A DNA stretch of 39,311 nt from Dehalococcoidia bacterium (lineage in GTDB: Bacteria > Chloroflexota > Dehalococcoidia > Lucifugimonadales > UBA3495), in the NCBI GenBank assembly GCA_002724585.1, contig PBPE01000106.1, positions 1 through 39,311 on the forward strand, written 5' to 3'. Numbering within the stretch: the stretch's first letter is position 1; every line of letters begins with the position of its first letter. Below the pieces are notes generated by a model. It saw only the letters and a list, made by a program, of their open reading frames with translations, was not told where the DNA came from and made no database searches. The translations under genes were made by a program, and so were the position numbers. This document shows positions 1-39,311 of this stretch, piece after piece.

Positions 1-246
1 AGGAGTTAGTGCTTGTCCAGTTTTTACGTTAAATAATGCTCCATGAAGAGGGCATTCAATCTCTGCACCAGCTAGATCCCCTTCGGATAGTGATGCATAA
101 GCATGTGAACAGATATCATCACATGCATGAATATCACCATCCACATTAACCAGTAATATCTGTTCTCCTCCAACTTCTACTGTCATCAAATCCCCTGGAT
201 TTATTTCACTAACTTGTCCGACTTTTACAAAATCCCCTTGAGCCAT
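1..246 (-). CDS. Rieske [2Fe-2S] ferredoxin, C-terminal end cut by window edge
   Basis: Small soluble Rieske-type ferredoxin, an electron carrier for an oxygenase or reductase. The 82 visible codons run from ATG at 246 to the window edge without a stop. Ligands are C46-S-H48, then 16 residues, then C65-P-L-H68, the usual C-x-H-x15-17-C-x2-H spacing of single-domain NirD/BphF-like ferredoxins. There is no signal peptide or membrane segment, so it should be cytoplasmic. An AGGAGG site lies 4 nt before the ATG. Its redox partner would lie outside the window. The family call is firm; the pathway is unknown. Confidence 0.88.
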   Translation of the reverse strand, partial: MAQGDFVKVGQVSEINPGDLMTVEVGGEQILLVNVDGDIHACDDICSHAYASLSEGDLAGAEIECPLHGALFNVKTGQALTP

Positions 247-280
247 ATACCCTCCTATTAATAACTACCCTACTAGCGTC

Positions 281-310
281 AGCATAGATCTAAATAAAGC
301 CAACGCTCAA
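281..310 (-). promoter_or_regulatory. Candidate sigma-70 promoter for the Rieske ferredoxin
   Basis: On the minus strand TTGAGC (310-305) is separated by 18 bp from TATGCT (286-281), giving a leader of about 30 nt before the ATG at 246. It is the best hexamer pair in the 238-bp divergent gap shared with rpsO. The call rests on sequence match only. Confidence 0.45.
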
Positions 311-400
311 GAACTAATCAAAATCAATGATATAGGATGGAGATGACTACTGCAAAACCCTATAAGTGCAAAAGACATTACCTCCTGAATAATAGCTAAA

Positions 401-430
401 TTGCGTGTGTGGGATTGTGTATGTTATACT
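401..430 (+). promoter_or_regulatory. Sigma-70 promoter with extended -10, rpsO-pnp
   Basis: TTGCGT (401-406), 18-bp spacer, TATACT (425-430) preceded by TGt at 422-424, an extended -10. Predicted start near 437, leaving a leader of about 48 nt. In that leader I see no convincing S15-binding pseudoknot or other large structure. Confidence 0.6.
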
Positions 431-484
431 CAGACTGTATATGAGAGAAGAAAAGCGATAAGATAGAAGGTAATAATCAACATA

Positions 485-751
485 ATGTTAGACCAGGAAA
501 CACAGCAGGCCATAACCACAGAATATCAAAACCACGAAACCGATACAGGCTCCACCGAAGTACAGGTCGCCGTTCTTACGGAACGGATCAAACAAGTTAC
601 CGATCATCTCAGGACACACCGCAAAGACGTGCATTCGCGCAGGGGTTTAGTTGGACTCGTCTCCCAAAGACGTCGGCTTTTAAAATACCTCAGTAACGAA
701 GATGTTAATCGGTACCAGACTCTCATAAGTCGACTAGGACTCCGAAGATAA
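485..751 (+). CDS. rpsO: 30S ribosomal protein S15
   Basis: Primary 16S rRNA-binding protein of the small-subunit platform, 88 aa, the normal S15 length. It carries the family core: [15 protein letters not shown] near residues 21-35, a His/Arg/Lys-rich loop ([15 protein letters not shown], about 41-55), then [11 protein letters not shown] and the [10 protein letters not shown]-terminus. AGAAGG at 465-470 is a distant ribosome site (14 nt). It precedes pnp by 87 nt with no terminator between, matching the rpsO-pnp order found across bacteria, where S15 often controls its own translation. Confidence 0.97.
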
Positions 752-838
752 CCTACACCTACGATTCTCAGTAGAGTGATAGAACAATCATACCCACTGT
801 CCTAGGCCCTATTATTATTTAAGAGGTACATTCCAACT

Positions 839-3094
839 ATGTCTACAATATCAACCCCCACAATAGTAGAACGATCGATCGGAGACAAATCTATAAGCTT
901 AGAAACCGGTCGTCTTGCGTTCCAAGCACATGGATCAGTAACCATACAAAGCGGTGAGACGATGGTTCTGGCTACGGTTGTCATGTCTGACAAACCTAGA
1001 GCCGACGTAGATTTCTTACCACTAACTGTTGAATTCGAAGAACGACTCTACGCAGCAGGGAAAATTCCCGGTAGTTTCTTTCGTAGAGAAGGAAGGCCAG
1101 GTGAGTCTGGCATATTGTCCTGCCGATTAACAGATAGGTCAATCAGACCTCTTTTCCCAAAATCCCTCCACAATGACATCCAAGTCATCCTCACGGTTCT
1201 ATCATCAGACCAAGAAAATCCTCCAGAAGTTCTAGGAATGGTCGCAGCGTCTGCAGCTTTATCTATATCCCACATACCCTTCGATGGACCAGTAGGATCT
1301 TGTAGAGTTGCATATTTTACGGAAAATAACGAATACGTGGTGCACCCTACATATGAACAAATAAAAACCAGTCAACTAAATATGGTCATAAGTAGCACTA
1401 AAGACGCAATTCTAATGGTCGAGGCTGGTTCAGACGAAGTATCAGAGGAAGTCATCCTTGAAGGTATCCGAATAGCTCAAGAAGCTAACAACGAAACCAT
1501 AGCCTTAATAGACCAACTAGTCTCTCAAATTGGCTCCCCAAAGGTGGATATTGAACCAGTCAGTGACGAAGCAAAAAATATTGAAGCAACAATAACGAGT
1601 AATTTGAATGGTCGTCTGACTGAAATCCTAGAGCAGAACGCCCTCAAAGCAGAGCGTGTAGAAGCTTTAGAAAATCTAGAGGATTCAATAACCTCTGAGA
1701 TGTCAGAAGATTACTCCAGTGATCAAATAGCTGCGGCATTTAAGAATGTCGTGAAAAGCCAGGTAAGGCACAGGATTCTTAATGAGGGAGTACGTCCAGA
1801 TGGGCGTTCAACCGACGAAATAAGGCCGATATTCGTGGAAGCAGGCCTGCTTCCACGAACACATGGTTCCGGATTGTTTACTCGAGGACAAACACAAGTC
1901 TTGTCTATTGCTACTCTCGGACCTCTTACTATGAAGCAAATACTGGACACGGTGGGTCCTGATGACAGCAACAGCAAACAATATATGCACCATTATAATT
2001 TCCCGCCATATTCAACTGGCGAAGCCAGAAGAGTGGGATCACCCGGGCGACGAGAAATCGGTCACGGAGCCCTTGCCGAACGAGCATTGCAGTCGGTACT
2101 ACCGTCAGAGGCAGACTTTCCTTACACAATTAGAGTTGTGTCAGAAGTACTAAGCTCTAACGGGAGCACCTCCATGGGTAGTGTCTGTGGCTCTACTCTC
2201 GCATTGATGGATGCAGGAGTCCCAATTAAAGCGCCAGTATCAGGCATCGCAATGGGTCTAATTACGGACGCTGATGGAAAATACGCCGTTCTAAGTGATA
2301 TCCAAGGTATAGAAGATTTTCTCGGGGACATGGATTTCAAAGTAGCTGGTACTACTGAAGGCATCAATGCTCTACAGATGGATGTAAAAATACAAGGACT
2401 CACTGCCAGCATCCTAAGCGAAGCCCTCGAGCAAGCCAGGCAGGGACGACTATTTATATTGGAGAAAATGAGTTCCGCTCTCTCCTCCCCAAGAGAACAA
2501 CTAAGCCAATATGCTCCTAAGATGGTAAGGATGCAAATTGCCGTAGAGAAAATTGGTGCAGTGATAGGGCCACGAGGAGCCGTGATTAAATCAATAATCG
2601 AAGAGACTGGATGTTCGGTAGATGTTAGCGATGACGGAAAAGTAACAATTGGGTCTTCGAATCAAGAGATGATTAGTTTGGCACAAAGCAAAATTGAAGC
2701 TCTTACTAGGGAACTAGTAGTAGGGGATATATTAACCGGAAAAGTAGGCAGAACTACTGACTTCGGGGCATTTATAGAACTTTTGCCAGGAAAAGATGGT
2801 CTTCTAAGAAACGAATCAATGATGGAAGGAGAGACGGACCCAGATATCGGCCAGGAAATAACCGTAATGATTCGGGAGATTGATCATCTCGGTAGAGTCA
2901 ATCTATCGCGAAAGGCTTTATTTGGAGAAGAAGAACCTCCTCCACAGAGACCACAACGATCATCATTCGGAGATAGAGGCCGACCCAGAAATGGCGGCGG
3001 CCGAGGTGGTTTTGGAGGCCGCGATAGGTCCGGAGGACCTAGAAATAACGGAGGCGATCGAAGATTCCAAGGCGGTGGTTCTCGAGATCGGTAA
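839..3094 (+). CDS. pnp: Polyribonucleotide nucleotidyltransferase (PNPase)
   Basis: Phosphorolytic 3'-5' exoribonuclease, normally trimeric and central to mRNA decay. The 751 residues hold two RNase PH cores (about 10-230 and 320-545) flanking the helical domain. GDMDFKVAG near residue 497 is the catalytic Asp region of the second core. A KH domain follows, with GPRG loop in KIGAVIGPRGAVIKSI (about 565-610), then an S1 domain from GDILTGKVGRTTDFGAF (about 625-695). The last ~50 residues form a Gly/Arg-rich tail with RGRP, RGGFGGRD and GGDRR motifs, absent from the minimal family core. AAGAGG at 821-826 is the ribosome site. Followed by a strong terminator. Confidence 0.98.
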   Translation: MSTISTPTIVERSIGDKSISLETGRLAFQAHGSVTIQSGETMVLATVVMSDKPRADVDFLPLTVEFEERLYAAGKIPGSFFRREGRPGESGILSCRLTDRSIRPLFPKSLHNDIQVILTVLSSDQENPPEVLGMVAASAALSISHIPFDGPVGSCRVAYFTENNEYVVHPTYEQIKTSQLNMVISSTKDAILMVEAGSDEVSEEVILEGIRIAQEANNETIALIDQLVSQIGSPKVDIEPVSDEAKNIEATITSNLNGRLTEILEQNALKAERVEALENLEDSITSEMSEDYSSDQIAAAFKNVVKSQVRHRILNEGVRPDGRSTDEIRPIFVEAGLLPRTHGSGLFTRGQTQVLSIATLGPLTMKQILDTVGPDDSNSKQYMHHYNFPPYSTGEARRVGSPGRREIGHGALAERALQSVLPSEADFPYTIRVVSEVLSSNGSTSMGSVCGSTLALMDAGVPIKAPVSGIAMGLITDADGKYAVLSDIQGIEDFLGDMDFKVAGTTEGINALQMDVKIQGLTASILSEALEQARQGRLFILEKMSSALSSPREQLSQYAPKMVRMQIAVEKIGAVIGPRGAVIKSIIEETGCSVDVSDDGKVTIGSSNQEMISLAQSKIEALTRELVVGDILTGKVGRTTDFGAFIELLPGKDGLLRNESMMEGETDPDIGQEITVMIREIDHLGRVNLSRKALFGEEEPPPQRPQRSSFGDRGRPRNGGGRGGFGGRDRSGGPRNNGGDRRFQGGGSRDR

Positions 3095-3111
3095 ATAAGA
3101 ATTAGGATGAC

Positions 3112-3148
3112 TATATAAAAAGCGGGATAAAATCCCGCTTTTTATATA
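3112..3148. terminator. Perfect 17-bp inverted repeat, terminator after pnp
   Basis: Arms 3112-3128 and 3132-3148 are perfectly complementary around a 3-nt AAA loop. The stem core is AGCGGGAT/ATCCCGCT with A- and T-tracts on its flanks, so on the plus strand the 3' arm gives the U-run of an intrinsic terminator. It separates pnp from dapB, so dapB probably needs its own promoter. Confidence 0.88.
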
Positions 3149-3150
3149 GG

Positions 3151-3179
3151 TTAACCAAATCATAAATATCCATTAGTAA
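3151..3179 (+). promoter_or_regulatory. Possible promoter for dapB
   Basis: TTAACC (3151-3156), 17-bp spacer, TAGTAA (3174-3179), just after the pnp terminator. The match is moderate, but some promoter is expected here because the upstream operon is terminated. Confidence 0.35.
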
Positions 3180-3201
3180 CAAAAGGAGCGATAACCTTTT
3201 T

Positions 3202-3990
3202 ATGACTACCATCAAAGTATTGATCACCGGTGCAACCGGCAAAATGGGTCAAGAAACAGTTCGGGCTATATCTGAAGAGCGAGATATTACCCTAGTAGGG
3301 GCTACCTGCCGCACTGAAAGAGGATCCGTTTTGAAAACTCTATCTGGAGAAGAGGTACCTTTATCAACAGACTTAAAAGCCTTAATCCAGCACACCACCC
3401 CTGACGTAATTGTGGATTTTACTAATTCTGCAACTTGTATGGAAATAGTCAAAACAGCCAGTGCATATTCTATAAACATGGTTCTAGGGGCTAGCGGACT
3501 AACTAACGAAGATGCAAATCAAATCAAAACCCTTGCAGATCAACACTCATTCGGGGCTATAATCGCACCAAACTTTGCCTTGGGGGCAGTAATACTGAAG
3601 AAACTGGCAGAGCAAGCTGCTCCTTACTTTGAGTATTTGGATATCGTAGAATCCCATCATGAAGCAAAAATCGACGCTCCATCTGGATTTGCGATGAATT
3701 TAGCAAACGATCTGGGTTCTATAAAGAACTTTACCCGTAACATGACCGAAAAAGAAAATCTTTCCAACACTCGAGGCGGAGAACATCACGGCATCTCCAT
3801 TCATAGTATTAGGATGCCAGGACGTGTTGCACAGCACGAGGTCATAATGGGAACAGCGGGCCAAACTCTTTCAATACGACATGATACTCTAGGAAGAGAT
3901 TGTTACATGCCAGGCGTCATTTTATGTATAAGGAAAGTTGTTATGCAGACAGGCCTTGTGTTAGGCTTGGAAAACGTGCTTGAAATCTAA
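3202..3990 (+). CDS. dapB: 4-hydroxy-tetrahydrodipicolinate reductase
   Basis: NAD(P)H-dependent reductase of the diaminopimelate/lysine pathway, acting on the DapA product. 262 aa, typical length. The N-terminal Rossmann motif is GATGKMG (10-16). The family signature appears as ESHHEAKIDAPSG near 150-162, containing the catalytic His pair and Lys; the residue after APSG is Phe where Thr is usual. RGGEHHGISIHSIRMPGRVAQHEV is interrupted by no stop and matches the substrate-domain core. AAGGAG at 3183-3188 is 13 nt from the ATG. asd and dapA follow on the same strand, so the three form a pathway cluster. Confidence 0.95.
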   Translation: MTTIKVLITGATGKMGQETVRAISEERDITLVGATCRTERGSVLKTLSGEEVPLSTDLKALIQHTTPDVIVDFTNSATCMEIVKTASAYSINMVLGASGLTNEDANQIKTLADQHSFGAIIAPNFALGAVILKKLAEQAAPYFEYLDIVESHHEAKIDAPSGFAMNLANDLGSIKNFTRNMTEKENLSNTRGGEHHGISIHSIRMPGRVAQHEVIMGTAGQTLSIRHDTLGRDCYMPGVILCIRKVVMQTGLVLGLENVLEI

Positions 3991-4085
3991 TCCTAAAATA
4001 CGAATATAGTACAGAAACTGCAGTATATAGCACGATCCGTAACTTTAGACTAACGTAAGAAAACTTCAAAAGGATTTTACACGAA

Positions 4086-5102
4086 ATGGAAGATCTCAGT
4101 ATAGCGGTTGTAGGGGCAACGGGAGCGGTCGGACAAGAATTCATCAATATTATTGAGACTAGATATCCCAAAGCTAATAATCTCAGACTGCTAGCATCTG
4201 AGCGTTCCGCTGGTAAGACTATATCAGTCAATGGTAAAGAGCTGAAAGTAGAAACAACTACTGAAAGCTCGTTTGATGGAATTGATATAGCATTCATATC
4301 AGTGAGTAGCGAGATTAGCCAGAAGTTCGCACCTATTGCTGTATCAGCGGGAGCTGTTGTTATTGATGATGGATCTGCTTTTCGTATGGAATCTACAGTA
4401 CCGCTAGTAGTCCCTGAAGTTAACGGATCAGATGTCGATTGGCATCAAGGGATAATATCTATACCGAACTGTTCAACTACTCCACTAGTGATGGTTGCGC
4501 ATCCATTACGCCAACTAAGTCCTCTGATTCGTATAGTTGCTGATACTTACCAATCCGTGTCGGGAGCAGGAGCATCAGCAATGACTGAACTAACTAAACA
4601 GACTAAAAGCCTACTTGCAAGCGAAGCCTTCGAATCCGAATCTTTGCCCAGCCAAATCGGATTCAATGTGTTCCCACATATAGATAGCTTTCTGGATACA
4701 GGGTACACCCGTGAAGAACAAAAAATGATAGATGAATCTCGGAAAATCTTGCATTCTGACAATCTTCCGGTATCAGCAACATGTGTTAGAGTTCCAGTCT
4801 ATATCTCCCACTGTGTAGCAGCCCACATCGAATTCGAACATCCGGTATCTGTGTCAGATGCGCGCGAAGCATTATCATCTATGCCAGGGGTAACAGTAAT
4901 GGACAACCCCCAAACTCTATCATACCCTACTCCTGCACATGCAGCCGGTAAAGACGATGTACTGGTGGGAAGGATACGACAAGACGCATCAAATTCAAAC
5001 GGCTTAGTTCTTTGGATAGTCTCTGACAACTTGCGAAAAGGGGCGGCTTTAAACTCAATCCAAATCGCAGAAGAATTAGTCAACCGGGATCGTCTCAACT
5101 AG
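4086..5102 (+). CDS. asd: Aspartate-semialdehyde dehydrogenase
   Basis: NADPH-dependent reduction of aspartyl phosphate to aspartate semialdehyde, the branch point for lysine, threonine and methionine. 338 aa, normal. Visible motifs are VVGATGAVGQEF (8-19, nucleotide binding), IPNCSTT with nucleophile C129, and the QSVSGAGASA segment. The later RVPVYISHCVAAHIEFE holds the active-site His region. AAAGGA lies about 12 nt before the ATG. It sits 95 nt after dapB and 80 nt before dapA. In Bacillus subtilis asd-dapG-dapA lies downstream of rpsO-pnpA, and this order resembles that arrangement. Confidence 0.96.
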   Translation: MEDLSIAVVGATGAVGQEFINIIETRYPKANNLRLLASERSAGKTISVNGKELKVETTTESSFDGIDIAFISVSSEISQKFAPIAVSAGAVVIDDGSAFRMESTVPLVVPEVNGSDVDWHQGIISIPNCSTTPLVMVAHPLRQLSPLIRIVADTYQSVSGAGASAMTELTKQTKSLLASEAFESESLPSQIGFNVFPHIDSFLDTGYTREEQKMIDESRKILHSDNLPVSATCVRVPVYISHCVAAHIEFEHPVSVSDAREALSSMPGVTVMDNPQTLSYPTPAHAAGKDDVLVGRIRQDASNSNGLVLWIVSDNLRKGAALNSIQIAEELVNRDRLN

Positions 5103-5122
5103 TACGCATTGATTCCAATACT

Positions 5123-5153
5123 TTGTGGCTTTAATACTATAGTCGTGTATAAT
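5123..5153 (+). promoter_or_regulatory. Possible promoter for dapA
   Basis: A perfect TATAAT (5148-5153) lies 30 bp before dapA. The best -35 match is TTGTGG (5123-5128), with a long 19-bp spacer. It could give dapA extra transcription inside the dapB-asd-dapA cluster. Confidence 0.4.
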
Positions 5154-5182
5154 ACCCGGATTAAAAGTCTCGGAGGTACGGA

Positions 5183-6073
5183 ATGATAGAGGTAGGAAGA
5201 CTTATAACCGCAATGGTCACTCCTTTCGATGAAAGTGGGGATGTCGATTATAACCAAGCCAAAAGTCTTGCAAACTCTCTAATAAACTCCGGTAGCGATG
5301 GCCTAGTCATCTCTGGGACTACAGGAGAGTCACCAGCACTCACATTAGAAGAAAAACTCAGACTTTTTGCAGAAATCAAAGAAAGTATTGGCGACCGTGG
5401 ATCGGTGGTAGCAGGTACAGGGAATTACAATACCGCTGAAAGCATAGAAATGAGCCAAGAAGCGGAGAGAGCTGGAGCTGACTGTCTACTGCTAACTGTA
5501 CCGTACTATAACAAACCTCCACAAGAAGGCTTATACCAACATTTTAAATCTATCGCCGAAAGCGTATCTATTCCGTGTATGCTCTATAACGTGCCTAGCA
5601 GAACCAGTCTGAACATGACCGCAGAAACCACTATTCGGCTGAGCCACGTGGATAATATAATCGGCGTAAAAGAAGCCAGCGGAGACCTAGATCAAATAGC
5701 TACCATCATATCTGGCGCCCGTGATGGGTTTAAAGTGTGGAGCGGTAATGACAATGAAACTTTCTATATTATGGCGATGGGCGGGTACGGAGTAGTAAGC
5801 GTATTATCACATTTAGTCGGTAATCAAATAAAACAAATGATGGGTCTCATTCTTGAAGGCGACATAGAACAAGCTGCTGCTGAACACCATCGCATGCTTC
5901 CCATATTTAAAATAATGTTCACAATAACAAGTCCAATACCAATAAAATACTCTCTAAATCAGGCTGGATTCGGAGCAGGAAAACCTAGACTACCTCTAGT
6001 AGAACCTGATCAGGCAGTTGCTAACAATATTAATAGCGTGGTGGCAAATTACAGTATTGATCTTCCCGTATAA
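5183..6073 (+). CDS. dapA: 4-hydroxy-tetrahydrodipicolinate synthase
   Basis: Condenses pyruvate with aspartate semialdehyde, the committed step to lysine/DAP. 296 aa TIM barrel, normal length. It shows SGTTGESPALT (about 43-53), PYYNKPPQEGLYQHF, YNVPSRT with the catalytic Tyr, and the Schiff-base Lys K163 in GVKEASGDLD. GGAGG at 5172-5176 is well placed before the ATG. The stop codon falls inside the 47-bp palindrome shared with convergent plsC. With asd, dapB and lysA in this window, several lysine-pathway steps are covered; an aminotransferase and epimerase step must be elsewhere. Confidence 0.97.
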   Translation: MIEVGRLITAMVTPFDESGDVDYNQAKSLANSLINSGSDGLVISGTTGESPALTLEEKLRLFAEIKESIGDRGSVVAGTGNYNTAESIEMSQEAERAGADCLLLTVPYYNKPPQEGLYQHFKSIAESVSIPCMLYNVPSRTSLNMTAETTIRLSHVDNIIGVKEASGDLDQIATIISGARDGFKVWSGNDNETFYIMAMGGYGVVSVLSHLVGNQIKQMMGLILEGDIEQAAAEHHRMLPIFKIMFTITSPIPIKYSLNQAGFGAGKPRLPLVEPDQAVANNINSVVANYSIDLPV

Positions 6074-6116
6074 GTAGTCACTTTGAAACCCAGTGGGTTT
6101 CAAAGTGACTACTTAT
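6070..6116. terminator. 47-bp palindrome, bidirectional terminator of dapA and plsC
   Basis: Perfect inverted repeat centred on 6093: each 23-nt arm pairs fully, with effectively a 3-nt AGT turn. It contains the dapA stop (TAA 6071-6073) and the plsC stop (complement of 6109-6111). There is no long U-tract on either side, so termination would rely on the very stable stem, or the hairpin protects the two 3' ends. Confidence 0.75.
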
Positions 6117-6744
6117 ATTCGTCTGGAAGTAAATCAGCAATTCTTCCCATTATGATCTCAGAGGCTCCAGTTATCACACCTCTCGTATAGTCCCCTTCTA
6201 TAACTGGTAATGTAAAAGGCATCCCGATATTCACATGTAAACTTCTAAAAGGAAACAACATCCGCCAATAGGGATATTTTTCAGTACCGTAAACTGCTAT
6301 AGGAAGAATTGGGGCTTGAGATTTTAATGCCAGATATGCAGCTCCGGGTTTCGCCTTCTGCAAGGTAAATGTAGGACTCCGCTGACCCTCAGGAAATATT
6401 GCCAGTGCGTGATCGTTTCCCAATAATCCCATAGCTATGTTCATCGCCTCTGCCCCACCCGATCGATCAATTGGATAAACCCTAAATTTCCTCATGAAAA
6501 AGCCCATTATAGTATTATTGAAGAGTTCCTTCTTTCCCAAAAAATCCAAGGGCCTTGTCAGAACAGCTGCTATAAACGGTGGGTCATTGTACGAAAGATG
6601 ATTAGCAACAACTATTACTGGTCCATAAGGAGGGATATATTCCTGGCCCGTAATATGTACTCTTGCAAAACTCCTAAAACACAGCCTTACGAAACCAGCT
6701 ATTACCCGATAAAATATCGTCGTCTCATAACCTAGTGATTTCAT
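6109..6744 (-). CDS. plsC: 1-acyl-sn-glycerol-3-phosphate acyltransferase family
   Basis: Membrane-associated acyltransferase making phosphatidate from lysophosphatidate. 211 aa. The HX4D catalytic motif is NHLSYNDPP (about 48-56) and the glycerophosphate-binding motif is FPEGQRS (about 118-124), with Gln for the usual Thr. IDRSGG lies between them. The N-terminal hydrophobic stretch (FYRVIAGFVRLCF) may anchor it. Its ATG overlaps the cmk stop as ATGA, implying translational coupling. With plsY and gpsA elsewhere in the window, phospholipid precursor synthesis is well represented. Confidence 0.92.
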   Translation of the reverse strand: MKSLGYETTIFYRVIAGFVRLCFRSFARVHITGQEYIPPYGPVIVVANHLSYNDPPFIAAVLTRPLDFLGKKELFNNTIMGFFMRKFRVYPIDRSGGAEAMNIAMGLLGNDHALAIFPEGQRSPTFTLQKAKPGAAYLALKSQAPILPIAVYGTEKYPYWRMLFPFRSLHVNIGMPFTLPVIEGDYTRGVITGASEIIMGRIADLLPDEYK

Positions 6745-7403
6745 ATTCGATAGTGTTCCAAGATAACATCGACGGTTTCTTCTATAGTCATTTCACTATT
6801 GTCAATTGATATTGCATCATGAGGAATGACCAACGGCGAGTCAGTCCTAGATGAATCACGTTCATCCCTTGAGATAGTCTCTTGAAGTACTTGACTGAAT
6901 GAAATATCCAATCCTTGATCACTCAGGTCCCCAAATCTTCTTCTCGCTCGGCTTTCTACAGAAGCGGTAAGGTATATCTTTAATACAGCATCGGGAGCTA
7001 TAATGCTACCGATATCACGTCCAACCATCACAACATCCTCGCGATCGATTATATTTCTTTGGAGACTAGTCATAGAGTTTCTAACGCCAGGTAGAGCTGC
7101 TACTATTGAAGATAGTCTAGTCACTTCTTGAGTCTTTAATTCATCGGAAACAATAACACCATTAACAATAACAGCATTAGTATTTGATGTATCCAAATCT
7201 AAACTCATCTGAGCTGCCACTAATTCTATTTGTAATTTATCTGACTCATCTATGTTTTGACGATGAACTATCCATGCTACAGACCTATAGATCACACCTG
7301 TATCAAAATACCTAAATCCCAATCTGGTCGCAACATATTGTCCTATTATGCTCTTTCCAGCAGCAACAGGGCCATCTATAGCTATAACATTTTTCTTAGT
7401 CAA
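6741..7403 (-). CDS. cmk: Cytidylate kinase, TTG start
   Basis: Phosphorylates CMP/dCMP using ATP. 220 aa, typical. The P-loop GPVAAGKS (about 11-18) fits GxxxxGKS; VMVGRDIGS and the RARRRFGDL segment are the NMP-binding and lid regions. The start is TTG (7403-7401): GAGG lies 7 nt upstream and no in-frame ATG or GTG is near; the nearby ATG at codons 5-6 is out of frame. The cmk-plsC pairing is common in bacteria and the 4-nt overlap here is tight. Confidence 0.95.
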   Translation of the reverse strand: MTKKNVIAIDGPVAAGKSIIGQYVATRLGFRYFDTGVIYRSVAWIVHRQNIDESDKLQIELVAAQMSLDLDTSNTNAVIVNGVIVSDELKTQEVTRLSSIVAALPGVRNSMTSLQRNIIDREDVVMVGRDIGSIIAPDAVLKIYLTASVESRARRRFGDLSDQGLDISFSQVLQETISRDERDSSRTDSPLVIPHDAISIDNSEMTIEETVDVILEHYRI

Positions 7404-7586
7404 TTAATTTCCTCTCGATGCTCAAACTAGTATAGCATTCGATTAATTAGAACAATTATGGGAGACCATTTTATTGAGTAAAATAAACAAATCTTACGTT
7501 ATCATCATTAAAATATGTAGTTTTGTAATTTGTTAATCGCTATAATTGGTACGAGTCCCAATACTAGACACAAATAGGACATTATT

Positions 7587-8132
7587 ATGAACTGGATTGA
7601 TATTGCGGTTTTAATTTGCTGGGGAGCCTTAGCTTTCTGGGGGTTCAGAACAGGAATAATAAAAATGATAGTCCCGCTAGTAGTAGTGGTGGTGGGACTG
7701 GCGCTTTCCAGCCGAATAGCTGGACCAATCGGCAATATATTGTCATTCATTTCAGAAAATGAGAACGTACAGTCGATAGCCGCATTCATCGTGATATTTA
7801 TTGGCTTGCTTGTCCTCGGCACGCTCGTTAGTAAAGTAGTAAAAACGGCTATAAACGTCATCCCATTAGCAGGGCTAGCTAATAATGTCTCCGGTGCGGC
7901 AGTAGGCCTCATTATCGGATTCATACTGCTATCTGGAATATTGACCGGTCTACAGAAATTCCCTGTAGGTTCCATACAAGAGAGCATTGATGGTTCTACC
8001 TTAGGAGGGTTTCTAGCAGACAACTTTGACGTCGTTACAAGAGGACTCAAAATCATACCTAGTGATTGGAATCAGAAGGCTGGAGATATCGCAGGAAGCA
8101 TGCAAGATAATCTACGTGATAGCCTAAAATAA
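7587..8132 (+). CDS. CvpA-family integral membrane protein
   Basis: Four-helix membrane protein of 181 aa. Hydrophobic segments lie at about 4-24, 29-50, 63-84 and 99-120, followed by a soluble C-terminal tail of about 60 residues. The start (MNWIDIAVLICWGALAFWGF) and the FRTGIIK loop resemble the CvpA/colicin V production family. CvpA proteins have been linked to envelope integrity, and their biochemical role is unclear. A TATAAT at 7541-7546 may serve it. It is separated from the HNH gene by 88 bp that contain their own -10-like site. Confidence 0.8.
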   Translation: MNWIDIAVLICWGALAFWGFRTGIIKMIVPLVVVVVGLALSSRIAGPIGNILSFISENENVQSIAAFIVIFIGLLVLGTLVSKVVKTAINVIPLAGLANNVSGAAVGLIIGFILLSGILTGLQKFPVGSIQESIDGSTLGGFLADNFDVVTRGLKIIPSDWNQKAGDIAGSMQDNLRDSLK

Positions 8133-8173
8133 CTCCTGCCCTGAGTTACAGTGATGCCATGCAGTATCAAAAA

Positions 8174-8196
8174 CATTGGTATATAATCCACCAATG
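8174..8196. promoter_or_regulatory. Inverted repeat flanking a -10 box before the HNH gene
   Basis: CATTGGT (8174-8180) and ACCAATG (8190-8196) are perfect inverted arms separated by 9 bp. A full TATAAT (8182-8187) lies in that spacer. The placement suits a repressor operator on the promoter of the downstream gene. No good -35 is visible. Confidence 0.4.
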
Positions 8197-8220
8197 ACAT
8201 AGATATTAAATTACTAAGGT

Positions 8221-8835
8221 ATGTATCAGGTGGTTAGAGCACTTCCAACTGATAAAGATATGGTTAGTAGTGACCGCGAGCAAGTGTTAGTTAGTCTCCC
8301 AAAGCACTTACTGGGTGCTCCTGTGCTAGTACTAAACCTGAACTATGTACCAATCAATATCTGTACCGGCCGTAGAGCTATTGTTCTAGTAGCGAAAGAA
8401 AAGGCAGAAACGCTAGACAACTACCAAGCAACAATCCACACCGTCAGAAAACCCGTGAATATCCCCTCGGTAATTAGACTCGCATATATGGTTAAACGAC
8501 CGTATGCTCCACGTAAAATCTCAAAGAAAGAAATATTTTTGAGAGATCAATATACATGTCAATACTGTACATTAAAAACATCTGAACTAACTCTAGACCA
8601 CGTGATTCCGCGAATCCAAAGAGGCCCGCACACATGGGAGAACGTTGTGGCAGCGTGTTCTGCATGCAACTTACGAAAAGCCGGTCGGACACCATTAGAA
8701 GCAAACATGCGGCTTTTAAAAGAACCTAGAATTCCACAACCAAACCCATACCGCATCCTTGAAAATTACTCAATGATAGACCCCTGGCTACCTTACGTAC
8801 CATGGAGCATGCAAGAAGCGGAACGAATCAGATGA
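8221..8835 (+). CDS. HNH endonuclease-fold protein
   Basis: 204-aa protein with a C-terminal HNH/beta-beta-alpha metal domain. C113-x2-C116 and C146-x2-C149 form a zinc knuckle pair around LDHVIPRIQRGPHTWENVV (about 125-143), with catalytic-type D126-H127 and the Asn of WEN. The N-terminal half (about 30-100) is the conserved region seen in chromosomal HNH proteins of Actinobacteria, Cyanobacteria and Chloroflexota, whose biological role is not established. The ATG at 8221 is only 1 nt after AAGG (8216-8219); GTG at 8230 (codon 4) has better spacing and may be the real start. Nothing nearby suggests an intron or restriction system. Confidence 0.85.
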   Translation: MYQVVRALPTDKDMVSSDREQVLVSLPKHLLGAPVLVLNLNYVPINICTGRRAIVLVAKEKAETLDNYQATIHTVRKPVNIPSVIRLAYMVKRPYAPRKISKKEIFLRDQYTCQYCTLKTSELTLDHVIPRIQRGPHTWENVVAACSACNLRKAGRTPLEANMRLLKEPRIPQPNPYRILENYSMIDPWLPYVPWSMQEAERIR

Positions 8836-8849
8836 AATCATTAGCATAA

Positions 8850-9860
8850 CTACTTCGCCTCAGGCATGTTGAGAATCATGTTTTCAAGAGCTAATCTAGG
8901 ATTCACATTATGATCGAGTGCATAAATAGTCCGGTCAACGACACCGACGAAACTAGCTATGTCGTTAACATCAATATTCTTTGATTGATCTTTAAGCATA
9001 GCTATCTTATCGCTATTGAGGATATGTTCTTCATTGGACATATTCAAAATAATCAAATCACGGCACCACATTCTCCATAAATAGAGAACATCCTTAACTC
9101 CGTTCCTATTCCTCCCAAACTCGGAAGCCAATTCGCTAACGTAATCGAATTTTTCAACCAAACTCGCTTTCATAGTTTCTTCCAAATGGTTAAGGTCCGC
9201 ATCACGTTGTTTAAGGACATTGGGGTTTGTAGCGGCGCGTATCGCCCATCCAATACTTCCCCTCGATAGCCTAGCTATTAGTTCGGCGTCATCAGAATCA
9301 CAAGAGTGCTCTTCAATCAACATTTTCCTTATGAGTTCTTTAGGTAAAATATTGAATATATAACTGCGACATCGTGACCGAATTGTATTGAGAATATTAG
9401 TTTCGCTGTTGGTTAATAGTATTATTAATACTTGTTGAGACGGTTCTTCGAGTGTTTTCAACAGAGCGTTCGAAGCTTCAATACTAAGATTCTCCGCTCC
9501 ATCAAAGACAATCACTGTACATTTACCTTCAAATGGTTTTAGGTTTGTTTTGTGTAGAACATCTTTAACATCGTCGATACCTATCACAGTCCGAGAGCGT
9601 GAATCATTGTCGCCATCCACGACACCCAATACCCTAACATCCGAATGATTACCAGAAGCGATTCGAACACATTGATCACAAGTGCCGCACGGCTCACTTA
9701 TTTCCGATGGACAGTTGACAGCTTTAGCCAAATCCATAGCAAGACACATTTTCCCAACCCCTGAAGGGCCAGAGAAAAGATACGCATGTGCTAGACGATT
9801 AACAGATAAGCTAGCTATAATTTGAGTTAATATTTGATCTTGGCCACGGGTTAACCACAC
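8850..9860 (-). CDS. holB: DNA polymerase III delta-prime subunit, GTG start
   Basis: Clamp-loader AAA+ subunit, 336 aa. The Walker A region GPSGVGK (31-37) is followed by Met38 where Thr/Ser would coordinate Mg, so ATP hydrolysis is doubtful; delta-prime is often non-catalytic. The zinc module has C50, C58, C61 and C64. NALLKTLEEPSQQ and the SRC motif in TIRSRCRSYIF are conserved clamp-loader elements. The start is GTG at 9860, with GAGAGGG just upstream. It lies 32 nt after lysA on the same strand and is probably cotranscribed with it. Confidence 0.9.
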   Translation of the reverse strand: MWLTRGQDQILTQIIASLSVNRLAHAYLFSGPSGVGKMCLAMDLAKAVNCPSEISEPCGTCDQCVRIASGNHSDVRVLGVVDGDNDSRSRTVIGIDDVKDVLHKTNLKPFEGKCTVIVFDGAENLSIEASNALLKTLEEPSQQVLIILLTNSETNILNTIRSRCRSYIFNILPKELIRKMLIEEHSCDSDDAELIARLSRGSIGWAIRAATNPNVLKQRDADLNHLEETMKASLVEKFDYVSELASEFGRNRNGVKDVLYLWRMWCRDLIILNMSNEEHILNSDKIAMLKDQSKNIDVNDIASFVGVVDRTIYALDHNVNPRLALENMILNMPEAK

Positions 9861-9892
9861 AACACCCTCTCTAGAACAATTCTCGAATAACT

Positions 9893-11200
9893 CTATACCA
9901 CATCACAATACATTAAGTCTTCATAACTCTCTCGGCGTCGAATCAAACGTGAAGCGCCATCTTTTACCAAGATTATAGGAGGTCGGGGGTTCAAATTATA
10001 ATTACTGGCCATTGAAGGGCAATAGGCACCTGATGCCGGTATTGCAATCACATCTCCCGATGACAATCTAGGTAAAAATATATCAGTTGCTAAGACATCT
10101 CCTGATTCACAATATTTCCCTGCAATAGTAACTTTATCGTCTCCATCTCGGTCTGCTTGAGCCGCTGAGACCACCTCATATTCAGCCTGATAAAGCGCCG
10201 GACGAATGTTGTCTCCCATGCCACCGTCAACGCTAACGTATTTCCTGACGCCAGGTATATCCTTAATAGCACCCACTTTATAAAGAGCTACCCCGGCAGG
10301 ACCAATAATCGATCTCCCAGGTTCTATAAGTAGCTTAGGGTACTCCATACCAAGTTCATCGCAAGTAGACGTCATAGTCGACACTATACAACCTGCATAA
10401 TCGGAAATGTCAGGGGGCATTTGATCCCGCGTATACGCTATAGCAAATCCGCCCCCTGGGCTAAATTCTCTAAGATTTAAGCCATTTTCTCTAAACTGTG
10501 CAGCAAACCTTAGTACAAGATCAGTAGCTGCGGTGTAAGGTTCAAGCTCAAATATGGGAGATCCTAGATGAAAATGAAGTCCGATTAACTCAAGATTTTC
10601 CGCATTTAGAGCCCATTTAATAGCGTTCTCGGCATCGCCAGTTTGAATAGAAAATCCAAACTTTGAGTCAATGATGCCAGTAGTGGTATATGCATGTGTA
10701 TGAGGATCTATACCAGGAGATACTCTAATTAAAATATCCTGTATTTTACCATTGCTCAATGCGATATCGTTTAGCACTTCCAGTTCGTGAAAACTATCAA
10801 CCACTATGCGCCCTATACCACCCTGTAGTGATTGAGTGAGCTCATCTGGTGTCTTATTATTCCCATGAAAATATACTTCCTCTAAAGGAAAACCGGCTGC
10901 TTTAGCCACTGCAAACTCGCCACCAGAAACAACGTCTAATCCTAAACCTTCTTCGTTAAATATTTTTGCTAATGCAGGATTTATATAAGCTTTAGACGCG
11001 TACAAAACTTTACTGTTTGGATAAACAGAGGAAAACTCTTTGACAAATTCTTGGCACCTATTTCTCACCGTTACTTCATCTATAACATATACGGGAGTAC
11101 CAAATTCCTCTGCTAAATCAAGAGTGTTACACCCACCTATCACTAATCGACCATTTGAATCTATCTCGGACGTCTCTGGAAATACTTGTTTAGGGAACAT
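9893..11200 (-). CDS. lysA: Diaminopimelate decarboxylase
   Basis: PLP-dependent fold-III enzyme converting meso-DAP to lysine, the last pathway step. 435 aa, typical. PLP-binding K70 sits in YASKAY. HFHLGS (substrate/PLP barrel), SPGGGFAIAY (phosphate loop), IEPGRS and the KYCESGD segment that supplies the partner-subunit Cys are all present. AAAGG lies 6-7 nt before the ATG. A TATAAT on the minus strand (11225-11220) could start transcription about 12 nt ahead. No lysine riboswitch is possible in such a short leader. The dapB-asd-dapA cluster lies 4 kb away. Confidence 0.97.
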   Translation of the reverse strand: MFPKQVFPETSEIDSNGRLVIGGCNTLDLAEEFGTPVYVIDEVTVRNRCQEFVKEFSSVYPNSKVLYASKAYINPALAKIFNEEGLGLDVVSGGEFAVAKAAGFPLEEVYFHGNNKTPDELTQSLQGGIGRIVVDSFHELEVLNDIALSNGKIQDILIRVSPGIDPHTHAYTTTGIIDSKFGFSIQTGDAENAIKWALNAENLELIGLHFHLGSPIFELEPYTAATDLVLRFAAQFRENGLNLREFSPGGGFAIAYTRDQMPPDISDYAGCIVSTMTSTCDELGMEYPKLLIEPGRSIIGPAGVALYKVGAIKDIPGVRKYVSVDGGMGDNIRPALYQAEYEVVSAAQADRDGDDKVTIAGKYCESGDVLATDIFLPRLSSGDVIAIPASGAYCPSMASNYNLNPRPPIILVKDGASRLIRRRESYEDLMYCDVV

Positions 11201-11219
11201 GAATTACCTTTCTGTACAG

Positions 11220-11225
11220 ATTATA
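11220..11225 (-). promoter_or_regulatory. Possible -10 box for lysA-holB
   Basis: Perfect TATAAT on the minus strand about 20 bp before the lysA ATG. No good -35 hexamer is seen at 16-18 bp, so the call is weak. Confidence 0.35.
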
Positions 11226-11319
11226 TAAACACTTTCGACTATCATATTGGAGTACATGGATAGAAGCAACAACGCCAATTTAATGGTTTCAGCCTAGCTA
11301 TCATACAGGCGTAAAGTTT

Positions 11320-11348
11320 TTGATATTCATATAGTCCCCTGATAGAAT
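11320..11348 (+). promoter_or_regulatory. Sigma-70 promoter for surE
   Basis: TTGATA (11320-11325), exactly 17 bp, TAGAAT (11343-11348). A start near 11355 would leave about 33 nt before the predicted CTG start at 11388, including AAAAGG at 11374-11379. The position supports transcription of the surE frame from its apparent native 5' end. Confidence 0.65.
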
Positions 11349-11387
11349 TAAGTTTCACCTCAATATTTACCATAAAAGGCTAAAGTA

Positions 11388-12185
11388 CTGAAAATTCTAC
11401 TTACCAATGATGACGGTATACATTCACCAGGTCTTTGGGAGGCAGCTACGTCCCTTACTTCGCTTGGCGAAGTATTTGTTGTAGCTCCCGATAGAGAACA
11501 AAGTGGAGTAGGTGGCTCGCTCACCCTACATCATCCCCTAATGGTACATTCTGTACTTGTACCAGGCGAAGTTAATCATACTAATCCAATAACTGCATAT
11601 TCTGTCGAAGGAACTCCATCTGACAGTGCGATTCTTGCACTAGAGGAATTAGTCGGAGAGGTAGACCTAGTAGTGTCTGGAATAAATGCAGGATCCAATC
11701 TAGGCTGGGATGTCATGGTATCTGGAACCGTCGGAGCCGCTATACAAGGATATATGCGAGGGTATCCAACAATAGCAATATCCGTAGCCTCTATCAAAAA
11801 TCCGCAGTTTGGTGCCGCAGCCACATTGCTCGCAATCGTTGGTAAAAGACTAGTAGATAACTCTTCACTCATACCATGTTTGCTAAATATTAATGTGCCT
11901 AGTATCTCCTTAAATCAATTAAAGGGAATAGAAATCACAAAATTAGGTGGCCGTTCGTACGGAGAATCTGTACGCAACGATACAACTGGAATACATAACA
12001 AATACTGGATTTCTCGCAATAGACCAATTCATCAAGATGACGGTCAAGGGACAGATATGTATGCGGTTAGGAATAATGCGATATCTATAACCCCATTACA
12101 CTTAGGTCTTACCGATAGTGGAAATATATCCTCTCTAGAAACCTTGCTGTCAGGTATATCAGAAGAATTAAATGAATCGACGTAG
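11388..12185 (+). CDS. surE: 5'/3'-nucleotidase SurE, apparent CTG start
   Basis: Metal-dependent nucleoside-monophosphate phosphatase. Starting at CTG 11388 the protein is 265 aa. Its N-terminus reads KILLTNDDGIHSPGLW, the family start with metal-binding Asp pair (N-D-D-G, about 7-10). Ser in GVGGSLTL and the SGINAGSNLGWDVMVSGTV block (about 87-105) complete the active site. The frame has an in-frame TAA at 11373-11375 and no ATG, GTG or TTG between it and the conserved start. AAAAGG (11374-11379) is 8 nt from the CTG. The first ATG (11541) would delete the catalytic Asp pair. A point error at the start codon is the alternative. Confidence 0.88.
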   Translation: MKILLTNDDGIHSPGLWEAATSLTSLGEVFVVAPDREQSGVGGSLTLHHPLMVHSVLVPGEVNHTNPITAYSVEGTPSDSAILALEELVGEVDLVVSGINAGSNLGWDVMVSGTVGAAIQGYMRGYPTIAISVASIKNPQFGAAATLLAIVGKRLVDNSSLIPCLLNINVPSISLNQLKGIEITKLGGRSYGESVRNDTTGIHNKYWISRNRPIHQDDGQGTDMYAVRNNAISITPLHLGLTDSGNISSLETLLSGISEELNEST

Positions 12186-12202
12186 AAAAGTATCACCAGG
12201 TA

Positions 12203-12214
12203 ATGTGTACACAT
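12203..12214. promoter_or_regulatory. 12-bp perfect palindrome upstream of thiolase promoter
   Basis: ATGTGTACACAT is a perfect palindrome 25 bp upstream of the -35 box of the thiolase gene. Size and position suit an activator or repressor site for a dimeric regulator. The regulator is not identifiable in this window. Confidence 0.35.
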
Positions 12215-12238
12215 ACAAATTTATATAATGTCTATTTC

Positions 12239-12267
12239 TTGACACTTGTATGCGAGCCACTTATTAT
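12239..12267 (+). promoter_or_regulatory. Near-consensus sigma-70 promoter, thiolase-DUF35
   Basis: TTGACA (12239-12244), 17-bp spacer, TATTAT (12262-12267). Transcription should begin near 12274, about 32 nt before the thiolase ATG. This is among the best hexamer matches in the window, suggesting high expression. Confidence 0.75.
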
Positions 12268-12305
12268 AGGGCAGCTTTTCATAGATCACACAAGAGGTAA
12301 CATTT

Positions 12306-13487
12306 ATGGTCGATCTAAAACGTGGTGCCGCGATAGTTGGCATCAATGAGCATATAACAAGGTACTCACCAGACAAGAGTGAACTGCAGATACAAGGTGA
12401 GAGCGTAATAAAGGCACTCGAAGATGCAGGGTTGACTAAGAACGACGTCGAGGGCTTGTTTACTGCTTCCAGTAGCATTCGAAATAGTGGATTAAACCTA
12501 GCCGACTACCTAGATATGTATCCAAAGTACGTCGACAATACTACTGTGGGAGGAGGGTCATTTGAATTTCACCTCTCCCATGCATTGACCGCCATCGCTG
12601 CAGGCAGAATTAACTGCGCAGTAATAACCTATAGTAGTTTAGCCAGATCTGGAGGCGTCTCCGTAGGGACAGGTGGAGTCGCCCGATTTGGACATCCCAG
12701 ATTAGACCCTTCTCCTGATAGCTTCGAAGAACTGTACGGACTTACCACTGTGGGCTTGTACGCAATGATAGCACAACGTCACATGCATCTATACGGAACT
12801 ACTTCTGAACAACTAGCAGAGGTTGCTGTTGCGATTAGAAAACATGCTTGCATGAATCCTGAGGCCCTATTTAGAACACCCATAACCGTTGAAGATGTCG
12901 TAAATGCGCGCGTCATCTCATCCCCATTACACCTGCTGGATTGCTGCGTAATAACAGACGGAGGTGGCGCTGTAGTAGTAGCATCACCAGAGTTAGCTCG
13001 TAATTGCAAACAAAGTCCGGTTTGGGTTCTCGGAGTAGGCGAAGCTCTAGCACACCAAGGTGCCGGTAAGCGGAACCTAATGGAAATCGCCGCCAAACAG
13101 AGTACAAACCCAGCATTTGCTATGGCTGGGGTAACACACAAGGACATCGATATGGCCATGATATACGACTCTTTTACCATTACAGTAATAGAAACACTAG
13201 AAGATCTAGGGTTTTGCAAAAAAGGTGAAGGCGGAGAGTTCGTATCCGGTGGAAGACTAGAAATTGGTGGAGACCTCCCAATAAATACAGATGGTGGTGG
13301 CTTATCATCAAATCACCCAGGCATGAGAGGTATTTTTCTTCTTCTCGAAGCTACCCGTCAACTAAGACATCAATTCGAGGGGACACCAAGACAAGTAGCT
13401 AATTGTAATATAGCCTTATGCCACGGCACTGGAGGAGCGTTAGGATCACGCCATAGTGGTGGAACGGTCATTCTAGGGAGGGATTAA
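12306..13487 (+). CDS. Thiolase-fold (SCP2-type) acyl-CoA acyltransferase-like protein
   Basis: 393-aa thiolase-superfamily protein of the SCP-x/archaeal-type group. The N-terminal half opens AAIVGINEH and the C-terminal half ends with CHGTGGALGSRHSGGTVILG, holding a catalytic-type His. Around residues 79-89, where ordinary thiolases carry the nucleophilic Cys, the sequence is VGGGSFEFHLSHA with no Cys. Many DUF35-associated members lack or move this Cys, so classical thiolysis is uncertain. GAGG (12294-12297) is the ribosome site. The DUF35 partner starts 2 nt after the stop. The pair may form a complex acting on branched or aromatic acyl-CoA; the substrate is unknown. Confidence 0.88.
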   Translation: MVDLKRGAAIVGINEHITRYSPDKSELQIQGESVIKALEDAGLTKNDVEGLFTASSSIRNSGLNLADYLDMYPKYVDNTTVGGGSFEFHLSHALTAIAAGRINCAVITYSSLARSGGVSVGTGGVARFGHPRLDPSPDSFEELYGLTTVGLYAMIAQRHMHLYGTTSEQLAEVAVAIRKHACMNPEALFRTPITVEDVVNARVISSPLHLLDCCVITDGGGAVVVASPELARNCKQSPVWVLGVGEALAHQGAGKRNLMEIAAKQSTNPAFAMAGVTHKDIDMAMIYDSFTITVIETLEDLGFCKKGEGGEFVSGGRLEIGGDLPINTDGGGLSSNHPGMRGIFLLLEATRQLRHQFEGTPRQVANCNIALCHGTGGALGSRHSGGTVILGRD

Positions 13488-13489
13488 AT

Positions 13490-13897
13490 ATGCCTGAATG
13501 GAACAAACCTCTACCGAGCGTAGTAGGAGAAACTAAACCGTATTGGGATTCGTGTAGACGCGGTGATCTAGTAATTCAAAAATGCGACGATTGCAACGAA
13601 TACCAATTCTACCCACGTGGCATCTGTTCTAACTGTTGGTCAAACAACATCCAGTGGGTTAAATCCACAGGGAGAGGCACCATTTGGGCGTATACGGTTA
13701 CTTACCAGAACCGAACTCTTGGATTCGCTCAAGACGTTCCATACATATTAGCATTAGTGGAATTAGACGAAGGCGTAAAGATGTTTACAAATATTGTCGA
13801 ATGCGAAACATCTAACGTACAGATCGGAATGCCCGTTGAAGTAACCTTCGTTCAAGCTAGCAATCAGATTAGTGTTCCTTACTTCAGACCAGCGTAA
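13490..13897 (+). CDS. Zn-ribbon/OB-fold (DUF35) acyl-CoA-binding partner protein
   Basis: 135-aa protein with the DUF35 architecture: an N-terminal helix, a rubredoxin-like zinc ribbon with C32-x2-C35 and C46-x2-C49, and a C-terminal OB fold (about 60-130, with GTIWAYTVTYQNR and VPYILALVELDEGV). In characterised systems such proteins bind the thiolase or HMG-CoA synthase partner and help channel acyl-CoA. It begins 2 nt after the thiolase stop, with AGGGAGG just before its ATG, so the two are surely cotranscribed. It ends convergently with the TPR gene. Confidence 0.92.
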   Translation: MPEWNKPLPSVVGETKPYWDSCRRGDLVIQKCDDCNEYQFYPRGICSNCWSNNIQWVKSTGRGTIWAYTVTYQNRTLGFAQDVPYILALVELDEGVKMFTNIVECETSNVQIGMPVEVTFVQASNQISVPYFRPA

Positions 13898-13915
13898 CAT
13901 GTACATGCTGATGTC

Positions 13916-14260
13916 CTAACTGTTCCGTATTTCATCACACATATCTTGATCAATGGCAGCTAGATCCGGCTGATCATTGAACAGATAAGCAAGAGACCTA
14001 CGACCATAGTAATTATCATCTTCTGGGTTCAATGAAATCGCTTGAGTCAAATCAACGATAGCATCCTCATAGAGTCCCAGCTCATACTTGGAAACCCCTC
14101 GATTAAAATACGCCTCTGCAAAACTATCATCTAACTCGATAGCTCGCGTGTAATCTGATATAGCCTGATCGTATACTCCATTTCGGCTATATCGATTGCC
14201 CCGATCATTAAATCCCCCCGCATCTTCAGGATCCGCAGGCGTCTCAGGTCGTTTTCTCAT
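13916..14260 (-). CDS. Small TPR-repeat protein
   Basis: 114-aa soluble protein made almost wholly of tetratricopeptide repeats. Two full repeats are seen, GGFNDRGNRYSRNGVYDQAI (about 15-34) and AEAYFNRGVSKYELGLYEDA (about 49-68), each ending in an AI(E/S)L-type helix, plus a degenerate third. It probably acts as a protein-protein adaptor; no partner can be named. No Shine-Dalgarno is seen before the ATG. It begins 31 nt after the SDR stop and may be cotranscribed with it. Confidence 0.8.
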   Translation of the reverse strand: MRKRPETPADPEDAGGFNDRGNRYSRNGVYDQAISDYTRAIELDDSFAEAYFNRGVSKYELGLYEDAIVDLTQAISLNPEDDNYYGRRSLAYLFNDQPDLAAIDQDMCDEIRNS

Positions 14261-14291
14261 TTATGATTCTATTGAGGCCAGATAAGCTCAC

Positions 14292-15086
14292 CTACGATAA
14301 GACTGATCTGACCAGACCTCCATCTACTAACATGGTAGTTCCAGTGATATAACTTGATCGGCTTGATGCTAGAAACGCAACGAGGTATGCCAATTCTTTA
14401 GGATCACCGATTCTCCCGACAGCTGTCTCAGACGCTCTAGCAGCTAGGCCATCTTCAACCGAAGTTCCAAGTTCATTTGCTCTGTTAGTCACATTTGATA
14501 ACATCCGTTCCGTCAAAATTGACCCTGGGCACACATTATTAATCAATATTCCGTCTTTACCAACTTCATCAGATAAACTTTTGGCAAAGGCTACGACACC
14601 CATCCTCGTTGCCCCAGAAAGCGCTAGATTGGGGATAGGTTGGTACACACTACTGGCTAGGATATTAATGATGCGCCCACCTCCCTGTTCTTTTAGGTGT
14701 GGTATCGCTTCTCGGGACATTCTAGCGAAAAAGAATAAGGATCTCTGCACAGCGGTCTCCCATTGTTCTTCAGTAGCATTGAACGATCGAGCCAATGGAG
14801 GTCCGCCTGAATTATTCACCATAATATCTATCTTACCGTAATGACTAACAGCGGTATTTATCAACTCTTTTATTGTGTCATAGTCCTCTAAATCACCAGC
14901 GAAAGACAATACTTCTGCACCAGTGGAGTCACGGATTTCTTCCGCAGCTTTGTCCAATGTATCTTTAGTTCGGCTACACATCACCAATTTCGCGCCTTCT
15001 TCAGCTAATACATCAGCGCAAGCTTTTCCTAAACCCTGGCTAGCTCCACCTATTACTGCAACTTTACCCTGTAATTCTAAGTCCAT
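14292..15086 (-). CDS. SDR-family oxidoreductase-like protein with altered catalytic motif
   Basis: 264-aa Rossmann-fold protein of the short-chain dehydrogenase family. The cofactor loop is GGASQGLG (13-20), NNSGG follows the fourth strand, and the C-terminus ends SSYITGTTMLVDGGLV. The usual Y-x3-K catalytic pair is replaced: the aligned positions are S157 and R161 in LSGATRMGVVAFAKSL. Such SxxxR proteins form a known SDR-like subgroup (BKR-like, annotated as lacking a perfect tetrad), of unproven reaction. AAGGAG lies 8 nt before the ATG. An extended -10 promoter lies about 100 nt upstream. The downstream TPR gene shares its strand. Confidence 0.88.
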   Translation of the reverse strand: MDLELQGKVAVIGGASQGLGKACADVLAEEGAKLVMCSRTKDTLDKAAEEIRDSTGAEVLSFAGDLEDYDTIKELINTAVSHYGKIDIMVNNSGGPPLARSFNATEEQWETAVQRSLFFFARMSREAIPHLKEQGGGRIINILASSVYQPIPNLALSGATRMGVVAFAKSLSDEVGKDGILINNVCPGSILTERMLSNVTNRANELGTSVEDGLAARASETAVGRIGDPKELAYLVAFLASSRSSYITGTTMLVDGGLVRSVLS

Positions 15087-15194
15087 TAAGTCAGTCTCCT
15101 TTTTTGGGATTAATCATTAAACATACCAAATATTAGGCAAGAAAAGAACATAGCAGATGTAGTCACCCATCTGTTATATATCAAACTGCAGCGG

Positions 15195-15223
15195 ATTATA
15201 TCAGAGCTTAATCCAGTAGCCAA
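15195..15223 (-). promoter_or_regulatory. Promoter with extended -10 for the SDR gene
   Basis: Minus strand: TTGGCT (15223-15218), 17 bp, TATAAT (15200-15195) preceded by TGa. It implies a leader of about 100 nt, which contains a short hairpin with 6-bp arms (15154-15159 and 15168-15173). The divergent IMPase promoter lies 20 bp away. Confidence 0.65.
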
Positions 15224-15241
15224 TTTAATACGTTTTCGTAG

Positions 15242-15250
15242 TGTTATACT
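15242..15250 (+). promoter_or_regulatory. Extended -10 promoter for the IMPase gene
   Basis: TGtTATACT, the same extended -10 sequence as at rpsO. The -35 region is poor, as often tolerated with an extended -10. Start near 15257, about 30 nt before the ATG. Confidence 0.5.
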
Positions 15251-15286
15251 AAACCGTAGCGACATCTATTCAGGAACAGCATTAAT

Positions 15287-16213
15287 ATGGATATAGACAT
15301 AACATTATTAGACAGCATACACAAAGAAGCCGTCCGACTCGCAGAGGGAGCTGGAAAAATATTATCTGCCCAATTTGGCAAGAAAATCTCTATCCAATTT
15401 AAAGACACTCTGCAAAGAGACCCAGTTACCTCCGCTGATCTTAGCACTCAAGAGTATCTCGAATCAGAGATTAAGAAAAACTTTCCTGATCATGGAATAC
15501 TAGGTGAAGAAACTAAAGAAGCGAACTCAGAAATACTAAACGAACAAGCTTCTGATATATTATGGGTGCTCGACCCTTTAGACGGCACCACAAATTTTAT
15601 GAACGGCATACCCATATACGCCTCTTCGATTGGTGTACTGTATAAAGGGCTTCCTGTGGCAGGAGCAATATATGTGCCTTGGCCTGGTAACGCTAACGGA
15701 TTGATAATCCATAGCCAAAAAAACGCCGGATGCTACGCTAATACAGAACAAGTCTCCGTCTCCCGTAATGACAGACCTATAGGAAACCGATTAATAGGAT
15801 TGCCAGGATCGTTTTCGCAATCTAATAAGTTTAAATCCTCGTTTACAGGTCCTATAGGAGAGCCACGTGTTACTGGCAGCATCGCTTACGAACTGGCCAT
15901 GACAGCGATCGGGGTCTTTCAATACGCTATCTTCGGCGCCCCAAGAATGTGGGACATGCTTGGGGGAACAATAGCAGTGCAAGAAGCCGGAGGCGCTGTT
16001 TTGACTAAATCTAATAAAAATAACCAATGGGCTGCAATAGATGTTTTAATTCCTGAGTGGGAAAGTAAAACTCCAACAATAAAAGAACTGCGCAACTGGG
16101 TGGCTCCCATAATAGCTGGAAATCAATCTCTCGCCTGTTTGATATCGGAAAGCGTTACAACCCAACCTGTCTCTTCAAAACTAATATCTTTGCCCAAGAA
16201 GCTTAAGCCATAA
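15287..16213 (+). CDS. Inositol-monophosphatase-family phosphatase
   Basis: 308-aa Mg-dependent sugar-phosphate phosphatase of the IMPase/FIG superfamily. Metal ligands are visible as GEET (E74-E75) and DPLDGTTNF (D96, D99), with WDMLGG carrying the third Asp near residue 226. GSIAYELAMTAIGVF supplies the substrate-side region. The C-terminal 30 residues go beyond the family core. The substrate could be inositol phosphate, histidinol phosphate, PAP or a fructose bisphosphate; sequence alone does not decide. AGGAA lies about 10 nt before the ATG. It converges on the amidohydrolase with a 17-bp gap. Confidence 0.9.
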   Translation: MDIDITLLDSIHKEAVRLAEGAGKILSAQFGKKISIQFKDTLQRDPVTSADLSTQEYLESEIKKNFPDHGILGEETKEANSEILNEQASDILWVLDPLDGTTNFMNGIPIYASSIGVLYKGLPVAGAIYVPWPGNANGLIIHSQKNAGCYANTEQVSVSRNDRPIGNRLIGLPGSFSQSNKFKSSFTGPIGEPRVTGSIAYELAMTAIGVFQYAIFGAPRMWDMLGGTIAVQEAGGAVLTKSNKNNQWAAIDVLIPEWESKTPTIKELRNWVAPIIAGNQSLACLISESVTTQPVSSKLISLPKKLKP

Positions 16214-16230
16214 ATATCCGAATCAAGTAT

Positions 16231-17406
16231 TTAAACCTGATCTGGATCCCATCCCCAGGTTCGTGGTCCCCAACCCGCTTCAAATACTTTTCCACACTTT
16301 ACAGCCAACACCGGTATGACAGCTTTATCAATCGTGCGGGACCCTCCAACTACATCGTATACAATCCAGTTGCCATCTTTTATATCTAGAACAGATATAT
16401 CAGCTTGCATTCCTATTCCTAGTGAGCCTAATCGGTCCGCTTCGTTCAGAGACATCGCAGGATTAACCGTAGACATCGCTACGACTTCGTTCAGGCTAAA
16501 TCCCATCGCCAAGAACCGTGTCATCATCTCGGTCATACTATGAACGGTATTCTGACGTCCTGGCAGCGTTAAATCAGTACTAATGCAATGAGGCACTAAT
16601 CCTTGATCCAATATTCTAGCTCCTATATCAAAACTGAAGTTTGCTCGGCCATGGGCCGTGTCTAACCAAACGCCTCTGTCTTTAGCTTCCTGAGCTTCAG
16701 GAACAAGTTTACCGTCCGAGCCTATAACCCCACCAGGATTTGCTGTGAATAAATGAGTAACGATATCACCTTCTTCCAATATTGGAAGAAGGTCCCTGAT
16801 CACATCTGCATCATATCGGTGCTCAGTATCTCCGATGTGAACCATTAATTTAACTCCTGATTCTTTAGCAGCACGCTTAGCCATCCTCGGCATCTCCATA
16901 CCCATAATTTCTAAAGCAGGCGAAACCATTCGTGCTTTTATTCCTCTAATCACATCTCTATTCGCTTCGACGGTTTCAATCGTTTTATCCAAATCAATAC
17001 TGGCGGGGCTAAATATATCTGGCGTAGTAGCAAGTCCGGTTCTACATATATGCAAGAATGGCAACACTTCGGTATGGTTGTTCGGGATAATATGTTCTGG
17101 AAATCCTCCGAATGTATCACATCCAGAACTTCCAGCATCCACCATCGTCGTAACAGCGGCACGAACCCCTCCAAGATCAGCTTTTACACCATTACCATTT
17201 ACTCCGTCGTAAACATGTGTATGCAAATCGATCAATCCAGGCGTCACTATTTTTCCAGAAACATCGATCGTCCTTTTGGACAAGTCCGATGTAATATTCT
17301 CTTCTATCGCTGCTATTTTGCCATCTAATACAGCTACATCTTTCCTGCCATTTATGTCGTTTTTAGGATCAATAACAGTGCCGGATTTTAAAACTAGATC
17401 ATACAT
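16231..17406 (-). CDS. Amidohydrolase/deacetylase-family metallohydrolase
   Basis: 391-aa TIM-barrel amidohydrolase of the dihydroorotase-like group. Metal ligands appear in order: HTH in LIDLHTHVY (about 62-64), a Lys in RGIKARM that fits the bridging carboxylated Lys, His in VHIGD, His in VTHLFTAN, and Asp in ISTDLTLPGR. The N- and C-terminal beta segments form the small sandwich domain (MYDLVLKSGTVID; ADISVLDIKDG). The closest known type is the deacetylase/D-aminoacylase-like subfamily, so hydrolysis of an N-acyl amino acid or cyclic amide is plausible but unproven. It follows the ligase by 70 nt and is last in the crotonase-prs-ligase-amidohydrolase run. Confidence 0.87.
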   Translation of the reverse strand: MYDLVLKSGTVIDPKNDINGRKDVAVLDGKIAAIEENITSDLSKRTIDVSGKIVTPGLIDLHTHVYDGVNGNGVKADLGGVRAAVTTMVDAGSSGCDTFGGFPEHIIPNNHTEVLPFLHICRTGLATTPDIFSPASIDLDKTIETVEANRDVIRGIKARMVSPALEIMGMEMPRMAKRAAKESGVKLMVHIGDTEHRYDADVIRDLLPILEEGDIVTHLFTANPGGVIGSDGKLVPEAQEAKDRGVWLDTAHGRANFSFDIGARILDQGLVPHCISTDLTLPGRQNTVHSMTEMMTRFLAMGFSLNEVVAMSTVNPAMSLNEADRLGSLGIGMQADISVLDIKDGNWIVYDVVGGSRTIDKAVIPVLAVKCGKVFEAGWGPRTWGWDPDQV

Positions 17407-17476
17407 TTTATTTTTTACTCCTAAAAATACAGAATTGGTAACAAGGATATGTCTACACTCTATTTCCTATATGAAT

Positions 17477-19096
17477 TTATTGTAAATGACCATCGACGAG
17501 TTCTCGCAACCGAAACTTCTGTACTTTTCCGCTAGACGTCATGGGAAAAGCATCCATAAGTATCAATTTGCGAGGTATCTTGAAGCTGGCTAATTGTCCT
17601 CTACAAAATTCATCCAGTTCATCCAGTTCTAAATGGTGCCCTGCCTCTAAAACTACGCACGCACATGGGACTTCACTCAGTCTACCGTCAGGGATCCCAA
17701 TAATCTGAGCTTTGTTTACTGAAGGATGCGAAAGTATGTATGCTTCTACTTCCATAGGATCCACATTCTCTCCACCTACTTTCAGCATATCCTTATATCT
17801 ACCCAGAAACCTCATCCGAAAGTCCTCTCTAAGCACTGCCACATCACCAGTATGTAACCATCCATCTTGATCTATAACTTCATTGGTCTCTTGTTCTTTT
17901 TTATAATAGCCCTGCATCAATGAGTAGCCACGAACACACAATTCTCCAAGCTCATCAAATGGCTGGATTTCTCCGGTACTTGGTTCAATTATTTTAAATT
18001 CATATCCCGGCAAAGGATGGCCAGACGCTGAACACCTATCTTCAATCGAAGAATCCAAATAAGAGCGAGTCGCTCCGACGCCGACTTCTGTCATACCCCA
18101 TGCGGTTATGGTAGGACACAAGTCTTCCTGTGTCCGTCTCGCCACAGATTCACTGCTAGCCATACCAGCAGCTAACAGAGCAACTCTTAGACTACTTTTA
18201 TCTGTTGTACTGATATTTGGGTGCGACGTTATATCAAAGAAATGCGTGTCAAATCCATTAAGTACTGTTGCTCCCTCAGTTTCAATAAGCGCTAGAACAG
18301 TCTCGGGATCAAAGGATGACATCAATACCATTCGTGCTCCAGAAACTACGGACATTATGGGTCCTTCATACAAACCAAAGCAGTGAAAAAGCGGAAGGTA
18401 CATCAATATCACATCTCGTGAGGTCATACCCATTCTACTAGCAGCATCCACCAACGTCCGTTGTATATTATGGGAATGCATAACACCCTTAGGGAACCCC
18501 GTAGTACCTGAAGTATACATAAGAAGAACTGTATCATCTGGCTTCACATTAGCTTGGATATCGACAGAGAACCGAAGGTCTGCTGGACCAGTCAGCATAT
18601 CCGCCCAATTTACTGCACCCTTTGGACGAGTATTGCCAAGTACTACCACTCGTTTGAGTTCCGGAAATTTATGGACCACAAGTTCTGACGCACATACTAA
18701 GTCGATCTCAGGGCACACTTCTCTTAGCATAGCAAGATAGTTTACGGGACCAGACTCATCCATCATGATTAGAGTAGTAGAATCAGACTGGAGTAGTACA
18801 TATTCCATATCAGTGACACGGAATCGAGTATTAATAGGAACCAGAATGGCCCCAATTTTTGCTACAGCAAAAAAAACGAAAATCCATTCTGGACAATTAG
18901 TCATCCACAGACAAATTTTATCGCCGGGTTTAACTCCTAAGTTAATTAAGCCGCGAGCAACAATATCTACTTGATCTCGAAGTTCAATAAAAGACCATCT
19001 CTGACCTTCAAACGACAATGCCTCCCTGCTACCAAACAGAGTAACGGCTAAATCCAACAGGCCGCCTAAGGTACGTTTCTCAAACCATTCGGCCAT
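17477..19096 (-). CDS. AMP-forming acyl-CoA ligase
   Basis: 539-aa ANL-superfamily adenylating enzyme. Core motifs in order: LLMYTSGTTGFPKGVMHSH (A3, about 199-217), AWGMTEVG (A5), GWLHTGDVAV (A7), GRYKDMLKVGGENVDP (A8 hinge) and the C-terminal SSGKVQKFRL with the catalytic Lys (A10). It activates a carboxylic acid to acyl-CoA through an acyl-AMP; the substrate (fatty, aromatic or other acid) is not readable. GAGAGG lies 5 nt before the ATG. With the crotonase upstream and the thiolase elsewhere it suggests acyl-CoA catabolism. Cytoplasmic; no signal peptide. Confidence 0.92.
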   Translation of the reverse strand: MAEWFEKRTLGGLLDLAVTLFGSREALSFEGQRWSFIELRDQVDIVARGLINLGVKPGDKICLWMTNCPEWIFVFFAVAKIGAILVPINTRFRVTDMEYVLLQSDSTTLIMMDESGPVNYLAMLREVCPEIDLVCASELVVHKFPELKRVVVLGNTRPKGAVNWADMLTGPADLRFSVDIQANVKPDDTVLLMYTSGTTGFPKGVMHSHNIQRTLVDAASRMGMTSRDVILMYLPLFHCFGLYEGPIMSVVSGARMVLMSSFDPETVLALIETEGATVLNGFDTHFFDITSHPNISTTDKSSLRVALLAAGMASSESVARRTQEDLCPTITAWGMTEVGVGATRSYLDSSIEDRCSASGHPLPGYEFKIIEPSTGEIQPFDELGELCVRGYSLMQGYYKKEQETNEVIDQDGWLHTGDVAVLREDFRMRFLGRYKDMLKVGGENVDPMEVEAYILSHPSVNKAQIIGIPDGRLSEVPCACVVLEAGHHLELDELDEFCRGQLASFKIPRKLILMDAFPMTSSGKVQKFRLRELVDGHLQ

Positions 19097-19166
19097 AGCT
19101 ACCTCTCTTTAAAGTCACCGGTACTACAAATCAGAGGTTAGTATAATTAGATCCTATAGATTATGA

Positions 19167-20120
19167 CTAGTCGTTGAACATGGCTCCGACAGATTGGCCT
19201 TTGTGAATACGGTATATTGCTTCTCCAAGAAGAGATGCTACTGACAAAACCTTTATTTTGCCGTTCCTATTATCATCCGATACAGGCGCAGTATCAGTCA
19301 CCACAACTTCTTGAAATTGACTGTTCTCAATCAGCTTTGGTGCCGTTTTCGAAAATACAGGATGTGTAGCACAGCAATATACTTCCCTCACTCCTGATTC
19401 CACTAAAGCCTGGGCAGCGTTTACAATGGTGCCTCCCGTTAAAATTTCGTCATCAAACGTGAGAGCAACTTTGCCATCTACTTCACCAATGACGTTTAAC
19501 ATTTCGGCACTATCATTATTACCGAGCCGGCGCTTCTCAATAATAGCTAATGGAGCGTTTAGACTCTCAGCTACATCGCGGGCTCTTTTGCTAATTCCAA
19601 CATCCGGAGCAACTACCACCAAATCTGATAGTTCCTTAGATTTAAAATAATCAGTCAGTATCGGTGTAGCTGTCAATTCATCAACAGGGATATTAAAAAA
19701 ACCTTGAATCTGTCCAGCATGTAAATCTAACGTGAGCATTCTATCAGCCCCAGCAGCTGTCAATAAATCAGCTACGAGCCTTCCTGTGATTGGGACCCGT
19801 GGCTGATCTTTTTTATCTGTTCTTCCGTAGCCATAATATGGAATAACTGCGGTAATCCTGCCCGCTGACGCCCTTTTACACGCATCAATCATGATCAGCA
19901 ATTCCATCAGATTATCGTTTGCTGGAGCGCAAGTAGGCTGAATTATAAATACATCCCTCTGCCGGATGTTTTCTAAAATCCTGACGAATGTATTATCATT
20001 AGCAAACTTAAAAGCCTCAGATTGACCCAAAGGTATACCTAAATATTCACAGACTGACTTAGCCAATCCAGGGTGTGCATTCCCTGCGAAAACTTTTAAT
20101 TCATCAATAACCAAGTCCAT
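19167..20120 (-). CDS. prs: Ribose-phosphate pyrophosphokinase
   Basis: Makes PRPP from ribose 5-phosphate and ATP for purine, pyrimidine, His and Trp synthesis. 317 aa, typical class I. FIIQPTCAPANDNLMEL, YGYGRTDKKDQPRVPI (flexible loop), the DLHAGQIQGFF signature (about 131-141) and the PRPP loop TFDDEILTGGTIV (about 221-233) are present. Its ATG shares one base with the crotonase stop (TGATG), with GAGG inside the end of the crotonase gene, so its translation is coupled to a catabolic-type enzyme. The ligase follows after 70 nt. Confidence 0.96.
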   Translation of the reverse strand: MDLVIDELKVFAGNAHPGLAKSVCEYLGIPLGQSEAFKFANDNTFVRILENIRQRDVFIIQPTCAPANDNLMELLIMIDACKRASAGRITAVIPYYGYGRTDKKDQPRVPITGRLVADLLTAAGADRMLTLDLHAGQIQGFFNIPVDELTATPILTDYFKSKELSDLVVVAPDVGISKRARDVAESLNAPLAIIEKRRLGNNDSAEMLNVIGEVDGKVALTFDDEILTGGTIVNAAQALVESGVREVYCCATHPVFSKTAPKLIENSQFQEVVVTDTAPVSDDNRNGKIKVLSVASLLGEAIYRIHKGQSVGAMFND

Positions 20121-20938
20121 CAGCTACCCTCATATCTAGGTTCGCGAGATTCTCTAAATGCCGTAGTACCTTCAAGATGATCTTTTGACGTCAATGTAAT
20201 GGTCTCTGCAGCAGCAGCCATTTTCATCGCCGTATCGAGGTCAAATTCTAGACCTTTGTATAACATCAATTTCGACAGTCTAATAGCGATGGGGGGCCCA
20301 TTAGCAATTTTCCGAGCCATTTCCATAGTAAATTCATGTAAATCATCTTCCTCGACCACATGATTTAAGAAACCTAACCGATGTGCTTCTTCTGCCTCCA
20401 GGAAATCTCCGGTAAATAGCATTTCTGCTGCTTTGCCAATACTTCCAAGCATTCTAGGATAGAGCCATGTTCCTCCGAAGCCAGGAAACAACCCGATACG
20501 CACGTAAGCAACCATGAATCTGGCCCTAGGAGTTCCAATTCTGATATCACAACCTGCCGCAAGATCAAAACCAGCACCTACTGACGCTCCATTGATCATG
20601 GCAATCACCGGCTTCTCCATTCTTTGTAAACCGAGCATAAACCTTTGCGTACGTTTAAATGCTCTCCGTATGTCATCCACATTATCTGTAACCCATGTCC
20701 CGGGCTCACTGCCGCCACGCAATTGCTCTAGATCACCACCAGCGCAAAATACTCTACCTGCCCCGGTCACTATCATGACCCTTATAGACTCATCGGATTC
20801 TACATCATCAATAGCGTCACCGATCTCATCTTGCATGACGTCGTTAAGAGCGTTACGTCTATCGGGTCTATTCAAGGTTAGTGTAGCTATACCTTCATCA
20901 GTATTTTTGTCCAAGGTTATATATTGATATTCTGGCAT
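20120..20938 (-). CDS. Enoyl-CoA hydratase/isomerase-family protein (crotonase fold)
   Basis: 272 aa from ATG 20938. That start follows GGAGGG by 3 nt; a GTG five codons earlier would sit at or before the predicted transcript start. The oxyanion-hole motifs are present (FCAGGDLEQL, 64-73; NGASVGAGFDLAAGCD, 116-131). The two catalytic Glu of liver enoyl-CoA hydratase (E144, E164) align with D125 and Y145, 20 residues apart as expected, so a simple hydratase reaction is doubtful. Isomerase, decarboxylase or hydrolase activity is possible. It overlaps prs by 1 nt and is first in this four-gene run. Confidence 0.9.
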   Translation of the reverse strand: MPEYQYITLDKNTDEGIATLTLNRPDRRNALNDVMQDEIGDAIDDVESDESIRVMIVTGAGRVFCAGGDLEQLRGGSEPGTWVTDNVDDIRRAFKRTQRFMLGLQRMEKPVIAMINGASVGAGFDLAAGCDIRIGTPRARFMVAYVRIGLFPGFGGTWLYPRMLGSIGKAAEMLFTGDFLEAEEAHRLGFLNHVVEEDDLHEFTMEMARKIANGPPIAIRLSKLMLYKGLEFDLDTAMKMAAAAETITLTSKDHLEGTTAFRESREPRYEGS

Positions 20939-20958
20939 CGTCCCTCCAAGCACACGCG

Positions 20959-20967
20959 ATTATAGCA
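20959..20967 (-). promoter_or_regulatory. Extended -10 promoter for crotonase-prs
   Basis: TGCTATAAT on the minus strand; the -35 (TTTTGT at 17 bp) is weak. Start near 20952 leaves about 14 nt with GGAGGG before ATG 20938, which supports that start codon over the upstream GTG. Confidence 0.55.
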
Positions 20968-21018
20968 CAGGCTATATAGCGACAAAAGTTACATCGTGAA
21001 GTCTTGTATAACGCTTGG

Positions 21019-21047
21019 TTACCTAATCAATCAAGATACTGTATCAT
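21019..21047 (+). promoter_or_regulatory. Possible promoter for thrC-ispH
   Basis: TTACCT (21019-21024), 17 bp, TATCAT (21042-21047). Leader of about 24 nt with GGAGG. Moderate match. Confidence 0.4.
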
Positions 21048-21077
21048 TATTAAACGCGTATCGGAGGTACCTCTATT

Positions 21078-22256
21078 ATGTTTAGTTATATAGACCATCT
21101 TGAATGCACTCAGTGCGGCAAAACATACCCTCACGACGAATTAAGTAAAATTAGCCCATGCTGCAGTAAAGTTCTGTTTGCTAGATACAACTTAGACCAA
21201 TTAAAAGCAGATAAAACTAGGGAAGATTGGACCGATAGACCATCAAACATGTGGCGCTTTGCAGAATTGATGCCAGTAGTAAACCCAGAAAATATACTGA
21301 CTTTAGGAGAAGGAGGAACCCCACTTCTAGAAGCTAAACAACTCGGATCTAAACTCGGTATGAGCAAACTCCTGATAAAAGAAGAGGGGCTTAACCCTAC
21401 TGGCACCTTTAAAGCTAGAGGTATATCTGCAGCTGTTTCAAAAGCGTATGAATTAGGAGTAACGGGATTCACTATGCCTTCAGCAGGAAATGCAGCAGGA
21501 GCGGCAGCAGCCTACGGCGCTCGAGCTGGCCTACCAGTGAAAGTTTTTATGCCTCAAGACGCCCCGTCAGCTAATAAGAAAGAATCCTTCATGTCAGGTT
21601 CTGAATTGAATTTAGTGGACGGTTTAATTAGCGACGCTGGCAGAATAGCAGTCACAGTTGCCGAAGAACAAAACCTTTTTGATCTTTCTACGTTAAAAGA
21701 ACCATATAGAGCAGAAGGCAAGAAAACCATGGGGTTAGAGATAGCCATGCAACTCGGGTGGAAAATGCCTGACACAATAATTTACCCAACAGGAGGTGGA
21801 ACCGGCATCATTGGCATGTACAAGGGTTTTCAAGAGTTATTAGAGCTTGGATGGGTATCAGGAACTCCTCCTAAATTCATAGCAGTCCAAGCTAGTGGAT
21901 GTCAGCCGATAGTAAAAGCGTTTAATGAAGGCAAAGACAACGCTGAACCCTGGCCGAACGCCACAACAATAGCAGATGGATTACGAGTACCGGGGCCATT
22001 CGCTGACTATCTCATACTAAAGGCCATTAGAGAAACCGGAGGAACGGCACTTGCGGTAGAAGACTCTGATATGATAAACGCTATGTATGAGCTAGCCACC
22101 GAAGAAGGAATAATTGCTTGCCCCGAGGGCGCAGCGACATTAGTCGGGCTCAAAGAATTACTGGAGAGCGGTTTCATTAGCAGAGACGAAACTGTGGTTT
22201 TGCTTAACACTGGCTCTGGGTACAAATACTTAGACCTCATCAAAGAATCAAATTAA
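21078..22256 (+). CDS. thrC: Threonine synthase
   Basis: PLP enzyme converting O-phosphohomoserine to threonine. 392 aa. It has the N-terminal zinc-ribbon-like segment with C10-x2-C13 and C28-C29, then the fold-II PLP domain with internal aldimine K112 in TGTFKARG. SAGNAAGAAAAYGARAGLP and YPTGGGTGIIGM bind cofactor phosphate. The C-terminal LLNTGSGYKY is conserved. GGAGG lies well placed before the ATG. The other threonine-branch gene seen here is asd. ispH follows 24 nt after the stop. Confidence 0.94.
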   Translation: MFSYIDHLECTQCGKTYPHDELSKISPCCSKVLFARYNLDQLKADKTREDWTDRPSNMWRFAELMPVVNPENILTLGEGGTPLLEAKQLGSKLGMSKLLIKEEGLNPTGTFKARGISAAVSKAYELGVTGFTMPSAGNAAGAAAAYGARAGLPVKVFMPQDAPSANKKESFMSGSELNLVDGLISDAGRIAVTVAEEQNLFDLSTLKEPYRAEGKKTMGLEIAMQLGWKMPDTIIYPTGGGTGIIGMYKGFQELLELGWVSGTPPKFIAVQASGCQPIVKAFNEGKDNAEPWPNATTIADGLRVPGPFADYLILKAIRETGGTALAVEDSDMINAMYELATEEGIIACPEGAATLVGLKELLESGFISRDETVVLLNTGSGYKYLDLIKESN

Positions 22257-22280
22257 CGTTCTGCATTATTAGGAGATGTA

Positions 22281-23192
22281 ATGGATCAGGTTGCCGAAGT
22301 GGTTCTTGGAGTTCCACGAGGGTTTTGCGCTGGTGTGGTAAGGGCAATAGATATAGTAAACCTATGCCTAGATAAATTCGGCCCTCCTATATACGTAAAA
22401 CACCAAATAGTCCACAACCCATATGTTGTAGAGGAACTCGAGAAAAAGGGTGCCATAACCGTAGAATCAGTTGATGAGATACCTGAAGGATCTATAGTTG
22501 TATTCTCTGCCCACGGCTCCCCTCCCGAAGATTTTGAAAACGCAAAATCGCTACACCTGAAAATTATAGATGCAGTCTGCCCTCTTGTTACCCGTGTCCA
22601 TAACGAAGCAAAAAAGTACCATAACGAAGGAAAACGAGTTCTTTTAGTAGGCCATGAAGGACATCAGGAAGTCAAAGGAACCATGGGACAAGCGCCAATG
22701 ACATTGATCAGCGATGGTCTGGATCGTCTTATTCCACAGTGGGATCGTTCCACTGATGTGGCCATAATCACGCAAACGACTCTATCGGTACAAGACACGT
22801 CAGCGGCTATAACAGAAATTCAGAATTCGTTTAACAATGCCACGATTCGGAATGACATATGCTATGCAACTACTAATAGACAAGATGCAGTCCTTAGTAT
22901 GTCCGGAAAAGTAGACATAGTGTTGGTCATAGGAGCACAAAATAGTTCTAACTGTAATCGCCTGAGAGAAGTAGCAGAATCTTTGGGAATAGCTGCATAT
23001 TTGATTAACGGGCCAGCCGAAATAGAAAGCAAATGGATAAAACCCAGCTACAGAATTGGGATTACGTCAGGAGCATCTACCCCTGAAATACTAGTGGACG
23101 AAGTAATAAAACGGTTAAACCCATCAAAAATAACTGTTCTACCTGGTGTCGATGAGAACATATCATTTCGATTACCCAAGGAGCTCCGATAG
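22281..23192 (+). CDS. ispH: 4-hydroxy-3-methylbut-2-enyl diphosphate reductase
   Basis: Final MEP-pathway enzyme, an iron-sulfur reductase producing IPP and DMAPP. 303 aa. The three cluster Cys are C16 (PRGFCAGV), C100 (DAVCPLVTRVH) and C194 (DICYATTNRQ). GHEGHQEVKGTMGQ carries the catalytic Glu and His; TQTTLS and the NSSNC segment bind diphosphate. AGGAGAT lies just before the ATG. Cotranscribed with thrC (24-nt gap) and convergent with gpsA (17-nt gap). Its presence indicates the non-mevalonate isoprenoid route. Confidence 0.97.
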   Translation: MDQVAEVVLGVPRGFCAGVVRAIDIVNLCLDKFGPPIYVKHQIVHNPYVVEELEKKGAITVESVDEIPEGSIVVFSAHGSPPEDFENAKSLHLKIIDAVCPLVTRVHNEAKKYHNEGKRVLLVGHEGHQEVKGTMGQAPMTLISDGLDRLIPQWDRSTDVAIITQTTLSVQDTSAAITEIQNSFNNATIRNDICYATTNRQDAVLSMSGKVDIVLVIGAQNSSNCNRLREVAESLGIAAYLINGPAEIESKWIKPSYRIGITSGASTPEILVDEVIKRLNPSKITVLPGVDENISFRLPKELR

Positions 23193-23209
23193 TCTCATAC
23201 TCCGCTAAT

Positions 23210-24214
23210 TTACCATTCAGGTCTTACGGGACGCCCCATTAGACCTGACACAGCTAGCTTAGGCTGTAATCCCTCGAAAAGCACCCGATAAGTCACATCT
23301 ACAATAGGCATCTCTACTCCCAAATCCATAGAGATTTCTTTAGCGGCCATAGTAGAGTTAATACCCTCCGCAACATTATCCATTGACTCCGTTATATCAT
23401 GGAGACTCTCTCCGAGCGCTAGTTGTTGCCCAACATAGTGATTTCTACTTAGAGAGCTTGAGCACGTTGCGATAATGTCTCCTATGCCAGCAAGGCCAGC
23501 GAAAGTAATTTGCTGAGCACCCATAGCTATACCAAGTCTCGACATCTCAGCGAGCCCTCTAGTTATCAAAGCTCCTTTAGCATTATCCCCTATACCAAGA
23601 CCATCACAAAATCCTGCTCCCAATGCAATCACATTTTTAAGAGCACCAGCCAATTCTACTCCAACAACATCGCTACTACCGTATACCCGAAATAGTGATG
23701 AATTAAATATCTCTTGAATTTTACTTACGTTATCAAAGTCATAACCTGCTACAACAGCAGAGGCAGGGCTTCCCATAACAATCTCTTTAGCTAAATTAGG
23801 GCCCGACAAAGTGCATATTTGACTAACATCACAATTGCGTAACTCTTCTGACAATACTTCAGACATGCGTTTATTTGAACCGATTTCTAAACCCTTAGTA
23901 GCGCTAAGTATCACAGAATAAGACGTCAAGAACTGACTAATGACTACCGCATTATTTCTTAGCGAATACGACGGAACAGCTATGACTACGATCCCAGCAT
24001 CACTAACGGCATCTTGGTTATCAGATGTGATTCGTAACTCGTCAGGAAATTTTACGCCCGGCAAAAAGCGCCGGTTTTCACCATCCAAAAGCAGAGTAGC
24101 TGCTTCTTCTTCGGTACGAGCAAGGATAGTGACCGAAACACCATTCCTTGCTAGCATTATTGCAATGGTGGTTCCCCAAGTTGTAGTACCTACAATAGTT
24201 ACTTTTTCTCTCAT
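23210..24214 (-). CDS. gpsA: NAD(P)-dependent glycerol-3-phosphate dehydrogenase
   Basis: Makes sn-glycerol 3-phosphate for phospholipids. 334 aa, typical. The nucleotide loop reads G9-T-T11-T-W-G14, with Thr in place of the middle Gly of GxGxxG. ATKGLE, LSGPNLAKEI (with the substrate-side residues), GALKNVIALGAGFCDGLG with the catalytic Lys, and NAKGALITRGL are conserved. It ends the argF-der-plsY-gpsA run; der-plsY-gpsA order is widespread in Gram-positive bacteria and relatives. The gap from plsY is 54 nt. Confidence 0.95.
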   Translation of the reverse strand: MREKVTIVGTTTWGTTIAIMLARNGVSVTILARTEEEAATLLLDGENRRFLPGVKFPDELRITSDNQDAVSDAGIVVIAVPSYSLRNNAVVISQFLTSYSVILSATKGLEIGSNKRMSEVLSEELRNCDVSQICTLSGPNLAKEIVMGSPASAVVAGYDFDNVSKIQEIFNSSLFRVYGSSDVVGVELAGALKNVIALGAGFCDGLGIGDNAKGALITRGLAEMSRLGIAMGAQQITFAGLAGIGDIIATCSSSLSRNHYVGQQLALGESLHDITESMDNVAEGINSTMAAKEISMDLGVEMPIVDVTYRVLFEGLQPKLAVSGLMGRPVRPEW

Positions 24215-24268
24215 GACCTAAATCACAGTTTAAAGATTGCACTGTTCACCAAACATGGTCAAGCCAGA

Positions 24269-24976
24269 TCATTGTATCCTAGTACCCGGACTACCCAATC
24301 TTCGTTCAGTCCCCTCAATTAAGCGTTTAATATTATCTCTATGTTGCCAAATAATGATTGACCCCGCTGTGACCCCGTATATCCCATATTCTAATGTATA
24401 CAGTCCAATAAATATCATGGCAATAAGGGATCCGCTAGCACATATAACACCCAATATTGAGCCTAAAGAAAGATACCTAGTAATCAGCGTAATCGGTATG
24501 AAGACTATGGCACCAATGATCGCTGATACTGGTGCCATCACAGAAAGAGATCCTAAACCCGTAGCAATTCCTCTACCACCTCTAAAACTTAGAAATATTG
24601 GCCAATTGTGGCCAACTAATGCCATTAATCCAGCGAAGACTTCTCCATATCCTGCGCCTACAATATACCTAGCAAAGATAACTACTACCACACCTTTAGC
24701 TAGATCCAGTAACAGTACCGGAACAGCACCCCGCCGGCCTGAAGTCCTTAAAACGTTAGACATGCCTATACGCCCACTGCCATAATCCCGAATATCAACA
24801 CCTTTATACCATTGAAGTATAAAATATCCCCATGGTATTGATCCCACGAGATATGCGAGCACGAGAACACATACATACTGGACCAACCTAGGTGTAGCTG
24901 GTAGAAGTATTCCCCCAGCCACTACCAAAAGCATAATAATTGGCAGTATTGTCACACAAAATAGTGTTGGGCTCAT
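24269..24976 (-). CDS. plsY: Acyl-phosphate:glycerol-3-phosphate acyltransferase
   Basis: Integral membrane acyltransferase for the first acylation of glycerol 3-phosphate. 235 aa, about 30 longer than many PlsY. Family motifs are LVGSIPWGY (about 43-51), GSGRIGMSNVLRTSGRRG, GHNWPIFLSFRGGRGIATG and a C-terminal QHRDNIKRLIEGTE. The usual GSGNxGATN loop reads GSGRIGMSN. An additional N-terminal hydrophobic segment (residues 5-26) precedes the normal first helix. Shine-Dalgarno is weak and the gap from der is 8 nt, so the start could be internal. GpsA, next in line, makes its acceptor substrate. Confidence 0.9.
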   Translation of the reverse strand: MSPTLFCVTILPIIMLLVVAGGILLPATPRLVQYVCVLVLAYLVGSIPWGYFILQWYKGVDIRDYGSGRIGMSNVLRTSGRRGAVPVLLLDLAKGVVVVIFARYIVGAGYGEVFAGLMALVGHNWPIFLSFRGGRGIATGLGSLSVMAPVSAIIGAIVFIPITLITRYLSLGSILGVICASGSLIAMIFIGLYTLEYGIYGVTAGSIIIWQHRDNIKRLIEGTERRLGSPGTRIQ

Positions 24977-24984
24977 CGGCCACG

Positions 24985-26400
24985 TTAGTTTCTTTTGAAT
25001 ACCAACCTCAAGTGAGTTCTATCGAACCCGAACGTATCTCGAATTTTATTTTCCAAATACCGTTTGTAAGAAAAATGAACCAGCCCTGGCTCATTTACAG
25101 TGAATAAAAATGTAGGAGGATTAATATCGACCTGTCTTAATCTTGTCACTTGCAGTCGCTGGCCTCTATAGCCTTTTACGGGGGGCGGATTATGATCAAC
25201 CAGCGCTTCCGCTAATAAATACTGTAGGTCACGTGTAGGAACCCATCTTTTTCGCTCTTCAAATAGATCTACCGCGCCATCTAAAAGCCTATTTACGCCT
25301 TCACCAGTCTTGGCTGATATGAAAGATATAGGAGCGTACGGCATAAAATGAAGGCATTCTCTAATTTTTCTCACTGCTCTTCGTTTTGCGTATCTATCAG
25401 TATCGGGTACCAAATCCCATTTATTAACAACGACCATGATACCTCTGCACATATCCCAAGCTAATCCTGTGATGTGGGAATCCTGAGAAGTTGCCAGCTC
25501 AGAGGCATCTGTAACCAATAGGGTAATATCGCTGCGATTAACAGCATTTACTGATCGTAAAACGCTATATTTTTCTATGCCCTTTTCCACTCGACCAGGT
25601 CTACGTATACCGGCAGTATCTATGACCGTCATTGCAGTTTCACAGTACTTGAATGACGTATCCAAAGCATCTCTTGTGGTTCCCGCTACATTACTGACAA
25701 TAGATCTATCCTCTCCAAGAATCGCATTCATCAGCATAGACTTGCCGACATTCGTACGACCAACTATAGAGAGCTTGAGTGTTTCTTCGGGATGTTCTTC
25801 ATCTTTCTGATCAACATTCTGAGGATGATTTAGGGAATCCAAATAATAAGAGACTCTATCCATCAAGTCATATATGCCGTGATTATGAAATGCACTTATA
25901 AATATAGTTTCAGATATTCCTAATTGGTAAAATTCTGAAGCGATAGTCTCACGATTGTCATTATCAACTTTGTTAACAGCAAGGATAACCGGTTTACTAG
26001 TCTGCCTTAGCCTATCATTTATCAATTGATCAGAAGGAGCCAATCCATCAATTGCGTCAGTCACAAATATGATCAGATCAGCATCATTCATTGCCATATC
26101 AGCTTGTTCTTGAACCATCTCACGGATATGCCCGTCAGGATTGGTTTCCAATCCACCAGTATCAGCTAACAAGAAATTCCTGTCATCCCAGGTAACACGC
26201 GTTAATAATCTATCCCGTGTAGTACCAGAAACATCGGATACTATTGCATGCCGTCTCGCAAGTATTCGGTTAAAAAGTGACGACTTGCCCACATTGGGTC
26301 TTCCCACAATAGCAACTAACGGCAGATAACCAACACCCTGCGTAGTGGAATCACCATACTCGAAACTATTATCAATCTCTGAATTTAAGTCTTGTACCAT
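24985..26400 (-). CDS. der: Ribosome assembly GTPase Der (EngA)
   Basis: Essential double-GTPase for 50S maturation, 471 aa. G domain 1: GRPNVGKSS (about 33-41), DTGGLE, NKVD. G domain 2: GRTNVGKSM (about 214-222, Thr for the usual Pro), DTAGIRRPGRVEKGIEKYS, NKWD. The KH-like C-terminus has the PPPVKGYRGQR and KRYLENKIRDTFGF regions. A 25-residue acidic N-terminal extension precedes domain 1. There is no Shine-Dalgarno before the ATG; TATAAT ends 7 bp upstream, so a leaderless transcript is possible besides read-through from argF (21-nt gap). Confidence 0.96.
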   Translation of the reverse strand: MVQDLNSEIDNSFEYGDSTTQGVGYLPLVAIVGRPNVGKSSLFNRILARRHAIVSDVSGTTRDRLLTRVTWDDRNFLLADTGGLETNPDGHIREMVQEQADMAMNDADLIIFVTDAIDGLAPSDQLINDRLRQTSKPVILAVNKVDNDNRETIASEFYQLGISETIFISAFHNHGIYDLMDRVSYYLDSLNHPQNVDQKDEEHPEETLKLSIVGRTNVGKSMLMNAILGEDRSIVSNVAGTTRDALDTSFKYCETAMTVIDTAGIRRPGRVEKGIEKYSVLRSVNAVNRSDITLLVTDASELATSQDSHITGLAWDMCRGIMVVVNKWDLVPDTDRYAKRRAVRKIRECLHFMPYAPISFISAKTGEGVNRLLDGAVDLFEERKRWVPTRDLQYLLAEALVDHNPPPVKGYRGQRLQVTRLRQVDINPPTFLFTVNEPGLVHFSYKRYLENKIRDTFGFDRTHLRLVFKRN

Positions 26401-26406
26401 GTTCTA

Positions 26407-26412
26407 ATTATA
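26407..26412 (-). promoter_or_regulatory. -10-like box immediately before der
   Basis: Perfect TATAAT on the minus strand; expected start would be about the A of the der ATG at 26400. The -35 (TTCTGC at 17 bp) is weak. Confidence 0.3.
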
Positions 26413-26421
26413 CAGCCCTTA

Positions 26422-27339
26422 CTATTTTTGCAGAATAAATTCCAATATAGCTTTCTGGCAATGAAGTCTATTATTCGCTTGAGTGTAAGCTACGGATTGC
26501 GGATGATCGAGCATTCCTTCCATGACCTCTTCTCCATAATGAGCGGGCATATCATGCATAAAGATTGCATCCGGTTTTGCCTCGCCTAGTAATTCATCCG
26601 TTATAGTGTATCCTGAAAAAATCTCTCGACGAATATCAGATTCCGATTCATCGCCCATACTAGTCCAAACATCGGTATAGACGATATCAGCAGACTTTAC
26701 CGCAGATAGTGGATCACTTACAGAGGAGACCACATTATTATTGTCTATGGCCCTCTCCTTAGCACGATCTAGATCCTCCTGATCCAGACCATAACCAATA
26801 GGAGAAGCTATGACAAAGTCCATGCCAACCATTGGTAGACCCAAGCAAAGGGTTCGGGCAACATTATTTCCGTCCCCAACATATGCTAATTTTAGAGAGT
26901 TCAATCTACCTTTGTTTTCCGAGATGGTTAAAAGGTCAGACATGATCTGGCACGGATGCTCTCTATCAGACAGAGCGTTGATAACCGGAACACTAGAATA
27001 GCATGCCAGTTCCTGAAGCATTTCATGTGAAAATACTCTTGCTACAATACAATCTACATATCCAGACAATACTTTCGATACATCAGAAACAGGCTCTCGG
27101 GCACCAAGTCCCACTTCATCAGGGCCAAGATATAGTGAAAATCCACCTAATTCCTGTATCCCAATCTGGAAACTCACTTTGGTTCTTAGCGATGGCTTCT
27201 CAAAGAGCAAGGCGACTCTCACCCCATTCAATGGCCTTGACCCGGGCATATCTTTTAATTCACGGGCTCTATCCACAATGGAAAATATTTCTTGTGAAGT
27301 GAGATCTGTAATGGATATGAAATCTCTTTTACCGGCCAT
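26422..27339 (-). CDS. argF: Ornithine carbamoyltransferase-like protein
   Basis: Transcarbamylase of arginine synthesis, 305 aa. The carbamoyl-phosphate loop reads EKPSLRTK (47-54), with K54 where Arg is usual in SxRTR. DREHPCQ and DVWTSMG (ornithine-side loop) are conserved, arguing for ornithine over aspartate. The late motif normally HCLPAHRG is here H262-D263-M264-P265-AHYG, so the conserved Cys at the amino-acid site is absent. Activity on ornithine is likely but not certain. AGGAGG is 7 nt before the ATG. It heads the argF-der-plsY-gpsA run. Confidence 0.88.
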   Translation of the reverse strand: MAGKRDFISITDLTSQEIFSIVDRARELKDMPGSRPLNGVRVALLFEKPSLRTKVSFQIGIQELGGFSLYLGPDEVGLGAREPVSDVSKVLSGYVDCIVARVFSHEMLQELACYSSVPVINALSDREHPCQIMSDLLTISENKGRLNSLKLAYVGDGNNVARTLCLGLPMVGMDFVIASPIGYGLDQEDLDRAKERAIDNNNVVSSVSDPLSAVKSADIVYTDVWTSMGDESESDIRREIFSGYTITDELLGEAKPDAIFMHDMPAHYGEEVMEGMLDHPQSVAYTQANNRLHCQKAILEFILQK

Positions 27340-27342
27340 CTA

Positions 27343-27358
27343 TTCCCTCCTGAGGGAA
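27343..27358. promoter_or_regulatory. Palindrome over the argF transcription start and ribosome site
   Basis: TTCCCTC (27343-27349) and GAGGGAA (27352-27358) are perfect inverted arms with a 2-bp spacer. The palindrome includes the Shine-Dalgarno sequence of argF and covers the start site predicted from the promoter at 27360-27388. A DNA operator fits better than an RNA hairpin because only one arm would be fully transcribed. Confidence 0.4.
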
Positions 27359-27359
27359 A

Positions 27360-27388
27360 ATCATATCTGAAATCAAGACCCCATTCAA
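27360..27388 (-). promoter_or_regulatory. Sigma-70 promoter for argF-der-plsY-gpsA
   Basis: Minus strand: TTGAAT (27388-27383), 17 bp, TATGAT (27365-27360). Predicted start near 27353, about 14 nt before the argF ATG. Confidence 0.65.
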
Positions 27389-27497
27389 GGAAAACAAGAC
27401 TAACGTAGGCATCAAAACAAAGCAATAAACTATATTATACATACACTACAATTCTGTTAATATTTACAGGCCCAATATAGATAGCACGGAGGATTTG

Positions 27498-27851
27498 ATG
27501 GTTAGCCCTAACATTACGATTGGCACAAAAGGAGAAAGAGAAACATTTGTCTGCGAGCACAACGTTGCACCACACGTTGACAAGTTTAGCACCCCTTCAA
27601 TGATTCGACTTATGGAACAGGCCTCTAACGACTCGGTGCAAGAATATCTGGAGGAAAATCAAGTAACAGTAGGGTTTGAAGTCAACATAAGACATCTAGC
27701 CCCGGCAGACATAGGAGCCACTGTCACAGCGTATGCAGAGGTGATAGAAATAGATAGGAATAGGATTAGCTTCAATGTAAGTGCTTTCGCAGGTGATGTA
27801 AAAATCGGAGAAGGCACACATAAAAGAGTAGTCATAACTCCGAAAAAATAA
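27498..27851 (+). CDS. FlK-like hotdog-fold acyl-CoA thioesterase
   Basis: 117-aa single hotdog-domain protein. The start is ATG 27498, with GGAGG (27488-27492) 5 nt away; the TTG one codon earlier is too close. T32, E40 and H66 match in identity and spacing the Thr42, Glu50 and His76 triad known from fluoroacetyl-CoA thioesterase FlK. The central helix segment is STPSMIRLMEQASNDSVQEY. Related proteins hydrolyse small acyl-CoAs; fluoroacetyl-CoA specificity should not be assumed. Single-gene unit, closed by a strong terminator and divergent from argF. Confidence 0.87.
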   Translation: MVSPNITIGTKGERETFVCEHNVAPHVDKFSTPSMIRLMEQASNDSVQEYLEENQVTVGFEVNIRHLAPADIGATVTAYAEVIEIDRNRISFNVSAFAGDVKIGEGTHKRVVITPKK

Positions 27852-27883
27852 AAAGGACGCTCTTTTCAAAGCGTCCTTTTTAT
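27848..27883. terminator. Bidirectional intrinsic terminator, thioesterase / NHL gene
   Basis: Perfect 13-bp arms (27848-27860 and 27871-27883; core AAGGACGC/GCGTCCTT) around a 10-nt loop. A-tract on the left and T-tract on the right allow use from both strands. It starts within the last codons of the thioesterase gene and lies 20 bp from the end of the convergent NHL gene. Confidence 0.9.
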
Positions 27884-27902
27884 TCCATCTACTCTGGAGA
27901 TA

Positions 27903-28934
27903 TTATAAATTAAACTGAGGATCCTGATATGTATTATCTTTTAAATATATCTGGAGCCTACCTCGATTAGTATCACAAATTATCAAACGATTATTTTCAC
28001 GATCAAATAAGCACCCCTGTGGCATACGGAATTTCCGCTGCTGTTCGACCATATCTTGAACCTGATTACGACGCTTTACCATATCCGGATTTGACTCAAG
28101 GGACATCTCACCCCAAGGTGATACTTCGACTGCATCACCATACAGATATGTAAGAGGTTTAGCATCTTTGTCGTATATGACTACTCTTTCATTCATCCAA
28201 TCAACGACATATACATCACCGTCGTTGTCTATGCAGACTCCTGTTGGATGATTTAAAGATCCTGACCCCTTACCTGCATGACCAAACGTAGCCAGATGAT
28301 TTCCTTCAGGAGTGTATTTTTGCACTCTATGATTACCCCAGTCCGCAACATAAACATTTCCGTCAGGATCTAAAGCTATTCCATAGGGAGCGTCTAGTTC
28401 ACTTTCTCCGCTACCTTTTACGCCGAATCCGCTTATGTACTTACCATCTTTGCTAAATTTCTGGATTCTACTATTAAAGGAGTTAACGACCCATAAGTTT
28501 TCATCGTCATCGAAGCAGATACCAGCTGAACCATTCAGTTGGCCTTCCTCTTCTCCTTTTTCTCCCCATGTACTTACATAGGTACCATCTTTATCAAACA
28601 CATGAATTTGGCAACGCCATTCATCTGATGTGTAAACATTCTCATTGGAGTCCAAAGCTATACCTGTAATCCAGGTAAACAAGCTAGTGTTGTTGTTTCC
28701 TCCGTATACGGGACCTTGGCGACCGAACTCGCTGATGAATTCATGGTCGATTGTGCATTTAGTTACTCTCATGCTGGGATTCTGTTCACCAGACCGGTTA
28801 GCTACATACAGCGTCCCGTCGCTAGTTATAGCAGCACTAACTGGAGTACTAAAACCCATACCTGACTGAGCCTGTCTGCCTACATTATGGCTGTAAAGCC
28901 AAGCTCTACCGGCTACAACAGTATTAAGAGCCAT
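27903..28934 (-). CDS. NHL-repeat beta-propeller protein
   Basis: 343-aa protein made of NHL repeats, probably a six-bladed propeller. Clear repeat units contain GIALDSNENVYTSDEWRCQI, GICFDDDENLWVVNSFNSRI, GIALDPDGNVYVADWGNHRV and GVCIDNDGDVYVVDWMNERV, each followed by a strand ending in a Phe/Tyr-D/P-G turn. There is no signal peptide, so a cytoplasmic binding or scaffold role is likely although many family members are secreted. AGGAGG is 7 nt before the ATG. It lies 113 nt after DUF1501 on the same strand. Confidence 0.9.
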   Translation of the reverse strand: MALNTVVAGRAWLYSHNVGRQAQSGMGFSTPVSAAITSDGTLYVANRSGEQNPSMRVTKCTIDHEFISEFGRQGPVYGGNNNTSLFTWITGIALDSNENVYTSDEWRCQIHVFDKDGTYVSTWGEKGEEEGQLNGSAGICFDDDENLWVVNSFNSRIQKFSKDGKYISGFGVKGSGESELDAPYGIALDPDGNVYVADWGNHRVQKYTPEGNHLATFGHAGKGSGSLNHPTGVCIDNDGDVYVVDWMNERVVIYDKDAKPLTYLYGDAVEVSPWGEMSLESNPDMVKRRNQVQDMVEQQRKFRMPQGCLFDRENNRLIICDTNRGRLQIYLKDNTYQDPQFNL

Positions 28935-29047
28935 TGCTTTCCTCCTCTATTAGAGTCTGAGAGCCGAGATGAATCCTATGTGAAAGCCTATCCCGGCCCT
29001 TATTAGTTCCGTACTGTCACTAGCAAAAGCTAGCTATGGTCCGTTAT

Positions 29048-30196
29048 TTACTTCAGAATCGGCAATTTTTCGAAACTGCCGTTAACGATAGGCTTAGAAT
29101 CCAATCCAAACCAATCTTCGACTAACATAGCGTAGTCGCTACGGAAGTCATAGTTTGGAACCAAGTCGCCCTGTTCCAAATCTTCGTTCTTAGCAGATGG
29201 ATATTCGCCGTAATGCCCGCCCTTAACCTGGTCACCAATAACGAATGATACACCGGCAGCACCATGATCTGTGCCTGATCCATTATCATGAACCCGACGG
29301 CCAAACTCTGAGAACAGATACATAACTACATTATCTGAAGCATCATGTTCTTTCAAATCCTCAAAGAAGGCTGATATAGCCTGGGAAACATCATTCCACA
29401 GCATAGGATGACCAGCCATCTCTCCTGCGTGAGTGTCAAAACTCGCATGCTGGGTATAGAAAATTCTCGTTCCTAAATCAGCAAAGTAAACTTGTGCGAT
29501 ATCTCTTAGATGAGTCGCTATTGGGGAGTTAGGATATTCTACTGTTGAAGAGTATCTCTCTGGAGCAACCTTCACTATGTCCGCGCCGACCATAGCATCA
29601 GTGCCTGTCGACCTCAAATAATCAGTTACGAAACTTCCTCCCACTGTGGGTGAGTACATTCGAGAGAAAAGGTCCAAAGCCTTACTTCTCTGATCTTGGT
29701 TGCTTATACCGGTCAGAAGTCCGTAAGTACTAAGATCAGCAATAGCTGCTACAGGTACGCCCGGAACAGCTAAGGCTCTTGGGAGTCCATGTCCGAAGTT
29801 AATGGCGGTCAGAACGTTTTCTTTGTTAGGGTCGAGTTCTCGCGCAACTCGTCCTGCCCAACCTTCGGTACCGACCTTGTCTGGCTCACAGGTATGCCAT
29901 ATATCCATGGACCTAAAATGAGATCTTGGAGAATCCTTGTATCCCACGCCATGAATCACAGCTACTTTACCTTGGTCATACAATTCTTTTATTGGACCCA
30001 TCTGAGGCATAAAGCCTAACGGTTGTTCCCAGTCTTTTGTATCTTCAAGTTTTATAATATCGTCTCTATCGTATTTTACGTAGGGCCGATTATCATAATA
30101 CAGAGGATTATCATAAGGAATTACTGTATTGAAATAATCATTTCCTCCAGTTAATTGTAAAACTACTATCACTGGGTCTTTCTTGGTAGAAGTCAT
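29048..30196 (-). CDS. DUF1501 family protein (alkaline-phosphatase-superfamily-like), no signal peptide
   Basis: 382-aa DUF1501 protein. The core starts at once with DPVIVVLQLTGGNDYFNTVIPY, the strand and metal-site region of the family. SPRSHFRSMDIWHT, QHASFDTHAGE, FSEFGRRVHDNGSGTDHGAA and the final WFGLD are the other hallmarks and supply the likely metal ligands (Asp14, His and Asp of FDTH, the GTDHG His). Most family members carry a Tat signal before this core; none is present here. The reaction is unknown. AGGAG precedes the ATG. It is 52 nt after DUF1800, its usual genomic partner. Confidence 0.92.
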   Translation of the reverse strand: MTSTKKDPVIVVLQLTGGNDYFNTVIPYDNPLYYDNRPYVKYDRDDIIKLEDTKDWEQPLGFMPQMGPIKELYDQGKVAVIHGVGYKDSPRSHFRSMDIWHTCEPDKVGTEGWAGRVARELDPNKENVLTAINFGHGLPRALAVPGVPVAAIADLSTYGLLTGISNQDQRSKALDLFSRMYSPTVGGSFVTDYLRSTGTDAMVGADIVKVAPERYSSTVEYPNSPIATHLRDIAQVYFADLGTRIFYTQHASFDTHAGEMAGHPMLWNDVSQAISAFFEDLKEHDASDNVVMYLFSEFGRRVHDNGSGTDHGAAGVSFVIGDQVKGGHYGEYPSAKNEDLEQGDLVPNYDFRSDYAMLVEDWFGLDSKPIVNGSFEKLPILK

Positions 30197-30248
30197 GCCA
30201 TTCTCCTATTTTGTAATTTCATCTTGTATAGCTTCTTGTATCGACGTC

Positions 30249-31649
30249 TTAACCGAATTGATACTCAGTGGTAGCACCGATAAGCGCCATAGTTTCGCCG
30301 ATTCTCTGACCTGCCGCAGCTTCATTAGCCCAGTCAAGGTCTCCATCAGTTTGAGCGTTATCAATCAATTGCTGGCGTGTCTCATCACTAAGCTGCAAGA
30401 ATCCCATGTGCTCAGTAGCAGCATCTATTAGCTGCTCAGGAGTTTTGACTCCATCAGATTTCATGCGATCCAGTATTTTCTTTACACCCGGAAGATCCGT
30501 ATTCGCAACCCTATCAGCCACAAAATTCACCCTAGCTAGCAGTGACCCACTATTTATCCACTCTGACCCTGTATACCACCCTTCTACACTTGGAGGATCC
30601 AATATGGACTGGCCCATGTATGTGGGCTCTTTTCCAATGTTAAGAATCCCTGGTTCAGGAAACTGGAACTCCCCTACTAATCGCAGAGTTCCTGCCACTA
30701 CTTCTGCTGGGCTCTTTATCTTCGAGTAGCGGGCGTTCTTGAAGAAATCTGAGTTAAACATGAATTTTAATACTGCTTTCATGTCGTATTCAGACTCTAT
30801 GAATACATCCATCATTTGTTCTAAAGCGTCTTCGTCCCGGGCTGGTTCGATTGTCCAAGCTGGAACTTGTACTTCGTCAGCAACGAAGAAATTATAGAGA
30901 TGGCGACAAATAAATCGAGCTGTTGCTGGCTGACTACAAACTATATCTATTATGTCTTCCCCGCCAAAGTTGCCGACTTCTCCTAGAAAACTCTTTTCAC
31001 CATCATCATGATCTTCTTCGCGATAATCGAATTTCCATGAGAAGCGCCCGTATGGTTGACGAGGCGGCTTAGCACTAATCGTCCATCCAGTAAATGCCCT
31101 TGAGGCCTCTCGTACATCAACTTCAGTGTAGTTGCTAACGCCCATACTGAACAGTTCCAATAATTCTCGTCCCCAGTTTTCGTTAACAGCATCCCGGTGA
31201 TTCTCATTATTGTCTAGCCAGAAAATCATCGCAGGATTCTTGGATAATTCTATGAGTAATTGCTTATAATTACCCATTCCATAATCCCGGAACATTTGTA
31301 TTTGTTCTAACAACTGATCACAATTGTCTACCTTCGAGTTACCGGTAGCAAACACGTGATGCCAAAACAAGGCTACCTTTTCTACTAATGGCCTCTTAGT
31401 GCTGACCATCTGATACATCCAGTTGGCCTGACCCGAAAACGGGGTTCCGCCAGGTAACAAGAAGCTTGGGTGATATCGAAGCATAGTAGCCATATCACCA
31501 CCTGGTTGGGCCTCTGTGGGATTAACTAGTTCTTCAACTGTGGCCTCATAACCTTGAGCAACGCAGCGCTCCAGATCATCGTGAGAAGCTCCGAATCCAG
31601 CGCGACGCATCAGGTGGGCCATTAAAGCCAGATCTTCTTTATGTGACAT
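30249..31649 (-). CDS. DUF1800 family protein
   Basis: 466-aa helical DUF1800 protein. Hallmarks: LMRRAGFGASHDDLERCVAQGY (interrupted only by normal residues, about 12-33), LFWHHVFATGN, NENWGRELLELFSMGV near 156-171 and the TGWTIS / FARFICRHLYNFFV-like region, plus a PPSVEGWYTGSEWINSGSLLARVNF stretch broken by no stop. Function is unknown; the family nearly always neighbours DUF1501. No signal peptide. It leads the operon behind a near-consensus promoter, with AAGGAGG before the ATG. Confidence 0.93.
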   Translation of the reverse strand: MSHKEDLALMAHLMRRAGFGASHDDLERCVAQGYEATVEELVNPTEAQPGGDMATMLRYHPSFLLPGGTPFSGQANWMYQMVSTKRPLVEKVALFWHHVFATGNSKVDNCDQLLEQIQMFRDYGMGNYKQLLIELSKNPAMIFWLDNNENHRDAVNENWGRELLELFSMGVSNYTEVDVREASRAFTGWTISAKPPRQPYGRFSWKFDYREEDHDDGEKSFLGEVGNFGGEDIIDIVCSQPATARFICRHLYNFFVADEVQVPAWTIEPARDEDALEQMMDVFIESEYDMKAVLKFMFNSDFFKNARYSKIKSPAEVVAGTLRLVGEFQFPEPGILNIGKEPTYMGQSILDPPSVEGWYTGSEWINSGSLLARVNFVADRVANTDLPGVKKILDRMKSDGVKTPEQLIDAATEHMGFLQLSDETRQQLIDNAQTDGDLDWANEAAAGQRIGETMALIGATTEYQFG

Positions 31650-31729
31650 ACCCTGCCTCCTTATCTATGTAATATGCAGTTACCACGCTCAAGCGCGTTG
31701 GGTACAATACACCCATGATGTTACGTTAA

Positions 31730-31758
31730 ATAATATGGCAGCTATTATGGTCTGTCAA
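31730..31758 (-). promoter_or_regulatory. Near-consensus sigma-70 promoter, DUF1800-DUF1501-NHL
   Basis: Minus strand: TTGACA (31758-31753), exactly 17 bp, TATTAT (31735-31730). Leader of about 73 nt, with an imperfect GC-rich inverted repeat at about 31683-31701. Same hexamers and spacing as the thiolase promoter. Confidence 0.78.
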
Positions 31759-31782
31759 CACTTTTTCCGCATTTCTTAAGCG

Positions 31783-31810
31783 TTGAATCAGTCATAATAA
31801 TGATTATAAT
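31783..31810 (+). promoter_or_regulatory. Sigma-70 promoter for the second Rieske gene
   Basis: TTGAAT (31783-31788), 16 bp, TATAAT (31805-31810), about 48 bp before the ATG. It is divergent from the DUF1800 promoter only 25 bp away. Confidence 0.65.
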
Positions 31811-31858
31811 CTAGAACACACAATAATAATATTTGGGAATGTATTGGGGTAAAAGAGA

Positions 31859-32194
31859 ATGGTAGATTCACCAAAATCGTCCTCTTCTAATTATAAAGAA
31901 GTAAAACTTGGAAGTACCAATATATTTACGAGCCTTCCTTGCTTAATATCAATAGATCAGGAAAATTATTTCCTAGTACAGAACCAATCTGGACGATACT
32001 CATTATTATCGGATGTATGCCCACATATGTGGGGGACTATAATCATACGAGATGATTGCTTTCTGTGCCCTGATCATGGTTGGAGATTTGACCTAAGCAA
32101 AGGTATTTGCATAAACGGCCCACGGTCGCAAATGTACAATATAGATGTTATCAACAGGAACGGCATATTGTTTGCTCAATTCCAATATCAATAG
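31859..32194 (+). CDS. Small Rieske [2Fe-2S] protein
   Basis: 111-aa single-domain Rieske protein. Ligands: C54-P-H56 and C69-P-D-H72, followed by GWRFDL as in Rieske oxygenase-type domains. The loop between H56 and C69 is 12 residues, shorter than the common 15-17. About 15 Ser/Lys-rich residues precede the domain. No signal peptide. Its own promoter lies upstream and no oxygenase large subunit is next to it, so the partner is unknown. It converges on the BtuF-like gene with a 37-bp gap. Confidence 0.85.
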   Translation: MVDSPKSSSSNYKEVKLGSTNIFTSLPCLISIDQENYFLVQNQSGRYSLLSDVCPHMWGTIIIRDDCFLCPDHGWRFDLSKGICINGPRSQMYNIDVINRNGILFAQFQYQ

Positions 32195-32231
32195 GTAAAC
32201 TGCATGTGGTATCTGCTTATATGTAATCTGT

Positions 32232-33164
32232 TCAAGATTGTGCAGAGGTGTCTAATCTAGAAAAAATCCCGCTAGGAGCTAGACCATGAAAAAGATCCGG
32301 GTGCAAAGCCTCCGCTAGACCCTCCAACACATCTACCACTCTCGGACCATGCCTGCTAGGAATCTGTCCATCAAACAAAATGACCCCACCTTCTGCTACA
32401 CATCGTAGTTCATCCCAAACCCTATTTTTAGACATGTGTTCTTTCACTTCGATTAATGTCCTTTCCATATTGAAAGCACATGGCATAATCATAATGTAGT
32501 CAGGGTCGTAATCTAAAACCTCAGACCAGCTCACTTCTCGCGATATACCCCACTTATGAGCCAACCCTTCAATTCCACCCGCTAATTCAACCAATTCTGG
32601 TGTCCACTGGCCAGTATTTCTTAACGGGTCTAACCAATCTATACAAAATACTTTGGGTGTATAGCCACGTCCTTCAAGAGCGTCAGTTATTTTGACTACT
32701 CTGTTCTTTAACGCATTCACGACAGAATTGGCTATGCTAGGAACACCGGTCGCATCCCCAATCCTCAATATATTATTGAAAATATCATCCAGACTCGCCG
32801 GTCTGACAGTCAATATCTCCGGAGAATAGTCTAAAGCCTTGGCAGCAGTCTCAAAAACAGAACCGCTGCCTATAGCACAAACTTCACATAATTCCTGGGT
32901 GATAATTACATCTGGTGAAACATCTTTTAGTAGATCTCCGTCTATCCAATGAACCGGATTATTATTAGACCTTGCCTGCTGTATGATTCCGTCAATCTCC
33001 TGACTGCTCAAGGTAGCCAGTTGACGGACACTTTTACTAATTACTGGCTTTTCCTTAGCATCGGCCGGAAAATCGCAGGCGTGCGAGACTCCAACTACCT
33101 GATCACCCAATCCAAGCACATACAATATCTCCGTAGCGCTGGGAAGCAACGAACATATTCTCAT
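32232..33164 (-). CDS. BtuF-like cobalamin-binding protein without signal peptide
   Basis: 310-aa periplasmic-binding-protein fold of the BtuF/FepB type. It opens RICSLLPSATEILYVLGLGDQVVGV, with no secretion signal ahead of the fold. CDFP, PDVIITQELCEVCAIG and VSWSEVLDYDPDYIMIMPC are family blocks; the C-x2-C in ELCEVCA recurs in annotated cytoplasmic cobalamin-binding relatives. A soluble corrinoid-binding or storage role is inferred, not uptake, as no BtuC/D permease is nearby. It follows the enolase-superfamily gene by 48 nt and has a weak GGTGGGG ribosome site. Confidence 0.83.
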   Translation of the reverse strand: MRICSLLPSATEILYVLGLGDQVVGVSHACDFPADAKEKPVISKSVRQLATLSSQEIDGIIQQARSNNNPVHWIDGDLLKDVSPDVIITQELCEVCAIGSGSVFETAAKALDYSPEILTVRPASLDDIFNNILRIGDATGVPSIANSVVNALKNRVVKITDALEGRGYTPKVFCIDWLDPLRNTGQWTPELVELAGGIEGLAHKWGISREVSWSEVLDYDPDYIMIMPCAFNMERTLIEVKEHMSKNRVWDELRCVAEGGVILFDGQIPSRHGPRVVDVLEGLAEALHPDLFHGLAPSGIFSRLDTSAQS

Positions 33165-33212
33165 ATATACCCCACCAGATATATCTCCATAACCTGAATC
33201 GCTTGAGATGCC

Positions 33213-34310
33213 TTAGTTGATCTTATATTGCTTTAGAGCTTTTTCGTTAAGTGTGATACCAAATCCGGGTTTGTCAGAAGGAGATACATAACCGTCTTCT
33301 ATCATCAGCGTATCTTCAAACATTTCACCCCACAGTGGATCAGTAGATCCTCTGTAATATTCAACAGTCAATCCATTGGGAATAGCAGCAACTAGTTGTA
33401 CATGAACTTGCTGATTACCATGAGGAGCAATGGGTAGATCCTGTGATTGTGCAAGCGCAGCAACCTTCATAAATTCTGTAACACCACCCATTATCTGAGC
33501 ATCGGGCTGGATGATTGCAGCACAACGATCATTTATCAGGTCCCTAAATCCATATTTGGTATATTCATTCTCTCCGGTTGCTACTGGTATATGGGTCGCT
33601 CGACTGATAAGTTGATGCCCTTTATAGTCATCAGGAAAGACTGGCTCTTCAAACCATGCTATATCGTATTTCTCAATCTTGTGCGCCAACTCTATAGCTT
33701 CATAGTATTTATACGCACAGTTAGCATCAATCATTACCTTTATATCTGATCCCACAGTATCACGTACTACCCTAACCCTCTCCACATCTTCATTAATTGG
33801 CGCTCCGCCAACTTTCATTTTTACAGCCTTAGCCCCCATGGACAGACTATCCTCAACCTCTACAGCTAGTTCCTTAAGGCCTTTACCTTCTTCATAATAT
33901 CCTCCTGCAACATAAACAGGGACTCTATCCGCATACCCGCCAAGAAGTTTATGTACTGATCTATTGGCTACTTTACCTTTAATATCCCATAAAGCTAAGT
34001 CTATACCACTAATTACACGAGTCGTAATTCCTCGTCGGCCAACCAATTTTGGCTCCCACATTTTCCGCCATATCTTCTCAGTATCGAAAGGATCCTCTCC
34101 GATGACATATTGTTTGAAGTGATTAAGTATCGCTATTCCAACCTCGGGTGCGTCCCTGATATCTCTGCCCAACCCAATGCCAGTTACCCCTTCATCTGTA
34201 CTGATTTTAACGACAGTTAATCCAGACGTTTGATACGTGTGGAGACCATTCCTAATGGGCACCCGCCTAGGCCATTGGTAAACTTCATAATCGACATCCG
34301 TTACTATCAT
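33213..34310 (-). CDS. Enolase-superfamily (mandelate racemase-type) enzyme
   Basis: 365 aa from ATG 34310, placed 7 nt after AGAGG; a GTG two codons earlier is too close. The capping domain is N-terminal. The barrel has the catalytic K164-M-K166 pair, metal ligands in DANCAY, EEPVF and GENEYTKYG, and a late His in APHGNQQVH. This KxK...D/E/E...H set is that of the mandelate racemase subgroup, which dehydrates or racemises sugar acids and other carboxylates. The exact substrate is open. SAR202 genomes carry many paralogues of this superfamily. Probably cotranscribed with the BtuF-like gene. Confidence 0.92.
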   Translation of the reverse strand: MIVTDVDYEVYQWPRRVPIRNGLHTYQTSGLTVVKISTDEGVTGIGLGRDIRDAPEVGIAILNHFKQYVIGEDPFDTEKIWRKMWEPKLVGRRGITTRVISGIDLALWDIKGKVANRSVHKLLGGYADRVPVYVAGGYYEEGKGLKELAVEVEDSLSMGAKAVKMKVGGAPINEDVERVRVVRDTVGSDIKVMIDANCAYKYYEAIELAHKIEKYDIAWFEEPVFPDDYKGHQLISRATHIPVATGENEYTKYGFRDLINDRCAAIIQPDAQIMGGVTEFMKVAALAQSQDLPIAPHGNQQVHVQLVAAIPNGLTVEYYRGSTDPLWGEMFEDTLMIEDGYVSPSDKPGFGITLNEKALKQYKIN

Positions 34311-34342
34311 ATGCACCCTCTTTCAATGAACTCATTTTAGCT

Positions 34343-34348
34343 ATTATA
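34343..34348 (-). promoter_or_regulatory. -10 box for the enolase-superfamily gene
   Basis: Perfect TATAAT on the minus strand, predicted start near 34336 and a leader of about 26 nt. A TTGACA lies upstream but 25 bp away, too far for a normal spacer. Confidence 0.4.
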
Positions 34349-34388
34349 CCAACGGAAGGACCATCAAAGTGTCTGTCAAGAAATTCGA

Positions 34389-34417
34389 TTGGCCCAATAC
34401 TCCGGAAATGCTAGAAT
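34389..34417 (+). promoter_or_regulatory. Promoter with extended -10 for folD
   Basis: TTGGCC (34389-34394), 17 bp, TAGAAT (34412-34417) preceded by TGc. Start near 34424, about 37 nt before the folD ATG. It lies inside the longer open frame, which argues against a start at 34389. Confidence 0.6.
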
Positions 34418-34460
34418 TCAGATATTCAGAAAATTTTTACCAACGATTAAGGGAAATTTC

Positions 34461-35342
34461 ATGGCGAACATACTGGATGGAACTGCATTATCAAAAGAAA
34501 TTCGATCTGAAGTGGCCGAATCGGCTCTAAATCTAAAAGCTCTTCACAATCTCACTCCTGGCTTAGCAGCAGTGTTGGTGGGAGATGACCCCGCATCTGC
34601 TGTATATGTCCGAAATAAAGGCAGGGCATGTGACGAAGTTGGGATATTCAGCGAGATATTTAGACTTCCCAAAGATACCAGCCAACAATCTGTCCTTGCT
34701 CTAGTGGATAAACTAAACAAAGATCCCAGGTTTCATGGCATACTAGTGCAACTTCCCCTCCCAGAACAAATCAATGAAACTACAATCATCGAGCATATTG
34801 ATCCAGCAAAGGATGTCGATGGTATACATCCATTTAATCTAGGCAAGTTAACCCAGGGGATCCCCGAGTTTATTCCTGGTACTCCAGCAGGTGTACAGCA
34901 ATTATTAATCAGAAATGGATATGACCCAGCCGGCAAGCATGTAGTCATCTGTGGGCGAAGTAATATAGTTGGAAAGCCCTTGGCAACCCTGCTAACACAG
35001 CGCAGCAATGGAGCAAATGCAACGGTAACAGTTTGTCATACTAGGACAGAGAACATATCTGAATTTACGAAAACAGCCGATATCGTTGTGGCTGCTATTG
35101 GACAACCAAAAGCAATCACTGCGGATATGTTAAAACCCGGTTGTATAGTGATAGACGTAGGAATTAATCGCGTAGAAGACACTTCTCGGAAAAGTGGTTA
35201 TAGATTAATCGGAGATGTGGATTACGAAAATATACTCCCTGTATGTGAGGCAATTACTCCTGTACCAGTAGGTGTTGGCCCAATGACAATAGCTATGCTC
35301 TTAGTAAATACGGTCAAAGCAGCAGAAAAGAGCGTTACATGA
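34461..35342 (+). CDS. folD: Bifunctional methylenetetrahydrofolate dehydrogenase/cyclohydrolase
   Basis: Interconverts 5,10-methylene-, methenyl- and 10-formyl-THF. 293 aa from ATG 34461, the normal FolD length and N-terminus (MANILDGTALSKEI). AAGGGA lies 6 nt upstream. The in-frame extension to TTG 34389 covers the promoter and is not conserved-looking. Y49-x3-K53 is the catalytic pair; QLPLPEQ, KDVDGIHPFNLG and the NADP site GRSNIVGKPLA are present. The C-terminal PVPVGVGPMTIAMLL is the closing signature. Confidence 0.97.
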   Translation: MANILDGTALSKEIRSEVAESALNLKALHNLTPGLAAVLVGDDPASAVYVRNKGRACDEVGIFSEIFRLPKDTSQQSVLALVDKLNKDPRFHGILVQLPLPEQINETTIIEHIDPAKDVDGIHPFNLGKLTQGIPEFIPGTPAGVQQLLIRNGYDPAGKHVVICGRSNIVGKPLATLLTQRSNGANATVTVCHTRTENISEFTKTADIVVAAIGQPKAITADMLKPGCIVIDVGINRVEDTSRKSGYRLIGDVDYENILPVCEAITPVPVGVGPMTIAMLLVNTVKAAEKSVT

Positions 35343-35359
35343 ACTTCGCATATTTATAT

Positions 35360-35389
35360 TTGACCGCGCAAGCATATATTGAATAGACT
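35360..35389 (+). promoter_or_regulatory. Possible promoter for the MFS-queA pair
   Basis: TTGACC (35360-35365), 18 bp, TAGACT (35384-35389). Leader of about 60 nt to the MFS ATG. The -35 is good and the -10 fair. Confidence 0.5.
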
Positions 35390-35455
35390 ATTACTATTCC
35401 AGTATCCATGATGATTATTTTGATTGGACGCTAAACATCAGGAAACCACTTAGAA

Positions 35456-36724
35456 ATGTCGCGTTTCAAACTAGACCCCAGCGTCCTAAAGCACCTGCAC
35501 ACGTTAGATTCATGGATCGCTTACCCAAACTACCGCTTGTTATGGCTAGGGAATTTTTGCTCTAATAGCGCTCAGTGGATGCAACTGTTAACAGTTGGCT
35601 GGTTAGTTCGTGATTTAACTGAAGGCTCAGCTGCGTCCGCATTTTTGGTAGTGACGGTCGGTGGTCTCAATACCCTCCCTGGTCTTATATTCACCCCGTG
35701 GGGAGGAGTTCTGGGAGATAAACTAGATAGAAGAAAGTTAGTAATATTTTTGCAGTCTTTTATGGCAGTATTAGCATTTGGTTTTGCGATACTAGTCCTA
35801 TCTGGTTATGTAACTGTCTGGCATGCATTCGCTTACGTATTGATTAGCGGGACTACTTTCACTGTTACAAAGCCAATGAGGCATGTATTGATCGCCAACA
35901 CCGTAGCACATAAAGATATCGGCAACGCTTTCGCAACAAATGTATTGACCATTACTGGAACCCGAGCTATTGGCCCATTTATAGGCGGTATTCTAATCGC
36001 AAGTTTAGGGTTTTTCTGGAATTTTACATTTGAAGCACTACTCTATGTTGGTACAGTTCTCTTTTTTATACCAATGAGAACACCCTTCGCAAATAACGAC
36101 GGTTCGAATAAGAAGGGAAATAACATGGTCAGATTTTTAATAGATGGCCTCACATACGTCTGGAGAGATAACAGGGCCATTTTGCTCTTAGTGTTGTTGA
36201 GCTTAATACCAAACGTAGTACTGCAACCATTTATGTTTTTACTCCCGGTCTTCACCGCTGATGTGTTAATGGAAGGTGCTGACATCGGAGGCTATTTGCT
36301 TGCGATGACTGGGGCGGGCGGTTTGTTTTGTGCCTTAATGTTATCGTCCATAGGATTTCCATTCAAGAAGGGGTACATGGTTCTAATAACAGTTATCATT
36401 AGTTCCATATTCGTTATATTCGTAGGATTCTCCGCAACCTTTGTACTTGCGTTAACAATGTTAGGAATCTTGTCATTCAGCCAATGTATATTTAGGACAA
36501 CAAATGGCACTTTAATCCAAACATTAGTGCCAGACCAGTACAGGGCTCGGGTAACCAGCTTGCAAGAATACGGCCGCGCATTCCTTGTACCGTCCTGCTT
36601 AATTGTAGGATGGATAGCCGGCATTACGTCAGTTCAATGGGCTTTTCTAGTTATGGGAATAACCGGCATAGCGCTGGGTTTGCTTTGCTTATTATTATTT
36701 GCCCGTGTGCGCAATTTGCCTTAA
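35456..36724 (+). CDS. MFS transporter, EntS-like (DHA3 type)
   Basis: 422-aa polytopic inner-membrane carrier with about 12 predicted helices. NYRLLWLGNFCSNSAQWMQ starts the first helix, and motif A reads GGVLGDKLDRRK (about 83-94) in the cytosolic loop 2-3. A charged loop about 210-232 divides the two halves. The pattern resembles the enterobactin exporter EntS and related drug-efflux MFS; the substrate is unknown. The C-terminal helices keep RARVTSLQEYGRA, typical of this group. AGGAAA is 12 nt before the ATG. queA begins 30 nt after it. Confidence 0.88.
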   Translation: MSRFKLDPSVLKHLHTLDSWIAYPNYRLLWLGNFCSNSAQWMQLLTVGWLVRDLTEGSAASAFLVVTVGGLNTLPGLIFTPWGGVLGDKLDRRKLVIFLQSFMAVLAFGFAILVLSGYVTVWHAFAYVLISGTTFTVTKPMRHVLIANTVAHKDIGNAFATNVLTITGTRAIGPFIGGILIASLGFFWNFTFEALLYVGTVLFFIPMRTPFANNDGSNKKGNNMVRFLIDGLTYVWRDNRAILLLVLLSLIPNVVLQPFMFLLPVFTADVLMEGADIGGYLLAMTGAGGLFCALMLSSIGFPFKKGYMVLITVIISSIFVIFVGFSATFVLALTMLGILSFSQCIFRTTNGTLIQTLVPDQYRARVTSLQEYGRAFLVPSCLIVGWIAGITSVQWAFLVMGITGIALGLLCLLLFARVRNLP

Positions 36725-36754
36725 TAGCTCTAAACATTCAGCAATGGTGATTGT

Positions 36755-37798
36755 ATGTTAACCAATGACTTTGATTATCATCTTCCCGAAGCATTAATAG
36801 CTCAAACCCCCCTAATAGATAGAAGTGCTTCTCGGTTGCTAATACTCGATCGTAATAGTAATAGTCTTGTACATGAGACTTTTAATAACATTACTCAGTA
36901 TCTTCGTGAAGGCGATGTCATGGTATTTAATCAAAGTAAGGTCATACCTGCTAGATTTTATGGCGTTAGAGATGACACAAGCGGAAAAGTAGAGATATTA
37001 CTATTACGGAAGGTCCGAAATACCGTATGGCACGCGTTGGCACGCCCAGGTAGACGTCTTAGACAGGGTACACATATTTCAATTTTAGATAAAGAAGGAA
37101 GAATATCGGGACTACAGATGGAGATTCTTGCATCAGACGAGCACGGAATTAAAACTATTCAGCTGTCCACCGAAGATCACATCGATGAACTTGGCCACAT
37201 GCCATTGCCTCCATATATACAGAAAACGTTACAAGATCCTAACAGATATCAAACAGTGTACGCGAAAGAGACAGGGAGTGTCGCTGCTCCAACTGCAGGT
37301 CTACATTTCAATAATAATATACTTAATGACATAGAAAATCTTGGTGTAATACCAGCTTATGTGACACTACATGTGGGATTAGATACTTTCAGGCCCGTAC
37401 AAGAAGACAATCCTATGGATCATCATATACACACCGAATACTACGAAGTAGATTCGTCAACGGTCTCCATATTAAATGACGCCAGAAAAGAAAATCGAAG
37501 AATCATTGCTGTAGGAACCACATCCGTAAGGGTACTCGAGCAGCTCGGAGACAATATGTTACGGTCAGGGTCCAAAATTATCGAGCCGGCAAGTGGGGAC
37601 GCGAACATATTCATATTGCCTGGTCATAAGTTTAGATGCGTAGATGCAATGGTGACTAATTTTCATTTACCTAAATCGACGTTGCTAATGCTTGTGTGCG
37701 CATTCGCATCGTACGACAGCATAAAGGAAGTTTACAATGAAGCGATCAAAAATGAGTATCGGTTTTACTCGTTCGGGGATGCAATGTTTATAACCTGA
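36755..37798 (+). CDS. queA: S-adenosylmethionine:tRNA ribosyltransferase-isomerase
   Basis: Adds the ribosyl part of SAM to preQ1 in tRNA to give epoxyqueuosine. 347 aa, typical. Opening FDYHLPEALIAQTP, NQSKVIPARFYG, GHMPLPPYI, the core GSVAAPTAGLHF and the late TNFHLPKSTLLMLV are diagnostic. GGTGA before the ATG is a weak ribosome site. It is 30 nt after the MFS gene and converges with the glyoxalase gene. No other queuosine gene (tgt, queG) is in the window. Confidence 0.97.
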   Translation: MLTNDFDYHLPEALIAQTPLIDRSASRLLILDRNSNSLVHETFNNITQYLREGDVMVFNQSKVIPARFYGVRDDTSGKVEILLLRKVRNTVWHALARPGRRLRQGTHISILDKEGRISGLQMEILASDEHGIKTIQLSTEDHIDELGHMPLPPYIQKTLQDPNRYQTVYAKETGSVAAPTAGLHFNNNILNDIENLGVIPAYVTLHVGLDTFRPVQEDNPMDHHIHTEYYEVDSSTVSILNDARKENRRIIAVGTTSVRVLEQLGDNMLRSGSKIIEPASGDANIFILPGHKFRCVDAMVTNFHLPKSTLLMLVCAFASYDSIKEVYNEAIKNEYRFYSFGDAMFIT

Positions 37799-37822
37799 GC
37801 ACTAGGCTTAAAGTTTGACTAT

Positions 37823-38185
37823 TTAAGACTGTGGAAATTCTAAAAGCTGCAATATATTTCCATCCGGGTCTAAAAAAGTCGCCACAATCCCTCCCCAACT
37901 TTCTTTTTCCGGTTCCCTTATAAATTGAACACCGTGATCCACTAAATCTCTGTGAGTAGACACGATATCCTTTACCGATAAATTTGCCATAACTCGATAC
38001 GGGTCTTTAGCAAATGAATGCACTTCTCGATGATTACCCAGATTCAGTCTAAGTTCACCGACCTGAAATGCGATAAACCCATCGTGTTTCGAATGGAGGG
38101 GTAAGCTTAATATGTCATTGTAAAAATGGAACATTCTGTCAAGGTCGTCGGTCCAAAATGTAATACCAACAATATCTTCAATCAT
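37823..38185 (-). CDS. Glyoxalase/bleomycin-resistance (VOC) fold protein
   Basis: 120-aa VOC-superfamily protein from ATG 38185 (a TTG lies one codon upstream). Two beta-alpha-beta-beta-beta modules: DIVGITFWTDDLDRMFHFYN (about 4-23) and the second around MANLSVKDIVSTHRDLVDHG. The end DPDGNILQLLEF is the common VOC signature whose Glu can ligate metal. Substrate and metal are unknown. No clear Shine-Dalgarno. It follows the Fur-family gene by 31 nt and may be cotranscribed, hinting at a stress role. Confidence 0.85.
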   Translation of the reverse strand: MIEDIVGITFWTDDLDRMFHFYNDILSLPLHSKHDGFIAFQVGELRLNLGNHREVHSFAKDPYRVMANLSVKDIVSTHRDLVDHGVQFIREPEKESWGGIVATFLDPDGNILQLLEFPQS

Positions 38186-38216
38186 CAATACACAATTCAG
38201 ATATCTCTAATTATAT

Positions 38217-38663
38217 TTACGACACACGTGCGACGTCAGTACCCTTGTTAGCACAAAGACTACACCAGCCGTGAAAGTCAACTCTCTGCCACCCAACCTT
38301 AAATCTGGTCTCACCTACAATCTGATTCTTGAGAGTCACCACCGAATCATGTCCTATATATGCATCAGTAACAGTGCCACATTTTACACAGACCAAATTC
38401 ACATGCGGTTCAAGATTCGATTCATACCTAGAAAACTGAGGGAATGGGAGTTCTTGTATAAGGCCACTATTCTCCAAAACATCCAACGTTGAATAGATAG
38501 TCGCCAGAGTCATTGAAGGGAAGTGATCCTTAACTCTTTCGTATATCTGCTGGACTGAAGGGTGATCACTAGAATTGAGAACTGCCTCAGAGATAGCTAA
38601 CCGCTGAGGGGTCACCCTGATCCCTCCCTGCCGCAACAATAAAGCTATTTCTTGTCGAGTCAT
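38217..38663 (-). CDS. Fur-family transcriptional regulator (PerR/Fur-like)
   Basis: 148 aa from ATG 38663; AGGAG 6 nt upstream marks it, while a TTG 13 codons earlier has no such site. The winged helix reads RVTPQRLAISEAVLNS...MTLATIYSTLDVLENSGLI. The structural zinc site has CVKC and CSLC. Against B. subtilis PerR the regulatory residues become H (HPS), E (RYE for RFD), H (EPH) and N (HVN for HYH), so metal choice and peroxide sensing are uncertain. A palindrome covers the -10 of its own promoter, suggesting autorepression. The glyoxalase gene follows. Confidence 0.92.
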   Translation of the reverse strand: MTRQEIALLLRQGGIRVTPQRLAISEAVLNSSDHPSVQQIYERVKDHFPSMTLATIYSTLDVLENSGLIQELPFPQFSRYESNLEPHVNLVCVKCGTVTDAYIGHDSVVTLKNQIVGETRFKVGWQRVDFHGWCSLCANKGTDVARVS

Positions 38664-38717
38664 TCTATCTCCTGGACGAAATCTCCGTCCGAAACTTCCC
38701 AATAACCATTCGAAATA

Positions 38718-38732
38718 TAATAATCTATATTA
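38718..38732. promoter_or_regulatory. Candidate Fur-family operator overlapping the -10 box
   Basis: TAATA, 5 bp, TATTA: perfect inverted arms in an AT-rich 15-bp site resembling the layout of Fur/PerR boxes. Its right half coincides with the -10 of the regulator gene (38727-38732). Confidence 0.5.
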
Positions 38733-38756
38733 CGATTCCCGAATAGTGGGCGTCAA
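38727..38756 (-). promoter_or_regulatory. Promoter of the Fur-family regulator gene
   Basis: Minus strand: TTGACG (38756-38751), 18 bp, TAATAT (38732-38727). Start near 38720, leader of about 57 nt. The -10 lies in the candidate operator. Confidence 0.55.
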
Positions 38757-38805
38757 TTAACAACCTGAATTAACCGCAGGGATACGATAAACTTCTACTG
38801 CTAAC

Positions 38806-38834
38806 TTGAAAACGACTGCAAACAGATATATTCT
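38806..38834 (+). promoter_or_regulatory. Promoter of tRNA-Ser
   Basis: TTGAAA (38806-38811), 17 bp, TATTCT (38829-38834). Predicted start near 38841, only about 5 nt before the mature tRNA 5' end. Confidence 0.6.
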
Positions 38835-38845
38835 GGCTTGTGCTA

Positions 38846-38935
38846 GGAGAGGTGGCAGAGCGGACGAATGCGCCGGTCTCGAAAACCGGTATACGGTCAA
38901 ACGTATCGAGGGTTCGAATCCCTCCCTCTCCGCCA
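38846..38935 (+). tRNA. tRNA-Ser (anticodon CGA)
   Basis: Complete 90-nt class II tRNA with encoded CCA. Acceptor GGAGAGG pairs with CCTCTCC (38925-38931); discriminator G, then CCA 38933-38935. The anticodon stem CCGGT/ACCGG encloses loop CTCGAAA with anticodon CGA at 38880-38882, reading UCG. The long variable arm has stem ATACG/CGTAT (38891-38906). The T arm is GAGGG, TTCGAAT, CCCTC (38908-38924). Class II shape plus anticodon fixes serine. It has its own promoter and terminator. Confidence 0.98.
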
Positions 38936-38938
38936 TAT

Positions 38939-39121
38939 TTAAGCACGAAATGACCCCCAAACGTAATATCTGGGGGTCTTTCTTTTTGGGTCAATCCGAA
39001 GGAACCACTGGCAAAGTTGTTCAAAGGCGTCCCCCCGAACTTTTGTGTTGTTCGGGTTTTCCGGAAGGCTTTGCAGCAACGATCCAAAACTGTCGATTTG
39101 TTCAACCAGACCGGTAGTCAT
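38939..39121 (-). pseudogene. N-terminal remnant of a restriction/helicase-type protein, truncated at tRNA-Ser
   Basis: A 60-codon frame opens at ATG 39121, with GGTGAT about 8 nt upstream. Residues about 12-45 (FGSLLQSLPENPN, then RGDAFEQLCQWFLRIDP) match the opening of large DEAD/DEAH helicases with an N-terminal Mrr-like nuclease domain, where RGxxFExxCxWFLxxDP is followed by a VWLW segment and hundreds more residues. Here the match ends at about 38988, the edge of the tRNA-Ser terminator; the last 15 codons are just the terminator and spacer read backwards. I infer a deletion or excision scar of an island beside the tRNA gene. The family call is from memory of the motif, not a search. Confidence 0.6.
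38952..38987 (+). terminator. Intrinsic terminator after tRNA-Ser
   Basis: GACCCCCA (38952-38959) pairs with TGGGGGTC (38971-38978), 11-nt loop, followed by TTTCTTTTT (38979-38987). Plus-strand orientation. Confidence 0.9.
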
Positions 39122-39223
39122 ACTTAATCACCAGTTCCCTGATTACCAAATATTATACATGGCTCGCAACACCAGTTGTCGCACGTTTTAGTTAGCGGTA
39201 ATATGTCGGCATTAGGTATCACT

Positions 39224-39311
39224 ATGACTGAAGACAATCGAAATATAACCCCACGGACAGATTCTTCCATCTCAAGGAGACAGGAAGATCTGATAAACCG
39301 GGGCTTGGAAC
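39224..39311 (+). CDS. Start of an unidentified protein, cut by window edge
   Basis: Open frame running off the window: MTEDNRNITPRTDSSISRRQ and nine further residues, polar and without a signal peptide. An in-frame ATG at 39203 is the alternative start. AGGT lies 8 nt before 39224. A possible promoter TTGTCG-17-TAATAT (39176-39204) overlaps the 39203 ATG and so favours 39224. No family is recognisable from 29 residues. Confidence 0.3.
   Translation, partial: MTEDNRNITPRTDSSISRRQEDLINRGLE

Follow-up and report, generated by a model that had tools for sequence, protein, structure and literature searches.

The type ISP restriction enzymes LlaBIII (PDB 4XQK) and LlaGI, the domain order of which has been described (PMC4666363), carry about 45 N-terminal residues, in the order FxxLL...RGxxFExxxxWFLxxDP, that lead up to and open the Mrr-family nuclease domain. 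The same residues, in the same order, are found in a short frame near the right-hand end of the window, by which we mean the whole of contig C95 (39,311 bp), from an assembly of 2.1 Mb in 125 contigs that is 72% complete. In contrast to these enzymes, the stub has no nuclease catalytic residues, helicase, methyltransferase or target recognition domain. The best named match is a Mrr nuclease-DEAD/DEAH helicase of a Rhodococcus plasmid (WP_064689746.1, L008), with 36% identity over residues 9–55; it belongs to the subfamily of the relative L071 described below but, unlike the stub, it is intact at 1201 amino acids and plasmid-borne. The other closely related system is the tRNA-targeted island of the Islander type, of which half-tRNA copies are the textbook signature (PMC4383910); the stub resembles such islands in its place just behind a tRNA gene, one at which insertions occur in relatives, with crossovers that start in the anticodon loop.

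The frame, which runs on the minus strand over positions 38939–39121, opens with ATG and encodes 60 amino acids (MTTGLVEQIDSFGSLLQSLPENPNNTKVRGDAFEQLCQWFLRIDPKRKTPRYYVWGSFRA). Taken alone, it gave no match in Pfam, PADLOC or NCBIfam, because it is too short, and tblastn against plasmids returned the Rhodococcus helicase as the one named match (E = 0.01). A profile built from 10 N-terminal sequences of the helicase family, with the window sequence left out (profile A1), was used to search 393 genomes of the class, and it retrieved the window frame for its own genome at E = 8.9e-6. The frame scored 28.7 bits with this profile, compared with 8.9 bits for the best of 2000 shuffled versions, and no second frame among the 588 of the window appeared in the top matches. 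Cutting the frame after DP still left 25–26 bits, and the signal therefore lies in codons 1–45. The nearest relative of full-length type, in G417 (L071/L094), reads KGDAFELLCKWFLENDP where the stub reads RGDAFEQLCQWFLRIDP; it carries the Pfam domains Mrr_cat_2, ResIII/DEAD and Helicase_C, matches LlaBIII in the PDB (4xqk) with E 3e-84, and leaves its contig at 658 amino acids. These comparisons confirm the homology of the frame to the type ISP-like family (Mrr nuclease plus SF2 helicase), and the original prediction, which had read the frame as the opening of an Mrr-like/DEAD-box helicase, named the right family on the evidence of both the independent profile and the domains of the G417 relative.

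Past codon 45 the homology is over: the Mrr nuclease core, SF2 helicase and methyltransferase domains of a functional member were not found, and nothing else of the enzyme was detected in the assembly at its 72% completeness. Scans of viral contigs with the stub and with the N-terminus of L071 gave no match. Several weaker matches were discarded. Those to formamidopyrimidine-DNA glycosylase in the PDB (E 0.75) are at the level of chance; two Omnitrophota loci matching IDPKRKTP do so by chance in the tail encoded by the terminator, and their proteins read as carbon-starvation-protein-like membrane proteins; and a chance match to PKRKTPRF in G031 belongs to an FAD/Fe-S oxidoreductase-like protein.

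Table 1. Features at the right-hand end of the window, with the basis for each assignment.
Feature	Position	Strand	Basis or remark
tRNA-Ser (anticodon CGA)	38846..38935	+	ARAGORN; in 10 relatives, too, VOC and Fur genes are kept to the left of this tRNA
tRNA trailer: box AAGCACGAAA and hairpin plus T-run resembling an intrinsic terminator	38936..38988	+	Sequence and fold
Tail of the open frame without homology (codons 46–60 and stop), antisense of terminator	38939..38986	-	Profile re-scoring after cutting the tail; sequence and fold
5' remnant (codons 1–45) of a restriction gene for a type ISP-like Mrr nuclease/SF2 helicase	38987..39121	-	Profile and shuffle tests; alignment with L071, L008, L078, L053 and L081
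36-bp promoter-like sequence, TTGTCG-17 nt-TAATAT	39176..39211	+	One other copy in the genome, 34/36
Divergent frame opening with MTEDNRNITPRTDSSISRRQEDLINRGLE..., truncated where the contig ends	39224..39310	+	Open reading frame; no Pfam match

The features of the junction are collected in Table 1. The residues DP are codons 44–45 and occupy positions 38987–38992; homology stops there and the frame continues into the terminator of tRNA-Ser(CGA), read in antisense, precisely the cut at the tRNA terminator that had been claimed from the sequence alone. The terminator has the stem CCCCCA/TGGGGG followed by TCTTTCTTTTT, folds with approximately -20 kcal/mol, and has a T-run that ends near 38988; a simple terminator scan overlooked it because its loop exceeds 8 nt. 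Within the tail, V-W at aligned positions 54–55 agrees with the family, but the match is worth only about 2.6 bits and falls inside the hairpin, with W in the stem and V in the loop, and we treat it as chance. The G+C content of the stub is 0.50 against 0.43 in the window, a weak contrast over only 134 bp. At the other end of the frame, the native-looking start and ribosome site that had been reported fared differently: the start codon is real, but the ribosome site is a weak GGTG stretch and the promoter, a TATAAT upstream of the frame at which a consensus promoter scan listed nothing, is not strong.

The relatives compared at tRNA-Ser(CGA) are members of the same bacterial family, and in the family searches the window's own genus, g1, is represented by one genome. 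Left of the tRNA gene, the conserved flank includes not only the genes given in Table 1 but also queA, at the sole locus where it is in reach, whereas to the right the genes are nearly all unshared among relatives. In genus g5, the tRNA and the next conserved gene are 78 bp, 0.9, 2.2 or 4.3 kb apart, with unrelated genes between, among them a Phd/ParE-type toxin–antitoxin pair in G026. This right-hand gene was rejected as a means of closing the gap in the window's genome, where it lies on contig C82 and has no adjacent tRNA. Across relatives the left flank is thus conserved and the right flank variable, and in this bacterial family as a whole tRNA-Ser(CGA) is a hot spot for insertion.

The original prediction had proposed that the locus be compared across related genomes, and other cargo was indeed present at the same spot. 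In G009, a tyrosine integrase lies 150 bp behind tRNA-Ser(CGA) and is followed by type III Res/Mod genes, a Schlafen AlbA_2 protein and a UvrD/GajB-like helicase (L098, G009:C4:320300-332300), a defence island at the very tRNA beside which the window carries its stub. An integrase follows tRNA-Ser(CGA) in G015 too, and in the stretch examined in G010 there is just an integrase C-terminal piece behind tRNA-Ser. Displaced half-tRNA copies, which start at or next to the anticodon loop and reach the 3' end, were found in G014 (58 bp, 97%), G034 (58 bp, 93%) and G029 (63 bp, 98%). That the slot right of tRNA-Ser is variable in this family, and that integrative elements enter and leave it, is well supported; the integrases, the half-tRNA copies and the variable right flank also support the proposal that this tRNA serves as an integration site in relatives.

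The locus is probably best explained as the 5' remnant of a dead restriction gene in the variable slot behind tRNA-Ser, joined by a deletion to the terminator. The separate parts of this statement differ in strength: the remnant itself is all but certain, that it sits in a variable slot is likely, and an integrase-driven scar is possible. A type ISP-like gene, encoding a single chain that has an Mrr-family nuclease at its start and an SF2 helicase next, would most likely have arrived as cargo right of tRNA-Ser, because integrative elements enter and leave the DNA there in this family. A deletion would have brought codon 45 up against the terminator T-run of tRNA-Ser(CGA) and removed the nuclease catalytic part, the helicase and all beyond, and it seems most likely that the cargo at this slot was lost piecemeal. 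The leftover, a leader region ahead of the nuclease core, should do nothing. Against this explanation, the window contains neither an integrase nor a half-tRNA copy, its junction falls past the terminator and outside the tRNA where crossovers take place, two similar stubs of other genomes have no tRNA around them, and sequence absent from the assembly may hold the rest of the gene or of the element.

A narrower version of the same explanation makes the locus the scar of an integrase-borne defence island, the entry of which at tRNA-Ser would have supplied the 3' half of the tRNA, the box and the terminator, and which would later have been lost save for the tRNA-proximal edge carrying the stub. 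Its strength lies in the relatives: the integrase-bearing loci of G009 and G015, the integrase remnant of G010 and the half-tRNA copies of the three genomes named above all argue for it, as do arm-like tandem repeats 56–60 bp past tRNA ends in relatives, which is where the stub begins here. The window itself speaks against it. Unlike islands of the Islander type, it contains no integrase, the PF00589 matches in the genome being confined to contigs C71 and C29, although an island may run past the contig end; no displaced 3' tRNA-Ser fragment was found in the window or elsewhere in the genome, at its completeness of 72%, and the window also shows no arm-like tandem repeat. The junction of stub and terminator falls approximately 50 bp past the tRNA end, behind the terminator; integrase crossovers fall within the tRNA. 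Nor can the box and hairpin be used as a marker of one side of an island, or as proof of an empty attachment site, because both trail intact as well as displaced tRNA copies; a comparable box and hairpin lie 3' of tRNA-Trp on contig C2 of the window's own genome, and also 3' of many tRNAs in relatives. We consider this version plausible, but lean slightly against it. Of the earlier reading of the stub as an island residue, then, the truncation and the variable slot are supported, and the integrase-borne origin is possible.

Alternatively, the presence of the gene next to the tRNA might have had nothing to do with site-specific integration, and a deletion at random might have happened to end at the terminator. 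Isolated N-terminal stubs of the same family occur in two relatives with no tRNA nearby: that of G070 (L053, G070:C65:3639-3767) contains two in-frame stops, and that of G258 (L081, G258:C16:10741-10905) stops after VWLF, beside an IS3-like transposase remnant. Decay alone can therefore yield such a stub, and a middle fragment of such a restriction gene in G002 points the same way. However, the family demonstrably uses this locus as a hot spot for insertion, and we rather doubt plain decay of this kind.

A third alternative is that the metagenome-derived contig is an assembly chimera, in which the terminator marks a false join to a stub region from elsewhere or from another strain. The window makes up one entire contig of a fragmented and incomplete assembly, and its end lies only 190 bp past the stub; however, neither the terminator nor any sequence of more than approximately 55 bp around the join is repeated in the genome, and we regard a chimera as very improbable. 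Finally, a small gene of 60 codons that still functions, for which the intact start, the open frame and the upstream TATAAT might be cited, is hardly credible, given that no frame of such size is conserved as an intact small gene in 59 relatives or in the 393 genomes of the class, a check that the original prediction had called for, that the last 15 codons are the antisense of the terminator, and that the other stubs are broken and have different ends.

The remnant of a dead restriction gene behind tRNA-Ser thus adds one well-located example of the turnover of anti-phage restriction genes behind tRNA genes; the general picture is unchanged, for neither the remnant nor the type of hot spot at which it lies is out of the ordinary.

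Some further observations were made in the course of these comparisons. The G417 relative (L094 4425-6398, G417:C92) lies approximately 2 kb past a tmRNA, and an SmpB-like frame precedes it; tmRNA is another classical island target, and this position also speaks for the favoured explanation.

Behind tRNA genes of the family we also found a tandem repeat, AATGTCCACGGATTGTCCACGAACTTTT, with 26 occurrences in 14 of 50 family genomes and none in a reversed control. Its 11-bp unit occurs as the variants TGTCCACGGAT and TGTCCACGAAC. Where ARAGORN found a tRNA on the same strand, the repeat begins 59–62 bp (once 73 bp) past its 3' end, the tRNAs being tRNA-Ser, -Thr, -Leu and -Lys, and it is mostly preceded by a GGCACGAAA-like box and a hairpin. 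The repeat loci (L123-L148) include G031:C39, G029:C37, G002:C61, G019:C137 and G070:C78. The same place is filled by other tandem units in other genomes, and in the window's genome TTTCCGGACTT is present twice behind tRNA-Trp. In G034, an integrase C-terminal piece is followed, at a distance of approximately 30 bp, by a copy of the repeat, and a displaced half-tRNA comes 100 bp after that copy. The tandem repeats behind tRNAs are possibly arm-type sites of integrases. A more elaborate proposal, which we think unlikely, is that the GGCACGAAA-like box, the hairpin and the 11-bp tandem repeat, the last at a fixed 56–60 bp, together form the attachment arm of integrative elements that switch tRNA targets while keeping their arm sites and terminator; tRNA-Ser of the window would then be an arm-less scar, its restriction cargo cut to a stub of 45 codons. 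The module of box, hairpin and tandem repeat, common to several tRNA isotypes, may deserve a study of its own.

The second copy of the 36-bp promoter-like sequence (Table 1) is located at G000:C2:4180-4215; the two copies share no flanking similarity, and the second lies 3' of tRNA-Trp, in the same orientation to the tRNA.
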